DNA of 59,707 nt, from contig JAHWKY010000031.1 of NCBI GenBank assembly GCA_019347575.1, positions 1-59,707 on the forward strand, written 5' to 3'. The DNA comes from Actinomycetota bacterium. Lineage in GTDB: Bacteria; Actinomycetota; Nitriliruptoria; Nitriliruptorales; Nitriliruptoraceae. Below, in pieces: positions 1-59,707 of the stretch (position 1 is its first letter; each line of letters opens with the position of its first letter). The notes beneath the pieces are model-generated. The model had not been told where the DNA came from. It searched no databases and saw only the letters and a program-made list of their open reading frames with translations. The translations under genes were made by a program, and so were the position numbers.

Positions 1-338
1 TCATCCCGCTGGGGCCCTCGGCCAGCTTCGGGTTCCAGATCGTCGCCGGCGCCTCGGTCGGCAACGGCGACTGGATGATCCACTGCCACGTCCAACGCCA
101 CTCCGACCTGGGCATGTTCACCTTCCTCCACGTCGTAGAGCCGGGCGCCTTCCCCCTCCCACCCGCCGGGTCGATCGACACGCGGGAACACGCCGCCGCA
201 GGCGCCGCACTGGCCCAGACCGGCACCCGCTACCGGGGCGCCTCCCAGCTCCCACCCATCCAGTCGGGCCAACCCGACCTGGGCTACTACTGCTCCCTAC
301 CCCTGTCCGCGTGGGACCAGGCCCGCAACGCCACCTGA
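1..338 (+). CDS. Multicopper oxidase, C-terminal end (5' partial)
   Basis: The reading frame is open from the first bases of the window to a TGA at 336-338, so only about 111 C-terminal residues are present. They include HCHVQRHSDLGM, the classic HCHxxxH...GM ligand motif of the last cupredoxin domain of multicopper oxidases, which binds the type-1 copper and part of the trinuclear cluster. Such enzymes oxidise substrates while reducing oxygen to water and are usually exported. The tail beyond the motif (PPIQSG, DLGYYCSLPLS) is not a general family feature, but a close copy recurs near 45.6 kb on the other strand. The substrate cannot be told from this part. Confidence 0.9.
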   Translation, partial: IPLGPSASFGFQIVAGASVGNGDWMIHCHVQRHSDLGMFTFLHVVEPGAFPLPPAGSIDTREHAAAGAALAQTGTRYRGASQLPPIQSGQPDLGYYCSLPLSAWDQARNAT

Positions 339-972
339 ACCAAACACCGCCACTCGCGCCAGCGTTCCTAGCGCTCGCGCAGTCCGGCTCGTTGGACGCG
401 CAGGGAGGCATCGGTCGCGATGTCCAGCCGCTGGGAAGCTGAGCGCCGTCTCCCCGTGCGCGCCCCGGGCGTCGCTACAGGACGGTGCGGTTCGACATGG
501 CTCGACTGGGAAGCGACGTGGCATCACGATCATCCACCCCACTGCCGTCGAGTGATGGACGTCGAGAACACCAACTCGCAGGGGCGTCGATGAGGCAGTC
601 TACGACCGGATTGTCCTCCCCTGGGACCCACGTCAAGGTCACGCTGTTGGACTGCTCAGGTCACGAGGACTTCGGCATCAAGGTCGACCTGACCGTGCCA
701 AGTCGTGCCAACCGCGCACGTCGCGAGGCTGCCTCAACTGTCCCGGTTCGACGTATCTCGCTGGGTTCGAGGCAGGTTCCTGGACTACGGATCAGGCGGC
801 CGGGGGTTCGAACCCCTCCCAGCGCGCACCGCAGACCCGCGCTACGGCGGCGGTTTCGCCGTACAGTGATCCACGAGTTGCGAGCGCGGCCCGGTCGCCT
901 GCCCCGGCCGCAAACGCGTCAAGCTCCCGAGCGAGATGGTCTCATGCCACGAACCGAGACCTGGAGCGCGCG
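339..972. other. Non-coding stretch with a tRNA-like fragment
   Basis: No convincing gene is seen here. Reading frames that stay open lack the strong C/G third-position bias of neighbouring genes and run through a tRNA-derived sequence at 782-826. The base composition is less GC-rich than the flanks. Together with the tRNA fragment this suggests the scarred edge of a past insertion, which is an inference. Confidence 0.5.
782..826 (+). pseudogene. tRNA-Arg(ACG)-like 3' fragment
   Basis: The stretch reads like the 3' half of a tRNA-Arg: an anticodon loop CTACGGA (anticodon ACG), then a T-arm GGGGG-TTCGAAC-CCCTC and an acceptor 3' strand CCAGCGC with G as discriminator base. The matching acceptor 5' strand and a proper D-arm are missing upstream, and the anticodon stem is imperfect. 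It therefore looks like a displaced 3' end, as left behind when an element integrates into a tRNA gene, rather than a working tRNA. An intact tRNA-Arg would then lie left of this window. Confidence 0.55.
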
Positions 973-1167
973 ATGGAGTACCGCACCGCCACCATCCACT
1001 GGGACACGATGTCCGGATCGGGTCGCCCATCGACCCTCCACGACGTGGAGGTGGCGCTCGAGGTGGGCTGGGTGCACGTGCGCCACGAGGATGGCGAGAC
1101 GAGCTACCCCGCCAGCGCCGTCACCCGGATCGAGTGGGGCGCCGCTTCGGGGCCTGGCATCGGCTGA
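973..1167 (+). CDS. Small hypothetical protein (64 aa)
   Basis: A short acidic protein (starts MEYRTATIHW, with VEVALEVGWVHVRHEDG in the middle) with the strong G/C third-position bias of real genes here. It has no signal peptide, membrane segment or cysteine, and no family is recognised. The pattern of alternating hydrophobic residues suggests a small beta-rich fold. The ATG at 973 has only a weak GAGCG-type ribosome site. It is followed 40 bp later by another small gene on the same strand. Confidence 0.55.
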   Translation: MEYRTATIHWDTMSGSGRPSTLHDVEVALEVGWVHVRHEDGETSYPASAVTRIEWGAASGPGIG

Positions 1168-1207
1168 GCTGTGTGCATCATGACCATCGCCACACCCTGG
1201 AGTCGCG

Positions 1208-1453
1208 ATGACCAGGCTCGAGTACAGCGTCACGATCCCACGTGGACCATCCCTTCAGGACCTCCAAGACGTCCTCTCCCGTCAGCTGGATCCCATCGTG
1301 GTCTCCGAGCTGGAGGGGATGAACGAGTTCCTGGTCGCGTTCGAGGGCCACGACCTCGACGAGCGGCGCGACGACGTGACGGCGCGGCTCGAGCAGGCAC
1401 TCCGCGACAGGTTCGGCGATGGGTTCGCCGTCATCCAGACGCGGGTCGACTAA
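1208..1453 (+). CDS. Small hypothetical protein (81 aa)
   Basis: A small soluble protein starting MTRLEYSVTIPRG. Codon use is typical of the genome. The second half (ERRDDVTARLEQALRDRFG) is predicted to be a charged helix, and the protein ends in a short strand-like segment (FAVIQTRVD), so an alpha/beta mini-domain is likely. No family or catalytic motif is recognised. It lies just downstream of the 64-aa gene and may be cotranscribed with it. Confidence 0.6.
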   Translation: MTRLEYSVTIPRGPSLQDLQDVLSRQLDPIVVSELEGMNEFLVAFEGHDLDERRDDVTARLEQALRDRFGDGFAVIQTRVD

Positions 1454-1471
1454 CCGGCCCCGCCAGTCAGG

Positions 1472-1714
1472 TCATCTCCCGGGGGTGACGATCCCTCGGG
1501 CGATGTGCCCGCAGCAACGTGCCTCATCGTCGACGAAATCCTCGACGAGCTCGATGGTGCCATCCTGATCATCGAACGTCAGCCGCAGCCGGTCGTCGAA
1601 GCGCTCGCGTCGCCGTAGGCGGTCAGTCAGAGCGCGGAGCTGTGGCCGGCGCCGCTCGGCTGCACTCGGGTCGAGGGTGCAGGCGAACCGATCGGTCGTT
1701 CCGGCGTCGTCCAT
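1472..1714 (-). CDS. Small protein with RCCG motif (80 aa)
   Basis: The ATG at 1714 is preceded by a strong ribosome site (GGGAGGAG, about 5 bases away), which fixes the start. The protein is rich in arginine and aspartate and has one cysteine near the N-terminus (RFACTLD) and a vicinal cysteine pair near the C-terminus (FVDDEARCCGHIARG). Small actinobacterial proteins with an E-x-CC pattern after a hydrophobic-acidic stretch occur near metal-response genes, but that link is from general memory. It converges on the two small plus-strand genes. Function unknown. Confidence 0.65.
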   Translation of the reverse strand: MDDAGTTDRFACTLDPSAAERRRPQLRALTDRLRRRERFDDRLRLTFDDQDGTIELVEDFVDDEARCCGHIARGIVTPGR

Positions 1715-2099
1715 CTCTCCTCCCAGACCTCGTGTACGTCGGACCGTACGGGTCGTGACGTCGATCTCAAGTCGGGGCTCCTCTTGCACGACGAGGCCCG
1801 GACCGGTCGGCGCAGGAGCCGGGCTCCGCAGAAGGTACGCGTTGTACCCGGTACCATCCCGCGCAGTGCGGCGGTTGAGCCGTCGCCGAACACGATCCGA
1901 GCCCGCCGGTCCACGTTGGATCTCGCCCCTCGGAGACGATCCCCGGCTGCAGCCCGCTGCGCCTCCCATCGCGTGTTCACCACACACGCGTCCTCTCGCC
2001 CCGCTGCCACGCAGCCCCACGGCGACCGGGTGCTCACCCCACGAGAACCCTCGGGGGTGACCTGCAAGACCCGTCCCATGACGGGCCCACGGAGCAACC
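1715..2099. other. Intergenic leader upstream of helicase gene
   Basis: This 385-bp stretch lies between the divergent starts of the RCCG protein and the helicase. No gene is supported. It holds short inverted repeats, such as GGAGCCGGGCTCC near 1816 and a GGTACC-containing palindrome near 1849-1854, so it may be a structured 5' leader for the helicase, which is common for cold- or stress-regulated RNA helicases. That role is inferred. Confidence 0.35.
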
Positions 2100-3374
2100 T
2101 TGAAGCTTCCCTTCGCCGATCTCGGCGTCCCCACCGATCTCGTCGAGCGACTCACCGCCGACGGCATCACCGACCCCTTCCCGATCCAGACCCTGACCCT
2201 CGCCGACGCCTTGGCGGGTCGCGACCTGTGTGGGCGCGCCCCGACGGGTGCCGGCAAGACACTGGCGTTCGCGATCCCGTTGGCGGCGCTCGCCGGCCGG
2301 GCGCGGTCGGGCCGGCCACGTGCGCTGGTGCTCGTGCCCACGCGTGAGCTCGCGGCGCAGGTCGCCGAGGCCGTCCGGCCGCTCGCCGAGGTCCGGCAGC
2401 GTCGGGTCGCCACCTTCTACGGTGGCACCGACCTCCGTCGGGACCTGCGGCACCTCGCACGGGGCGTCGACATCATCGTTGCCACGCCCGGCCGTCTCGC
2501 CGATCTCGTGCGGCGCAACAACTGCGACCTGAGCGACGTCGACCTGGTGGTCGTCGACGAGGCCGACCGTATGGCCGACATGGGCTTCCTACCCGAGGTC
2601 AAGCGACTCCTCGATCGCACCTCGAACCGGCGTCAGACCCTTCTGTTCTCGGCGACCCTCGATGGTGATGTCGACGAGCTGGTGCGTCGCTACCAGAACG
2701 AGCCGGTGCGCCGACACGTCGAGCCGGAAGAGGATCTATCCGACGTGCGCCACGTGTTCTGGCTCACCGAGCGCCACGACCGCCGGGGACTGACGGCCGA
2801 CATCGTGCGCCGGTCGGGTCCGGCGATCGTGTTCACCCGCACCAAGCACGGGGCGGATCGGCTCGCTAAGCAGCTGAGCCAGGCCGGCATCTCCACCGCA
2901 GCGATCCACGGTGACCGCAACCAGCGCCAGCGCGAGCGCGCGCTGGCCGACTTCACCGAGGGACGCGTCACCACGCTGGTGGCCACCGACGTCGCAGCCC
3001 GGGGCATCCACGTGGACGCCGTTGGGGTCGTGATCCACTACGACCTACCCCGCACGGACAAGGACTACCTCCACCGCTCCGGTCGTACCGGCCGGGCCGG
3101 GGCGGCCGGCCTCGTCGTCTCGCTCGTCGCCGGAGAGCAGCGTGGGACCGTCGACCGCCTCCAGCGGACGCTGCAGCTGCCTCGTGGTCTGCACCAGCTC
3201 GACCTCGACCTGATCACGACCGGTGCGCAGCCGGCTCCGTCCACGAGCCGCGAAGGTCAGAGCCACCAGCGAGTGGGCCGCGACCGCACGACCTCGACGC
3301 CACGGCGCCGGAGCAACTCCAACCGGACACGAGGTGGCGCCCGAGGTCCGCGACGTCGGAGCGCCCGTTCCTGA
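2100..3374 (+). CDS. DEAD-box ATP-dependent RNA helicase
   Basis: An RNA helicase of 424 residues carrying the motifs of the family in order: Q motif (PFPIQTLTL), Walker A (APTGAGKT), PTRELA, TPGR, the DEAD box (VVDEADRMADMGF), SAT, and in the second RecA domain IVFTRTK, VATDVAARGIHV and HRSGRTGRAG. Such enzymes unwind short RNA duplexes in ribosome assembly or RNA decay. The C-terminal tail after residue ~370 is basic and low in complexity (arginine, serine), as in RhlE/DeaD-type RNA-binding tails. The start is a TTG at 2100 with GGAG five bases upstream. Which RNA it acts on cannot be told. Confidence 0.93.
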   Translation: MKLPFADLGVPTDLVERLTADGITDPFPIQTLTLADALAGRDLCGRAPTGAGKTLAFAIPLAALAGRARSGRPRALVLVPTRELAAQVAEAVRPLAEVRQRRVATFYGGTDLRRDLRHLARGVDIIVATPGRLADLVRRNNCDLSDVDLVVVDEADRMADMGFLPEVKRLLDRTSNRRQTLLFSATLDGDVDELVRRYQNEPVRRHVEPEEDLSDVRHVFWLTERHDRRGLTADIVRRSGPAIVFTRTKHGADRLAKQLSQAGISTAAIHGDRNQRQRERALADFTEGRVTTLVATDVAARGIHVDAVGVVIHYDLPRTDKDYLHRSGRTGRAGAAGLVVSLVAGEQRGTVDRLQRTLQLPRGLHQLDLDLITTGAQPAPSTSREGQSHQRVGRDRTTSTPRRRSNSNRTRGGARGPRRRSARS

Positions 3375-3583
3375 GTTGGCCGATGACGAGTCGGGCCGCC
3401 ATCGCGAGGATGAGCAGGTGCCTTGGCGAGACCTGAACCGAGAACGATCGTCGCGAAGTAGACGACATGACCGGGTTCACGATCGTCAGCCCCACGTGCG
3501 GCAAGCGCTCGGAGGCGACGGGAAGGTGCGAGGGCACCGGACGTCGAAGACATCCCCTCATCGGGGAGGATCGGGGGGGCCAC

Positions 3584-5395
3584 GTGCGATCGTTCAGCAG
3601 TCTGGCAGCGCTCGGTGTGGTCCTGGTAGCCACCCTCGCACCCACATCGCCGGCCCCGGACCGCGACACCGAGCCGCCGGAGATCGTCGCCGTCGGCGCC
3701 CCGGCGGCGACCACGCTCCGCGCCGGTGAGGTCCTCGAATTCTCCGTCGACGTCCGCGGCGACGCCGACCCCTCCATCGCTGCCGTCTTCGAGGACCCCT
3801 ACGGGCGCGAATGGACGGCTATCTGGGACTGGACCGATCACTCGGGCGACGTCAGCGAAGGCAGCGCCAAGGTCTACATCGGTCAGCACACCCCACCGGG
3901 CCGTTACGAGTTCGTCCGGATCGTGACGTACGACGTCAACGACAACGGCGCGTCGTACCACCGGGACGGGACCGTGACCTACCACCCCTCGGGTGCCAGC
4001 GGCTCGCACGGGTTCACGCTCCCTGGCTTCGAGGTCGACAACCCCACGGCGGACACCGAGGCGCCCCAGCTCCACGACGTCACCCTGGCTTCGTCCACGC
4101 AGATCGAGGTGGGTGACCTGGTCGCGTTCGAGTGGGACGCGTCCGACGGCGGCGGCGCCGGGTTGGACCGGACCACCTTCACCCTCAGGGACGCGCGGGG
4201 CGGCACCGTGTCCGTGTCCGGGCGCGATCCCTCGATGCTCGCCCGCCGTCACTCGACTGAGGTGTGGCGCGCCGGCGAGTACGTCGTCGACAACGTCCAG
4301 GTCGTCGATCACGCGTGGAACACGGCCACCTACCACCGCGACGGCACGGTGACGACCGAGCCGGGCGGCGCCACCTCGATGCACGATCTCGACCTCGCGT
4401 CCATCTCGATCGAGCTGTCCAACCCGGACGAGGACGTCACCGCCCCGCGCCTCGTGCGGGTCGAACCCCCCTCCGACCGATCCGTGCGGTGGCGCACCCT
4501 GGTCGAGTTCACGATCGATGCTGATGACGGCAACGGCCTCGGCCTGTGGTGGGGGGACTTCGAGCTGACCGGTCCGGGTGGCCTGACCCTCACCACGTTC
4601 AGGGACTCCGAGGGTCGGTGGCTGGCGTTCCCGTACGACGCCTACCCGCCGGGGCTGTACCGGGTCACGTCCGTGACGCTGGTCGACGGCGCTGACAACC
4701 GCGCCACCTACCACACCTCGGGCGCGGTCACCCCAGAGCCTGCGGGTATCGAGGCACCCGCGAACCACGCGATCGATCTCAGCCACGCCGTCATCGCCCT
4801 GGGTGTGCCCGACACCGTCACGAGCCTGCAGGTACAGCCGCGTGACGCGGCGCTGGCGGTCTCGTGGGAACCTCCGGACGACGACGGCGGGGCGACGATC
4901 ACCGGCTACGACGTCACCGTCGACCCTGCGGGGATCGAGCGTCACGTCGAGGACGCGACCGCGGTCGAGATCGGCGGTCTCGTCAACGGCGAGGAGCAGA
5001 CGATCACCGTGACCGCGGTCACGCACCGAGGCTCGGGCCTCATGGCTTCGGGAACGGGCGTGCCCTCCCCGCCCCCAGCAGCCCCGGCATCCGCATCCGC
5101 GGCCCCGGGAGCGGACGTCGGGTCGGTCCACGTCTCCTGGCAGCCGCCCGCCACCCAGACCCCCGCCGCCTTGCTCGGCTACGAGGTCGAACGGGACGGC
5201 GAGGTGATCGCCTCCGTCGGACCGGAGCAGCTGGCATTCGACGATCACGACCTGACACCGGGCCAGCCCGTCACCTACCGCGTCCGGGGCGTGAACGCGG
5301 CGGGGCCCGGGGCGTGGTCAGAGGCCGCCTGCACGCTCCCGTTCCCGTGGTTCGGACCTCCCACGCTGACCGCCGCGATCTGCGGGCACACCTGA
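3584..5395 (+). CDS. Secreted Ig-like / fibronectin type III repeat protein
   Basis: About 603 residues. The chosen GTG at 3584 gives a short basic start and a hydrophobic core (LAALGVVLVATLAPTSPA), a likely signal peptide, and has G-rich ribosome-site candidates upstream. The mature part begins with three similar domains of about 105 residues. Two recognisable hallmarks recur: a D-x-T/E-x-P linker such as TEAPQL, and YHRDGTVTYHP-like segments. Two fibronectin type III domains follow (VSWEPPDDDGGATITGYDV and VSWQPPATQTPAALLGYEV). No catalytic domain, sortase signal or C-terminal membrane anchor is seen, so it is probably a released or loosely held extracellular binding protein. Confidence 0.75.
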   Translation: MRSFSSLAALGVVLVATLAPTSPAPDRDTEPPEIVAVGAPAATTLRAGEVLEFSVDVRGDADPSIAAVFEDPYGREWTAIWDWTDHSGDVSEGSAKVYIGQHTPPGRYEFVRIVTYDVNDNGASYHRDGTVTYHPSGASGSHGFTLPGFEVDNPTADTEAPQLHDVTLASSTQIEVGDLVAFEWDASDGGGAGLDRTTFTLRDARGGTVSVSGRDPSMLARRHSTEVWRAGEYVVDNVQVVDHAWNTATYHRDGTVTTEPGGATSMHDLDLASISIELSNPDEDVTAPRLVRVEPPSDRSVRWRTLVEFTIDADDGNGLGLWWGDFELTGPGGLTLTTFRDSEGRWLAFPYDAYPPGLYRVTSVTLVDGADNRATYHTSGAVTPEPAGIEAPANHAIDLSHAVIALGVPDTVTSLQVQPRDAALAVSWEPPDDDGGATITGYDVTVDPAGIERHVEDATAVEIGGLVNGEEQTITVTAVTHRGSGLMASGTGVPSPPPAAPASASAAPGADVGSVHVSWQPPATQTPAALLGYEVERDGEVIASVGPEQLAFDDHDLTPGQPVTYRVRGVNAAGPGAWSEAACTLPFPWFGPPTLTAAICGHT

Positions 5396-5486
5396 GCCCC
5401 GATCCAGCCGGGTTCGTGGACGCCCTCGGCGTCGTCGGGATGGTGTGGCCTAAGTTTCTCGCATCGGCAGTGAGGCGACGTCGACG

Positions 5487-6602
5487 GTGGTCACGCTCTT
5501 CCTGTGCGGTGACGTGATGCTGGGACGCGGCATCAACCAGATCCTGCCCCATCCCGGAGACCCCACGCTGCGCGAGGGCTACTTGAAAGACGCCCGCGGC
5601 TACATCGAGCTCGCCGAACGCATCAACGGGCCGATCCCGCGCCCCGCCGACCCCACCTGGCCATGGGGGGAGGCGATCGCTGAGCTCGATGCGGCGGACG
5701 TGCGGGTGATCAACCTCGAGACCTCCATCACCCGCAGCGACGACTTCGCCCCGGGCAAGGCGGTCCACTACCGCATGCACCCTGACAACCTCGCGGGTCT
5801 GATGGTGGCGCGCCCCGACGTGTGCGTGCTCGCCAACAACCACGTCCTGGACTTCGGTCGCGGCGGGCTGGCGGAGACCCTCGAGGTGTTGGGAGATGCC
5901 GGGCTGCGGACCGCGGGCGCGGGCCGTGACCTCGACGCGGCACGACGGCCTGCTGTGGTACCGCTCGAGGGCGACGGCCGCGTGCTGGTCTTCGGGATCG
6001 GGATGGCGTCCAGCGGCATCCCCGCATCGTGGGCCGCCGGTGTCGAGGTGTCGGGCGTGCGGCTCGTCGGGCCGTCGACCCGGACGGCGGCGGACGTCAT
6101 CGAGGACGTGCAGCAGCACGCGCGCGCCGGAGACGTCGTCGTGGCCTCGATCCACTGGGGCTCGAACTGGGGCTACACGGTCCCCGCCGTGCACGAGCGG
6201 TTCGCTCGGGCGTTGATCGACGGCGGCGTGGACGTGGTGCACGGCCACTCGTCGCACCATCCCCGCCCCATCGAGGTGTACCGCGACCGGCTCATCCTGT
6301 ACGGCTGCGGGGACTTCATCGACGACTACGAGGGGATCAGCGGCTACGAGGACTACCGCGACGACCTGCGGCCGATGTACCTGGCGACCCTCGACCCGGG
6401 CACCGGTGCGCTGAGGCGGCTGCGGCTGGTCGTGCTCCAGGCGCGGCGGATGCGGCTCGAACACGCCACCGACGTGGACCGCGCCTGGCTCACGGGCACC
6501 CTCGCGCGGATCAGCCGCCGGTACGGGAGCCGCGTCGTGCGCGGCGCCGAAGGGCAGCCGGTCCTCGACCTGCGATCTCCACGTTCCGATGGTGGCACCT
6601 GA
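5487..6602 (+). CDS. CapA/PgsA-like metallophosphoesterase family protein
   Basis: A 371-residue protein with the hallmarks of the CapA (poly-gamma-glutamate synthesis) family: FLCGDVMLGR at the N-terminus, INLETSIT, LANNHVLDFG, and late histidines in SIHWGSNWGY and VHGHSSHHPRPIEVY followed by LILYGCGDFIDDY. These residues form a calcineurin-like metal site. No signal peptide or transmembrane anchor is evident with the GTG start at 5487, unlike classical PgsA, so it may be cytoplasmic. No other capsule gene lies nearby, so a role in polyglutamate export is not supported by context. It may instead hydrolyse another phosphoester. Confidence 0.85.
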   Translation: MVTLFLCGDVMLGRGINQILPHPGDPTLREGYLKDARGYIELAERINGPIPRPADPTWPWGEAIAELDAADVRVINLETSITRSDDFAPGKAVHYRMHPDNLAGLMVARPDVCVLANNHVLDFGRGGLAETLEVLGDAGLRTAGAGRDLDAARRPAVVPLEGDGRVLVFGIGMASSGIPASWAAGVEVSGVRLVGPSTRTAADVIEDVQQHARAGDVVVASIHWGSNWGYTVPAVHERFARALIDGGVDVVHGHSSHHPRPIEVYRDRLILYGCGDFIDDYEGISGYEDYRDDLRPMYLATLDPGTGALRRLRLVVLQARRMRLEHATDVDRAWLTGTLARISRRYGSRVVRGAEGQPVLDLRSPRSDGGT

Positions 6603-6621
6603 CCCGTCGACCAGGCACGGG

Positions 6622-9504
6622 TCACCGCCCCGGCCCCCGCGACCTGACCAGCGCACCCGTCAGCAGCAGCGCCCCGAGCACCGCCGCCCAGAGCCCGCCA
6701 CCGGTCGTCGGTAGCGGGGGTCGGGGCGCTGGCTCGACCCCAGGAGGAGATCCGGGGTCCGGGGCGGGAAGCTGGACGATCTGCTGGAACGTGGGTCGGT
6801 TCTGCCACGGGATGTCGGGCACCGAGGTGATGCCCGCCGGGATGTGGACGATGGCGTCGTCCTCCCACGTGCGCTGCCACGCCTCAACGTCGCCGCTGCC
6901 GAACTCCGCCTCGAGGTCGGCGATCGCCGCTGCGAGTGAGGCCCAGACGTCGGCTCGGCACGTCTCGAGGTCACCGCCCCCGCAGTAGGTGCGGTGGAAC
7001 CGGTCGGTCACCGGTTCACCAAGGACCTGGCGCAGGTCCTTGTGCAGCTGTCCCCACGCCCCGAGGTTGAACGCCGACCCGAGGTGCAGCTGGGGCGGGT
7101 CGTGCAGGTCGATGTCGAGCGCGGTGAACGCATCGGCGGACCCGGCGGCGAATACGGCCGCGATCAGTCGCGGCCACCACGCGTCCAGGATCACGATGGC
7201 GGAGGCGTGGTCGTAGGTGGTCCCATCCGGGCCGAGCTGGCGCTGCCCACCGGATCGGTCCCAGGCCACGAGCAGGTCCCACATCTGCCCCACTCGAGGG
7301 TCCGCGTCGCCCGGCGGTTGGGCTCCGAGGAGGCGGCGCAGGAGCGGCAGCAGCTCCTGCGCACGCAGGTCCGTCGTCGCCGCCTCCGCCATCACCTCGA
7401 CCGCCTCGGCGAGGGTGACCCCTCCTCGCTCGACGAGCGGGTCGGTGCGGGCCTGCAGCAGCTGGCTGCGGTGGACGGGCCCGCTCGTGAAGTGGCGGTC
7501 GTCGGTCCAGAAGGCGGGAGCCTGACGGTTGTTCCAGGAGATGATCCAGCCGCGGTCGGGGTCGAGGTCCCACGGCAGCTCGTCCTTGTCCAGGAAGTCG
7601 CTCCAGTCGCGCTCGCCGGTGCCCCACGTCGGCAGGTAGGGATCCACGCCGGGCGACCGGCGCGGGCAGCGGCACGAGGACTGGTAGCCGATGTGCTCGT
7701 CGTCGACGTAGAACCAGTTGAAGCTGAACTCGTTCCAGTCGCCGAACGCCTCGCGGAACGCTTCGAACCCGCGGGCCATGTGCGAGGTCGAGTTGAGGAA
7801 GTGGAACGACGGGGCGGACTGGGTCTCGCGGAAGTAGGTCGAGCGGTACACCGCCACTGCGACCGGGGTGCCGTCCTCGAGCGTGCCGCGGGCGATGAGG
7901 GGGCCGTAGATGGGTGAGCGTTCGACCCGCCAGGACAGCAGCACGTCCTCAGGGTCCTCGGGTGCTCCCGCTGCGGTCGGCACGGCGATCTGGGTGTGGT
8001 TCCAGCCCTCGATCGGGAGGCACTCGCCGTCGTGGCGGTGACCCGTCGAGTCGGTCGTCGGCTCGCCTCCGTCCGGCTCGCACAGGACGAGGATGAAGGT
8101 GTCCTTGGCGTCCGCCCTGGAGGTGGTGGCCGACCACGCGTGGTCGGCGCCGCGGCCGATCTGCACGTAGACGTCGATGCCGGCGAACCCGATCCCGCGC
8201 ACGTCGATGTCGGGGCCGTGCACGTCGGCCTCGGTCAGCAGCTGGGGGACGAAGTAGCCGGTCTGCGGCCCGAAGACGGCGAGCGGGGTACCGGTCGCGG
8301 TGCGGTCGCCCGCGACCAGCAGCGCGTTGCTCGCCCCGCTGAAGTCGAGGACGAGCGGCCCGAACGGGCCTTCCACGACCCGGGTCGGGACCTTGGACTC
8401 CACCGCGTCGAGCACGTCTTCGAGGCTCGGTGTACTCGACTCGATCGGTCGGAGCGAGGCGCAGTCGATCGGTGGGACGGCTGCGGGGTCCGGCTCACCG
8501 AGCGTCTCCGGTGACATGTACGGGAACGGGTCGGGGGTGGTGACGGGTGCCTCGGCGTCGTCGGCGAACTTGAGGTCGTCGAACACGGCCCGGGCTCCGG
8601 CGGCCCCGAGCTCGTCGGCCATGGCGTCGATGCCGCACAGGTTGCGCAGCTCGCCACCGCCTCCTCCGCCGAAGATGCCGCCCACGAGCGAGGCGATCGC
8701 GACGATGTCCTCGAGGACGAACGGCTCCGGCACCTTCTGCAGCGCGGGGTACTCGGCCGGCAATTTGCTCGGGTCGAGCTGCGCCTCGGCGACGTAGGCG
8801 TTCACGCCCGCGATGTAGGCCTCCCCGTCGGCGCGGATCTGGCGTCCGAGCTCGCCCGCCGACTCGTCGGGGATGGTCTGGGCGGTCAGGTCTCCCTCGG
8901 TGTAGGGGGCGACCGCGAGCTGGTCGCGATCGGTCTGGATGTTGAACGGCGTCGGGCCGACGAACTCCGAGAGCCGTGCTCGGCCGGTGTGCCGCAGGAT
9001 GTCCATCAGGAACAGCCGGTCCTCGGCGGTGGTGTAGCCCTTGGCGAAGAACGTGCCCTCGCGCGTGTCGCCGACGATGTGCGGCACACCGTGGCTCGCG
9101 TCGCGGATCACGACCACGTCCGCACGCCCCGCCGGCGCGTAGACCTCGCCGATGTCGTCGGGAGCCACGCCGAACGACGCGTCCTTGAAGAGCGTGTCGA
9201 GGTCCGCCTCCGCCAGCCCGGGGGAGGCGTCGAGCAGGGCGGCGTAGATCGGCAGCTGATCGGCGACGTGCGCAAGCCGGGGGTCGCCACGGTCCCCGGC
9301 TTGCCAGCGGAACTGCTCCTCCGCGTTCAGCACGCCGTCCTGTCCCGGAGGGAGCAGGTTGCGGAAGCCGGTGGCATCGCCGAATCCCCGGTACCGACCG
9401 TCGATCTCCTCGGCCACGAGAGGAGCGGGAAGCGTGGTCACCGCCGCCGCGGCGGCGACGATCAGCGCGAAGGTCCGCATCCCCATCCGGTGCAGGAGTA
9501 GCAC
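6622..9504 (-). CDS. Penicillin acylase family hydrolase with LPXTG wall anchor
   Basis: A 960-residue Ntn hydrolase of the penicillin/acyl-homoserine-lactone acylase family. A signal peptide (residues ~10-31) is followed by the alpha-chain region (VVVIRDASHGVPHIVGDT, FFAKGYTTAEDRLFLMD). The likely autocatalytic serine is S392 in FSGASNALLVAGD, the start of the mature beta chain, followed by GTPLAVFGPQTGY. The C-terminus is a sortase signal: LPTTG, a hydrophobic helix and a basic tail RSRGPGR, after a proline-rich spacer. Wall anchoring is unusual in this mostly periplasmic or secreted family. The substrate (beta-lactam, acyl-homoserine lactone or another amide) is unknown. The GTG at 9504 or the ATG at 9480-9486 could be the start. 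Confidence 0.9.
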   Translation of the reverse strand: MLLLHRMGMRTFALIVAAAAAVTTLPAPLVAEEIDGRYRGFGDATGFRNLLPPGQDGVLNAEEQFRWQAGDRGDPRLAHVADQLPIYAALLDASPGLAEADLDTLFKDASFGVAPDDIGEVYAPAGRADVVVIRDASHGVPHIVGDTREGTFFAKGYTTAEDRLFLMDILRHTGRARLSEFVGPTPFNIQTDRDQLAVAPYTEGDLTAQTIPDESAGELGRQIRADGEAYIAGVNAYVAEAQLDPSKLPAEYPALQKVPEPFVLEDIVAIASLVGGIFGGGGGGELRNLCGIDAMADELGAAGARAVFDDLKFADDAEAPVTTPDPFPYMSPETLGEPDPAAVPPIDCASLRPIESSTPSLEDVLDAVESKVPTRVVEGPFGPLVLDFSGASNALLVAGDRTATGTPLAVFGPQTGYFVPQLLTEADVHGPDIDVRGIGFAGIDVYVQIGRGADHAWSATTSRADAKDTFILVLCEPDGGEPTTDSTGHRHDGECLPIEGWNHTQIAVPTAAGAPEDPEDVLLSWRVERSPIYGPLIARGTLEDGTPVAVAVYRSTYFRETQSAPSFHFLNSTSHMARGFEAFREAFGDWNEFSFNWFYVDDEHIGYQSSCRCPRRSPGVDPYLPTWGTGERDWSDFLDKDELPWDLDPDRGWIISWNNRQAPAFWTDDRHFTSGPVHRSQLLQARTDPLVERGGVTLAEAVEVMAEAATTDLRAQELLPLLRRLLGAQPPGDADPRVGQMWDLLVAWDRSGGQRQLGPDGTTYDHASAIVILDAWWPRLIAAVFAAGSADAFTALDIDLHDPPQLHLGSAFNLGAWGQLHKDLRQVLGEPVTDRFHRTYCGGGDLETCRADVWASLAAAIADLEAEFGSGDVEAWQRTWEDDAIVHIPAGITSVPDIPWQNRPTFQQIVQLPAPDPGSPPGVEPAPRPPLPTTGGGLWAAVLGALLLTGALVRSRGPGR

Positions 9505-9616
9505 AGCTCTCGACCCCCCTGTCCGGCTGACCGTGTTGGCTCGTGCGGGACCGGACCGGAGCCGTCACTTTGGGGGTGAAGTTGCTCAGCACCAGCCCCC
9601 GATCACGAGGAACGCT

Positions 9617-10243
9617 GTGCGCCGACTCCTGCTGTCCGCCTTCATCGTGACCGCGCTCTTCGCGGCCGGTTGCGGAGACGCCGACGACGGCGTCGCCCCG
9701 GACCCCACGGAGACCGCGACGGCGACGCCGGCCCCCACGGTCGCACCGACCGAGACCGTCGCCCCGACCGTCGAGCCGACGGCGACCACGCCCACCGAGC
9801 CGACCCTGGCGATGACGACGTGCGAAGCCGACCGCTTCAGCATCGATCATCCCCGGGACTGGGCGACCAACACCGGGGACGCTCCTCCCTGCCGCGCGTT
9901 CCACCCCGACGAGTTCGGTCAGATCGAGAACGAGGCCCTGCACTACGCCGTGCGCCTCTACATCGACCCGGTCGAGTTCGATCGCGTCGCGAACTCCGAC
10001 GAGCAGCACGAGATCGTGACCCGCGAGGACACCGAGGTGGATGGTCACCGCGCCATCCTCGAGGAGCGTGTCGAGAGCGGGCAGGGACTGGCGCCGGAGG
10101 GGACGCGCACGTACGTGTACGTGATCGAGGTCAACCCCGAGGAGACGATGATCGTGGCGACGTACTCGATCGGCGACACGGACTACGAGCGTGACAAGGA
10201 CGTGATGGACCGCATGGTCGACAGCCTCGTTTTCCTCGCCTGA
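9617..10243 (+). CDS. Lipoprotein with Thr/Pro linker, unknown function
   Basis: A 208-residue lipoprotein. The GTG at 9617 follows GAGGA and begins a typical lipoprotein signal (VRRLLLSAFIVTALFAAGC), with AAGC as lipobox. A threonine-proline-glutamate-valine linker of about 45 residues (TVAPTETVAPTVEPT) spaces the globular part from the membrane. The C-terminal ~140 residues start with FSIDHPRDW, resembling the FSxxxPxxW opening of small PsbP-like surface domains found in actinobacterial lipoproteins. No enzyme motif is seen. The gene is divergent from the wall-anchored acylase, with 112 bp between them. Confidence 0.7.
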   Translation: MRRLLLSAFIVTALFAAGCGDADDGVAPDPTETATATPAPTVAPTETVAPTVEPTATTPTEPTLAMTTCEADRFSIDHPRDWATNTGDAPPCRAFHPDEFGQIENEALHYAVRLYIDPVEFDRVANSDEQHEIVTREDTEVDGHRAILEERVESGQGLAPEGTRTYVYVIEVNPEETMIVATYSIGDTDYERDKDVMDRMVDSLVFLA

Positions 10244-10271
10244 CCGACGCCCGACCGGCACGCTGTCGCCG

Positions 10272-11048
10272 GTGACCACCCCGATCCGCATCGACGATCC
10301 CGCCGACCCGCGGCTGGACGACTACCGCACGCTGCGGGATCCCGAGCTGCGCAAGCGCTACGAGAACAAGGTCGGCGTGTTCATCGCTGAGGGCCCCAAC
10401 GTCGTCGCCGAGCTGCTCCGGTCAGACTACGGGACGCGGTCGGTGCTCGTCTCGGACAAGCGCTACCAGCGCCTCGACCTCGATGGGCTAGCCGCCCCCG
10501 TCTACCTCGCCGACCAGGACCTGATCGAGGAGGTGGTCGCCTTCCCCCTGCACCAGGGCGCCGTCGCCGTCGGGAACCGTCGACCGCTGCCCTCCCCGGA
10601 CGAGGTCCTGGACGGGGCTCGGACGGTGGTCGCGCTCGAGGAGATGAACGACCCCGAGAACATGGGGGTGCTGTTCCGCAGCGTCCGTGCGCTGGGCGGC
10701 GACGCCGTGCTGCTCGGCCCCCGTTGCTCCGATCCGCTCTACCGACGCTGCGTCCGGGTGTCGATGGGGCACGTGCTGCACGTGCCGTTCACGGAGACGG
10801 AGGACCTGCTCGGCACGCTCGCGGATCTCGTGACCGTCGCGCTCGTCACCGACGGCGACGTCGAACTCGAGGAGCTCGCCGCCGCCCGACCCGAACGCCT
10901 CGCCCTCGTCGTGGGCGCCGAGGGAGCCGGACTCAGCCAGCAGATCCAGCGCGGCGTCGACGTCCGCGTCCGCATCGCGATGTCGTCGCGCGTCGACTCC
11001 CTGAACGTCTCGGTCGCCACGGCGATCGCGCTGCACCGGCTGCGGTGA
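10272..11048 (+). CDS. SpoU/TrmH family RNA 2'-O-methyltransferase
   Basis: 258 residues. The N-terminal substrate-binding domain (residues ~12-95, with FIAEGPNVVAELL) is followed by the SPOUT trefoil-knot domain. The SAM-binding motifs are clear: VVALEEMNDPENMGVLFRS (motif 1), LALVVGAEGAGLS (motif 2) and MSSRVDSLNVSVATAIALH (motif 3). Enzymes of this kind methylate ribose 2'-OH groups in rRNA or tRNA. The target nucleotide cannot be deduced. The GTG start at 10272 is 28 bp after the lipoprotein stop. Confidence 0.92.
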   Translation: MTTPIRIDDPADPRLDDYRTLRDPELRKRYENKVGVFIAEGPNVVAELLRSDYGTRSVLVSDKRYQRLDLDGLAAPVYLADQDLIEEVVAFPLHQGAVAVGNRRPLPSPDEVLDGARTVVALEEMNDPENMGVLFRSVRALGGDAVLLGPRCSDPLYRRCVRVSMGHVLHVPFTETEDLLGTLADLVTVALVTDGDVELEELAAARPERLALVVGAEGAGLSQQIQRGVDVRVRIAMSSRVDSLNVSVATAIALHRLR

Positions 11049-11110
11049 CCCGCCGTGAGGACGACCGTACTACCGTCTCGGGCCATCCGTCCCCGCAACT
11101 GGAGCATCCC

Positions 11111-12178
11111 GTGACCCTCCGTGTCGTGCAGTGGAGTACCGGCAACGTCGGCCGCAACGCCCTCGTGGGCATCGACGCCCGGCCCGACCTCGCGCTCGTC
11201 GGTGTGTGGGTGTCCTCCGATGCAAAGGCCGGCAAGGACGCCGGCGAACTCGCGGGCCTCGACCGCGAACTCGGCGTGGCCGCGACGACCGACGCCGAAG
11301 CGCTGCTGGGTCTCGAACCGGACTGCGTTGTCTACACCGCGATGGCGGACGACCGGCTTCCCGAGGCGATCGACGACCTCGCCCGGATCCTGCGCAGCGG
11401 CGCCAACGTCGTGTCCAGCGCGCCGGTGTTCCTGCAGTTCCCCGAGGACGTCGCTCCACCCGAGCTGATCGCCCCGGTCAAGGAGGCGGCGCTCGAGGGC
11501 GGCGCGTCGCTGTTCGTCAACGGCATCGATCCCGGCTTCGCCAACGACGCGTTGCCGCTGGCCATCACCGGCATCAGTGAGCGCATCGACCAGGTGCGCT
11601 GCCTCGAGATCCTCAACTACGACACCTACGACCAGGGCAAGGTCCTGTTCGAGATCATGGGCTTCGGCAAGCCGCTCGACGAGACCCCCCTGCTGCTCTA
11701 CCCCGGCGTGCTGACCCTCGCCTGGGGCAGTGTCGTCCGTCAGATCGCAGCCGGGCTCGACGTCGAACTCGACGAGGTCGAGGAGTGGTACGAGCGCCGA
11801 CCCGCCACCGCCACTATCGAGGTCGCCGCGGGCACGGTCGAGGAGGGCACCGCGGCCGGACTGCACTTCGAGGTCCGCGGCAAGAAGGACGGTCGCGACG
11901 TCGTCGTGCTCGAGCACGTCACCCGGCTCCACAACGATCTTGCCCCCGAGTGGCCCCAGCCCACCGGCCAGGGCTGCTACCGCGTGGTCGTGACCGGCCA
12001 ACCCAACTACACCGTGGACCTGCAGCTCCTCGGCGAGGACGGCGACCACAACACCGCGGGTCTCAAGGCGACGGCGATGCGCCTGGTGAACGCCATCCCT
12101 GCGGTCGTGGCGGCGGAGCCGGGGCTCGTGACGGCGCTCGACCTGCCGCAGGTGACGGGGCGCGGTCTGGTCAGCTGA
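11111..12178 (+). CDS. DapB-like NAD(P)-dependent oxidoreductase
   Basis: 355 residues beginning VTLRVVQWSTGNVGRNAL, a Rossmann GxGxxG-like turn (STGNVG) typical of the dihydrodipicolinate-reductase-like family that also includes 2,4-diaminopentanoate dehydrogenase. A conserved central stretch (SLFVNGIDPGFANDALPLA) and the ERRPATATIEVAAGTVEEGTAA region match the large actinobacterial group annotated as NAD(P)H-dependent amine dehydrogenases. True DapB activity is unlikely because the length and the C-terminal half differ. Substrate unknown. The GTG at 11111 has GGAG six bases upstream. The gene converges on rnhB and overlaps its stop by 8 bp. Confidence 0.72.
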   Translation: MTLRVVQWSTGNVGRNALVGIDARPDLALVGVWVSSDAKAGKDAGELAGLDRELGVAATTDAEALLGLEPDCVVYTAMADDRLPEAIDDLARILRSGANVVSSAPVFLQFPEDVAPPELIAPVKEAALEGGASLFVNGIDPGFANDALPLAITGISERIDQVRCLEILNYDTYDQGKVLFEIMGFGKPLDETPLLLYPGVLTLAWGSVVRQIAAGLDVELDEVEEWYERRPATATIEVAAGTVEEGTAAGLHFEVRGKKDGRDVVVLEHVTRLHNDLAPEWPQPTGQGCYRVVVTGQPNYTVDLQLLGEDGDHNTAGLKATAMRLVNAIPAVVAAEPGLVTALDLPQVTGRGLVS

Positions 12179-12914
12179 TCTCGATGTCGGCGTCCGCCTC
12201 GGACGCGACCTCCCAGGCGTCCCACTGCTCCTCGTCCCACAGCTCGAGCTGGTCCAGGGCGCGGATCGGCGCCCAGCTGTGGCGGTGCAGCACGCAGGCA
12301 CCGTGCCGGCGGAGGGCTTGCTGGTGCGGCGGCGAGGGGTAGCCCTTGTTCGACGCGAACTCGTAGACGGGAAACGTCGGGTCCTGATCCGCCATCAGCG
12401 TGTCGCGGGTCACCTTCGCCACGATCGACGCCGCCGCGATCGAGGCCGAGTAGGCGTCGCCGTGGACGATGCGTTCGTTGGTGGTGCCGTAGCCCGCCAG
12501 GAAGTCCCAGTTGCCGTCGATGAGCAGCACGTCGGGGCGCAGCTCGAGCGCATCGACAGCGCGTCGAGCGGCGAGCCGGATGGCATCGCTCATGCCCAGC
12601 TCGTCGATCTCGCCGTTGGAGGCGTGACCGATGCCGATGGCCTCGGCGAAGCCGTGGAGGCGCGTGCACAGCTCCTGCCGACGTTGCGGGTCGAGCGCCT
12701 TACTGTCCCGGAGCTTGTACATGCGTCGCGCGGCCGGCAGCACCACCGCGGCGTAGGTCACCGGCCCCGCCCACGCCCCGCGTCCCACCTCGTCCACACC
12801 CGCGACGACCGCTCCCTCGGCCCACCAGAGCTGCTCGTGCTTGATCCCCGGGACCAGGGGAAGGCGACGACCACGGCTCGTGGTCGTACGTCGGTTGCTC
12901 GCGGGCAGGGCCAT
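12171..12914 (-). CDS. rnhB: Ribonuclease HII
   Basis: 247 residues. It removes RNA from RNA-DNA hybrids, including single ribonucleotides in DNA. The signature VAGVDEVGRGAWAGPV carries the first catalytic Asp-Glu pair. The other acidic ligands lie in LLIDGNWDF and in HGDAYSASIAAASIVAKVTRD. The N-terminal ~25 residues are basic and vary between homologues, so a later start is possible. It starts 10 bp after the stop of the upstream EAL-domain gene on the same strand, so both may share a transcript. The C-terminus is extended and acidic (SEADADIEIS). Confidence 0.93.
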   Translation of the reverse strand: MALPASNRRTTTSRGRRLPLVPGIKHEQLWWAEGAVVAGVDEVGRGAWAGPVTYAAVVLPAARRMYKLRDSKALDPQRRQELCTRLHGFAEAIGIGHASNGEIDELGMSDAIRLAARRAVDALELRPDVLLIDGNWDFLAGYGTTNERIVHGDAYSASIAAASIVAKVTRDTLMADQDPTFPVYEFASNKGYPSPPHQQALRRHGACVLHRHSWAPIRALDQLELWDEEQWDAWEVASEADADIEIS

Positions 12915-12924
12915 CGGCCGGAAG

Positions 12925-15414
12925 CTACCGGACGAGGGATGCACCGTCGCCAGAGGGTGCGGTGTAGGCGCCGAGCCAGTGGTGGAGCCCGTCGACGGGC
13001 ATCGGCCTGCCGAGGAACCACCCCTGGGCGGCGTCGACGCCCAGACCCGCGAGCTGATCCCAGGTCCGTCGATCCTCGACCCCCTCGGCGACGGTGTGCA
13101 ACCCCATCTCACCGGCCAGCGTGACGACGGCTCGGACGATCGCCTCGCCGTCGTCGTCCAGCGTCATCACCAGCGAACGGTCGAGCTTCAACTCATCGGC
13201 GATCAGGCGACGCAGGTGGGCGAACGAGGCGTACCCCGCGCCGAAGTCGTCGATGGAGACGTTGACGCCCAGACCCACGATGTCCCCGAGCACGGCCCGG
13301 CTGCGTTCGAAGTCCTCGACCATCACCGACTCGGTCACCTCGACACGGAGCAGCTCCGGTGACAGGCCAGCCGCCTGCAAGGCGCCGTGGACGACGGTGG
13401 GCAGCTCGGGGTCCATCAGGTCGTTGGCGGACAGGTTCACCGCGACGGGGATGGGGACGGACAGGCGCGCGGCATCCCCTGTGGCCGTGGCGAGGCACCA
13501 CCGGGTCAGGTCACCGATCAGACCCGCCTGCTCGGCCAACCCGACGAACTCCAGCGGCGACACCGGCCCGAGGGTGTGGTGGGTCCAACGCGACAGCGCC
13601 TCGACCCCGACGATCTTGCCCGTGCGCAGATCGGCCTTGGGTTGGTAGTGCAGCTCGAGTTCGTTGCGGGCGATAGCGTCGCGCAGGTCCGAGGTCAGCC
13701 GCAGCCGTCGCATGTGCTGATCGTCGTGCTCTGGCTCGTAGACGCAGATCCGTTGGCTGCTGGCGGATTCCCCGGCGATCGCGGCGGCGACCGCGCCACG
13801 ACGCAGGACCTCCGACGGCTCGTCGGTCGCATCGATGACCACCACACCGACCGCGACCTCCGGATCGACGCGCAGGTCCCCGACACGGACGGGGCGCAGC
13901 AACGTGTCGTGGAGCAGCCGTCCGAAGACGGCGGGTTCGAAACGGCCGGGTGTCGTCACCGCGAAACCGCGGTCGCCGATCCGCGCAACGACACCCCCCC
14001 GGCCCGCGACGTCGCGCAGTCGCGCCGACAGCTCGAGGAGCACGGTCGACGACACCGTCTCGCCGAACGCCGCGCTGAGGGCGCCCATCCGGTCCAGATC
14101 GACGGTCGCGAGCATCGCCGCGTCACCCTTGTCACGCATGAGGTTGCGCAGCCCCCGCCGGTTCGGCAAACCGGTCAGGGAATCCGAGTGGGCGAGGCGG
14201 TCGTTGGTGTCGGCCTCCTCCCGCAGACGCTCCACCAGCCGGTGCTGCGCGAGTGCGCTGCCCGCGTGACGAGCGAGGTCGGTCAGCACGTGGACGTCGC
14301 CGAGGTCGAAGCGGTCGGCGTCCGATCGGTTGTCCAGCACCACAAGCACGGCAGGTGCGCCGTCGCCGTCGCGGACGGGGACAGCGATAGTGTCGTGGGG
14401 GCGACCCTCGCCCCGACGACGCAGGGACGTCGAAGCGGTGCGGCCCACCTCCTCTGCGGCCATCCGGACGGCGTCGTAGGCCTCGACGGGCACGTCGAGC
14501 GTCGTCGCGGCCCGGCCGAGACCGAACTCGGGAGCCCGGAGCGGGTCGTCGTCGAACCCGTCCACGACGAGCGCGACCCCTCGGGCGTTGACGAGATCCC
14601 GCGCACGCTGCAGCAGCGTCGAGCGGACCTCGTCCTCGGTGGGGGCGTGGTGGAGGTCCGAGACGGCGTCGTCGAGGAGCGACAGACGGTGCGAGCGCTG
14701 CGTCGCCGCGCCCACGAACCGCACGAGCAGGGCGAGCAGGATCACGAAGGTGCACGCGGCCGCAGCGACCCAGGGCTCCAGCCACAGCGCCGCGACCAGC
14801 GTTATGCCGCCGGTCGCGGTCAGGAGGGCCGTTCCCGCGCCCAGCTGGCCCGCGAGGCGGGCGGTTGTGACCGGTACACGGCCGGACACGGCCCGGATCA
14901 CCGCGAGCACGGCGAGGTACGACGTCGCGTTGGCGGCGATGGCTGCGACGACGATCGCGAGCAGGTTCCGCGGCTCCACGGCAGCGGCGTCGACGCGGAG
15001 GACCGCCACCAGCGCGAGCGCGACCGTGGCCTCGAGGACGGAGGTCGCGGCGTTGAAGGCGCTCTTGCCCCACAGCCGCGGCCGGTGGACGTTGACCAGT
15101 AGCTGGCCGACCCCCAGGCCGATGATCAGATCGATGGGATCGCTGAGGGCGAGCCCGAGGATGAGCGCGAAGTCGTTGAGGGTGGTGGTCACGGCCTCGG
15201 AACGGATCACCGCCGCGGCAGGGAGCAGCCCGAGTCCCGCGCGGATCAGCGCGATGGCCCACCACGGCAACTCGTAGGGCCGGTCCGGGAACGGGCTCGC
15301 ATCGGCCAGCATCCACAGGACCGCTGCCAGCCCCAGGAACAGGACCCCGAGCAGGGTCACCGCCAGCGCACGACGGCCGTCCTTCGTAGGCGTCGCGTGC
15401 TGGTGCTCGGTCAC
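12925..15414 (-). CDS. Membrane GAF / degenerate GGDEF / EAL protein
   Basis: About 829 residues from the GTG at 15414. Roughly eight hydrophobic helices occupy residues ~15-235, followed by a GAF-like domain (~255-400), a GGDEF-type domain and an EAL domain. The GGDEF signature is replaced by IGDRGF, so diguanylate cyclase activity is probably lost. The EAL domain keeps VEALSRW, DDFGAGYASF, AEGVE and QGWFLGRPM, so cyclic-di-GMP phosphodiesterase activity is likely. The degenerate GGDEF may act as a GTP sensor, as in other hybrids. A cyclic-di-GMP riboswitch lies about 1 kb away on the other strand. The reading frame extends further upstream, but that part overlaps the tam gene. Confidence 0.88.
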   Translation of the reverse strand: MTEHQHATPTKDGRRALAVTLLGVLFLGLAAVLWMLADASPFPDRPYELPWWAIALIRAGLGLLPAAAVIRSEAVTTTLNDFALILGLALSDPIDLIIGLGVGQLLVNVHRPRLWGKSAFNAATSVLEATVALALVAVLRVDAAAVEPRNLLAIVVAAIAANATSYLAVLAVIRAVSGRVPVTTARLAGQLGAGTALLTATGGITLVAALWLEPWVAAAACTFVILLALLVRFVGAATQRSHRLSLLDDAVSDLHHAPTEDEVRSTLLQRARDLVNARGVALVVDGFDDDPLRAPEFGLGRAATTLDVPVEAYDAVRMAAEEVGRTASTSLRRRGEGRPHDTIAVPVRDGDGAPAVLVVLDNRSDADRFDLGDVHVLTDLARHAGSALAQHRLVERLREEADTNDRLAHSDSLTGLPNRRGLRNLMRDKGDAAMLATVDLDRMGALSAAFGETVSSTVLLELSARLRDVAGRGGVVARIGDRGFAVTTPGRFEPAVFGRLLHDTLLRPVRVGDLRVDPEVAVGVVVIDATDEPSEVLRRGAVAAAIAGESASSQRICVYEPEHDDQHMRRLRLTSDLRDAIARNELELHYQPKADLRTGKIVGVEALSRWTHHTLGPVSPLEFVGLAEQAGLIGDLTRWCLATATGDAARLSVPIPVAVNLSANDLMDPELPTVVHGALQAAGLSPELLRVEVTESVMVEDFERSRAVLGDIVGLGVNVSIDDFGAGYASFAHLRRLIADELKLDRSLVMTLDDDGEAIVRAVVTLAGEMGLHTVAEGVEDRRTWDQLAGLGVDAAQGWFLGRPMPVDGLHHWLGAYTAPSGDGASLVR

Positions 15415-15568
15415 GGCTTCCACGCAGTTCCTCGGGGCGTGCCGGATCGGTCGGCTCACACGCCGGTCCTTGGCTACGTCGGCAGGTTCGGGGGCCGAGT
15501 TGACCGCCCCCTCGAACTGCGCCGGAGTCGTCCTCGCTGCCGCGGCGACGGTTCTACCATCGTTTCCC

Positions 15569-16345
15569 GTGACCTGGGACCCCGCGCAGTACCTGCGCTT
15601 CGCGGACCACCGTGCCCGCCCGGCCCTCGAGCTGCTCGCGCGGATCGAGGCCGAGACGCCGGCGCTGGTGGTCGACCTCGGCTGTGGCGCCGGGAACGTC
15701 ACCGTGCAGCTGCGTTCGCGGTGGCCCAAGGCACGTATCGTCGCCATCGACTCCTCCCCCGAGATGCTCGAACGGGCCCGTCGCGACCACTGGGAGCTCG
15801 GAGTCGAGTGGGTCGAAGCGGACGCGTCGGTGTGGCAGCCCCCCGGCGACGTCGACGTCATCTACTCCAACGCGCTCGTGCACTGGCTCGACGAGCACGA
15901 CCGGCTCCTCCCGCGTTGGCTGGGGTACCTGGCGCGGGGTGGGGAACTGGCGATCCAGATGCCCCGTAACCACGCCCGCCCCTCGCACACGTGCGCGCTC
16001 GAGGCGGCCGCGGCAGGTCCGTGGGCGGAGCGCCTGAAGCCTCTCCTGCGGCCCGAACCGGTGGCATCGCCCCGCACCTACCATCGCCTGCTGGCGCCGT
16101 TGGCGCAGCGTCTCGACGTGTGGGAGACCGACTACCTGCACGTGCTGACGGGCGAGGATCCCGTCGTCGCGTGGACCCGTGGGTCGCTGCTCCGGCCCCT
16201 CCTCGCCGCGCTCGACGAGCCCGAGGCCGCCGCGTTCGAGGCCGAGTACCGGGCACGGATCCGCGCCGCCTACCCCCCCGAACCCGATGGCACCTTCCTG
16301 CTGCCGTTCCGCCGCCTGTTCCTGGTCGCCTCACGGGGGGACTAG
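15569..16345 (+). CDS. tam: Trans-aconitate 2-methyltransferase
   Basis: 258 residues, matching the Tam family along its whole length: N-terminal WDPAQYLRFADHRARPALEL, SAM-binding VVDLGCGAGNVT, acidic IDSSPEMLERAR, then VEADASVWQPP and AIQMPRNHARPSH. The C-terminus ends LPFRRLFLVASRG as in the family. Tam methylates trans-aconitate, which forms from cis-aconitate and inhibits aconitase. The GTG at 15569 gives a start aligned with known Tam proteins. Longer upstream starts would overlap the divergent EAL gene's leader. It is divergent from that gene. Confidence 0.87.
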   Translation: MTWDPAQYLRFADHRARPALELLARIEAETPALVVDLGCGAGNVTVQLRSRWPKARIVAIDSSPEMLERARRDHWELGVEWVEADASVWQPPGDVDVIYSNALVHWLDEHDRLLPRWLGYLARGGELAIQMPRNHARPSHTCALEAAAAGPWAERLKPLLRPEPVASPRTYHRLLAPLAQRLDVWETDYLHVLTGEDPVVAWTRGSLLRPLLAALDEPEAAAFEAEYRARIRAAYPPEPDGTFLLPFRRLFLVASRGD

Positions 16346-16421
16346 TCCCAAGGTGTGATCGCGATCTGGCCCTGCTTCGCCATCCAGCGGGGCCAGCCGC
16401 GATCCGTTCACTAACAGGAGC

Positions 16422-16508
16422 AGTTCCAGCGAAACGGCAAACCCGTCGCGAGGCGGGGACGCAAAGCCACGGGACCCCGTCGGGGTCGGCCGGGTCACCG
16501 AAAGGGAC
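16422..16508 (+). promoter_or_regulatory. Cyclic-di-GMP-I (GEMM) riboswitch
   Basis: The hallmark aptamer strings occur in order: GGCAAACC (16436-16443), a stem CCGTC-GCGA-GGCGG capped by a GNRA tetraloop, then GGACGCAAAGCC (16456-16467), a second stem GACCCC-GTC-GGGGTC and the closing segment. GUUCC at 16423-16427 can pair with GGGAC at 16504-16508, which is also the ribosome site of the next gene (ATG at 16513). Ligand binding could thus hide the ribosome site and turn translation off. That direction of control is an inference. Confidence 0.9.
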
Positions 16509-16512
16509 GGTC

Positions 16513-16902
16513 ATGCACCATCGCATCCTCGTGGTGGACGACGACGCCTCCATCCGCGACATGCTCGAGATGGTCCTCACCCTCGAGGGCTTCGAGGTCC
16601 ACACCGCCGCCGACGGGCTCTCCGCGATCGAGCAGGCGAAGGCGCTCAAGCCGGACGTGATCGTGCTCGACATCATGATGCCCGGGCTCAGCGGGCGTGA
16701 GGTCGCCGAGCTGCTGCGCCAAGCACCGCAGACCGCTGATACCCCCATCATCTTCTGCAGCGCCCTCGCCGGCTCCGATGACGTGTGGGCCGGCTACCAG
16801 GCCGGGGCCACCTCCTACGTCTCCAAGCCGTTCGACAACGCCGTCATCATCAGCGAGGTCCTGAACGGCCTCGCGGCCGCGCACATCCCAGGGGTGGCGT
16901 GA
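16513..16902 (+). CDS. Single-domain response regulator
   Basis: A CheY-like receiver of 129 residues with no output domain. The acidic pocket (DDD at 9-11), the phospho-acceptor D53 in VLDIMMPG, the switch serine in FCSALAG and K105 in SKPF are all present, so it should be phosphorylated. It is the first gene after the riboswitch. Its last codons overlap the start of the subtilase gene by 4 bp, and the histidine kinase two genes downstream is its likely partner. With no DNA-binding domain it presumably acts by protein-protein contact or as a phosphate relay. Confidence 0.93.
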   Translation: MHHRILVVDDDASIRDMLEMVLTLEGFEVHTAADGLSAIEQAKALKPDVIVLDIMMPGLSGREVAELLRQAPQTADTPIIFCSALAGSDDVWAGYQAGATSYVSKPFDNAVIISEVLNGLAAAHIPGVA

Positions 16903-18395
16903 TCGTGGCTGCCTCCTCGATCCGACGCCCTGCCCGTCGCATCGCGATCGCTGCGATCGCCGCGCTCCTGGCGGTACTCCTGCCTACCTCGACCGGTTCC
17001 GCGCTCCTACCGGTTGTGGTGGCCGCCAGTGATGCGCTGGATGCCGCGGCGACCGCCATCGCCGAGGCCGGCGGGCAGGCGATACGTCCGCTCGGCGGCC
17101 TCGGCATGGTGGCGGCGGACCTGCCCGCCGATCGCATCGGGGTGCTCGAAGGCGACCCCCGCATCGCCGCCGTGACCCCCGACATCGCCCTCGAGGTCTC
17201 CTCCGGGGACTTCACGGTCGACGGCTCGGCGGCCCTCGGCACGATCGGACAGCCGCAGGCGGCAGCGGACGGCCACGTCGGTGCGGGTGTAGGGGTGGCG
17301 ATCCTCGACACCGGCGTGCACCCGCACTCCGACATCGAGGGTCGCCTCGTCGCCGCGTTCGACGTGTCCGGTGAGGACGATCCCGACGACCACTACGGGC
17401 ACGGGACCTTCATGGCCGGGCTCGTCGCCGGGACCCGTACCGGCGCCGCTCCGGGCGCCCACCTGGTGTCGGTCAAGGTCGCCGGCGCCGACGGCACCAC
17501 CACGCTGTCGCGCGTCATCGAAGGGCTCGCGCTCGTCGACAGCGTCCGCGACAGCCTCGACGTCGACGTCCTCCTGGTCGCGCTGAGCGCCCCGGCCCAC
17601 TCCGGCCGCGACCCCCTCGAGATCGCGCTCGAACAGCTCTGGGCGCGCGGTCTGATCGTCGTGGTGCCTGCCGGCAACGACGGTGGACAGGTGGGGACGC
17701 CGGGGTCGGCCCCCCACGTCATCACGGTCGGGGCGTTGGACGACGCCGGCACCGTGTCGGCTAGTGACGACTCGATCCCCGTCTGGTCGTCTCGCGGTGG
17801 TCGGGCACACGCAGCCGACAAGCCCGAGCTCGTCGCACCTGGGGTGTCGGTCGTGTCACTTCGGGCCGAGGGCACGACGCTCGACGCCGATCATCCCCAG
17901 GCGCGGGTGGGCGAGAGCTACTTCCGCGGCTCGGGTACGTCGATGTCCGCGGCGCTGACGGCCGGGGCCGCCGCAACGGTCCTGGGCGCGTCGACGGGGC
18001 TGTCCCCGGACGGTGTCAAGGGCCAACTCCTCGAGGGTGCCGCCCCGGCACCTGCGGGCGCGGCACCAGCGCGAGGCGTGCTCGACGTCCCCGGCGCGGT
18101 CGCGTCGCCGCCCGTCACCGGGAACGGCCGTCACGCCGCCGTCCCCGACCTCGACCAGGTGGCGGGTCGTGCTGGTCTGCCTCGCGCTGCGGCCGACGTC
18201 ACGTCCGATCAGTCCGAGGCCGTCGACGTCGCTGGCTGGCGCTGGGCCGAAGGCGAGTGGACCGGTTGGCGCTGGGCGGGTTGGCGCTGGGCGGGTTGGC
18301 GTTGGAGCGGTTGGCGTTGGAGCGGTTGGCGTTGGAGCGGTTGGCGTTGGAGCGGTTGGCGTTGGAGCGCCGCGACGTACGGGCCGCCCGCGTGA
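16899..18395 (+). CDS. Subtilisin-like serine protease with GWRWS-repeat tail
   Basis: 498 residues from the GTG at 16899, which overlaps the upstream TGA. A signal peptide (~10-36) precedes an inhibitor-like propeptide (~37-100). The S8 catalytic triad is visible: D137 (VAILDTGVHPHSD), H168 (HYGHGTFMAGLVAG) and S348 (RGSGTSMSAALTAG). The oxyanion asparagine is in VPAGNDGG. After an alanine-rich linker the protein ends in tandem GWRWA/GWRWS units. The aromatic, positively charged tail may bind cell wall, membrane or extracellular polymer; this is inferred. Its place in a cyclic-di-GMP riboswitch operon suggests a role in the switch between attached and free states. Confidence 0.92.
   Translation: MIVAASSIRRPARRIAIAAIAALLAVLLPTSTGSALLPVVVAASDALDAAATAIAEAGGQAIRPLGGLGMVAADLPADRIGVLEGDPRIAAVTPDIALEVSSGDFTVDGSAALGTIGQPQAAADGHVGAGVGVAILDTGVHPHSDIEGRLVAAFDVSGEDDPDDHYGHGTFMAGLVAGTRTGAAPGAHLVSVKVAGADGTTTLSRVIEGLALVDSVRDSLDVDVLLVALSAPAHSGRDPLEIALEQLWARGLIVVVPAGNDGGQVGTPGSAPHVITVGALDDAGTVSASDDSIPVWSSRGGRAHAADKPELVAPGVSVVSLRAEGTTLDADHPQARVGESYFRGSGTSMSAALTAGAAATVLGASTGLSPDGVKGQLLEGAAPAPAGAAPARGVLDVPGAVASPPVTGNGRHAAVPDLDQVAGRAGLPRAAADVTSDQSEAVDVAGWRWAEGEWTGWRWAGWRWAGWRWSGWRWSGWRWSGWRWSGWRWSAATYGPPA
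18264..18368 (+). repeat. Seven tandem 15-bp units encoding GWRWA/GWRWS
   Basis: Seven back-to-back 15-bp units (consensus GGTTGGCGTTGGAGC; the first two encode GWRWA, the other five GWRWS) lie at the 3' end of the protease gene. An eighth, isolated GWRWA is encoded just upstream. The last five copies are nearly identical in DNA, which suggests recent slippage expansion and likely length variation between strains. Confidence 0.9.
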
Positions 18396-20173
18396 GACCC
18401 CTCGACGACGCACCTGCAGCCAGCGGGACCGTCGCCGCCACGCCGGTCGATCCCCGCCGCTACGTGCTCGCGTGGATCGGCTTCGGCATCGTGGCCCTAG
18501 CCTGGGCGACGCTCGCGCCGGTCCAGCAACCTCCCGCAACGTGGTCGGTGGCCGCCGTCCTGCTCGTGGCGACGGCGGTGGCCGAGTTCCTCGAGGTCCG
18601 CCTGACGACCGACGAGACCAGCAACGCGTTCACGCTGGGCGAGTCCGTCGTCGTCGTCAACCTCCTCATGCTGCCACCCGCCGTCGCGCTGTCGGTCTCG
18701 CTGCTGGGCCTCGCGATGGCGCAGAGCGTGCGACAGCGCGACCTGCTGAAGGTCGCTTTCAACCTCGGCCAGGTCGCCGTCGGGATGGCGGCGGCGCTCG
18801 CGGTCCTGGGGACCGTCGCGCGCCCCGACCTCCGCCTCGACGGGCCGGTGCTCGTCGCCGCCGGTGGCGGCATGGTCCTGTACGCCGTGGTCAACGTCGT
18901 CGCCATGTCCGGTCTGGTCTCGATCCTCGCCCACGACTCCGCCATCGTCGCCATCCGGCGGCACGGCGTGCACCTCGTCGGGTCGATCGTCGGGAACACC
19001 GCCGTCGGCATCCTCGCGGCGGTCGTGTGGGACCTGCGCCCCGAGCTCATCGTGCTGCTGCTGGCTCCACTCGCCGCGATGTACGTCTCCTCACGCGGGA
19101 CGTTACGGACCATGGCGCTGGTGACGGAGGTGCGGTCGGAGCACGCGCGGCTCGAGCGGATCGTGCAGAACGCCTCCGATGGCATCGTCCTGCTCGACCG
19201 CTACGGCCGCATCGAGCTGTGGAGCAGCGCCGCCGAGCGCATCCTCGGCGTTCCCGTCTCCACGGCGGTCGGTGGGATCGGTTCCGACGTGTGCGGTCAC
19301 CCGACGATGCTGGCTCTCGCCACCACCCCAAGCACCGTCGAGGAGACGATCACCCGCCCCGATGGCGCCGTGCGCGTCGTCCGTGCGGCTCATCGCCCGC
19401 TGGTCGACGATCGCGGACGCGTCACCGGTGACGTCATCGTGGTGCACGACGTCACGCGGGAACGGGAGACCGAGGCACTCAAGGCCGACTTCGTCGCGCG
19501 GGTATCCCACGAGCTGCGGACGCCGCTGACCCCCATCAAGGGCTTCGCGCACGCCCTGCTGGATCGGGGGGACCAGGTCGACGCCGCCCAGCGTCAACAC
19601 GCCCTGGCGTCCATCGCTGCCCAGGCGGACGAGCTGGGCCACCTGATCGAGGATCTGCTGCTCGTCTCGCGCCTCACCGCGCAGGACGTGGACCTGTCCG
19701 GCGAACTCTCGGTGGAGCCGGTGGAGGTGGCCGAGCTGCTCGACGGGGCCCGTAGCTGGTTCGCGACCCAACACCCCGAGCGGGCCGCGTTCGTCCAGGA
19801 CCCTGCCGTGCCAGGTGCCAGGGTGCTCGCCGACCCGCACCGTGCGAGGCAGGTGCTCGGACAGCTCCTCGACAACGCGGTGAAGTTCTCACCCGCCGAC
19901 AGCGCCGTCGACGTCGAGGTCCGGACCGGCGACGACGGGACCGTGCACCTCGATGTGTGCGATCGCGGTCCCGGGGTTCCCGGTGACAAGCGCGAGGAGA
20001 TCTTCGAGCAGTTCCACCGGCTCGAGGCACCGATGCGCATGACCACCCGGGGCGCCGGGATCGGGCTGTCCATCGCGCGTGCCTTCGCCGAAGCGATGGA
20101 CGGGGCGGTGACGGTCACCGAGCGCGACGGCGGTGGCTCGGTCTTCACGTTCTCGTTGCCCACGGTCTCCTAA
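18392..20173 (+). CDS. Membrane sensor histidine kinase (PAS-HisKA-HATPase)
   Basis: 593 residues from the GTG at 18392, overlapping the protease stop by 4 bp. About eight hydrophobic helices fill residues ~22-240. A PAS domain follows (IVQNASDGIVLLDRYGRIELW), then the HisKA dimerisation helix with the phospho-histidine in RVSHELRTPLTPIKGF, and the ATPase domain: N box (LGQLLDNAVKFSPA), G1 (CDRGPGVPGDK) and G2 (TTRGAGIGLSIARAF). The N-terminal array of helices resembles a membrane-sensing module without a large outside loop. The partner is most likely the single-domain receiver two genes upstream in this operon. Confidence 0.93.
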   Translation: MRPLDDAPAASGTVAATPVDPRRYVLAWIGFGIVALAWATLAPVQQPPATWSVAAVLLVATAVAEFLEVRLTTDETSNAFTLGESVVVVNLLMLPPAVALSVSLLGLAMAQSVRQRDLLKVAFNLGQVAVGMAAALAVLGTVARPDLRLDGPVLVAAGGGMVLYAVVNVVAMSGLVSILAHDSAIVAIRRHGVHLVGSIVGNTAVGILAAVVWDLRPELIVLLLAPLAAMYVSSRGTLRTMALVTEVRSEHARLERIVQNASDGIVLLDRYGRIELWSSAAERILGVPVSTAVGGIGSDVCGHPTMLALATTPSTVEETITRPDGAVRVVRAAHRPLVDDRGRVTGDVIVVHDVTRERETEALKADFVARVSHELRTPLTPIKGFAHALLDRGDQVDAAQRQHALASIAAQADELGHLIEDLLLVSRLTAQDVDLSGELSVEPVEVAELLDGARSWFATQHPERAAFVQDPAVPGARVLADPHRARQVLGQLLDNAVKFSPADSAVDVEVRTGDDGTVHLDVCDRGPGVPGDKREEIFEQFHRLEAPMRMTTRGAGIGLSIARAFAEAMDGAVTVTERDGGGSVFTFSLPTVS

Positions 20174-20202
20174 CCTCGGCTCACCCGGCAGCGAGGAGAG
20201 CC

Positions 20203-20610
20203 GTGAGCGTCATCGTGGGGTTCGTTCCGACCGCCCAGGGTCGGGCGGCCGTCGCGGCGGGCATCGAGGAGGCGAGGCGGCGGGGCACACGGCTGGTCGT
20301 GGTGAACTCGATGCAGGGGGACGAGCGGTCGGAGCGCTTCGTGGCGCTCCGTGATGCGCTCGAGGAACTCCGTCGCGAGCTCGCGGCGTCGGGCGTCGAG
20401 CACAGGGTGCACGACTACGCCCGCGGCAACTCGCCTGCGGAGGACCTGGTCGCGGCGGTCGCTGCCGAGGACGGCGAGCTGATCGTCCTCGGCCTGCGCA
20501 AGCGCACACCCGTGGGCAAGCTCGTCATGGGCAGCAACGCCCAGGAGATCCTGCTGGCCGCCCCGGTCCCGGTGCTGGCGGTGAAGGCCGCGGGTGAAGG
20601 GGACTGGTGA
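20203..20610 (+). CDS. Universal stress protein (UspA family)
   Basis: 135 residues with the alpha/beta Usp fold. The ATP-binding pattern G-x2-G-x9-G-[ST] appears as GLRKRTPVGKLVMGSNAQEIL near residues 97-117, and the protein ends VPVLAVK as family members do. Usp proteins bind ATP and help cells survive stress; a specific role is not visible. The GTG at 20203 lies 29 bp after the histidine kinase stop, so it may belong to the riboswitch-led transcript, and 43 bp before purS. Confidence 0.9.
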   Translation: MSVIVGFVPTAQGRAAVAAGIEEARRRGTRLVVVNSMQGDERSERFVALRDALEELRRELAASGVEHRVHDYARGNSPAEDLVAAVAAEDGELIVLGLRKRTPVGKLVMGSNAQEILLAAPVPVLAVKAAGEGDW

Positions 20611-20653
20611 GGTCGTCGGTAGACTCGGCGTCCACCGACCGCCCGGAGCGTGC

Positions 20654-20908
20654 ATGCCCCGCGTCGCGATCGACGTCCTCCTGAAGCCCGAGATCCTCGA
20701 TCCGCAGGGTCGCGCCGTCGAGCGTGCGCTGCCGGGGATGGGCTTCGACGGTGTCAGCCACGTGCGCGTGGGCAAGCACCTCGAGCTGGACGTCGATGCG
20801 GATGGGGACGAGCTGGTCGCTCGGGTGGAGAAGATGTGCGCCGACTTCCTGACCAACCCCGTCATCGAGTCCTACTCGTGGCGTGTTCTCGACGGCGGCG
20901 GGGCGTGA
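20654..20908 (+). CDS. purS: Phosphoribosylformylglycinamidine synthase subunit PurS
   Basis: 84 residues, the usual size for PurS. It contains the family pattern VDVLLKPEILDPQGRAVERAL, then VRVGKHLEL and a C-terminal MCADFLTNPVIESY. PurS forms a complex with PurQ and PurL that converts FGAR to FGAM in purine synthesis and helps pass ammonia between them. The ATG at 20654 has GGAG six bases upstream. purQ and purL follow after one inserted gene. Confidence 0.93.
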   Translation: MPRVAIDVLLKPEILDPQGRAVERALPGMGFDGVSHVRVGKHLELDVDADGDELVARVEKMCADFLTNPVIESYSWRVLDGGGA

Positions 20909-20915
20909 GGGGCGC

Positions 20916-21695
20916 GTGAGGGGACAGCGCACCGCTCCGCCTGGCCCCGGCGGCGTGGGTGACGGCCTGCCCAGCCTCCCCACCGGCGAGCCCGTCCTCC
21001 ACCGCTGGTTCGTGATCCTCATGCTCCTGCTCGTCCCAGCCGGCATCGCCGTCACCGCGTGGGCTCTGACCAGCTTCGGCCGCCCCGAGGTCGATGCCGC
21101 CGCGCGGCGTCCTCCCGGCGTGGAGGGCGAGACCCACGATCGTGGCGAGGCCATCCTGAACCAGGACACGACCACGACTCCCGGCCCCGCCTGCTTCGCC
21201 GACGTCGGGCTTCGGGGAGATGCCTCGGCGCGAGCCGCGCTCGCGCGGGCGGCCGGATCGGCCTGTCTGCTGCTCGAACGCCCGCGGTTCGACACCGCCC
21301 GCGTGGGCCTGGAACGGCTCGCAGTCCAAAACGGGTTGCTACGCATGGCCGTGTTCGAGCTCACCGGGGTCGACAGCAGCGCCCGCGTCGATGACGGCCG
21401 GCCCATCATCGAGCTGAACGCGAAGTTCCAGTTCGAGGACGCCACACGGGCGGCACCGGCGATCATCCACGAGCTGACGCACCTCGGTCAGGATCTGGTG
21501 CCGACCCCCGTCGTGGCGGCGGACGAGCTCGTGGCGGTCGAGGCCCAGCGCGCCGCGTGCGAGTTGCTGACGTTCGGCGACGACCCCCCGCGGGGCTGTC
21601 GCGACGCTGCGGAGCTGCTCGACAGCGAACGACCCATCGAGGAACTCGAGGGAGCGGGCTACCCCTTGCTCCCGCGGCGAGGAGGGTGGCGATGA
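20916..21695 (+). CDS. Membrane-anchored zincin-like protein in the pur cluster
   Basis: 259 residues from a GTG at 20916 with GAGGGG upstream. One transmembrane helix (WFVILMLLLVPAGIAVTAWAL, about 40-60) is followed by an extracytoplasmic part. The latter holds IIHELTHLGQDL, an HExxH zinc-binding motif preceded by a pattern of hydrophobic residues, and three cysteine-containing segments that could form disulphides. A third metal ligand could be one of the glutamates in VAADELVAVEAQRAACELL. It sits between purS and purQ and overlaps purQ by 4 bp. No known purine function fits, so its place may reflect transcript sharing only. Whether it cleaves protein is unproven. Confidence 0.7.
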   Translation: MRGQRTAPPGPGGVGDGLPSLPTGEPVLHRWFVILMLLLVPAGIAVTAWALTSFGRPEVDAAARRPPGVEGETHDRGEAILNQDTTTTPGPACFADVGLRGDASARAALARAAGSACLLLERPRFDTARVGLERLAVQNGLLRMAVFELTGVDSSARVDDGRPIIELNAKFQFEDATRAAPAIIHELTHLGQDLVPTPVVAADELVAVEAQRAACELLTFGDDPPRGCRDAAELLDSERPIEELEGAGYPLLPRRGGWR

Positions 21696-22360
21696 GGATC
21701 GGGGTCGTGACCTTCCCGGGGTCGCTGGACGATCGTGATGCGCTCACGGCCGTCGCGACTTGCGGGGCCGAGGGGATCCCCCTCTGGCACGCCGATCCCG
21801 ACCTGCGCGGCGTCGACGCCGTCATCCTTCCGGGAGGCTTCAGCTACGGCGACTACCTCCGGGCCGGTGCCATCGCCCACCGTGCCCGCGTGATGGAAGC
21901 GGTCGCCGCGTTCGCTGAAGACGGCGGACCCGTGCTGGGCATCTGCAACGGCTTCCAGATCCTGTGCGAGGCGCGTCTCCTCCCGGGCGCGCTGCTGCGG
22001 AACCAGGCGCTGCGGTTCGTCTGCCGCCCCGCGGGCGTCACGGTCGAGCGCTCGACCCCCTGGACCCGTGCGGTCGAGGTGGGCAGCACCCACCGGCTGC
22101 CGGTTAAGCACGGCGAGGGCCGCTACCACGCCGACGCCGAGACCCTCGACCGCATCGAGGCCGCCGGTCAGGTCGTGTTCCGCTACGCGCCGGGCCACAA
22201 CCCCAACGGCTCCGCCCGCGACATCGCGGGCGTGTCCAACGAGGCCGGGAACGTGGTGGGCCTGATGCCCCACCCCGAGCACGCGGTCGATCCGCAACTC
22301 AGCGGAGGCACGGGAGGTCGCCCGGTGTTCGACAGCGTTAGACAGGTGGTGGCGGTGTGA
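21692..22360 (+). CDS. purQ: Phosphoribosylformylglycinamidine synthase subunit PurQ
   Basis: 222 residues, the class-I glutamine amidotransferase subunit that supplies ammonia to PurL. The nucleophile cysteine lies in VLGICNGFQIL, the oxyanion region in VILPGGFSYGDYLRAGAIA, and the His-Glu pair of the triad in LMPHPEHA. The ATG overlaps the zincin-like gene's stop (ATGA), and the gene's own end overlaps the purL start by 4 bp, which points to translational coupling. Confidence 0.96.
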   Translation: MRIGVVTFPGSLDDRDALTAVATCGAEGIPLWHADPDLRGVDAVILPGGFSYGDYLRAGAIAHRARVMEAVAAFAEDGGPVLGICNGFQILCEARLLPGALLRNQALRFVCRPAGVTVERSTPWTRAVEVGSTHRLPVKHGEGRYHADAETLDRIEAAGQVVFRYAPGHNPNGSARDIAGVSNEAGNVVGLMPHPEHAVDPQLSGGTGGRPVFDSVRQVVAV

Positions 22361-24612
22361 GCGAGATCACCGCCCCAGCCTTCCCCGACGACGAGCAGCT
22401 CGACGAGCCCCGAGCGCGCGAGCTCGCCACCGAGCTGGGTCTCGCCTCCGACGAGTTCGACGCCATCGTCACCACGCTAGGTCGGCTGCCGTCCGTCGCC
22501 GAGCTCGGCATGTACTCGGTCATGTGGTCCGAGCACTGCTCCTACAAGTCCTCCAAGGTCCACCTCGGGGGACTGCCCACCGAGGGGCCGCAGGTCCTCG
22601 TCGGACCGGGTGAGAACGCCGGCGTGGTCGACGTCGGTGACGGCCTCGCCGTCACGTTCAAGCTCGAGTCCCACAACCACCCCAGCTACGTCGAGCCCTA
22701 CCAGGGCGCCGCGACCGGCGTCGGGGGGATCATCCGTGACATCCTCACCATGGGAGCACGCCCCATCGCGGTGATGGATCCGCTCCGCTTCGGCCTGCCC
22801 GCGGACCCTCAGCAGCGCCACCTGATCGATGGGGTCGTGCGTGGCGTCGGTGGCTACGGCAACTGCGTCGGCGTCGCCAACATCGGCGGCGAGGTCGCCT
22901 TCGACGACTGCTACGCGGGCAACCCCCTCGTCAACGTGCTGTGCATCGGCGTGCTGCCGCAGGACCGGCTTCAGCTCGCCAAGGCCGAGCGCCCCGGCGA
23001 CGTCGCCGTGCTCCTGGGCTCGGCGACCGGTCGCGACGGCATCGGCGGCGCCTCGGTGCTGGCGTCGGCCGAGTTCAGCGCCGAGGGCGAGGACAAGCGC
23101 CCCAGCGTGCAGGTCGGCGACCCGTTCGCCGAGAAGCTACTCATCGAGTGCTGCCTCGAGCTATACGACCGCGATCTGCTCTCCGGCATCCAGGACATGG
23201 GCGCCGCGGGCATCGCGTGCTCGACCGCAGAGATGGCGTCGAAGGCCGACCTGGGCATGCGCGTCGATCTCGACGCCGTGCACCTGCGCGAGCCCGACAT
23301 GGAGTCGTGGGAGATCCTCTGCTCCGAGTCCCAGGAGCGCATGCTCGCGCTCGTCTCCCCCGATCACCTCGACGAGGTGCTGTCCATCGCCGACAAGTGG
23401 GGCGTGCCCGCATCGGTGATCGGCGAGGTCGTCGGCGGCGACCGGCTGCTGCTCGAACGCCGCGGCGAGGTCGTCGGGGACGCACCGGCCAGGTCCCTCG
23501 CTGACGAGGGTCCCACGTACCACCGGCCGCTCGAACGCCCCGCCCACCTCGACGGCTACACGGCCACCGATGCGGAGGCGCTCTCGCTGCCCGACGAACT
23601 CGAGGCGTTCGTGCTGCGGTTCCTCGCGAGTCCCAACATCGCATCGCGCCGCTGGGTCTTCGAGCAGTACGACGCGCTTGTGGGATCGGGGACCGTCCTG
23701 CCGCCCGGAGCCGCGGACGCCGGCGTCGTGCGGTTGCCCGGATCGCGGCGGGGGGTGGCGTGCGCCACCGACGGCAACGGGCGCTGGTGCGAGCTCGATC
23801 CACGCGAGGGCACCCGCCGGGTCGTGGCGGAGGCCTACCGCAACGTCGCTTGCACCGGCGCCCGCCCGCTGGCGACCACGAACTGCCTCAACTTCGGCAA
23901 CCCCGAGCGTCCCGAGATCATGTGGCAGTTCGCCGAGGCCGTCGCCGGGCTCGGCGAGGCTTGCGCCGAGCTCGGCATCCCCGTCACCGGCGGCAACGTC
24001 AGCTTCTACAACGAGACCGCCGGCCAGGCCATCCACCCCACACCCGTGGTCGGCGTGATCGGCGTGATCGACGACGTCGCTCAGGCGGTGCCGCTGGCGT
24101 TCCAACGGGAGGCCGACGTCCTGATCGAGCTCGGCCCGGCGGCGGCTGCCGGACTGGCGGGCAGCGAGTTCCAGCGCGTCTCCGGCGCCCCGCTCGGTGG
24201 CCGCATCGCCCCCGTCGATCTGGCGGCCGAGGAGCGCCTCGCGGGCGTGCTGCTCGACCTCGCCCGTCACGGCACGAGCCGGAGCGCGCACGACGTGTCG
24301 ACCGGCGGGATGCTCACGACACTCGCCGAGTCCGCCGTCGCCGGTGGCGTGGGCGTCGCCTACGAGTCGCCTGCCGTCGCGACCACCCAGGCGCTGTTCG
24401 GCGAGTCGCCCGGCCGCGTGCTCCTGACCGTGTCCGCCGACGCCGTCGGTGACGTGCTCGACCGCTGCGCCGCGGCGGGGGTCGGAGCGCGCGTCGCCGG
24501 GACCGTGGGCGGTGACCGGTTCCGGGTGGACGGTCTGCTCGACCTGCCACTGAACGCGGTGCGGGAGGCGCTGGAAGGCGGGCTCGCAGCCGCCGTGGAC
24601 CCCCCTGCCTGA
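22357..24612 (+). CDS. purL: Phosphoribosylformylglycinamidine synthase subunit PurL
   Basis: 751 residues, the small-type PurL that works with PurS and PurQ. Motifs include MWSEHCSYKSSK, LESHNHPSYVEPYQGAATG, GARPIAVMDPLRFG and, in the second half, NCLNFGNPERPEIMWQF and VTGGNVSFYNET. It contains the FGAR- and ATP-binding AIRS-like domains in duplicate. It begins at a GTG overlapping the purQ stop. After purL there is a gap of about 380 bp before purF, holding one possible small gene. Confidence 0.97.
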   Translation: MSEITAPAFPDDEQLDEPRARELATELGLASDEFDAIVTTLGRLPSVAELGMYSVMWSEHCSYKSSKVHLGGLPTEGPQVLVGPGENAGVVDVGDGLAVTFKLESHNHPSYVEPYQGAATGVGGIIRDILTMGARPIAVMDPLRFGLPADPQQRHLIDGVVRGVGGYGNCVGVANIGGEVAFDDCYAGNPLVNVLCIGVLPQDRLQLAKAERPGDVAVLLGSATGRDGIGGASVLASAEFSAEGEDKRPSVQVGDPFAEKLLIECCLELYDRDLLSGIQDMGAAGIACSTAEMASKADLGMRVDLDAVHLREPDMESWEILCSESQERMLALVSPDHLDEVLSIADKWGVPASVIGEVVGGDRLLLERRGEVVGDAPARSLADEGPTYHRPLERPAHLDGYTATDAEALSLPDELEAFVLRFLASPNIASRRWVFEQYDALVGSGTVLPPGAADAGVVRLPGSRRGVACATDGNGRWCELDPREGTRRVVAEAYRNVACTGARPLATTNCLNFGNPERPEIMWQFAEAVAGLGEACAELGIPVTGGNVSFYNETAGQAIHPTPVVGVIGVIDDVAQAVPLAFQREADVLIELGPAAAAGLAGSEFQRVSGAPLGGRIAPVDLAAEERLAGVLLDLARHGTSRSAHDVSTGGMLTTLAESAVAGGVGVAYESPAVATTQALFGESPGRVLLTVSADAVGDVLDRCAAAGVGARVAGTVGGDRFRVDGLLDLPLNAVREALEGGLAAAVDPPA

Positions 24613-24743
24613 CCGCCGGGCGTCCGGTCGGCCGGGGTGGGGAGTGGAACTCCCACACCGCGACCGGTCACACTCCGCCCGGAGCCGGTGAGTGCGCGGG
24701 GGCGCCCCCACCCGACCTGTCCCCTCCGATCCAGGAAACGATC

Positions 24744-24923
24744 GTGCCTCTCGTCCGTACCGCTCGCCGGGTCCTCTGCGGTGTCCGTGAGGCGACCCGA
24801 GCGCCAAGAGCCCACGCTCGTGCCGACGCCGCCCGCGCCGCCGCCGAGGACTTCCTGAGGCAGCGCGCTGACGAGGCTCGCGCCTCGCTCGAACACCGCC
24901 ACGCAGATCGCGACGCGGACTGA
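24744..24923 (+). CDS. Possible small basic Ala/Arg-rich protein (59 aa)
   Basis: A short frame between purL and purF starting at GTG 24744 with AGGA eight bases upstream. The codons show the genome's G/C third-position bias. The product is alanine- and arginine-rich (AHARADAARAAAEDFLRQRADEARASL in outline) and should form one long charged helix. No family is recognised. It could be a small regulatory or structural protein, or a chance frame in GC-rich DNA. Confidence 0.4.
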   Translation: MPLVRTARRVLCGVREATRAPRAHARADAARAAAEDFLRQRADEARASLEHRHADRDAD

Positions 24924-24989
24924 TCGCCAACGCTGCGGTCGACCGGGCGCCCCGTACACTCGGGCCGTCGCCTCGACCCGGAGCCGCTC

Positions 24990-26501
24990 GTGTCGCCGTT
25001 CCCCGGCGTCTCACCGGAGCCCGACCCTCCCGACCACGACCTGCGGTACGACGACTCGCCCCGCGATGAGTGCGGTGTGTTCGGGGTCTACGCGCCCGGC
25101 GAGGACGTGGCTCGGCTGACCTTCTACGGGCTGTTCGCGCTGCAGCACCGCGGCCAGGAATCCGCGGGCATCGCGGTCTCGGACGGCAGCGGGATCGTCG
25201 TCCACAAGGACATGGGCCTGGTCAACCAGGTCTTCAGCGAGACCAGCCTCGCGGCGCTCCAGGGGCACGTCGCGATCGGCCACACGCGCTACTCGACGAC
25301 CGGCTCCTCCAGCTGGGACAACGCCCAGCCGCAGTACCGCGAGACCCCGGCCGGCGGGGGTGTCGCGCTCGGCCACAACGGCAACCTCGTCAACACCGCC
25401 GATCTCGCGCGTCGGCTCGACGTCGCCCCGACCAACGACTCCGAGCTGATGACCGCCCTGCTGGCGCGCGAGGTGGACGTCTCGCTCGACGAGGCCATCG
25501 CGCGCATCGCCCCGACGTTCGTCGGGGCGTACTCGGTCGTGGTCATGGACGAGGATCGGCTCTACGCGTTCCGTGACCCTCACGGCGTGCGCCCGCTCGT
25601 GATCGGTCGGCTCCCGCGGGGCGGCTGGGTCGTCGCGTCGGAGACCTCCGCACTCGAGATCGTCGGGGCGCACTACGTCCGCGACGTCGAGCCGGGCGAG
25701 GTCGTGGCCATCGACGAGCGTGGGCTGCACGCGCGCTCGTTCGCCGAGCCCCGACCGAACTTCTGCCTGTTCGAGTGGGTCTACCTCGCCCGCCCCGACC
25801 ACCGCCAGGACGGCACGAGCGTCTACGCGAGCCGTCGTGAGATGGGTCGCGTCCTGGCACGCGAAGCGCCGGTCGAGGCCGACCTGGTCATCCCCGTCCC
25901 CGACAGCGGGACCGCGGCCGCCGCCGGCTACGCCGAGGAAGCCGGGCTGCCCTACGCCGAGGGACTCGTCAAGAACCGCTACGTCGGCCGCACCTTCATC
26001 CAACCGACCCAGTCGCTACGCCAGCTCGGCATCCGACTGAAGCTGTCGCCCGTGCGCGAGGTGATCGACGGGCGCAGACTGGTGGTCGTGGACGACTCGA
26101 TCGTCCGCGGGAACACCTCGCGTCAGCTCGTGCGCATGCTGCGCGAGGCCGGGGCGGAGCGCATCCACATGCGCATCACCAGCCCCCCGATCCTGAACCC
26201 CTGCTACTACGGCATCGACATGGCGACGCGCGCCCAGCTCGTCGCCTCCGACCTCACCGTCGACGAGGTATGCGAGTTCATCGGGGCGGACTCGCTCCAC
26301 TACGTCAGCCTCGACGGCCTCATCGGGGCGACGCCGACGCCTCGCGAACGTCTCTGCCGGGCCTGCTTCGACGGTGAGTACCCCATCGCCGTACCGGGTG
26401 AGCACGCCGCGTTCGCGGCCGAGGGCCTGTCCGAGTCGCCGGTCGAACTCGAGGAGCGCCGCCTCGCCGATGCGCGTGAGGGACGACCCGTCGAGGAGTG
26501 A
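24990..26501 (+). CDS. purF: Amidophosphoribosyltransferase
   Basis: 503 residues. It catalyses the first committed step of purine synthesis, from PRPP and glutamine to phosphoribosylamine. The catalytic cysteine is in DECGVFGVY after a propeptide of about 28 residues that should be cleaved. LQHRGQESAG and HNGNLVN belong to the glutaminase domain, and VVVDDSIVRGNTS is the PRPP loop. Cysteines in LNPCYYGIDMA and RACFDGEYP match the iron-sulfur-containing type of PurF known from Bacillus. The GTG at 24990 is the start. Confidence 0.96.
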   Translation: MSPFPGVSPEPDPPDHDLRYDDSPRDECGVFGVYAPGEDVARLTFYGLFALQHRGQESAGIAVSDGSGIVVHKDMGLVNQVFSETSLAALQGHVAIGHTRYSTTGSSSWDNAQPQYRETPAGGGVALGHNGNLVNTADLARRLDVAPTNDSELMTALLAREVDVSLDEAIARIAPTFVGAYSVVVMDEDRLYAFRDPHGVRPLVIGRLPRGGWVVASETSALEIVGAHYVRDVEPGEVVAIDERGLHARSFAEPRPNFCLFEWVYLARPDHRQDGTSVYASRREMGRVLAREAPVEADLVIPVPDSGTAAAAGYAEEAGLPYAEGLVKNRYVGRTFIQPTQSLRQLGIRLKLSPVREVIDGRRLVVVDDSIVRGNTSRQLVRMLREAGAERIHMRITSPPILNPCYYGIDMATRAQLVASDLTVDEVCEFIGADSLHYVSLDGLIGATPTPRERLCRACFDGEYPIAVPGEHAAFAAEGLSESPVELEERRLADAREGRPVEE

Positions 26502-26562
26502 GCCGCTCGCATCGGCGGCCGCACCCGTCCGCGTCCGTCCCGCTCGGCGTCGCGGTCGCGGG

Positions 26563-27387
26563 TCAGCCTCCGGGCGTCCCGATGTGGAACATCTGCTGGC
26601 CGCCGGTCGCGACGAGGCGGCCGTCCTGGGTCCACACCGACCCGTAGCCGCCGAGGACACCACCGATCCCCACGGGAGATTCGGTGGACGACAGCAGCCA
26701 CTCGGCGTCGTTGGCCGGATGGTGGAAGCGCACGGCGAGGTCCATGCTCGGTGCCGCGAGGTAGGGCCCTTCGTGCGCCATCGCCGCCGCCGGAGTCACG
26801 AACGTATCGATGAGGATCAGGGCACGGGCCGCGTCCACGAACGGATCATCGAACGTGGCGCGGGGACGGAACCGCAGCCACGTCCGGTACAGCGGGTGCA
26901 TGATCGGGCGCTCGTCCCAGCGGCCCGTCCACGAGACGGGTCGGCTCTCCACGTTGTGCCAGAACGGGAACGGGGCGTCCTCGCCCTCGTGGATCTCCTC
27001 GGCCGATCGCACCGCCAGCGGCTCGGGTACGTCGGGCATCTGGGCCGCGTCGTGGCTCAGGTCGCTCGGGGACGTCACGATCCACGTCATCGCGTCGAGC
27101 ACCGACGTGCCGTGCTGCGTCACCGTCACTCGTGACGAGTGCGTACGCCGGGTGCGCCGCAGCGTGGTGACCTCGAGCTCGATCGTCTCGCCGGAGGTCG
27201 GCGGCGTGAGGTAGTGGCAGTAGTAGGCCGCCGGACGTGGCAGATCGGTCTCCGCCGCTGCGGCACGCAGGACGATGGCCGACAGGTAGCCACCGTTCGG
27301 CGTCGCGAAGTCCCAGTCCGGCGACAGCTTCGCCGTGTAGCGGCCGTCGCCACCCACGATGGTCGTGTCGTGCTCGAGGTCCCCCAC
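26563..27387 (-). CDS. Acyl-CoA thioesterase-like double hot-dog protein
   Basis: 274 residues from the GTG at 27387, whose ribosome site (GGAGGGG) is very strong. The layout is that of TesB-like thioesterases with two hot-dog halves: the first has LSPDWDFATPNGGYLSAIVLRAAA and CHYLTPPTSGETIEL, and the second MDLAVRFHHPANDAEWLLSS and VWTQDGRLVATGGQQMF. Such proteins cleave acyl-CoA esters. The true substrate is unknown. It is divergent from purM with 76 bp between the starts, which must hold both promoters. Confidence 0.82.
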   Translation of the reverse strand: MGDLEHDTTIVGGDGRYTAKLSPDWDFATPNGGYLSAIVLRAAAAETDLPRPAAYYCHYLTPPTSGETIELEVTTLRRTRRTHSSRVTVTQHGTSVLDAMTWIVTSPSDLSHDAAQMPDVPEPLAVRSAEEIHEGEDAPFPFWHNVESRPVSWTGRWDERPIMHPLYRTWLRFRPRATFDDPFVDAARALILIDTFVTPAAAMAHEGPYLAAPSMDLAVRFHHPANDAEWLLSSTESPVGIGGVLGGYGSVWTQDGRLVATGGQQMFHIGTPGG

Positions 27388-27463
27388 GAAGTCCCCTCCC
27401 CCCGGCTCATCTGGTCGCCACCCTGGGACGGTAGCTTCACGACGTCCCGGCAGCAGGAGCACG

Positions 27464-28486
27464 GTGAGCGACGAGCCACTCACCTACGCCGACGCAGGTG
27501 TCGACCTCGACGCGGCGGAGCGGTCGGTCGAGCTGATCCGCGACGCGGTCGCGGGTGCCCAGCGCCCCGAGGTCCTCGGGAGCATCGGCGGGTTCGGGGG
27601 CCTCTTCGCACTCGACCTGACGCGCTACCGCGAGCCGGTCCTGGTCAGCTCGTCGGACGGCGTCGGCACGAAGGTCGACCTCGCGCGACGGCTTGGCCGC
27701 TACGACACCATCGGACAGGATCTGGTGGGCATGGTGGTCGACGACCTCGTCGTGACCGGCGCAGAGCCGCTCTTCATGAACGACTACCTCGTCGTCGGAC
27801 GGCTCGATCCATCGCGCGTTGCCGCCATCGTGCGGGGCGTGGCCGACGGCTGTGAGCTCGCCGGCTGTGCCCTCGTGGGTGGTGAGACCGCCGAGCACCC
27901 GGGACTGCTCGAGCCCGACGAGTTCGACCTCGCCGGCTTCGGTGTCGGCATCGTCGACCGTGACGCGATCCTCGGTCCGGACCGGGTGAGCGTCGGCGAC
28001 GCGATCGTCGGACTCGCGTCCAGCGGCGTCCACGCCAACGGCTTCAGCCTCGTGCGACGCATCATCGAGGACCTCGACCTCGCCGATCCGCACGGCATGA
28101 GGCGTCCACTCGGGGATGTCCTGCTCGAACCGACACGGATCTACGCGCGCGACTGCCTCGCGCTGATGGAGGCGCTGCCCGTCCACGCGCTGTGCCACAT
28201 CACCGGCGGGGGGCTGCCCGGGAACCTGCCGCGCGTGCTGCCCGAGGGGGTCGGGGCGGTGATCGACACCACCGCGTGGCCGCGCCCCGACGTGTTCGCC
28301 TTCCTCGGCGAACGCGGCCACGTACCCGACGACGAGATGTGGCGCACGTTCAACATGGGGGTCGGCATGGCCGCGATCGTGCCGGCCGACCGCGCCGACG
28401 ACGCGTGTGATCTCCTCATCGACCGCGACTGCCCGGCGTGGCGGATCGGCGAGGTGACCGCCGAAGCAGGGGTCAGCCTGGGGTAG
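27464..28486 (+). CDS. purM: Phosphoribosylformylglycinamidine cyclo-ligase
   Basis: 340 residues. It closes the imidazole ring, making AIR from FGAM with ATP. The motifs are YADAGVDLDAAERSVELI at the start, LVSSSDGVGTKVDLA, GQDLVGMVVDDLVVTGAEPLFMNDYL, LVGGETAEHPG and HITGGGLPGNLPRVLP. The GTG at 27464 has AGGAG five bases upstream. It is the last pur gene in the window and is followed by a strong hairpin. Confidence 0.96.
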   Translation: MSDEPLTYADAGVDLDAAERSVELIRDAVAGAQRPEVLGSIGGFGGLFALDLTRYREPVLVSSSDGVGTKVDLARRLGRYDTIGQDLVGMVVDDLVVTGAEPLFMNDYLVVGRLDPSRVAAIVRGVADGCELAGCALVGGETAEHPGLLEPDEFDLAGFGVGIVDRDAILGPDRVSVGDAIVGLASSGVHANGFSLVRRIIEDLDLADPHGMRRPLGDVLLEPTRIYARDCLALMEALPVHALCHITGGGLPGNLPRVLPEGVGAVIDTTAWPRPDVFAFLGERGHVPDDEMWRTFNMGVGMAAIVPADRADDACDLLIDRDCPAWRIGEVTAEAGVSLG

Positions 28487-28504
28487 ACGCGTGCGCCATA
28501 TCCC

Positions 28505-28568
28505 GGAAACCACCGCCACACGCGGGTTCCTCGGAACCCGCGAGGAACCCGCGTCTGCGGTGGTTTCC
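28505..28568. terminator. Large hairpin between convergent genes
   Basis: A near-perfect stem of 12 bp (GGAAACCACCGC with GCGGTGGTTTCC) plus 14 bp (ACGCGGGTTCCTCG with CGAGGAACCCGCGT), separated by a small internal loop and capped by 7 bases. It lies between the convergent purM and amino acid dehydrogenase genes and could stop transcription from both sides. There is no T run, as is usual for many actinobacterial terminators. Confidence 0.75.
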
Positions 28569-28605
28569 TCAAGGCACGTTGGCGGTCCCCGCGGGGCGAA
28601 CGCGA

Positions 28606-29679
28606 CTACGCCCGCCACAGCCTCCGCAGGCCGCCGACCTGCGCCATGCGCCGTTCCGCGACACGCTCGGCGGCGACCTCGGTGTTGACGCCGTGCTCGT
28701 CGGCCAGGTGGAAGATCTCGCGCAGCGTCACGCCGATGTGCTCGGCCTTCGCCAGGGACCGGTCGGGGTTGTAGCCCGCGGGGTTGAGCTCATCCGAGAC
28801 GTTGATGAGCCCGCCGGCGTTCACGACGTAGTCCGGGGCGTACAGGATCCCGCGGTGGCGGAGCCGCTCGGCATCGGCGAGCGGCTCGCTCAACTGGTTG
28901 TTGGCCCCACCGCACACCGCATCGACCTGTAGCTCGGGGATCGTGGCCTCGTTGAGCACCGCCCCGAGCGCGTTGGGCGAGAGCACGTCGGCATCCACCG
29001 CGAGGAGGTCGCCGGGGTCGACCACGTCGACGGGGAGGCGGTCCGCCACGCCCTCGATCTTGGAGGTCGATACGTCGGCGACGGTCAGCTTCGCCCCGTC
29101 GTCGATGAGGTGCTCCGCCAGCCGCGCCCCGACCTTGCCCAGGCCCTGGACGGCGACGTGCTTGCCGGCGAGCGTCGGCTGGCCCCAGAGCCGCTCGGCC
29201 ACGGCCTTCATGCCGACGAAGACGCCGTACGCGGTGAGGATCCCCGAGTCGCCGCTGCCGCCATGGACGGTGTCGGCACCGGTCGCCCACCGCGTCTCGC
29301 GCCCGACGATCTCCATGTCCGTGGGGTAGGTACCGACGTCGCAAGCCGTGATGTAGCGTCCGCCGAGGCTGTCGACGAAGCGGCCGTAGGCGCGCAACAG
29401 CGGTTCGGACTTGTCCGTGGCGGGATCGCCGATGATGACGGCCTTGCCCCCGCCGAGGTCGAGACCCGCACAGGCCGCCTTGTAGCTCATCGCCCGGGAG
29501 AGCCGGAGCACGTCGACGAGCGCGTCCTCCTCGGAGTCGTAGGGGTAGAAGCGCGTGCCGCCGAGCGAGGGGCCCAGCCGGGTCGAGTGGATGGCGATGA
29601 TGCAGCGCAGCCCACTGTCGGGGTCGGAGCCGTAGACCACCTGCTCGTGACCGTCGAGGTGCGCGAAGGGGCCGTTCAC
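28606..29679 (-). CDS. Leucine/valine (Glu/Leu/Phe/Val) dehydrogenase
   Basis: 357 residues. It deaminates a branched-chain amino acid with NAD+. IAIHSTRLGPSLGGTRFYPY and the catalytic lysine in CAGLDLGGGKAVIIGDP mark the substrate domain; VAVQGLGKVGARLAEHL is the Rossmann nucleotide site. The length and the short N-terminus fit leucine and valine dehydrogenases, not glutamate dehydrogenase. Which amino acid is preferred is not clear from the sequence. The GTG at 29679 has GGAGAG upstream. It converges on purM and is divergent from the next gene. Confidence 0.9.
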   Translation of the reverse strand: MNGPFAHLDGHEQVVYGSDPDSGLRCIIAIHSTRLGPSLGGTRFYPYDSEEDALVDVLRLSRAMSYKAACAGLDLGGGKAVIIGDPATDKSEPLLRAYGRFVDSLGGRYITACDVGTYPTDMEIVGRETRWATGADTVHGGSGDSGILTAYGVFVGMKAVAERLWGQPTLAGKHVAVQGLGKVGARLAEHLIDDGAKLTVADVSTSKIEGVADRLPVDVVDPGDLLAVDADVLSPNALGAVLNEATIPELQVDAVCGGANNQLSEPLADAERLRHRGILYAPDYVVNAGGLINVSDELNPAGYNPDRSLAKAEHIGVTLREIFHLADEHGVNTEVAAERVAERRMAQVGGLRRLWRA

Positions 29680-29777
29680 GTGCTCTCCAGCAGGGGACCG
29701 GGATGCCGCCAGGGTACCGCCGTGCCGCAGCGTCGAGCCTGGTGAAGGTCGCTGGTCGGCTCCGCTACCGTCTCACC

Positions 29778-30584
29778 ATGGTGCCGCTGGCCTACCTGCG
29801 CGCGTTCGAGCCGCTCGACGAGCTGCCGAACGACGACCGGACACGTTGGCGTGCCTACGTCGATCGTGGTGACGGCATCACCCTCGGGACGGCGCTGCAG
29901 ACCGAGGCACGGGTCGCCGCGGTCCGCGTCCTCACCGGGCGCGACCCCGCGGTCGCCGAGACGGCGCTGGTCCGCCGCGTGAACGGTGACACCTTCATCT
30001 GTCCGATCGACCTCGAGCTCCGCCTCGCCGTGGCGCTCGTCACCTTCCGCGAGATGCTGCCGTCGCAGGTAGCGGACTCGTTCGTCGCCGAGGAGGAGGC
30101 CCGGCGCGCGCTGGACTCCATCGCGTCGGCGGCACGGGCGCCGCACATCCGGGAGGCGTCCTGGTCGGTCCCGTTGCACTGGTTCGTGCTGTTCGATCCC
30201 GACGAGCGCCACTTCGTCGATCCGCCCGAGGCGGCCTCGCCGCGACTGAGCTACCTCACCAGCGCGACGGCGGCCGTCACGCGCCTCGAGCGGGCGATCG
30301 AGCTGGTGGACACGTTCTTCGAGGACGGCGAGGACGTGCTCAACGTGCTCGCGGACCTCGGCGAGTGGCTCGACGACTTCCACCCCGCGTCGATCGTCGA
30401 GCTCGACTACGGCACCGTCGCCGGCCTGGTCCCCAAGCAGGCGCTGGCTGCCGACCGCACCTGCGAGGACCTGTGGCATGCCATCGACCGGTTGGCGGAG
30501 GGCGACCTCATGAGCGCGGCGGCGTTCTACGGGGCGGCACGGAGCCGGTGGGCGCGTCTGGAGCACAAGCAGCAGGCGAGCTGA
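29778..30584 (+). CDS. Conserved actinobacterial protein of unknown function
   Basis: 268 residues starting MVPLAYLRAFEPLDELPNDDRTRW, an opening seen in a widespread actinobacterial family often found beside bldC, as here. No signal peptide or membrane helix is seen. It is rich in acidic residues and helices, with a conserved-looking LHWFVLFDPDERHF in the middle. The ATG at 29778 is chosen because the longer frame begins inside the divergent promoter region. No function is known to me. Confidence 0.72.
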   Translation: MVPLAYLRAFEPLDELPNDDRTRWRAYVDRGDGITLGTALQTEARVAAVRVLTGRDPAVAETALVRRVNGDTFICPIDLELRLAVALVTFREMLPSQVADSFVAEEEARRALDSIASAARAPHIREASWSVPLHWFVLFDPDERHFVDPPEAASPRLSYLTSATAAVTRLERAIELVDTFFEDGEDVLNVLADLGEWLDDFHPASIVELDYGTVAGLVPKQALAADRTCEDLWHAIDRLAEGDLMSAAAFYGAARSRWARLEHKQQAS

Positions 30585-30759
30585 ACGACCGGACCCCCCC
30601 TCGCTGCCCCAGGTGTCTAGTGCGATGGGGCCAGCCGTGATGGTCGTGATGCGCTATAGCGTCCGATGAGTCCCATCTGCACCATGTGGGTGCTGTTCCG
30701 TCCGTGTCGGTGCCGTCCTGCGACGGTGTGCTGGCCGGCCGATCCGACGATGCGAGAAG

Positions 30760-30999
30760 GTGACCCACGTGAGCGAAGAGGTGCGTTCGGACGTCGAGGA
30801 CGACGAGCTGCTGACGCCAGGGGAGGTGGCACGGCGGTTCGGCGTGGACCCCAAGACCGTCACCCGATGGGCCTCAGCCGGCAAGCTCAGCCCACTTCGC
30901 ACGCTCGGCGGCCACCGCCGCTACCGCGCCTCGGAGGTCGACGCGCTACTCGAGCGCAGCGTCCGTGGCGAGACCCCGCAGCGCAACGGTCGCGCCTGA
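30760..30999 (+). CDS. bldC: BldC-like MerR-type DNA-binding regulator
   Basis: 79 residues, with a winged helix-turn-helix of the MerR/BldC kind: LLTPGEVARRFGVDPKTVTRWASAGKL followed by the wing TLGGHRRYRASEVDALL. There is no effector domain. In Streptomyces, BldC controls the timing of development and binds direct repeats cooperatively. Here the organism's life cycle is unknown. The start could be the GTG at 30760 or the one at 30769, which has a better-placed GAAGG. The 175 bp upstream show no gene. Confidence 0.9.
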   Translation: MTHVSEEVRSDVEDDELLTPGEVARRFGVDPKTVTRWASAGKLSPLRTLGGHRRYRASEVDALLERSVRGETPQRNGRA

Positions 31000-31011
31000 A
31001 CCGCGGGGCGG

Positions 31012-32022
31012 TCACGCCGTCGTGAGCCGTTCGAACCGACGGGGCGTGATGTTGCCGCCGGATACGACGACGGCGACGGGACCGTCGACGCCTTCGTGCT
31101 CCAGGAGCGCCCCGAGCGCGCACGCCCCGCTGGGCTCCACCTGCAGGCCCAACGTGGAGTGGATGAGCCGCATCGCCGCGACGATGGCCATGTCGGTGAC
31201 ACCGAGCGCCCCCTCGGCCCGGTGCAAGAGCACCCGCAGCGGCCGCTCTCCGATCGCCGTCGTCTGCTGACCGTCCGCGATCGTCCGCGGCACCGGCACG
31301 GTCACCGACCGGCCGGTCCGTAGTGCCTGGCGAGCGGACGTGCGCTGCTCTGGCTCGGCCCCCAGGACGGTCACGTCGGGCGGCGTCGCCAAGCTGCACC
31401 CGGCGAGCAGTCCCCCACCGCCCATCGGGGCGATGAGCGTCGCGATGTCAACGTCCGTGTCGGCGAACAGCTCGAGGGCGATGGTCCCCTGACCCGCGAT
31501 CGTGGGATCGTGGTCGTAGGGCGGGATGAGCGTCGCCCCGCGTTCCTCCGCGAGCTGGGCGCCGAGCTCCTCACGGTCCTCGGCGTAGCGATCGTAGGTC
31601 AGCACCTGGGCGCCGTGACGTCGGGTCGCGGCGACCTTCTCCGGCGGGGCGTCGTGCGGCATCAGGATCGCCGCCGGCACACCGAAGCTCGCGGCGGCGA
31701 TCGCCACCCCCTGGGCGTGGTTGCCCGACGAGTACGCGAAGACGCCGCGTGCACGAGCTTGCCCGTCCAGGACCGCGATGGCGTTGTAGGCGCCCCGCAG
31801 CTTGAACGACCCGCCGCGTTGCAGGTTCTCGGCCTTGAGCAACACGGGCACACCGGCTAAGCGGTCGATGCCGTCCGAGCGCAACAGCGGAGTACGGCGC
31901 GTGACCCCCTCCAGTCGCGTGGCCGCAACCTCGACGTCGGCTCGCGTGAGGCCGTCGTGAGCTGGGCTCAGACGTCGCCCACCTGATCGCGGACGTCGTC
32001 GGCGAACGCACGGCCGAACCAT
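31012..32022 (-). CDS. Threonine dehydratase / serine racemase-like PLP enzyme
   Basis: About 336 residues of fold-type II PLP enzyme. The PLP lysine is in GGSFKLRGAYNA, the phosphate-binding loop is MGGGGLLAG, and YSSGNHAQGVAIAA is typical of threonine ammonia-lyases. There is no C-terminal ACT domain, so it is the short, catabolic or serine-racemase-like type, without isoleucine feedback. The start is uncertain: the ATG at 32022 overlaps the upstream gene by 55 bp, while a shorter non-ATG start near 31976 would fit the usual N-terminus better. Confidence 0.87.
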   Translation of the reverse strand: MVRPCVRRRRPRSGGRRLSPAHDGLTRADVEVAATRLEGVTRRTPLLRSDGIDRLAGVPVLLKAENLQRGGSFKLRGAYNAIAVLDGQARARGVFAYSSGNHAQGVAIAAASFGVPAAILMPHDAPPEKVAATRRHGAQVLTYDRYAEDREELGAQLAEERGATLIPPYDHDPTIAGQGTIALELFADTDVDIATLIAPMGGGGLLAGCSLATPPDVTVLGAEPEQRTSARQALRTGRSVTVPVPRTIADGQQTTAIGERPLRVLLHRAEGALGVTDMAIVAAMRLIHSTLGLQVEPSGACALGALLEHEGVDGPVAVVVSGGNITPRRFERLTTA

Positions 32023-32432
32023 GACCCGAGATCGCGCAGCCGCCGGCGACGCTCGCCGGGGTCGGCCTCGGCCACCCACTTCGGTGCCAGCTCCGTCGCG
32101 GTCTCACGAGCGAGCGCGCTGATGTCCTCGCGACCGATCCATCCCGCCAGGCTCTCGAGCTCCTTGACGCCTTCGAGCACCGACTCGGTGTTGTTCGACC
32201 CGAGGTAGGCGTCGACCAGGCGCTGCGGGGACTTCGGATCCTCGTCGAGTAGGATCGGTGCCGCGTGCAGGACCATGTTGATCAGACGTTCGTCGTGTGC
32301 CTCTCGCACGAACTCGGCGAGCCGCTCGAGGCGCTCCTTGCCCGCACCGAAGCGATCGCGCTGCAGATCCTTGAAGTCCTTGCGGAGCTTGCGCAGGCGC
32401 TTGTTGGGATCGACGGGCTTGTACGTCGGCAC
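31968..32432 (-). CDS. Hypothetical helical protein (154 aa)
   Basis: A soluble, charged protein starting VPTYKPVDPNKRLRKLRKDFKDL, probably all-helical. No known domain, signal peptide or cysteine is seen. The GTG at 32432 is chosen because residues upstream of it (rich in proline and arginine) do not look like coding sequence. It overlaps the start of the PLP-enzyme gene downstream, so both are probably in one transcript. Confidence 0.62.
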   Translation of the reverse strand: MPTYKPVDPNKRLRKLRKDFKDLQRDRFGAGKERLERLAEFVREAHDERLINMVLHAAPILLDEDPKSPQRLVDAYLGSNNTESVLEGVKELESLAGWIGREDISALARETATELAPKWVAEADPGERRRRLRDLGSWFGRAFADDVRDQVGDV

Positions 32433-32497
32433 GGGGCTTCCCGGTTGTGGGGGCGGGTGGAGCCTAGTGCCGCGCACGCCGCGGGTACCCGGGAAGC

Positions 32498-32884
32498 TCA
32501 GTGTGGATCGCACTGCTCCTCGGCGTAGGTCTGGATCTCGTCGGCTGCCGCACGGACCTCGTTCTCGTCGATCGCGGCGGCATCGCCCTCGGTGTACCGG
32601 CGGGCGGCATCGACCAGCGTCTCGAGGGCTGGTCGGATGTCGTCGGGGGCGTCCTCGAGGGCGGATGTCGCGTGGTCCAGCGCCTCGCCGTAGTCACCGT
32701 CATCGACGGCGTCGGCTGCCTGGGCCGCATCCACGCAGAACTGGGCGAGGTCGATGCCCTCCTGTACCTCCTCGGCGCCCTCGCCGATCGCCTCCGACGC
32801 CTCTTCCGCCACCTCGGCAGCCTCGTCACAGCCGACACCGGACACCAACAGGACGGCCAGCAGCGGGGCCAGGACGTAGCGCAC
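32498..32884 (-). CDS. Small acidic lipoprotein
   Basis: 128 residues from the GTG at 32884 with GGAG six bases upstream. A hydrophobic signal ([16 protein letters not shown]) ends in a cysteine that could be lipidated, although the GVGC box is not ideal. The mature part is highly acidic and alanine-rich, likely helical, with two later cysteines ([10 protein letters not shown] and EEQCDPH) that could pair. No function recognised. It is divergent from aceE. Confidence 0.65.
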
Positions 32885-33046
32885 GGTGGTCTCCAGTTGA
32901 CGGCAGCGGTCGAGCACCGACGGTACGTCGACGGCCGAGGCCGGCCGCTACCCGTTCGGACGGGTCGCGACGAGACCGCAGCCCAGATGGCGACCCGTGG
33001 TCGCGTCGCTGGCGGTACGGTCGAGGGTCCCGACCGGGAGACGGCT

Positions 33047-35812
33047 GTGGCGCACGAGATCAACCAGCAGCAGGCCACGGGCGACCGCCCCGATCACCTC
33101 ATCACCGACGGTCTGCCCAGCCAGTACCCCGACGCCGATCCACAGGAGACGGCGGAGTGGCTCGCGTCGCTCGACGCGGTCGTCGAGCACCACGGCCAGG
33201 CACGGGGACGGTTCCTCATGCTCAAGCTGCTCGAGCGGGCGCGGCAGAGCAACATCGGCGTGCCCGCGCTCACGTCCACCGACTTCATCAACACCATCCC
33301 GCCCGACCGTGAGCCCGAGTTCCCCGGGGACGAGCACGTCGAGCGACGCATCCGTGCCTACATCCGGTGGAACGCGGCCGTGATGGTCCACCGCGCCAAC
33401 CTCACCGCCGGTGTCGGCGGCCACATCGGCACCTACGCGTCGGCGGCCAGCCTGTACGAGGTCGGCTTCAACTGGTTCTTCCGCGGCCGTGACCACGAGG
33501 GCGGTGGCGATCAGGTCTTCATCCAGGGGCACGCCTCGCCCGGCATCTACGCGCGTGCCTACCTCGAGGGTCGCATCACCGAGGACCAGATGGACCGTTT
33601 CCGTCGCGAGGTGGAACCCGGTGGTCTGTCGAGTTACCCCCACCCCCGACTGATGCCGGAGTTCTGGGAGTTCCCGACCGTCTCGATGGGACTCGCCGGG
33701 CTCAACGCGATCTACCAGGCGCGCTTCAACCGCTACGTGCACAACCGCGGTATCAAGGACACCAGTCAGCAACGGGTGTGGGCGTTCATCGGAGACGGCG
33801 AGACGGCCGAGCCCGAGACGCTCGGGGCGTTGACGGTCGCGAGCCGCGAGGAGCTCGACAACCTCATCTGGGTCATCAACTGCAACCTCCAGCAACTCGA
33901 CGGTCCCGTGCGAGGCAACGGCAAGATCATGCAGGAGCTCGAGTCGGTGTTCCGCGGCGCGGGCTGGAACGTCATCAAGGTGGTCTGGGGTCGCGAGTGG
34001 GACGAGCTACTGGCGCGTGACACGGATGGGCTGCTGGTCGCGCGGATGAACGAGGTCCCCGACGGGCAGTTCCAGACCTACACGGTCAAGCCCGGCAGCT
34101 ACATCCGCGAGGACTTCTTCGGCTCCGACCCGCGTCTGCTCGCCCTCGTCGAACACCTCAGCGACGAGGACATCGAGCGGCTGCCGCGGGGCGGTCACGA
34201 CTACCGCAAGGTCTACGCCGCGTTCCAGGCCGCGGTGCAGCAGCACGGCTCGCCGACCGTCATCCTCGCGCAGACGATCAAGGGGTGGACGCTCGGACCC
34301 GATTTCGAGGCACGCAACGCGGTCCACCAGATGAAGAAGCTGTCGTCGAAGGCGCTCAAGAACTTCCGCGACCGTCTCTACCTCGAGATCTCCGACGAGG
34401 ACCTCGAGGGCGACCTGCCGCCCTACTTCCACCCGGGCGACGACAGCAACGAGATCGAGTACCTCAAGCAACGTCGCGAGGAGCTGGGCGGCTACCTGCC
34501 GCGACGACGCGTGAGCTACGAGCCGCTGCCGATGCCGGACGACGACGTCTACAGCGAACTCAAGCAGGGCTCGGGTGAGCACGAGGTCGCGACCACGATG
34601 GCGTTCGTCCGCCAACTCAAGGACCTGCTCAAGGTCGAGGGGCTCGGCGAGCGCATCGTGCCGATCATCCCCGACGAGGCCCGCACGTTCGGGATGGACT
34701 CGCTGTTCCCATCGTTGAAGCTCTACGACCCGCACGGGCAGACCTACGAGTCGGTCGACCGTGACATGCTGCTGAGCTACCAGCAGGCCAAGGACGGTCA
34801 GATGCTCCACGAGGGCATCACCGAGGCCGGATCGATGGGTTCGTTCCACGCGGTCGGGACGAGCTACGCGACCCACGGCGAGGCTTTCGTCCCCGTCTAC
34901 GTCTTCTACTCCATGTTCGGCTTCCAGCGCACCGCTGACCTGATCTGGTCGGCTGCGGATCAGCGTGCGCGGGGGTTCCTCATCGGGGCCACGGCCGGCG
35001 GCACCACGCTGACCGGCGAAGGTCTGCAGCACATGGACCGGCACAGCCACCTGTTCGCGCTGAGCAACCCGGCGGTGCGGGCCTACGATCCCTCGTTCGC
35101 CTACGAGATCTCGATCATCGTTCAGCACGCCCTCGAGGAGATGTACGGCGGCGGCGTGGAGGACGACGAGGACCGCATCTACTACATGACCGTCTACAAC
35201 GAACCGGTCGTGCAGCCGGCGATGCCGGACCACGTCGACCCCGAGAGGGTCGTGCAGGGCATGTACCGCTACCGCGATCCGGACGGCGGGACGCACGAGG
35301 CGCACATCCTCTCGAGCGGCACGATCATGATGGAGGCCCTTCGGGCACAGCAGCTGCTCGCCGACGAGTGGGACGTCGCCGCGACGGTCTGGAGCTGCCC
35401 CGGCTGGAACCAGCTGCTCCGCGACGGCGGCGAGTGCGACAACTGGAACCGCACCCACCCCGACGGACCCGAGCGCGTGCCCATGGTGACGCGCTTCCTC
35501 GAGGGCACCTCAGGTGTGTACGTCGCCGTCACGGACTGGATGAAGGCGACCCCGACCCAGATCGCGGACTGGATCCCCGGCCCCTACGCGGTTCTGGGCA
35601 CGGACGGCTTCGGTCGTTCGGACACGCGCGAGAAGATGCGCCGTTTCCACCTCATCGACGCCGAGAGCACGGTCGTCACCGTGCTCGGGGCGCTCGCGAC
35701 CGCGGGCGCGATCGACGGCGGCGTCGTGCGCAAGGCCATCGAGCAGTACGGCCTCGACGTCGACCACCTGCCCTACGTCGGTTGGCGCGACACCGGCGAC
35801 GTCACCGTGTGA
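33047..35812 (+). CDS. aceE: Pyruvate dehydrogenase E1 component (homodimeric)
   Basis: About 921 residues, the size of AceE-type E1. It decarboxylates pyruvate with thiamine diphosphate and passes the acetyl group to the E2 lipoyl domain. The ThDP motif runs from [11 protein letters not shown] to [14 protein letters not shown]. Other hallmarks are [37 protein letters not shown] and [21 protein letters not shown]. The GTG at 33047 has GGGAGA upstream; an ATG 60 bp earlier is possible. E2 and E3 genes are not nearby. Confidence 0.95.
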
Positions 35813-35819
35813 GGACAGG

Positions 35820-36292
35820 GATGTGTGGTTGACGCGGTATCCCGCGCCCACCACGCATCCTTGGGGCAGGGGAGGTCACGGGCTCTTCGGCGGCGGATCC
35901 TCTCAAAGGCTGTGACGTCCGCTGGACCGGCGGGTCTCGGGCGCCGGCGGGGTGCGCGGCTACTGGACCTCGGGTGAGCACGTCGACCCGACGACTGGCG
36001 AGTCCCCCGAAGCCACCCGCTGCGATCCCATCCCCTACGGCGGAGGCGGCACGCCCAGCAGCGCCACCCCGTCACGGCTCATGCACAACTCGCAGCGCGA
36101 CCTCGCCCTGTCCATCCCGGACGAAGAGGGCTCACACGGCGTGGTCCTCAAGGCCACCGAGGAGGCCATCTCGTCGAACTGCAACTCCTCCGGGCGGCTG
36201 GCGACCTACGACCTTCGGCTACCTCTGCCCGCTCACCTGACCTGATCCCAACGGTGCGAGGTTGGCGCGGCATCTCGCGTCAACCACACATC
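35820..36292. mobile_element. 473-bp segment with 29-bp terminal inverted repeats
   Basis: The two ends, 35820-35848 and 36264-36292, are inverted copies matching at 26 of 29 bases, with the outer 17 identical (GATGTGTGGTTGACGCG). No transposase fits inside, so it could be a non-autonomous (MITE-like) element. No clear target-site duplication is visible. One short open frame lies within. Alternatively these could be two related regulatory sites. Confidence 0.45.
35952..36245 (+). CDS. Possible small protein inside the inverted-repeat segment
   Basis: A 97-residue frame from a GTG at 35952 with reasonable G/C third-position bias. The product (YWTSGEHVDPTTGES at the start, MHNSQRDLALSIPDEEG in the middle) has two cysteines and no hydrophobic segment. 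It matches nothing I know. It could be a fragment of a larger gene caught in the element or a real cargo gene. The frame has a poor ribosome site. Confidence 0.33.
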   Translation: MRGYWTSGEHVDPTTGESPEATRCDPIPYGGGGTPSSATPSRLMHNSQRDLALSIPDEEGSHGVVLKATEEAISSNCNSSGRLATYDLRLPLPAHLT

Positions 36293-36345
36293 GTCGAGCC
36301 TGAGCGGCGTTCGGGATGGCCGTGCAGCGTGACTAGCGTCGGGGC

Positions 36346-37644
36346 ATGGACCGTCACCACCGCAACCAGTTGCTGCTCGTCGGCGTCCTCGTCGGCCTGA
36401 CCATCCTCGGACTGGTCGTCCTGTGGCCCGATGCGGGGCGCCTGCCCGAGGTCGATCCGCCGGAGGACCTCGTCGGTGGACGACTCGTCTCGGTGGAGCT
36501 GTTCGAGGAGGAGGCGGACCCGTCGTTCGGGATGTCGGGCGAGATGGTTCGGCTCGACGTCGAGCTCACCGATGGAGCCGACCGGGGGGAGACCGTCACC
36601 ATCGAAGCTCCGGTCGAGGGCTACCCGGAGTTCGAGGTCGGCGACGCGGTCCAGCTCGCGACCTCCGAGATCCAGGGCGAGGTGATGTACTTCGTCGTCG
36701 ACTTCGACCGGACCGGGGCGTTGGTGGCGCTGGGTCTGCTCTTCGTCATCGCCGTCGTCGCGATCAGCCGCTGGAAGGGGGTGCGGTCCCTCATCGGCCT
36801 GGGCCTCTCGCTGCTGGTGGTGACCGAGTTCATCATCCCTGGGATCGTCACCGGCGGGAACCCCGAGTTCGTGGCGCTCGTCGGGGCGATGGCCGTGATG
36901 CTCCTGACCCTCTACCTCGCGCACGGCGTCAACGAAATGACCACCGCTGCCGTGCTCGGCACGACCGCGGCCCTCACGCTGACCATCGCGCTCGCGACCC
37001 TGTTCATCGACCTCGGGAAGCTCACCGGCTTCGCCAGCGAGGAGGCCAACCTCGCCCGCTTCGCCATCGAGGGTCTCGACCTCAAGGGACTCGTGCTGGC
37101 GGGGTTGATCATCGCAGCCCTCGGCGTGCTCGACGACGTGACAGTCACCCAGGCCTCGACCGTGTTCGCGCTACACGACGCCAACCCGAACCAGGGCTGG
37201 GGCGAACTGTTCAGGCGTGCGATGACGGTCGGTCGCGACCACATCGCCTCCACCGTGAACACGCTGTTCCTCGCGTACGCCGGAGCGTCTCTCGCCCTAC
37301 TCGTGCTGTTCGCGACCGGTGGGTTGAGCACCGGCGAGATCGTCAACACCGAGGTGCTCGCCGAGGAGATCGTCAAGACCGTCGTGGGCTCGCTCGGGCT
37401 CATCTCGGCGGTGCCGTTCACCACCGCGCTCGCGGCGACGACGGCGCTGCGGCGTCCCCGGACCGCCATCGGGGCAGCGGCGGGCCACGTCCACGCTGGG
37501 CCGGTCGTGCCGCACCCCGTCCTCGACGACCGCCCCGACGAGGACCTCGACGACGAGGAGCGCGCCTACCGCTCCTGGGTGCGGTTCCTCCGAGACGGAC
37601 CCGCGTCGGGGCTTCCCGAGCGTCCTCCCGATGACGAGTCCTGA
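36346..37644 (+). CDS. YibE/F-like membrane protein
   Basis: 432 residues. One N-terminal helix precedes an extracytoplasmic beta domain (~40-120) and then about seven hydrophobic helices. Features of the YibE/F family are LAHGVNEMTTAAVLGTTAALTLT and GVLDDVTVTQASTVFAL, with the conserved Asp-Asp and polar residues inside the membrane. The cytoplasmic tail is acidic with two histidines (GHVHAGPVVPH), which might bind metal. The transported substrate is unknown for the family. The ATG at 36346 follows the inverted-repeat segment by 53 bp. Confidence 0.87.
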   Translation: MDRHHRNQLLLVGVLVGLTILGLVVLWPDAGRLPEVDPPEDLVGGRLVSVELFEEEADPSFGMSGEMVRLDVELTDGADRGETVTIEAPVEGYPEFEVGDAVQLATSEIQGEVMYFVVDFDRTGALVALGLLFVIAVVAISRWKGVRSLIGLGLSLLVVTEFIIPGIVTGGNPEFVALVGAMAVMLLTLYLAHGVNEMTTAAVLGTTAALTLTIALATLFIDLGKLTGFASEEANLARFAIEGLDLKGLVLAGLIIAALGVLDDVTVTQASTVFALHDANPNQGWGELFRRAMTVGRDHIASTVNTLFLAYAGASLALLVLFATGGLSTGEIVNTEVLAEEIVKTVVGSLGLISAVPFTTALAATTALRRPRTAIGAAAGHVHAGPVVPHPVLDDRPDEDLDDEERAYRSWVRFLRDGPASGLPERPPDDES

Positions 37645-37727
37645 TCGGCTCAGAACCGCCTGGATCGCCCCGTAGCCCCCCGTAGCCCCCCAACGGAGCC
37701 GGTATCCTGCCCGACCGCACCGATCGT

Positions 37728-37742
37728 GCACGTCGGACGTGC
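37728..37742. promoter_or_regulatory. Palindromic site, possible operator
   Basis: GCACGTCGGACGTGC is a perfect 7-bp inverted repeat around one base, in the 228-bp gap between the YibE/F gene and a convergent small gene. Its position after both genes' 3' ends is odd for an operator, so it may also be a chance palindrome in GC-rich DNA. Confidence 0.3.
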
Positions 37743-37872
37743 GTGCGAACAGACCAGGGATCACAGACGCCGAGGACGATCGCGCGGCGCACCCCACCGC
37801 AACGAGGAACGTCCGACGTCGTGCCGGCCTGACCGACTCAGCAGCAGACGCCGTCGGCTCCCGCCGGGGGCG

Positions 37873-38100
37873 TCATGCGTCCGCGACGCCGCGGTCACCA
37901 GGCGGATGGGTCAGCGCATCGCGGATGGCCGCGGCGAACGGCAGACCGGCGACGGCCTCTAGAGCGTCGTCGACGCCGGCCCGGTACGCCGCGGCGTCCT
38001 CGAACAGCCAGGCGTTGTCGCGGAGCTGTTGCCGCAAGGCCAGCGCCACGTGCACGTCTCGGTCGCGGGTGTCGGGTGTCGTTACGGACTCGATAGTCAC
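37873..38100 (-). CDS. Small hypothetical protein (75 aa)
   Basis: The GTG at 38100 is preceded by GGAGGAGG at ideal distance, a strong sign that the frame is translated. The protein (DVHVALALRQQLRDNAWLFEDA in the middle) is predicted to be helical, soluble and cysteine-free. No family is recognised. It converges on the YibE/F gene and is divergent from the secreted propeller-like gene, with about 400 bp in between. Confidence 0.65.
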   Translation of the reverse strand: MTIESVTTPDTRDRDVHVALALRQQLRDNAWLFEDAAAYRAGVDDALEAVAGLPFAAAIRDALTHPPGDRGVADA

Positions 38101-38507
38101 GGTTCCTCCTCCGGTCGGTCCCCGACTGGTGGTCGTACCGACTCCCCGGAGTCATCCCGACGTCGGGACGCGTTCTGCGGCGCCCACTCACCGCGTTGCG
38201 ATCCCAGGGTGGCGATCCCGGCTCGGGGGGACCACCTGCACGAGGGTGAAACGTGGGAACGGACCGCGCTCCGTCGGCGCGCGCGCCCGCTCCGTGGTGG
38301 CGTTTCCACGAGCAGCGCGGGACAGCCTCGAGCGAACCCCCTGCCTACGAGGGACCCGGGCGCACGGTCCTGCCGTCGTGAGGAGCGCGCGCCCAGCGCT
38401 CGGTGCTGGGAGGTGCTCCTCCCGCTCTGGGCGAAATCCTCCCACAGCCGCACGGCGCCGGTCACGGGATCGGGTCTCTGCACGGCGGGACCTCGGGGGT
38501 GTCCCAC
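38101..38507. other. Long divergent intergenic region with a strong stem
   Basis: No gene is supported in these 407 bp between two divergent genes. A 10-bp stem pairs CGTGGGAACG (38252-38261) with CGTTTCCACG (38301-38310), enclosing a further GC-rich structured loop. It could be part of a regulatory RNA leader for the plus-strand gene, but it matches no riboswitch class I know. Confidence 0.35.
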
Positions 38508-40541
38508 ATGCAGCGACCTCGTCGTCATCGTGCCGCCACGACCATCCTTGCGCTCCTCGTCGCTGCACCGGTGCTCCTGGCCGCGACGACCTCCGCACCG
38601 CCGGTGCGCGATCGGGCGCGCCACGCGCGCCCCGATGCGGTCACGGTGACCCGTGGTGACGACGGGGCGCGCGTCGACCGTCCGACCACGAGCCCGGGCC
38701 GACTGGTGGCGAGGTCTGGCGCCCCGGACGATCCCGCTACCCACGCGCGCGCGGTCCGAGCTCTGGCAGCGGCGACGACCGACCTGCCCATCCCGACCAC
38801 CCTCGCGAGGGAGACCGCGGCGGAGGAGCCGACCGAGGCCAACCGTTTCGGTGTCCCGGCGGGCGACCTCGACGGCGACGACCTGACCGACGTGCTCGTC
38901 ACCGAGTACGTCTTCGACACCGCAACCGTGCACGTCGTCGCCCTCAGCGGTGCGGACGGCTCGCAGCTGTGGCGGAGCACCCTGCCCGAGACGGCCTACG
39001 ACGCCTTCGCGTACCCGGCCGGTGACCTCGACGGCGACGACGCCGACGACATCGTGGTCGAGAGCCTCGTCGTCGATCAGGCCCAGGGCGGCGGGGAGTG
39101 CCTACCGCAGGCGTGCCTCTTCGCGGATGGCCTGACCTACTCCTGGTCGCTCCAGGCACGCCGCGGTGGCGACGGCAGCGAGCTTTGGTCGCACGAGTTC
39201 GATGGACAGCTGGGGGCAGCGTTCGGCGAGGGCGGCACCGGCCCGACCTACGTCTGGGAGGAAGCCGTGGTCGCGACCAACGCCGGGGTGTTCGCGATCC
39301 CGGCCGGCGACCTCGACGGCGACGGGGCGGCCGAGCTGCTGCTCAATCGCTGGGACCTCGTGTACGACGACACCTACGGTGAGTTGTTCGGTCCCGCGGC
39401 CGTGTTCGGAGAGGGGATCACGCAGCTGGTGGCCACCAGCGGCGAGGTCCTCGACGGCGCGACGGGCACGAGCCGGCACACCCGGACGTCGGAGTGGGGG
39501 CCGCAGGGCGGTCTGCTGTGGCCGGCCGGCGACCTCGACGGCGACGGTGGCGGGGACCTCACCTGGGAGACGGACTCCTGGACCCCCGCGTGGGCCGGGG
39601 GATGCGCCTACGTCCTTGTCCTACGGCAGTGCGGGTCCACCCCCGGCGGCGGATCGTCGCTCGAGGTTGTGGGGGTCGACGGCGCGACGTTCGCCGACCT
39701 GTGGTCGTCGACGTTCGGGGCGTACACGTGGGTGTTCCCCGGCGGCGACTTCGATGGCGACGGCGCCACCGATCTGATGCTCCACGTGTGGTTGGACGAC
39801 GAGCCCTGGGTCCGGACCGGCGTCGTGTCGGGCCGGACCGGTGCCACGCTCTGGACGCGCGACGTCGATTCGTGGACGGTCCCGGTCGGCCCCATCGGTG
39901 GTGCGCCGGGCGACGACCTCGTCCTCATCGTGTTCGACCTCGACGACCGCGGGTCGACGTTGGTGACCTCGGAGCGGGTGGACGGCGCCACCGGCGACCT
40001 GTTGTTCGTGACCGGGTCCCCGGGCCGTGAGGACTGGGACTGGATGATGATCAGCACGTTCGGCGACGGCGATGCCGACGGGGTCGGCGACATCCTGTTC
40101 GAGGTGGCGTCGTGGAACGGGGGGACGGTCACGCTCGAGTCGGGCCGCACCGGCGATGCGATCCACGACGCCCCGATGACGGGCTGGAGCCTCGCCGCCG
40201 GTGACGTGAACGCTAACGGCGCCACCGACCTGCTGACGATGACGTGGGGTTGGGACCCCGTCACGTCCGCGGACACGATCTCACTCGAGGTCACCACCCT
40301 CCCCGACGGCGCCCCGCTGTGGAGCGCGACCGTCAACGCCTACGACCTGTGGCCCATCCCGGTGCAGGACCTCGCGGGCGACGTTGGCGACGACCTGGTG
40401 GTCTCGGGGTACGCGTACGGCGAGACCTACGAGTCGCGCGTCGCGGTACGCGACGGCCGCACCGGGACCGAGCGGTGGGGCTACGGCGACGAACTCGTCG
40501 GCGGCGGCGAATGGTGGGGCCCCTGCGAGCCGTTCTGCTAG
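38508..40541 (+). CDS. Secreted FG-GAP/VCBS-like propeller protein
   Basis: 677 residues with a signal peptide (RHRAATTILALLVAAPVLLAA). Eight repeats carry a calcium-binding-like loop, most with the pattern P-A-G-D-x-D-G-D-x-x-x-D and a following hydrophobic strand: PAGDLDGDDLTDVLV, PAGDLDGDDADDIVV, PAGDLDGDGAAELLL, PAGDLDGDGGGDLTW, PGGDFDGDGATDLML, and three weaker ones. This spacing suggests a beta-propeller like those of integrin alpha chains. Cysteines are few, including the C-terminal GPCEPFC. No membrane anchor is seen, so it is probably released. Ligand unknown. Confidence 0.82.
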   Translation: MQRPRRHRAATTILALLVAAPVLLAATTSAPPVRDRARHARPDAVTVTRGDDGARVDRPTTSPGRLVARSGAPDDPATHARAVRALAAATTDLPIPTTLARETAAEEPTEANRFGVPAGDLDGDDLTDVLVTEYVFDTATVHVVALSGADGSQLWRSTLPETAYDAFAYPAGDLDGDDADDIVVESLVVDQAQGGGECLPQACLFADGLTYSWSLQARRGGDGSELWSHEFDGQLGAAFGEGGTGPTYVWEEAVVATNAGVFAIPAGDLDGDGAAELLLNRWDLVYDDTYGELFGPAAVFGEGITQLVATSGEVLDGATGTSRHTRTSEWGPQGGLLWPAGDLDGDGGGDLTWETDSWTPAWAGGCAYVLVLRQCGSTPGGGSSLEVVGVDGATFADLWSSTFGAYTWVFPGGDFDGDGATDLMLHVWLDDEPWVRTGVVSGRTGATLWTRDVDSWTVPVGPIGGAPGDDLVLIVFDLDDRGSTLVTSERVDGATGDLLFVTGSPGREDWDWMMISTFGDGDADGVGDILFEVASWNGGTVTLESGRTGDAIHDAPMTGWSLAAGDVNANGATDLLTMTWGWDPVTSADTISLEVTTLPDGAPLWSATVNAYDLWPIPVQDLAGDVGDDLVVSGYAYGETYESRVAVRDGRTGTERWGYGDELVGGGEWWGPCEPFC

Positions 40542-40668
40542 ACGCGGGAGAGCGTCGCACGTTGGTCGATGTGCCGGTCCTGGTGCCTTCTAGCACCCAA
40601 CCCGGCACACCGACGCGACCGAGCGAGACGGCACACCGACGCACAGGCGGCGTAGCGACCGGATTGGC

Positions 40669-40713
40669 GGGTGGTCGGGGGCAGAATCGAACTGCCGACA
40701 CCACGATTTTCAG
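40669..40713. repeat. Attachment site, displaced tRNA-Phe 3' end
   Basis: Forty-five bases identical to 47423-47467, covering the tRNA-Phe 3' part from the anticodon loop to just past the 3' end. The tRNA 5' half is missing here, so this is the original chromosomal 3' end pushed aside by integration. Confidence 0.92.
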
Positions 40714-40793
40714 GAGCGCCTGGCGCACGAATCCGGGCCTCTACAGGCGAACTGAGGCATTTCAGCTCGCCCGAGAGCGCCCGTTGTGGTCGC

Positions 40794-40815
40794 GAGTGGT
40801 CACGGAATGGTCACG
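40794..40815. repeat. Arm-type iterons, left end of the element
   Basis: Two tandem 11-mers, GAGTGGTCACG and GAATGGTCACG, 80 bases inside the left attachment repeat. A matching pair lies near the right end. Their placement on both sides of the core in the circular form fits arm-type binding sites of a tyrosine recombinase. Confidence 0.75.
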
Positions 40816-41331
40816 CCGATCCGGAGCCATGCGGCGGACCCTGGGTCGGTGATGAACTCGAAGCCGCGGGTGGAAGCCTGTCAGCGGCATCCGCGACGCT
40901 CTGGCCGAACGCGTTCCTCGCCCCGAGGTCCGCGATCGCCGCTCGTGTCTCGTCGGGCACGAAGGTGGTGTGCGTGAGCAGCACCGGCGCCCCGAGTTGA
41001 CCGGCGAGTAGTTGCCGGCGAGGGAATCGGGGAACTTGTCACCGCGTGCGATGAGGACCCCATCGGAGGGGTCGAAGCCGTCCCGTGCGATCAGGCTCGC
41101 CGTATCGAAGCGTGTCGAGCCGCGATAGCGCTCGGAGCGGACGAGGCCGTCGCCGGACCAGTCGACCACGGTGCCCGTCACGCCGGGGAACGACGAACGC
41201 GGCGGCGCGGCATCCGACGCGGGCGGTGCGAGTCCGAGCAGCAGCGCCACCCCGAGCAGCGCCCCGAGCACGTACGTGATGGGTCGCTCACGCGCCGGCT
41301 GACCTGCGCGTATGTGGTGACCCATGACCAT
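40811..41331 (-). pseudogene. Frameshifted cell-wall-binding repeat (CWB2) protein remnant
   Basis: The start (ATG at 41331 or 41325) gives a signal peptide (VLGALLGVALLLGLAPPASDA) and the opening of a CWB2 cell-wall-binding repeat: RYRGSTRFDTASLIARDGF and LIARGDKFPDSLAGN. Near 41005-41015 the frame breaks: the expected continuation AGQLGAPVLLTHTTFVPDETRAAI is found one frame away. It then runs on to a TGA at 40811, inside the left iterons, without further repeats. Intact proteins of this kind carry three repeats and a functional domain. This is thus a broken, truncated remnant at the element's edge. Confidence 0.75.
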
Positions 41332-41558
41332 CCCCTCGGCCGCTCCCCGTCGAGCGTCGGTTCCTGCCTCTCAGGGCCACGTGGTCTCGGGGCGGGAGCA
41401 GCGCCCGGGATGGCGGTCCTAGGTCCCTACGGATATCGGAGAACCCCGGACTCCCGACTGCGACCGAGCCGAGAGTTCGCGAGCCGCCGACGGCGCAGGT
41501 TCGGCTGCGCGCCCGCGACCCACCTCACGCCGACCTGAACCGCCTAGGCTCGTGACCG

Positions 41559-44279
41559 ATGGGTGGGCTCGTCGGGCGCACGGAGGAGGTGGCGAGGGTC
41601 GTCGCGGTGATCGGCGACCCGTCGGTGCCGGGCGCTGTGATCGAGGGTCCGCCGGGGGTGGGCAAGACGGTGCTGCTGCAGGTCGCCTGTGACGAGGCGG
41701 CTGACCGGGGCGCGGCGGTGCTGGTGGGCGCAGCCACCGAGCTGCGGTCGCGGTTGCCGTTCGCGCCGTTGGCCGAGGCGTTAGGGCTGAAACCGGATGC
41801 GGACGATCCGGGGCGAGCCGAGGTCGGGGCGCTCCTGAACGGCACCACCTCGGAGCAGCTCGACCCCGGCCAGCTGCGGTGGCGGGTCATCGAGGGCATC
41901 CTCGACGACCTGGAGCGACGCACGCTGCGGGTGCCGGTCGTGCTCGCGCTCGAGGACCTGCACTGGAGCGACGCCGACACCCTGGTCGCGCTCGAGCGGC
42001 TGGCCGATGCCGCGGGGCAGCTCGACCTGACGATGTTCGTCACGGCGCGTCCGCAGCCGCGACCGTCGGGGCTGGGCGCGACCCGGGAGGCGCTGCGGGA
42101 CGCGGGGTGCGCCGAGGTGACGCTGGGCGAGCTCGGTCCCGAGGAGGTCGAGGCACTCGCGGAACAGCATCTGGGCCGCGCCGTTGACGACGACATGCGG
42201 CGGTGGCTGTCAGCGGCGGGTGGCAACCCGCTGATCGTGACCGAGCTGCTGACCGCGGGAGTGGACGCGACCGCCGACAACCGGCTGGCCGCGGCGGTCA
42301 CCCGCCGCCTCGCGGGGCTGCCCGACGGGTGCGTCCGCGTGCTGGAGACCGCAGCCGTGCTCGGCGAGCGCTTCCGGCTCGCGGACCTCGCGACCGTTCG
42401 CGCCATGTCGGTGGCGCAGACCACGGAGGTGTTGCGCCCCGCTCTCGACACCGGTTTGGTGCGTGACGACCGTGGCGATCTGCTGTTCCGACACGCGCTC
42501 GTGCGCGACCACCTCTACGGCCGTCTGGGGAGCGCCGCGCAGGGGGCGTTGCACCGCGAGGTCGCGGTCGCGCTGCGGGACGCCGGCGCGCGACCCGACG
42601 CGATCGGGGACCACCTGGCCCGGTCCGCCATGGACCCGACGGGCGCGCTCGAGCTGCTCGAGGTTGCGGACGCGGTCGCCGACCACGCCCCCGCCGCCGC
42701 AGCGGACTGGGCCCGGACCGCCCGCGAGCACCTCACGGACGGGGACCCTGCGATCGTGCGCGCCCGACTCACCGAGGCTCGCGCGAGCGCTCTGGGTCTG
42801 CAGTACGACCGCGCGCTGGAGGTGGTGCGGCCACTGCTGCACGCCCCCATCCACGCGACCGCGCGGGCCGACGTCGCGATGGTCCTCACGATGGTGAACC
42901 TCATGCGTGGCCGCGAGGACGACGACGTGATCGATCTGCTGGTCGCCTCGCTCGACGACACCGACGCCGCGGATCAGGCACGGACCGTGGCTGCGCTCGC
43001 CCTGGTCCAGGTCGGACGGGTCGACGAGGCGGTCGAGGTCGTCGGACCGTTCCGTGCCGACACCTGCGACGATCCGACCGCGCGCTGCGTGGCCCTGGCC
43101 GTCGCAGCGATAGAGCACCTCAGCGCTGGCAGGGTGCAGGACGGGACGGAGACGGCGGCCGCAGGTCTCGAGCTGATCCGGGCCGCGGGGCTGCTGTCGA
43201 CGTGGGCGGGCCTGGAAGCGATGCAGCTGTTCATCTTCACGCGGCAGCCCGGCGACGACCTGAGCACCGCCGTCCTGCAGCAGGCGTTGGTCGACGCCGA
43301 ACGCGCCGGCTTCGGGCCTGCCGCTCTCCTGGCGCAGGCCCACTTCGCTGAGGCACTGGCGTGGCGCGGCGACTGGTCGGCGGCGGATGCGCACGCCACC
43401 ACGGTCCTGCGCGCCGACACCGTCCTGCACGCCTCGACGCTGCTCACGGCGTGGTTCACGCTGCTGTTCATGGCTGGGCGTCGTGGCGACCTCGCCACGT
43501 TCCGTCGGGCGCTCGCGGCCGAGGACGCGCCCAGCGCCGGGGCGGGCTTCTACCGCCGCGGGCTGGGGATGCTCGAGGCGTGGGTGCTCGAGATCAACGG
43601 CGAACCCGACGCGGGGTGGCGCCTCGCTGAGCAGACCCGCGCCCACTTCGAGACCGTCGACAAACCTGTGATCCACATCCACGGGGTCCCCTACCTCGAC
43701 CTCGCCGTGCGGCTGGGTCACGACGACCGTGCCCGCAGCTACCTCGCGGTCCTCGAGGAGGTCGCGGCGCACCTGGGACATCCCGCGTTCGACTGCGTCG
43801 TCGCTACCGGTCGAGCGCTCATCGACCGCGATCCCGACGCGGCCCGCCAGGCGCTGGAGCTGACCGCGACCGTCCCGGTGTTCCCCACGACGGTGGAGGC
43901 GTACACCTTCGCCGGGATCGCCCTGGGAGAGAACGGTCACCGCGACGAGGCGGTCGAGGCGTTGACCCAGGCGCGCGAGATCGCGGTCGAGGTCGACGCC
44001 ACCAGCGACATCGCGCGCCTCGACGCGGCGCTGCGCGACCTCGGCGTGATGGCGTTCCGGCCGCGCCAGCCGCGGGAGACGGTCGGCTGGGAGGCGCTCA
44101 CCGAGGCCGAGCAGCGCATCGTGCCGCTGGTCGCCGAAGGTCTGATCTACCGCGAGATCGGCGAGCGGCTGTTCATCTCCCGGCGGACGGTCGAGACCCA
44201 CGTCGCACGGATCTTTCGCAAGGTCGGCGTGCGGTCCCGGCGCGACCTCACGCGCGCCTACCTCAACCACTCACCGTGA
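41559..44279 (+). CDS. LuxR-family ATPase regulator (LAL type)
   Basis: 906 residues. An N-terminal AAA/STAND ATPase has Walker A (EGPPGVGKT, ending at residue 37), Walker B (VVLALEDLHWSDADTL) and the GNPLIVTELL sensor. A long TPR-like helical region follows, and a C-terminal LuxR helix-turn-helix (LTEAEQRIVPLVAEGLIYREIGERLFISRRTVETHVARIFRKVGV in outline). Such regulators respond to small molecules through the TPR part. It is convergent with the cupredoxin gene and overlaps its 3' end by 17 bp. It may control the element's copper-protein gene or host genes; this is inferred. Confidence 0.92.
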   Translation: MGGLVGRTEEVARVVAVIGDPSVPGAVIEGPPGVGKTVLLQVACDEAADRGAAVLVGAATELRSRLPFAPLAEALGLKPDADDPGRAEVGALLNGTTSEQLDPGQLRWRVIEGILDDLERRTLRVPVVLALEDLHWSDADTLVALERLADAAGQLDLTMFVTARPQPRPSGLGATREALRDAGCAEVTLGELGPEEVEALAEQHLGRAVDDDMRRWLSAAGGNPLIVTELLTAGVDATADNRLAAAVTRRLAGLPDGCVRVLETAAVLGERFRLADLATVRAMSVAQTTEVLRPALDTGLVRDDRGDLLFRHALVRDHLYGRLGSAAQGALHREVAVALRDAGARPDAIGDHLARSAMDPTGALELLEVADAVADHAPAAAADWARTAREHLTDGDPAIVRARLTEARASALGLQYDRALEVVRPLLHAPIHATARADVAMVLTMVNLMRGREDDDVIDLLVASLDDTDAADQARTVAALALVQVGRVDEAVEVVGPFRADTCDDPTARCVALAVAAIEHLSAGRVQDGTETAAAGLELIRAAGLLSTWAGLEAMQLFIFTRQPGDDLSTAVLQQALVDAERAGFGPAALLAQAHFAEALAWRGDWSAADAHATTVLRADTVLHASTLLTAWFTLLFMAGRRGDLATFRRALAAEDAPSAGAGFYRRGLGMLEAWVLEINGEPDAGWRLAEQTRAHFETVDKPVIHIHGVPYLDLAVRLGHDDRARSYLAVLEEVAAHLGHPAFDCVVATGRALIDRDPDAARQALELTATVPVFPTTVEAYTFAGIALGENGHRDEAVEALTQAREIAVEVDATSDIARLDAALRDLGVMAFRPRQPRETVGWEALTEAEQRIVPLVAEGLIYREIGERLFISRRTVETHVARIFRKVGVRSRRDLTRAYLNHSP

Positions 44280-45528
44280 TGTTGCCGGCCATCCCCCGCC
44301 GATCGTGCAGGAAGCACCAGTAGCCGAACGTGCCCTCCCGCGGGAACGTCGCCTCGAAGCGGTCGGGGAGCGGCTGTCCGGTCCACGGGTCGCACGAGTC
44401 GTCGCAGACCTCCCGGGGGGTGAGCAGCACACCCGAGTCGTGCACCGGTCGCGGCCCGGCGACGACGTTCCCCTGGGACCGCAGGGGCGCGGCGTAGGAT
44501 TGCGGTGCCCACAGCATCTCGAGCTCGCCCTCGGGGCAGTCGTTGCCGATCGCGAGGAACGCCAGCGCTCCCGGTGCACCCGGCGCCCCGGCGTCACGCC
44601 CGTCGACGTCGCACCGGAACTCGTAGTAGTGCAACGGCGTGAAGGGCCGGAGGTCGTCGGGGAGGAACGACACCGAGTGGCCCTCGGCACCGCCGGGCAT
44701 GGGCGGCAGCACGAACTCGACCTCGTCGCCCGGCTCGATCGTGAGGTTCGCCGGGAGGTAGCCCAGGATCGCGACGCGACCGTCAGGCGTCGACCCGCCC
44801 ACCTGGACCTGCCAGCGGGAGCGGTTACCGACGATCTCGCGGGGTGGTTGCTGGTAGGCGGCGAGGACCGCTTCGGCCGCGGCGGTGTCGGCCTGGACCT
44901 GAGCGCGTCGTTCCGCCTCGACCTCGGCGGGTGTCGGGATCTCCTCCTCATCCGCCACGACCTCGACCTCGCCGCGCATGGCGGGGTGGAAGATGCAGAA
45001 GTAGGCGTAGCTGCCGGGCGGCAGGTCGACCTGTACGCGCGCGGTGTAGTCGAGGTTCGGCGGGCTGGCGCCGGCGTTTAGGTACTGGTCGGGGCTGGAC
45101 AGCACGCACGGCGGGAGGTGCTCGCGGCTGGCTCCGAGGTTGCAGTCGTCACGCGACGGGAACAGACCGTCGAGACGGATCTGCGTCGGCAGCTCGTCGG
45201 GCACCAGGAGCGTGTCCTGCCGCTCGCCTCCGGGGTAGAAGGTCACGGAGTGCTCGCCTTCGTAGCGGAACCGCACGACGTCGCCGCGGTAGACCTGCAG
45301 CGTGTCGGGGTAGTAGGCGTGGTACTCGAGCCGGTCCGCCAGCGACGGCAGAGACGGCGACCCTGGATCGTCCGCGCCGACGACGACGAGGTGGTCATCC
45401 AGGGATGCGGCGATGTCGACGGACCGTTCCCCTGGCGTTGCCAGCGGGGCCGCCGCCACCGTGGACGCGATGCACAGGGTCGCGATCAGCGTCGGGATGC
45501 GGTCTCGGATCCGGTCGGACGTGGACAT
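44263..45528 (-). CDS. Secreted two-domain cupredoxin
   Basis: 421 residues with a signal peptide (IPTLIATLCIASTVAAAP). Two plastocyanin-like domains each carry type-1 copper ligands: the first has EHSVTFYPG and YFCIFHPAMRGEVEV (Cys, His, Met), and the second GHSVSFLPD and YWCFLHDRRGMAGNITV. Extra cysteines (DDCNLG, PPCVLS, CDDSCDPW) may form disulphides. It should carry electrons outside the membrane, perhaps to a multicopper oxidase. A fragment of such an oxidase gene lies just upstream, so the pair may once have been an operon. Confidence 0.87.
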   Translation of the reverse strand: MSTSDRIRDRIPTLIATLCIASTVAAAPLATPGERSVDIAASLDDHLVVVGADDPGSPSLPSLADRLEYHAYYPDTLQVYRGDVVRFRYEGEHSVTFYPGGERQDTLLVPDELPTQIRLDGLFPSRDDCNLGASREHLPPCVLSSPDQYLNAGASPPNLDYTARVQVDLPPGSYAYFCIFHPAMRGEVEVVADEEEIPTPAEVEAERRAQVQADTAAAEAVLAAYQQPPREIVGNRSRWQVQVGGSTPDGRVAILGYLPANLTIEPGDEVEFVLPPMPGGAEGHSVSFLPDDLRPFTPLHYYEFRCDVDGRDAGAPGAPGALAFLAIGNDCPEGELEMLWAPQSYAAPLRSQGNVVAGPRPVHDSGVLLTPREVCDDSCDPWTGQPLPDRFEATFPREGTFGYWCFLHDRRGMAGNITVSG

Positions 45529-45633
45529 CTTGAGATCCCCTCTGTTGGTGTCTACACGTCCAGGTTCCCCGTTGGTCCTACGGACATCGTCCGTAGCCTC
45601 TACGTACCGTGACCGCTCCGCCCTGGGCGAGGA

Positions 45634-45874
45634 TCAGGCGGCGTTGCGGGCCTGGTCCCAGTCGGACAGCGGCAGCGAGCAGTAGTAGCCGAGGTCGGTT
45701 TGACCGGACTGGATGGGGGGGAGTTGGCTGGCGCCCCGGTAGCGGGTGCCGGTCTGGGACAGTGCCGCTCCCGCGGCGGCCTGTGCGAGGGTGTCGATGG
45801 AGCCGGGCGGGTGGGAGGGGGAAGGTGCCGGGTTCGACGACGTGGAGGAAGGTGAACATGCCCAGGTGACCCAT
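45634..45874 (-). pseudogene. Frameshifted multicopper oxidase C-terminal fragment
   Basis: Read on the minus strand, the first frame gives LGMFTFLHVVEPGTFPLPP; one extra C then shifts the frame, and the second frame continues with PGSIDTLAQAAAGAALSQTG and ends at 45634 with LPLSDWDQARNAA. The oxidase end at the left edge of the window has almost the same residues in one frame. The upstream HCH copper motif is absent here. So this is a short, broken duplicate of a multicopper oxidase tail, with no copper site left. Confidence 0.88.
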
Positions 45875-45996
45875 GGCGGAGCCAGGTAGCGGTCCAGCGC
45901 AGCCTGTTCGTTCATCTCACGAAAGCCTACGACGCAGAGGTCGGACTACCGCACTCCGTAACGGGCGGCGCTGACCTTCTCGGCATGCGCCTCCGA

Positions 45997-46030
45997 GATA
46001 ATCCACGCAGCTCCCAGACAATCCACGCAG
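45997..46030. repeat. Two 14-bp direct repeats, 20 bp apart
   Basis: GATAATCCACGCAG (45997-46010) and GACAATCCACGCAG (46017-46030) differ at one base and are spaced two helical turns apart. They lie in the 261-bp gap between the oxidase fragment and the integrase gene. They could be a regulator binding site or a second class of recombination sites. Confidence 0.5.
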
Positions 46031-46176
46031 GGCGCCACTATGTGGTGTGTGGGCGCCTCCGGCCGTCACACCCGCCGCGCGCAACCACTGCTTTCGGCTT
46101 CGGAGCCGCAACGGGACCCGCGGGCAGGCGAGCGGCCAGGCTGCCTGAGGGAGTCGACAGACGGTCGGTCGGGCCT

Positions 46177-47262
46177 CTACGCGAGGTCACCGAGGGCGGC
46201 GTCGATGGCGGCCGCGGCGGGGGCGGACGAGGCCTCGAGCATGTGGGCGTAGACGGCTCGGACGGTCTGAGGGGTGTCGCCGATCCAGAAGGCGATCTTG
46301 TCGGCGGAGTGGCCCTCGTCGATCATCCAGGAGACGTAGGTGTGGCGGAGGCCGTGACTCGAGAGGTCGGGCGTGCCGGCGGCCTCGCAGGCGGCGTGCA
46401 GGGCGCGGTTGAACGAGGTCAGGCACGCGGAGCGCCCCGTGCTGGTCTGGATCAGCCAGCGTCGGTCGAACTCCGTGGCGGCGTGCTCGCGGTCACCGAG
46501 GTCCGGCAGGGGTGGCGCGTCGCAGCTCTCACGGATCAGCCGCTCGCAGGTCGCGACCGCGGACCGCGGGAGCTCGAGCGTGCGCTGCCGGTGGTTCTTG
46601 GTGGCCCGCACGGTGCCACGCGATACGCGGCGGCGGATGGTGATGGTGCCGCTGCGCAGGTCGACGTCGTGGGGTGTGAGGCCGGCGATCTCGCCGAACC
46701 GCGCCCCGAGCGAGAGCTGGAGCAGCCCGGTGTCGCGCTGCCAGCCGCGCATCTGGAGCAGCACCGCTCGTGCCGCGGGGCGCTCGAGCACCGCGTGGGG
46801 TGTCTTCTGGCGTCGAGGCCGGTGGCGCTTGGCGCGAGTCGGCGTACGCGTGATGACGTCGTCGGCCTCGGCCGACCGGAACAGCACCGACAGGGTCCGG
46901 TACACGCGGTCGGCCCGGGAGGCCGACACGGCATCGGTGACGCGGTTCAGCAGCGTGGTGATGTCGGTCGGGGTGACCTCTGCGGCGGGGCGCGGGCCCA
47001 GGTGTGGCAGGATCCAGTGGTCGAGGTTGACCTGGTGGAACCGGCGCGTGTTCGCGGGTGAGTTGCGGTAGCCCTCGATCCACCGCGACGCGTACTCGGC
47101 GACCGTCATGCGGCCGGGCAGCCCGGTCGTGATCGCCTTCGCTCGGGTGAGGACCTCCCACTCCTCGGCCTCGCGCTTCGTGACGAAGGTGGCCGCCACC
47201 CGGCGGCCTTCGACCTGCACCCGCACACGCCACGCTCCCGACGACAACCGATCGATGCCCAT
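46177..47262 (-). CDS. int: Tyrosine recombinase (integrase) of the tRNA-Phe element
   Basis: 361 residues from the ATG at 47262, with GGGAGG six to seven bases upstream. The N-terminus (WRVRVQVEGRRVAATFVTKREAEEWE) is an AP2-like arm-binding domain, followed by a SAM-like core-binding domain (~50-140). The catalytic residues are R188 (LGARFGEIAGLTPHDVDL), H303 and R306 (HGLRHTYVSWM), W326 (IAFWIGDT) and the nucleophile Y338 (VYAHML). All are in place, so the enzyme could be active. It is beside the rebuilt tRNA-Phe, and the right iterons lie upstream of its start, where binding could repress its own promoter. Confidence 0.93.
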   Translation of the reverse strand: MGIDRLSSGAWRVRVQVEGRRVAATFVTKREAEEWEVLTRAKAITTGLPGRMTVAEYASRWIEGYRNSPANTRRFHQVNLDHWILPHLGPRPAAEVTPTDITTLLNRVTDAVSASRADRVYRTLSVLFRSAEADDVITRTPTRAKRHRPRRQKTPHAVLERPAARAVLLQMRGWQRDTGLLQLSLGARFGEIAGLTPHDVDLRSGTITIRRRVSRGTVRATKNHRQRTLELPRSAVATCERLIRESCDAPPLPDLGDREHAATEFDRRWLIQTSTGRSACLTSFNRALHAACEAAGTPDLSSHGLRHTYVSWMIDEGHSADKIAFWIGDTPQTVRAVYAHMLEASSAPAAAAIDAALGDLA

Positions 47263-47317
47263 CTCGCGCCTCCCCTGGATGCCCGTCGTGAGCACGACGG
47301 TACGCAGGCGTCCGCGC

Positions 47318-47339
47318 GAGTGGTCACGGAGTGGTCACG
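47318..47339. repeat. Arm-type iterons, right end of the element
   Basis: Two exact tandem copies of GAGTGGTCACG, 83 bases inside the right attachment repeat and 55 bases upstream of the integrase start. With flanks, 26 bases match the left-end site at all but one position. Confidence 0.75.
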
Positions 47340-47422
47340 CGGCTGTGGATAACCCGAGATGGGAGGAGATGGGAAACCGCCTCGAACGGGCCGCTACGCG
47401 GCCCTGCGGGGCGGTTCGCGGA

Positions 47423-47467
47423 GGGTGGTCGGGGGCAGAATCGAACTGCCGACACCACGATTTTCAG
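47423..47467. repeat. Attachment site within the intact tRNA-Phe gene
   Basis: The right copy of the 45-bp repeat. It spans the tRNA-Phe 3' part from the anticodon loop outward, so integration rebuilds a whole tRNA gene. Confidence 0.92.
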
Positions 47468-47498
47468 TCGTGTGCTCTACCTACTGAGCTACCCGACC
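47426..47498 (-). tRNA. tRNA-Phe (GAA)
   Basis: The 73-base cloverleaf has acceptor GGTCGGG paired with CCCGACC, D-arm AGCTCAGTAGGTAGAGC, anticodon loop CTGAAAA (anticodon GAA) and T-arm GCAGTTCGATTCTGC. The CCA end is not encoded. It carries the integration site of the neighbouring element. Confidence 0.96.
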
Positions 47499-47542
47499 TC
47501 GGGGCGTCGTCGCGTCGGTTCGGCGACGGGTGACCCCAGGTG

Positions 47543-47617
47543 CGGACCTGACGGGATTTGAACCCGCGACCTCCACCTTGACAGGGTGGCGAGCACTCCA
47601 AACTGCTCCACAGGTCC
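47543..47617 (-). tRNA. tRNA-Asp (GTC)
   Basis: The 75-base cloverleaf has acceptor GGACCTG with CAGGTCC, anticodon loop CTGTCAA (anticodon GTC), T-arm GCGGGTTCAAATCCCGT and discriminator G, as expected for aspartate. CCA is not encoded. Confidence 0.95.
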
Positions 47618-47640
47618 GTGAGTCGTGCACGTTCCGCTGG

Positions 47641-47713
47641 TGGGCCGCGTAGGACTCGAACCTACAACCTGCGGATTAAAAGTCCGTTGCTCTGCCAGTT
47701 GAGCTAGCGGCCC
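47641..47713 (-). tRNA. tRNA-Lys (TTT)
   Basis: The 73-base cloverleaf has acceptor GGGCCGC with GCGGCCC, anticodon loop CTTTTAA (anticodon TTT), T-arm GTAGGTTCGAGTCCTAC and discriminator A. CCA is not encoded. It heads the Lys-Asp-Phe tRNA cluster. Confidence 0.95.
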
Positions 47714-47829
47714 GAGTCGATGCGCCCACCGGGGAACGCGGCGGAATGTACCTGCGTCGTCGGAGGGCTGCCAACCGTTGCGGCGTACCCTCCTACGCTC
47801 GCCTTCCCGAGAGCCGAGGCGCCCCGACC

Positions 47830-48738
47830 GTGGCCTTCTCCACCAGCCCCGCAACGCCCCGCGACGCGCCCGACATCCTCGGGCTCATCGAGCGCGTCGA
47901 GGACGCGACCGGCCACGAGGTCGTCGACGAGGGCGAGCGGCAGCGCGTCGAGGAGCTGCGCACCGCAGGAACGACCGCGGAGGTCGACGGCGAGTGGAGA
48001 CCTCTCGTCGCCCGCGACGAGCACGGCCTGGTGGGCTTCGCCAGCACCGTTCTGCCCGATGACCGCGGGGGCACGGCAACGGGTGAGGTCGTGGTCGCGC
48101 CGGACCGCCAGCGCAGCGGCGTCGGGACCGCGCTCGTGCGCGAGCTCGAAGCGCTCGCCACCGACGGAGCGACTCGCCTGTCGGTGTGGGCCCGTGCTGG
48201 CGACGTGAGTCGCGCGTTCGCCGCATCGCTCGGTTACGCGGTCGATCGGCAGCTGGACATCCTCGGCAGACGCACCGCGCCGGTCCCCGAGCCGGACCCT
48301 CCTGCCGGGGTCTCCCTGCGCTCCTACCGCCCCGGCGTCGACGACGACGGTGTCGTGGCGGTGTTGAACAGCGCGTTCGCGGACCACCCCGACCCCGACT
48401 GGACGATCGAGCGTCTCGCCCGCCGCCGCCGCCGGGCCTGGTTCGATCCCGATGGCCTCGTCGTCGCGCAGGACGGCGGCGGCATCGCCGGCGTGCACTG
48501 GACCAAGGACCGTGGGGACGACGTCGGCGAGGTGCACCTGCTCGGCGTCGCGCCCCGCGCGCACGGGACGGGTCTGGGTCGGGCGCTGCTGTACGAGGGG
48601 CTGGCGCGGATGCAGCGGCGGGGCGCCACCGACGTGCTGCTGTGGATGGAGCACGACAACGAGCCAGCACGCCGCCTGTACGAGTCGGTCGGCTTCGAGC
48701 CGCGGTGGTCGATCGCCTCGTTCGCGCGGAGCCTGTGA
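47830..48738 (+). CDS. mshD: Mycothiol synthase (double GNAT acetyltransferase)
   Basis: 302 residues with two GNAT domains. It would acetylate the cysteinyl amine of Cys-GlcN-Ins in the last step of mycothiol synthesis. The active C-terminal domain has EVHLLGVAPRAHGTGLGRAL (acetyl-CoA site) and LLWMEHDNEPARRLYESVGF; the N-terminal one has VVAPDRQRSGVGTALV. FADHPDPDWTIERL and AWFDPDGLVVAQ match MshD family patterns. The GTG at 47830 is chosen because upstream codons run into the tRNA-Lys region. Its presence supports a mycothiol-using actinobacterium. Confidence 0.83.
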   Translation: MAFSTSPATPRDAPDILGLIERVEDATGHEVVDEGERQRVEELRTAGTTAEVDGEWRPLVARDEHGLVGFASTVLPDDRGGTATGEVVVAPDRQRSGVGTALVRELEALATDGATRLSVWARAGDVSRAFAASLGYAVDRQLDILGRRTAPVPEPDPPAGVSLRSYRPGVDDDGVVAVLNSAFADHPDPDWTIERLARRRRRAWFDPDGLVVAQDGGGIAGVHWTKDRGDDVGEVHLLGVAPRAHGTGLGRALLYEGLARMQRRGATDVLLWMEHDNEPARRLYESVGFEPRWSIASFARSL

Positions 48739-48812
48739 GGTCTCGGGGCCCTCGCCCCTCTATGTAGGTGCATCGCAACCCCAGAGGATGCGATGTGCCT
48801 GCATCGATGCGG

Positions 48813-49493
48813 CTACTGCTCGTCGCGGCGCACACGCGGAGGGACGAGCTTGTAGCCCACGCCCCGCACGGTCACGATCATCGACTCGTACTCGGGGCCG
48901 AGCTTGGCGCGCAGGCGCCGGATGTGCACGTCGACCGTGCGGGAACCGCCGTAGTAGTCGTAGCCCCAGACCTCCTGCAGGAGCAGCTCGCGGCTGAACA
49001 CCCGGTCGGGACTGTTCGCCAGCGCCTTGAGCAGCTCGAACTCCTTGAAGGTGAGGTCGAGCGGCTGGCCCCGCAGGCGCACCTGGTAGCTGTCCTCGTC
49101 GACGATGAGGTCGCCGACGTTGGCGGCACGGCGTGATCCCTCGACCTCGTGGCGGTCGGCGACGAGACGCAGGCGCGTCTCGACCTCGGCCGGACTGGAG
49201 TGGGGCAGCAGCCAGTCGTCGAAGCCCCAGGTGACCTTGAGCGCGGCGAGCCCTCCCTCCGAGATCACCACGAGCAGCGGACGGGTCAGCTCGCCGACCG
49301 CGACGGAGCGACAGCACGCCGCGGCGGCGCGCAGATCGCCGCTGGCGTCGACCACGACGACGTCGCAGGAGGACAGTCCAGCCAGGGAGGCGGGGTCCAG
49401 TGGGGCGTCCTGGAGGGTGTGGTCGAGGTACTCCAACGACGGCAACAGCGACTTGCCCCCGCCGGAGCGATCGGTCAGGACCAGCAGGTGCAC
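48813..49493 (-). CDS. glnR: OmpR-family regulator, GlnR type
   Basis: 226 residues. The N-terminal receiver-like domain has the GlnR pattern CDVVVVDASGDLRAA and LLVVISEGGLAALKVTWGFDDWLL, which differs from ordinary kinase-driven receivers. The C-terminal winged helix holds LDLTFKEFELLKALANSPDRVF, LLQEVWGYDYYGG and RTVDVHIRRLRAKLG. In actinobacteria GlnR controls nitrogen assimilation and acts without a paired kinase. The GTG at 49493 lies 49 bp from the divergent hydrolase start, so the two promoters overlap. Confidence 0.85.
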   Translation of the reverse strand: MHLLVLTDRSGGGKSLLPSLEYLDHTLQDAPLDPASLAGLSSCDVVVVDASGDLRAAAACCRSVAVGELTRPLLVVISEGGLAALKVTWGFDDWLLPHSSPAEVETRLRLVADRHEVEGSRRAANVGDLIVDEDSYQVRLRGQPLDLTFKEFELLKALANSPDRVFSRELLLQEVWGYDYYGGSRTVDVHIRRLRAKLGPEYESMIVTVRGVGYKLVPPRVRRDEQ

Positions 49494-49542
49494 GATTCGC
49501 TCGCGTTCGGGTCCGCGCGGACCGAGCTGGCAGGATGCCACC

Positions 49543-50421
49543 GTGAGCACGGCACTCCAAGCGCTCGTCGCGCCTGACCACGACCGCCGCACCGCGCTGC
49601 GGCGGTTCCTGGAGGTGCGCGGGGTGGTCGGGCAGTTCCAGCGTCCCCACGTCGAGACGCAGCTGCTGGCCGACGACGGGGTCCGGCTCGCGGCCACCTA
49701 CCTCCCCGGGCCCGTGTGGGACGCACCGGCGGTGGTGCTGCTCCACGGCTTCGGGGCGCACCGCCGCAAGCCGTCGTACGCCTACCTCGCGGACGCGTTG
49801 AGCCTGGGTTGTCACGTGCTCACCCTGGACCTGCGCGGCCACGGACGCTCGGGCGGCGCCTGCACCCTGGGGGACCGCGAACGCCTCGACGCGGACGCCG
49901 CCGTGAGGTGGATGCGCGCGTACGGCCACCGCTGGGTCGCGCTCGTGGGGTTCTCGATGGGCGGCACGGCCGCGCTACACGCCCTGCACAAGGGCATCGA
50001 CGCCGACGCCGCCGTGGTCGTCTCGACGCCAGCTTGGCTGCGTTCCACACACCGAACCCCGGCCATGAGGTTCCTGGACGAGGTGTGGCGCAGCCCGCTG
50101 AAGCGGGCCGCCATGCGCGTATCGACCGGTATCCGGGTCGTCGCCCCGGAGCGGTGGCAGGCGCCGCCGCACCCGGCGGAGGCTGCCGCACGCATCGACC
50201 GCCCCCTGCTTGTCGTGCACGGCGAGGACGATCACTTCTTCGGGCCCGAGGACGGCGACGCGATCGCTACGGCGGCCGAGGCGACCCTTTGGCGCGAGCC
50301 TCCGGGCTTCGGCCACGCCGAGGACGGCCTGCGCCCCGCCTTCGTCGGTGCGCTCACCGAGTCGCTCGCCGCGGCGTACCGGCACGGCCACTTCCCCCCT
50401 CGTGACGAGGTGGCCAGGTGA
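49543..50421 (+). CDS. Alpha/beta hydrolase
   Basis: 292 residues of the alpha/beta hydrolase fold. The oxyanion-hole motif VLLHGFGAHRR, the nucleophile elbow VGFSMGG (serine), the acid VVHGEDDHFFG and the late histidine GFGHAEDG are all in order, so it is likely active as an esterase, lipase-like or acyl hydrolase. No signal peptide. The substrate is unknown. It overlaps the next gene, a sulfur-carrier-like protein, by 4 bp, which suggests cotranscription. Confidence 0.87.
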   Translation: MSTALQALVAPDHDRRTALRRFLEVRGVVGQFQRPHVETQLLADDGVRLAATYLPGPVWDAPAVVLLHGFGAHRRKPSYAYLADALSLGCHVLTLDLRGHGRSGGACTLGDRERLDADAAVRWMRAYGHRWVALVGFSMGGTAALHALHKGIDADAAVVVSTPAWLRSTHRTPAMRFLDEVWRSPLKRAAMRVSTGIRVVAPERWQAPPHPAEAAARIDRPLLVVHGEDDHFFGPEDGDAIATAAEATLWREPPGFGHAEDGLRPAFVGALTESLAAAYRHGHFPPRDEVAR

Positions 50422-50678
50422 GCGTCGAGGTGCGGCTGTTCGCGGCGTTGCGCGATGCGGCCGGCACCGCGCGGACCACCAGCGAGGCCGCCACCGTCGG
50501 GGCGCTGCTCGACGAGCTCGCGGCCCGCTACGGCGAGCCGTTCGCGTCGCGATCGCGTCGCGCGACGGTCGTGCTCGACGAGGACCCGGTCACCGACCCG
50601 GGCACGCCGCTGGCTGATGGCGCCTGCGTGGTGCTGCTGCCCCCGTTCAGCGGCGGCAGCTCTAGTATGCACTGTTGA
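50418..50678 (+). CDS. MoaD/ThiS-like sulfur carrier with C-terminal extension
   Basis: 86 residues with the ubiquitin-like MoaD/ThiS pattern: VEVRLFAALRDAAGT at the start and ACVVLLPPFSGG near the end. In this family the terminal Gly-Gly is adenylated and loaded with sulfur. Here Gly79-Gly80 is followed by SSSMHC, so the GG is not terminal. Some sulfur carriers, such as QbsE, have extra residues that a protease removes first; whether that holds here is unknown. The extra codons overlap the likely promoter of the next gene. Confidence 0.82.
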   Translation: MSVEVRLFAALRDAAGTARTTSEAATVGALLDELAARYGEPFASRSRRATVVLDEDPVTDPGTPLADGACVVLLPPFSGGSSSMHC

Positions 50679-50703
50679 CACTTGCCCGTTGCCTGTTAGC
50701 ACT
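50673..50703 (+). promoter_or_regulatory. Promoter with direct-repeat operator
   Basis: TGTTGACACT (50673-50682) and TGTTAGCACT (50694-50703) match at 8 of 10 bases and start 21 bp apart, two helical turns. The first contains TTGACA, a perfect -35 box; TAGCAC 16 bases further could be a weak -10. They lie about 50 bp upstream of the HTH-TusA gene, the likely binding protein. Confidence 0.5.
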
Positions 50704-50754
50704 ACTCTAGCGTCACTATCGCGTTCCTTACGGTGACAACCCAGGAGGGGTCCC

Positions 50755-51717
50755 GTGGCCACCGTGGCAGCCGTGCACGACCCCGGCGAGGCCGCCGGGG
50801 ACGCGGTCGAGCGCGCGCTGTCGGTACCCACGCGGGCGGGCATCTACCGCCGACTGCGCACCGAGGGCCAACCGGTGACCGCACGCGAGGCCGCCGAGAT
50901 GTTCGGGCTGCACCCCAACGTCGCGCGCAACCACCTCGACACGCTCGCCGAGGCCGGGCTCGTCGTCACCGGGCGACGCAAGCACCCCGGCGGCGGCCGG
51001 CCCGCCAAGGTCTACGTCGCGCGGGAGCAGGCCGGCAGCGACCGGTCCGCCACCGTCCCCACCGGCAGCCAACTCGCCGTGGCGATGCTCGTAGCCCTGG
51101 TGAGCCAGCTCCCCGACGCGGAGGCCCAGGCGGAGGTGCTCGCCGAGGACCACGGCCGCCGCCTCGTCGACGCGGCCGCCGGTCGCGCCGACCGGCGCGA
51201 TCTCAACGCCGCCGCGGTGGTGGCGGTCGAGGCGCTGCGGAACGCGTTCCCGGAGGTGCGACTCGCCGAGAGCGACCACGACGAGATCGCGGTCGAGGGC
51301 CTCGAGGTGGGGCTGCGCCTGGTCGGCGAGGCGGACGGCCACCTCGGCGACGCGTTCGCACGCGGGCTGCTGCGCGGGGCGCTCACCGCGGCCGGTGCCA
51401 CGACCGACGTCTACGCCCACCAGGGTCGGCTCACGGCGCGGCTCGCCGCGGCCGCTTCGGAGGCTCCGGTGGTCGCCGACAGCGTCGATGCGCGGGGCCA
51501 GACCTACCAGGCTGGTGTCGTCGCCACGATGCGGGCCATCATGAGCTTGCGGCCGGGCGAGTACCTCGAGGTCCTCACCGACACGCAGGGCGCCCCGGCG
51601 GCCTTCGCGCGCTGGGCCGACCGCGCCGGCCACCAGGTGATCGACGTCGCCCGTGTCCGTGACCTGAAGGGCACGCAGGCGGTGCGGTTGCTGCTCCGCA
51701 AGGCGGTCGCGGCGTGA
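50755..51717 (+). CDS. HTH regulator fused to a TusA-like domain
   Basis: 320 residues from a GTG with AGGAGGGG upstream. The N-terminus is a winged helix-turn-helix of ArsR/DeoR type (PVTAREAAEMFGLHPNVARNHLDTL, then GGGRPAKVY). A helical middle (~100-235) follows. The end (~240-320) resembles TusA: VDARGQTYQAGVVATM, LRPGEYLEVLTD and AGHQVIDVARV. The sulfur-accepting Cys of TusA is replaced by Y251, and the whole protein has no cysteine. So it may sense a sulfur carrier or a partner instead of carrying sulfur. It overlaps the next gene by 4 bp. Confidence 0.78.
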   Translation: MATVAAVHDPGEAAGDAVERALSVPTRAGIYRRLRTEGQPVTAREAAEMFGLHPNVARNHLDTLAEAGLVVTGRRKHPGGGRPAKVYVAREQAGSDRSATVPTGSQLAVAMLVALVSQLPDAEAQAEVLAEDHGRRLVDAAAGRADRRDLNAAAVVAVEALRNAFPEVRLAESDHDEIAVEGLEVGLRLVGEADGHLGDAFARGLLRGALTAAGATTDVYAHQGRLTARLAAAASEAPVVADSVDARGQTYQAGVVATMRAIMSLRPGEYLEVLTDTQGAPAAFARWADRAGHQVIDVARVRDLKGTQAVRLLLRKAVAA

Positions 51718-52037
51718 ACGTCGTCCTGCTCTCCGCGCGCGACCCCCTCCAGTCGGTGGACGGGACCGCCCCGCCCGCGGTGGCGTCCCACCTCGCCAGC
51801 GCGGGGCACGAGGTCGTGCTGGTCCTGCTCGAGGAGGCCGTGACCATCGCACGCGACGATCACCGCGGCGCGGATGGTCTGCGTGCCGCGATCGGCGCGG
51901 GGGTCCGGGTCCTGGCCGACGGCGAGGCCCTGGCTCGGCGCGCGGTGGACCGTCCCGGCGATGGCGTGAAGCCGACCGATCTCGGCGAGGTCGTCGATCT
52001 GCTCTTCGACTGGTCGGACCGGCAGGTGTGGCTGTGA
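51714..52037 (+). CDS. Small DsrE/TusB-like protein (107 aa)
   Basis: 107 residues beginning MNVVLLSARDPLQSVDG, with HLASAGHEVVLVLLEEAVTIAR and AAIGAGVRVLADGEALARRAV. This alternation of strand, gap and helix is that of the small DsrE/DsrF/DsrH (TusBCD) fold. It has no cysteine, so it cannot carry persulfide by itself. It overlaps the HTH-TusA gene by 4 bp and is followed by two more small proteins of like design. Confidence 0.65.
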   Translation: MNVVLLSARDPLQSVDGTAPPAVASHLASAGHEVVLVLLEEAVTIARDDHRGADGLRAAIGAGVRVLADGEALARRAVDRPGDGVKPTDLGEVVDLLFDWSDRQVWL

Positions 52038-52047
52038 GGCGTAGACG

Positions 52048-52404
52048 ATGACCAGGACCAGCGGCAGGACGTTGACGCTCGTGATCGGCACGGGCCCACA
52101 GGACGGTGCCACCATCGCGGCGCTGCGGCTGGCCGAGCACGCGGTCGCGCGCGGCCACCGGGTCGCTGTCTTCGCTCACGGCGACGGTGCTCGGGTCGGC
52201 GCCGAGGGTGCGTCGACCGCGCCTGCGGTCGAGGGCCTGCTCCGACAGGGAGTGCACGGCGGGCTCACGTCCTGGGTGGTCGACGGCGAGGCGTTCGGAC
52301 GCTGCGCCGCCGGGCGACCGGTCGCCGGGGTCGTCGAGGGCTCGGGCGGTGACCTGTGGAGGTTCATCCTCGACGGCGACGTGGCTCTGGGGGTGGCGCC
52401 GTGA
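52048..52404 (+). CDS. Small DsrE/TusD-like protein with one cysteine (118 aa)
   Basis: 118 residues. LTLVIGTGPQDGATIAALRLAEHAVARG matches the DsrE/TusD opening, and VAVFAHGDGARVG follows. A single cysteine, C86 (AFGRCAAGRPVAGVV), lies near where TusD/DsrE carry their reactive cysteine, so it is the only member of the trio that could form a persulfide. The next gene overlaps it by 4 bp. Confidence 0.68.
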   Translation: MTRTSGRTLTLVIGTGPQDGATIAALRLAEHAVARGHRVAVFAHGDGARVGAEGASTAPAVEGLLRQGVHGGLTSWVVDGEAFGRCAAGRPVAGVVEGSGGDLWRFILDGDVALGVAP

Positions 52405-52787
52405 AGCGCGTGCTGTCCGTCGTCCGCGGCGCCGACGCCGGCGCCGCCCGGGAGACCGATCCCACCCTGGACCTCAACGCGTACGCGCTGGCCGAGGAGC
52501 TCGAGCTCACGATCGTCCTGGCTGGTCGCGGCGTCGAGCTCGCGCTCGACGATCCGCGCGTGGCCCGGGTCACGGTCGCCGGCGTCGAGGTCCCCGCCGC
52601 GACACCCGGCTCGGACGTGCGCGCGCTGCTCGCCAGCGGCGTCCAGGTGTTCGCGCTGGCGGAGGACGTCGCCGTGCGCGGGCTGAGCACGAGTGATCTC
52701 GTGTCCGGTGTCGAGCTGATCCCCGGCGACCGGTTCGCCGACCTGCTCACCGGGCACGACGTGACCCTGACCTCCGCGACAACGTGA
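52401..52787 (+). CDS. Small DsrE/DsrF-like protein (128 aa)
   Basis: 128 residues from a GTG overlapping the preceding stop. ALAEELELTIVLAGRGVELALDD and ALLASGVQVFALAEDVAVRGL follow the DsrE-family pattern of sulfur relay subunits. No cysteine is present. With the two genes before it, it may form a hetero-complex like TusBCD or DsrEFH, in which only one subunit carries the active cysteine. The DsrE assignment rests on pattern and context. Confidence 0.65.
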   Translation: MKRVLSVVRGADAGAARETDPTLDLNAYALAEELELTIVLAGRGVELALDDPRVARVTVAGVEVPAATPGSDVRALLASGVQVFALAEDVAVRGLSTSDLVSGVELIPGDRFADLLTGHDVTLTSATT

Positions 52788-52794
52788 GACCGAC

Positions 52795-53646
52795 GTGACG
52801 TTGATCACCGCAGCCGACCGTGCCGCGCTCCGTGCGTCGGTCGATGCGACGCTGAACGGCGGGGCGCCGGACGAGGACGACCGCTTCCGTGCCGTCGAGG
52901 ACGACACCGAGGCCTCGTTCATCCGCGCACTCGCCGAGGAAGCGGCCGAGACGCTCGAAGACAAGCCGGCGGACCGGATCGTGGCCTGGGCCGCGCACGT
53001 CGTCCCACGGTTCGTCGCCACCTCGTCGTTCGGCGCCGAGAGCGCGGTGCTCCTGCACCTGCTCGCGCAGGTGGCACCCGAGGTCCCCGTGCTGTTCCTC
53101 GACACCGGCTTCCACTTCGACCAGACGCTCGCGTACCGGCGCCAACTGGCCCGCGAGCTCGGTCTGACCGTCCTCGATGTGCGCCCCGAGCTGAGCGTGC
53201 GACAGCAGGACCAGCGCTACGGCGAGCGGCTCTACGAGCGCGATCCCGATACCTGCTGCGGTCTGCGCAAGACCCTGCCCCTGCGCAAGATGCTCGCCAA
53301 CTTCGACGGCTGGGCGACGGGCGTGCGGAGAGCGCAGACCCCGGAACGAGCCGGCACCCCCGTCGTGGAGGCCCGCCGCCACGACGACCGCTGGTTGGTC
53401 AAGGTCGCCCCGCTGGCGACCTGGTCCGATGACGACATCAGCGCCTACGTGCGCGACCACGATCTGCCCGAGCATCCCCTGGTCGCCGACGGCTACCGCT
53501 CGATCGGGTGCGAGCCCTGCACCCGCCCGACGGCGCTCGGCGAGGATCCGCGCGGGGGACGGTGGGCAGCCCTGGGCAAGACCGAGTGCGGCATCCACCT
53601 CGCCGGTGACGACGCCGTGGTGCGACGCACCACCACCCCTGGTTGA
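52795..53646 (+). CDS. cysH: Adenylyl-sulfate (APS) reductase
   Basis: 283 residues. It reduces activated sulfate to sulfite with thioredoxin. VATSSFGAESAVLLHLL is the nucleotide-binding P-loop, and LFLDTGFHFDQTL is typical. Four cysteines, C154-C155 (TCCGLRK) and C239/C242 (GCEPCTRP), are the ligands of a [4Fe-4S] cluster, which marks the APS-reducing type and not PAPS-only enzymes. The catalytic cysteine is C265 in KTECGIHLAG. It lies 7 bp after the DsrE-like trio, linking that system to sulfate assimilation. Confidence 0.93.
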   Translation: MTLITAADRAALRASVDATLNGGAPDEDDRFRAVEDDTEASFIRALAEEAAETLEDKPADRIVAWAAHVVPRFVATSSFGAESAVLLHLLAQVAPEVPVLFLDTGFHFDQTLAYRRQLARELGLTVLDVRPELSVRQQDQRYGERLYERDPDTCCGLRKTLPLRKMLANFDGWATGVRRAQTPERAGTPVVEARRHDDRWLVKVAPLATWSDDDISAYVRDHDLPEHPLVADGYRSIGCEPCTRPTALGEDPRGGRWAALGKTECGIHLAGDDAVVRRTTTPG

Positions 53647-53661
53647 TCGGAGGAGGGACCC

Positions 53662-54132
53662 GTGGCCCGACAACTCGCCTACGACGACGACGGCAACCTG
53701 CTCATCGACGTCCGCGGCCCCCGCTTCGCGGCGGCGCTGACCATGACCGTCCTCGCGATCGCGTTGACGGTCCAGGGTCCGGTCGGCACCGCCCTCGTGG
53801 GCTGGCAGGTGCTCGCCTTCGCGGTCCCGACCCTGTTCGGCCTGCGCTACTCGCCGTACGGCAACCTCTTCCGCGCCGTGAAGCACCGGTTCGACCTCGG
53901 GCCTCCACCTGAGGTCGAGCCTGAGGCGCCGCCGCGCTTCGCTCAGCTGTGCGGGCTGGTCGTCGCGGGCGCGGGTCTGGTGGCCCTGCTGGCGGGGGCT
54001 GAGGTGCTCGGCTGGATCCTCGTCGGGATCGTGCTGGCGCTGTCCGCCCTGCTGGCGCTGACCGGCATCTGCGTCGGCTGCGAGCTGTACCTGCTCGGCA
54101 AGCGCCTGCGCACGCCCTCGACCGCGGGTTGA
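53662..54132 (+). CDS. DUF4395 membrane protein
   Basis: 156 residues with about four transmembrane helices and the DUF4395 family features: RFAAALTMTVLAIAL, PTLFGLRYSPYGNLFRAVKHRF and the C-terminal GICVGCELYLLGKRL with a Cys-x2-Cys pair at the membrane edge. In actinobacteria the family is often paired with a thioredoxin gene, as here (4-bp overlap). It may pass electrons or sulfur across the membrane; this is inferred. The ribosome site GGAGGAGGG is strong. Confidence 0.87.
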   Translation: MARQLAYDDDGNLLIDVRGPRFAAALTMTVLAIALTVQGPVGTALVGWQVLAFAVPTLFGLRYSPYGNLFRAVKHRFDLGPPPEVEPEAPPRFAQLCGLVVAGAGLVALLAGAEVLGWILVGIVLALSALLALTGICVGCELYLLGKRLRTPSTAG

Positions 54133-54578
54133 GCGTGCTGGTACGCCTGCTGATCGTGCTCGGGGTCGTCGTGGTCGCGGCCACGCTCGGCCTGTGGTGG
54201 CAGCGGCGTGACGGGCGCGTCCGTGCGGGTGACGGCCGTTTCGAACCGGCGCAGCTGCGAGCGGTCGGGCTCGAACCGGGCGCCGCGGACGCGTTCGCGG
54301 TGCTGCTCGGGTCGCCCACCTGTGCCCCTTGTGCGACGGTCCGGGGCGTGCTCGAGCGCGTCAGCCAGCGTCGCAGCGACCTGCGCTGGGTCTACGTGGA
54401 CGCCGCGGATCACCTCGACCTCGCTCGGACGCACCACGTGCTCCGCGTCCCGACCCTGTTCGTCCTCGACCGCCGCGGTCAGATCCTGGCTCGCACGAGC
54501 GGCGTACCCGCCGAACGTGACCTGCTGCGCGTCCTCGATCGTGAGGGTGACCTCGAGGGAGCCACCTCGGGGCGGTGA
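54129..54578 (+). CDS. Membrane-anchored thioredoxin-like protein
   Basis: 149 residues. An N-terminal helix (VRLLIVLGVVVVAATLGLWW) anchors a thioredoxin fold facing outward, with the redox motif in GSPTCAPCATV (CAPC) and the cis-proline in LRVPTLFVLD. It could reduce a partner such as the DUF4395 protein. The TTG start overlaps the upstream stop; a GTG six bases later is an alternative start. The next gene follows after a 140-bp gap. Confidence 0.87.
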   Translation: MSVLVRLLIVLGVVVVAATLGLWWQRRDGRVRAGDGRFEPAQLRAVGLEPGAADAFAVLLGSPTCAPCATVRGVLERVSQRRSDLRWVYVDAADHLDLARTHHVLRVPTLFVLDRRGQILARTSGVPAERDLLRVLDREGDLEGATSGR

Positions 54579-54653
54579 GCGTGCGCGCTTCCGCCCGCGA
54601 TCATGCCGCTTCTGCTTGAGTGAGGCGGGTTCCTGACCGATGACGTAGGTGGA

Positions 54654-54670
54654 GACCGGCATATCCGGTC
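54654..54670. terminator. Hairpin after the sulfur operon
   Basis: GACCGG-CATAT-CCGGTC forms a perfect 6-bp stem in the 140-bp gap between the sulfur operon and the long adhesin-like gene. It is a plausible terminator, without a T run. Confidence 0.4.
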
Positions 54671-54718
54671 CGGCTGGTGCTGCCCGTCAGCGCCGAGTGA
54701 TGAACGCAGGAGCGCAGC

Positions 54719-57700
54719 GTGGTGACCCCGGGCTGGTCGCCACGGACACGAGGGGTCACGGTGGGAGTACGCGAGGAGGGCACGTGGGGGCCCCCGGTCC
54801 GCGTCCTGGCGAGCGTGCTCGCCCTGCTCCTCGTCGTGCCCGCCATCGTGGTGCTCCCCGCCGCGGCGGCCGTGGACCCCGGCCTCTGCTACGCCGTGGC
54901 CGACGACATCGACCACCTCGTGTCGGTCCCTCGCTCCGGTGGAGGCACCTCCGACATCGGTCAGGTCGCCGCCGGGGCCACCGTCAAGACCGACATCGAG
55001 GCGATCGCCATCGCGCCTGCCCCGGCGGCTCCGCACGAGCTGCGGATCTACGGGGTGCACGCGGGGGGCGGCGAGCTCGGCCGCATCGATGACACGACGG
55101 CGGCGTGGACCAGCATCGGCTCGCTCGGATCGGGGTCCGGTCCCGACGGATCGCAGTCGTTCGCCGACACCGACGGCCTCACGTACGACGCCTTCCGCGA
55201 CCTGCTCTGGGGATCGGTCAGGCGGAACGGCGCGGCCGACCTGCTCATCGCGATCGACCGCGCGACCGGCACCCCTATCGCCGGACGGTTCGACGTCAAC
55301 GGCGACTCGACCCTCGAGGACTACGCCGTCGTCACCGGGACGCAGACCGACATCGACGACCTCGCCATGGACCCGACGACGGGCGTGCTGTACGGCATCG
55401 CCAGCGGCAGCGCCGCTTCGGACCAGCTCGTCACGATCGACGTGGCCACCGGGGTCGCGTCGGTGGTCGGGACGTTGACCGTCGGTGGAAGCAACCTGCT
55501 CGACGTCGAAGGTCTCGACTTCGCTGGCGACGGGACGCTCTACGCCAGCACGGGCGGCGATCCGGTCAACCCCCCGGACCTGCAGAGCGCCTTCTTCCAG
55601 GTGGACAAGGCGACGGGCGCAGCGACGCAGATCGACGCAGACGATGACACCGGGGACCTCAACTTCGAGGTCGGGGCCGACCACGAGGCGCTGGCCTGCA
55701 TGGCCGCACCCGCGAACACCGTCTCCGGGACGGTCTTCCTCGACGACGACGGCGACGGGGCGCTCGACGCCGGGGAAGGCGGCATCGCGGGCGTCACCGT
55801 GGAGCTGTGGCTCGATGACGGCGACGGGGCGTTCGACCCCGTGGGGGACCAGCTCGGACAGGTGACGACGACCGGCGGTGACGGGACCTACGCGTTCCTC
55901 GGTTCGGGTGACGTCGACGGGTTCATCGTCGTCGACGACAGCGACCCGGCCCTTCCCGCCGGCGCCGCCTTGACCGATCCCCCTCCGCCCGGTCCCGCGG
56001 TGCTCCCGTTCAGCGGCTTCGCCACCACCTCCACCGGCAACAACGTCGCTTTCGCCCTCCCCGCGGTCGGCGACCTCGTCTGGAACGACATCGACGCCGA
56101 CGGTGTCCAGGACGCGGGCGAGCCGGGCGTGGGCGGGGTCGTGGTGTCGCTGCTCGATCCCGCCCTGGTCAAGACCACCACGACCGCGGTGGACGGTTCC
56201 TATCGGTTCAGCGAGGTGGCCCCCGGCACCTACTCCGTCGCGTTCGACCTCGGTGGAGTCGTGGGCGTCGCCGGGTTCACGACCCAGGACGCCGGGGCGG
56301 ACGATGTCGACAGCGACCCCGATCCGGTCTCGGCCGAGACGACCACCTTCACGCTGTCGGACGGCGAGCAGGCGATGACCTGGGATGCCGGCGTCCTCGG
56401 CGACGCGGCCATCACCGGGACCGTGTGGCACGACGCCGACGAGGACGGGATCGAGGATCCCACGGAACGAGCGGTCGAGGACGTCGCGGTCGAGCTGCGT
56501 GCTTCCGACGGGTCCAGCGTCCTGTCGTCGACCATCACGGCGGCCGACGGCACCTACACGTTCGCCAACCTCCTGCCGGGCGACTACATCGTCGCGTTCG
56601 TCGTGCCAACCGGGTCGCTGACGACACAGACGATCGGGACGGTCGACGGCTCCGATCCCGATCCGGTCACCGGCCTGACCGACGTGATCGTCCTCGGGGC
56701 TGGCGAGACCAGCGGCGACATCGACGCCGGCGTCGTCGGCTCAGCCTCCATCGGTGACCTGGCCTGGAACGACATCGACGGCGATGGGATCCAGGACACG
56801 GGGGAGCCCGGAGTCGAGGGCGTGACCGTCCGCCTGCTGACCGCCGACGGCCTCACGGTGCTGGACACCACGACGACGGACGCGACCGGCACGTACGGGT
56901 TCAGCAGCCTGTTGTGGGGCGACTACGTCGTCGAGTTCGACCTCGCCGGCGTGTCGGGTGCCGCGGGCTTCACGACACGCACGACCGGAACCGCCGATGG
57001 CTCCGACCCCGACCCCACAGACGGGAGGGTCGGCGTCACGCTCGCCGCCGGCGAGGCGAACGCCGACGTCGACGCCGGTGTTCTCGGCGATGCGTCCGTG
57101 GGTGACCTCGTCTGGAACGACATCGACGCCGATGGCATCCAGGATGCGACCGAGCCCGGTGTCGGTGGCGTCACCGTTGAACTGCGGTCCGCGGATGGGA
57201 TCACCCTCCTGTCGTCGACCGCCACCGCCGCTGACGGCAGCTACGTCATCGACGACGTGCTTCCGGGCACCTACACGCTCGTCGTGCTCGCCCCGCCGGG
57301 GACGACCTTCACCACGCAGACGCTGTCCACGGCCGATGGCAGCGACGTCGACCCTACGACCGGTGCGGTCGCCGTGGCGCTGTCCGCAGCCGAGGTCGAG
57401 GACAGCATCGATGCCGGACTCCTCGGTGATGCGATCATCGGGGACCTCGTCTGGTTCGACGCCGATGGGGACGGGCTTCAGGACCCCGATGAACCCGGCG
57501 TCGCGGGCGCGGTCGTGCGTCTCTACGCCGCTGACGGCACGACCCTGCTGGCGGTGACCACGACCTCGTCGACCGGGGCGTACACGTTCGCGGGAGCGGT
57601 GCCCGACGACTACGTGCTCGAGTTCGACCTCGGCGGGGTCGCGGGTGCGGGCGGCTTCACCTCGCAGACGACGGGTACGACCGACGGTTCCGACCCCGAT

Positions 57701-59707
57701 CCCACCAACGGTCGCGTCGCGTTCACCGCGGTCTCCGGCACGAACGACGACCTCGACGCCGGGGTACTGGGCGACGCCTCGATCGGTGACCTCGTGTGGT
57801 TCGACGCCGATGGGGACGGCCTGCAGGACACCGGCGAACCCGGTGTGGCCGGAGCGGTGGTCCGACTGCTCACCGCTGATGGCGCTGCCGTACTCGCCAC
57901 CGATACCACCGACGCGGCCGGGGCGTACCTCTTCACGGGACTGCTGCCCGGCGACTACCGGATCGAGTTCGACCTCACGGGCGTGCCGGGCGCGGCCGGG
58001 TTCACGACCGCCGACGTCGCCAGCGACGACACCGTCGACAGCGACGCGGACCCGGTCACGGGCCGCACCGCCGTCATCACGGTCGCTACCGCGGCCACGA
58101 TCGACCACGTCGACGCTGGCATGATCGGCGACGCCGCCATCGGGAACCTCTTCTGGAACGACCTCGACGGGGACGGCCTCCAGGACGCCGGTGAGCCCGG
58201 TCTCGTCGGCGTCACCGTGCGTCTGTTCGCCGCCGACGGCGCGACCTTGCTCGACACCCAGACGACGGACGCTGACGGGGCCTACACGTTCGCTGACCTG
58301 CTCCCGGGCGACTACGTCGTCGTGTTCACGGCACCGTCCGGACTCAGCTTCACCGCACAGACGCTGGGAACGGCCGACGGCAGCGATGCCGACCCCGTCA
58401 CCGGCGCGACCCCCACCATCACCCTGACCGCCGGTGAAGTCGAAGACGGCATCGACGCGGGTGTGCTCGGTGGCGCCGCCCTCGGCGACCTGGTCTGGAA
58501 CGACATCGACGGCGACGGGATCCAGGACCCCGACGAGCCGGGCGTGGAGGGACTGACGATCCGGCTGATCGAGGACGACGGCGTCACCGTCGCGGCCACG
58601 ACGACGTCGGATCCGGCCGGCGCGTACGCCTTCACCGGCATCGCCCCCGGCGACTACTTCGTCGAGTTCGACACCTCGTCCGTCGCGGGAGCGTCACTGA
58701 CCTCCCAGACCACGGGAACGGCCACCGGGTCCGACCCCGACCCGGTGACCGGGCGCTCCCCGCTGCTCACGCTCGTCGCGGGTTCCACCGACGACGACAT
58801 CGACGCGGGGCTGGTGGGGGATGCCGCCATCGGTGACTTCGTGTGGAACGACATCGATGGGGATGGGCTGCAAGACGCGGGAGAGCCGGGGATCGGTGGG
58901 GTCACCGTCGAGCTGCTCGCGTCCGATGGGACGACTCGACTCGCCTCGACCACCACCGAGGCGGACGGCGCGTACGGGTTCGTCAACCTGCTGGCGGGCG
59001 ACTACGTGGTGGGGTTCGTGGCGCCCACGGACACGACGTTCACGATCGCCGATGTCCCGGGGCCACTCGGTTCCGACACGACGGATTCGGACGCGGACCC
59101 CGGAACAGGTCTGACCGGCGCGGTGTCGCTGTCTGTCGGCGAGACCGATGACTCGGTCGATGCGGGCCTGCTGGGCGCTGCCTCGATCGGCGATGTGGTG
59201 TGGAACGACATCGATGGGGACGGTGTCCAGGATGTGGGGGAGCCGGGTGCGGCTGGGGTGACGGTGCGGTTGTTCGCGTCGGATGGGGTGACGTTGTTGT
59301 CGTCGACAACGACGGGTGTGGATGGGGTGTACGGGTTCGCCAACCTGCTCGCGGGTGATTACGTGGTGGGGTTCGTCGCTCCGGCTGGTGCGACGTTGAC
59401 GGCGGCGGATGTGGGGGCGGATGACGCGGTCGACTCTGACGCCGATGCTGGCACGGGGTTGACCGCGGTGGTGTCGCTGGCTGCGGTCCTCCCCGCGATC
59501 GGGCTGGGCCGGGTGACGGTGGCGGTGGAGGCGCCTCGGGACGCCACGGTGGGCCGTCCGGTCGAGCTGACGGTCGAGCTGGCCGGTCGAGAGCGGCCCC
59601 TCAAGCTGCGAACGCCCGGCTTCGAGTCGGCCTGGACGGGCGCCATGGTGCCCTGCCGGGGGCGGCTGGCGGCCACGCCCCGGGCCCGGGGGGTGGTGGG
59701 TGAGGTG
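54719..59707 (+). CDS. Giant secreted protein with SdrD/Cna-B-like repeats (3' partial)
   Basis: At least 1,663 residues; the frame is still open at the window's end. The GTG at 54719 has AGGAG six bases upstream. A signal peptide (VLASVLALLLVVPAIVVLPAAAA) is followed by a domain of about 280 residues (DDIDHLVSVPR, YDAFRDLLWGSV) that resembles a beta-propeller. From about residue 333 come eleven repeats of about 115 residues, each opening with patterns like GDLVWNDIDGDGIQDPDEPGV, the EF-hand-like calcium loop of SdrD B/Cna-B domains. These stiff rods occur in adhesins. The last ~70 residues before the edge differ in kind. Confidence 0.88.
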   Translation, partial: MVTPGWSPRTRGVTVGVREEGTWGPPVRVLASVLALLLVVPAIVVLPAAAAVDPGLCYAVADDIDHLVSVPRSGGGTSDIGQVAAGATVKTDIEAIAIAPAPAAPHELRIYGVHAGGGELGRIDDTTAAWTSIGSLGSGSGPDGSQSFADTDGLTYDAFRDLLWGSVRRNGAADLLIAIDRATGTPIAGRFDVNGDSTLEDYAVVTGTQTDIDDLAMDPTTGVLYGIASGSAASDQLVTIDVATGVASVVGTLTVGGSNLLDVEGLDFAGDGTLYASTGGDPVNPPDLQSAFFQVDKATGAATQIDADDDTGDLNFEVGADHEALACMAAPANTVSGTVFLDDDGDGALDAGEGGIAGVTVELWLDDGDGAFDPVGDQLGQVTTTGGDGTYAFLGSGDVDGFIVVDDSDPALPAGAALTDPPPPGPAVLPFSGFATTSTGNNVAFALPAVGDLVWNDIDADGVQDAGEPGVGGVVVSLLDPALVKTTTTAVDGSYRFSEVAPGTYSVAFDLGGVVGVAGFTTQDAGADDVDSDPDPVSAETTTFTLSDGEQAMTWDAGVLGDAAITGTVWHDADEDGIEDPTERAVEDVAVELRASDGSSVLSSTITAADGTYTFANLLPGDYIVAFVVPTGSLTTQTIGTVDGSDPDPVTGLTDVIVLGAGETSGDIDAGVVGSASIGDLAWNDIDGDGIQDTGEPGVEGVTVRLLTADGLTVLDTTTTDATGTYGFSSLLWGDYVVEFDLAGVSGAAGFTTRTTGTADGSDPDPTDGRVGVTLAAGEANADVDAGVLGDASVGDLVWNDIDADGIQDATEPGVGGVTVELRSADGITLLSSTATAADGSYVIDDVLPGTYTLVVLAPPGTTFTTQTLSTADGSDVDPTTGAVAVALSAAEVEDSIDAGLLGDAIIGDLVWFDADGDGLQDPDEPGVAGAVVRLYAADGTTLLAVTTTSSTGAYTFAGAVPDDYVLEFDLGGVAGAGGFTSQTTGTTDGSDPDPTNGRVAFTAVSGTNDDLDAGVLGDASIGDLVWFDADGDGLQDTGEPGVAGAVVRLLTADGAAVLATDTTDAAGAYLFTGLLPGDYRIEFDLTGVPGAAGFTTADVASDDTVDSDADPVTGRTAVITVATAATIDHVDAGMIGDAAIGNLFWNDLDGDGLQDAGEPGLVGVTVRLFAADGATLLDTQTTDADGAYTFADLLPGDYVVVFTAPSGLSFTAQTLGTADGSDADPVTGATPTITLTAGEVEDGIDAGVLGGAALGDLVWNDIDGDGIQDPDEPGVEGLTIRLIEDDGVTVAATTTSDPAGAYAFTGIAPGDYFVEFDTSSVAGASLTSQTTGTATGSDPDPVTGRSPLLTLVAGSTDDDIDAGLVGDAAIGDFVWNDIDGDGLQDAGEPGIGGVTVELLASDGTTRLASTTTEADGAYGFVNLLAGDYVVGFVAPTDTTFTIADVPGPLGSDTTDSDADPGTGLTGAVSLSVGETDDSVDAGLLGAASIGDVVWNDIDGDGVQDVGEPGAAGVTVRLFASDGVTLLSSTTTGVDGVYGFANLLAGDYVVGFVAPAGATLTAADVGADDAVDSDADAGTGLTAVVSLAAVLPAIGLGRVTVAVEAPRDATVGRPVELTVELAGRERPLKLRTPGFESAWTGAMVPCRGRLAATPRARGVVGEV
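55715..59460 (+). repeat. Eleven tandem SdrD/Cna-B-like repeat units
   Basis: Units of about 340-360 bp, opening near 55715, 56068, 56406, 56749, 57098, 57440, 57779, 58135, 58479, 58827 and 59188. Each codes for VW-x-D-x-D-x-D-G calcium loops. The last unit uses many G-ending codons (GGG, GTG, TTG, GAT), while the others prefer C-ending ones, so it has a different history. Confidence 0.85.

Follow-up and report, generated by a model that had tools for sequence, protein, structure and literature searches.

Islands at tRNA genes, tandem arrays included, are a known form of mobile DNA, and only four arrays with three or more members are recorded in Islander (PMC4383910). In additive flexible islands, cassettes of variable size lie at one tRNA (Methylopumilus, PMC10872708; Alteromonas, PMC4119200), and actinobacterial ICEs integrate at tRNA 3' ends by means of a tyrosine integrase (PMC3218068). 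Here, we analyze a 59,707-nucleotide stretch of DNA from a Nitriliruptoria bacterium (the window; contig JAHWKY010000031.1 of assembly GCA_019347575.1), in which a 6.75-kb unit ends at an intact tRNA-Phe gene on one side and at an orphan tRNA-Phe 3' end on the other. We consider it very likely that the whole of the following account holds: the unit entered tRNA-Phe through its integrase, carries a captured and truncated multicopper oxidase (MCO)-cupredoxin operon with a LAL-type regulator, is now probably stable or dependent on functions supplied in trans, and belongs to a Nitriliruptoria family of small units.

The boundaries of the element are shown by its repeats. The initial annotation had described exact 45-bp direct repeats around some 6.8 kb, one within an intact tRNA-Phe and the other an orphan 3' end, and this description stands: the two copies match with zero mismatches (48 bp with one mismatch), lie 6,754 bp apart from start to start, and have no third copy in the 4.9-Mb assembly, and ARAGORN calls a complete tRNA-Phe(GAA) over the right-hand copy. 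A 45-base exact repeat cannot be a product of chance. The unit is thus bounded by an intact tRNA gene and a 3' fragment in the same orientation, with the integrase gene inside (Table 1). Joining the flanks (...40713 + 47468...) yields exactly one intact tRNA-Phe, followed by tRNA-Asp and tRNA-Lys, and this Phe-Asp-Lys cluster is kept in many genomes of the class Nitriliruptoria.

Table 1. Features of the tRNA-Phe element and of the left end of the window (window coordinates).
Feature	Position	Strand	Basis
Orphan tRNA-Arg(ACG) 3' end	783..827	+	98% over 45 bp; arm-like repeats CGTGCCAAGTCGTGCCAACCG upstream
Orphan tRNA-Phe 3' end (attR core)	40669..40713	-	exact 45-bp copy of tRNA-Phe 3' part
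CTCAGTT motif, -43 from core, family-conserved distal-end feature	40750..40756	-	exact motif, fixed offset
Remnant of secreted cell-wall-binding (CWB2) protein gene, N-terminal part only	40762..41331	-	weak PF04122 match
Distal (P') pair of arm-type direct repeats CGTGACCATTC-CGTGACCACTC	40791..40816	-	16-bp exact match to integrase-side arm
LAL-type LuxR regulator (AAA_16 + GerE), 906 aa	41559..44279	+	Pfam
Secreted two-domain cupredoxin, 421 aa	44263..45528	-	domain matches, ligand alignment
MCO gene 3' tail with frameshift, remnant	45631..45867	-	DNA identity
Tyrosine integrase	46177..47262	-	PF00589 + PF22022; family alignment; leader alignment
Integrase-side (P) pair of 11-bp arm-type repeats, CGTGACCACTC twice	47315..47340	-	leader analysis
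DnaA-box-like TTATCCACA between core and arm sites	47344..47352	-	similar box in most leaders; putative function
attL core within intact tRNA-Phe	47423..47467	-	right-hand copy of 45-bp repeat
tRNA-Phe(GAA), restored target gene	47424..47498	-	ARAGORN

Related genomes show the same target as a single copy. Five of them (G001, G004, G011, G027 and G028) have one tRNA-Phe and no second copy over the 13-15 kb examined downstream. In G027 a match to aceE begins 53 bp past the tRNA, and the genes that follow on the opposite side encode a GNAT protein and a response regulator, which is also the arrangement in the window. G024 has an orphan tRNA-Phe 3' end at 1.4 kb from aceE, and here too the side agrees with that in the window. 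The two comparisons that the initial annotation had called for thus came out in favor of an island: relatives retain a single tRNA-Phe, beyond which some have aceE, and they do not carry the genes of the element as syntenic core genes. The empty site is one that we infer from the five genomes above, which belong to other genera. Taken together, the exact att repeats, the paired arm-type repeats, the uninterrupted site in relatives and the integrase relatives beside tRNA 3' ends make an integrative element in tRNA-Phe well supported. That the end of the tRNA was merely duplicated beside a chance neighborhood of genes, with no integration at all, was already disfavored and is extremely improbable, since orientation and anatomy fit integration at a tRNA 3' end, the integrase is adjacent, arm repeats are present, and many homologous sites share the same core edge. 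Separately, YibE/F and FG-GAP genes (35813-40668) lie between aceE and the orphan att site and were not found in the corresponding interval of G001, G004 and G027; this segment is possibly older inserted DNA.

The integrase gene is intact, with a start at 47262 that is conserved in the family and a frame that stays open to 47295. All catalytic residues had been reported present, which is true of R, K, H-x-x-R and Y; in the family alignment the usual second His/Trp of the set is replaced by Asp (WIGDTP, in box II), giving R-K-H-R-Asp-Y. The same Asp occurs in every Nitriliruptoria relative whose C-terminus is present and is therefore a family trait rather than decay, and a 46%-identical relative on an IMG/VR contig has Cys at that position. 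The Asp in box II counts against taking the catalytic competence of the enzyme for granted. Scanning contigs with the integrase alignment turned up just four MAG loci, and the family was therefore surveyed by genome search. Full-length relatives are 59-63% identical and partial ones 58-68%, and, where the contig extends far enough to show the site, all are located downstream of a tRNA 3' end; relatives of 58-63% identity begin about 140-160 bp from tRNA-Phe (G014, G023, G033) or from a tRNA-Arg, which is tRNA-Arg(TCT) on contig C7 of the window's own genome (G000) and tRNA-Arg(ACG) in G033. Among 396 genomes evenly sampled across the phylum, a sample that rarer relatives could escape, full-length members (E < 1e-40) are confined to this family. 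Phage and plasmid records hold only distant integrases, of about 23-28% identity among the matches listed. The 46% relative (L200, 4780-6089) lies on a viral 29.7-kb IMG/VR contig and has the same leader layout, with a tRNA-like 3' end or core, a hairpin and 11-bp arm repeats CCAGCCAAATC, so that the integrase family may have originated in phages. An integron-type assignment of the window's integrase was rejected on a TIGR02249 score of 28.9 against a cut-off of 265.

Both inner ends of the element carry matching pairs of tandem arm-type repeats. The leaders of family members, from tRNA end to integrase start, contain an inverted repeat, and most contain a T/C-T-G/A-TCCACA box; a DnaA-box-like sequence (TTATCCACA or CTGTCCACA) lies between core and arm repeats in most of them. 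In full-length members the leader holds two tandem repeats with an 11-bp period whose sequence varies by element: CGTGACCACTC in the window, TCTGTCCAAAT in G023 and CGTGCCAAA on C7. Arm repeats that are alike within an element and unlike between elements would be expected if they are bound by a co-evolving integrase N-terminus. On the distal side, we examined 36 orphan tRNA-Phe and tRNA-Arg(ACG) 3' ends in about 20 genomes, and most of them show the end architecture of the window's element at fixed positions. CTCAGTT occurs at -43/-24 (Phe) or -41/-22 (Arg), within 1 bp, at 24 of the 36 sites, the window's element included, against a mean expectation of 0.02 in shuffled flanks; since the sites are homologous by descent, this count measures membership in the family and is not independent evidence. 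A few orphans have no such motif, for example that of G001, which lies 40 kb from its tRNA, and some of these are probably ends of other element types.

We propose that the element entered by tyrosine-integrase recombination between attP and the part of tRNA-Phe that runs from the anticodon loop to the 3' end, which would have restored the tRNA. At each end the N-terminus of the integrase would bind the pair of arm repeats, which lie about 85-105 bp inward of the core at the integrase end and about 78-103 bp inward of it at the distal end, while the catalytic domain would cut in the anticodon-loop region. The case for integration by the integrase at tRNA-Phe is strong.

The cargo can be traced to relatives within the same genome. 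The unit holds only five gene features (40714-47423), and the two intact cargo genes that had been named, a LuxR-type ATPase regulator and a two-domain cupredoxin, are borne out by Pfam; the two gene remnants are real as well and can now be identified, one as a CWB2 (PF04122) fragment, for which an open frame of 2075 aa on contig C3 is the best relative in the same genome, the other as the 3' end of an MCO gene. In the first domain of the cupredoxin the copper ligands H93, C178, H181 and M184 are invariant in seven homologues, and the second domain keeps a His and a C-x2-H-x4-M pattern, so that the ligands of two predicted type-1 copper sites are present. Its own genome encodes three paralogues of the protein, and of the 396 genomes only two others contain homologues (E < 1e-20). 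Of the MCO, the element retains the last 237 bp, about 100 bp upstream of the cupredoxin, with 87% DNA identity to window positions 105-341 and 86% to contig C16. At the latter locus the closest cupredoxin paralogue (56%) is directly preceded by the end of an intact MCO gene, and the two genes also adjoin in G085, from a distant family. This sister locus identifies the cargo as a captured, truncated MCO-cupredoxin operon plus the LAL regulator; the cupredoxin looks like a leftover of that operon rather than a purposeful minimal cargo. The best own-genome paralogue of the LAL protein (38%) adjoins a cupredoxin paralogue on contig C5, so that a regulator of this type recurs with the cupredoxin family. 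The LAL protein is thus a probable regulator, and may control the cupredoxin.

The same five features include no replication or double-stranded transfer genes, and none of them is a relaxase gene such as the TrwC gene of G014 or a relative of the Xis-like protein of C7. Phage packaging, structural and replication genes are likewise absent from the element, whose PHROGs matches comprise only the integrase and a weak plastocyanin match. Given that it has neither an Xis-like gene nor a relaxase, the element is now probably stable, or relies on Xis and transfer functions supplied in trans. A possible source of Xis is contig C7: there, at tRNA-Arg(TCT), the second full-length family integrase of the genome (60% identical) stands beside an HTH_17 Xis-like gene, in a locus (L041, 7718-16953) that also looks to hold a type I restriction-modification cluster and whose far att end was not found within 10 kb. 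G014 likewise has an HTH_17 Xis-like gene after its integrase. As the closest tRNA-Phe relative, encoding integrase, Xis-like protein and TrwC relaxase, G014 also lends weight to an evenly balanced proposition, namely that the element was once an integrative mobilizable or conjugative element, decayed by losing its xis, relaxase and any replication genes, and owes its small size to erosion only. The two gene remnants agree with such decay, as does an eroding member with a broken integrase in G035. Erosion alone sits poorly with an intact integrase gene and exact att repeats, and with the many equally small relatives that have the same ends and form tandem arrays, which make small size seem usual in the family. 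As a history of origin, however, decay is compatible with the integration and capture that we favor.

The initial annotation had judged the island to be none of the usual element types. The shared ends instead place it within a lineage-specific Nitriliruptoria family of small units at tRNA-Phe and tRNA-Arg(ACG) that stack in tandem. Orphan tRNA-Phe 3' ends with the same core edge occur in eight genomes (G003, G009, G013, G015, G024, G033, G034 and G035). More than a dozen genomes have orphan ends of tRNA-Arg(ACG), among which is the one at 783-827 of the window. The units are mostly 1.5-8 kb, often tandem and rich in toxin-antitoxin genes (PIN, ParE, Fic), with Schlafen-AlbA and AAA ATPase genes as further cargo, and many encode the N-terminus of the integrase alone (IntN). 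In G019, tRNA-Arg(ACG) is followed by three further att copies in tandem that delimit units of 2.4-5.4 kb, each opening with an ORF whose match to the integrase is limited to residues 1 to 110-150 and which has no catalytic domain near it; these units (L050, contig C342, 8673-20000) carry VapBC, Schlafen-AlbA, AAA ATPase or Tup-like transporter genes. G009 and G013, of two genera, encode fusions of the N-terminal piece to an HTH_17 domain of the excisionase type (L100, 761-1566; L102, 382-891), and a small toxin-like ORF comes after the L100 fusion. Neither this ORF nor the other small toxin-like ORFs matched a Pfam family, and the single IntN protein scanned (L050, 8819-9277) had no Pfam match either.

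These IntN units bear on how the family moves. They might be non-autonomous cassettes moved in trans by a full-length integrase, with the window's element as an autonomous member, a reading we think possible and rather unlikely. In its favor, the units keep the conserved end architecture, and in open IntN frames nonsynonymous changes are less frequent than synonymous ones (dN/dS 0.22-0.56; all five pairs tested fall below neutrality, with Fisher p 1e-6 to 0.007). Transfer between genera is supported by a 2.1-kb stretch after an att copy that is 93.5% identical between G003 (genus g4) and G009 (g10), against 79% for a core regulator gene between G003 and G031, of the same genus as G009. However, the single-contig genome G006 has IntN and no full-length family integrase, which speaks against present-day mobility there, and frameshifts or breaks disrupt several of the IntN copies (G019 unit 2, G016). 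Carried further, the same data could describe an integron-like but unrelated system, in which short toxin-antitoxin-rich cassettes, arrayed at tRNA-Phe and tRNA-Arg(ACG), would each hold a conserved attP and a selected IntN that lacks the catalytic domain, is sometimes fused to an excisionase-type HTH, and controls recombination by full-length integrases such as the window's in trans; we regard this as a doubtful proposal.

The orphan tRNA-Arg(ACG) 3' end near the left edge of the window is probably the end of a second island, similar in general type to the first and truncated where the contig begins. Upstream of that end, at a distance of 450 bp, lies the C-terminus of an MCO (3-338). No intact tRNA-Arg(ACG) gene was found in the assembly, so that this island cannot be delimited.

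By itself, the window's element is a small tRNA island with an unusual copper cargo. Its wider interest lies in the lineage-wide stacking, at tRNA genes, of units that are very small and share a strict end architecture. Many of these units have a truncated integrase or none and would for that reason escape standard island finders. The retained IntN could be tested as an instance of a recombinase fragment that persists for its binding and not for catalysis. The family has apparently not been described so far, and IntN cassettes appear to be its new part: no paper on this Nitriliruptoria family or on IntN units was found in the open-access PMC literature.

The tRNA islands of Islander (PMC4383910) resemble the window's element in having a tyrosine integrase, an intact tRNA, a displaced 3' fragment in the same orientation and a length above 2 kb. 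Islander demands an integrase gene in each unit and at least 2 kb, whereas the related units described here are often IntN-only or under 2 kb and would therefore tend to be filtered out. Unlike actinobacterial ICEs (PMC3218068), the window's element has no replication, transfer or Xis genes, and integrative mobilizable elements are better matched by the G014 relative, with its integrase, Xis-like gene and TrwC relaxase, than by the window's element, which has no relaxase gene. Tycheposons, as described second-hand in PMC10872708, are alike by that description in their tyrosine recombinase, tRNA site and cargo genes. The islands of Methylopumilus (PMC10872708) share cassettes marked by tRNA-end repeats; they and those of Alteromonas belong to a different phylum, whereas the units here combine a defined attP architecture with an integrase or IntN and use two tRNA targets. 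From integrons, finally, the units differ in being bounded by tRNA 3' ends.
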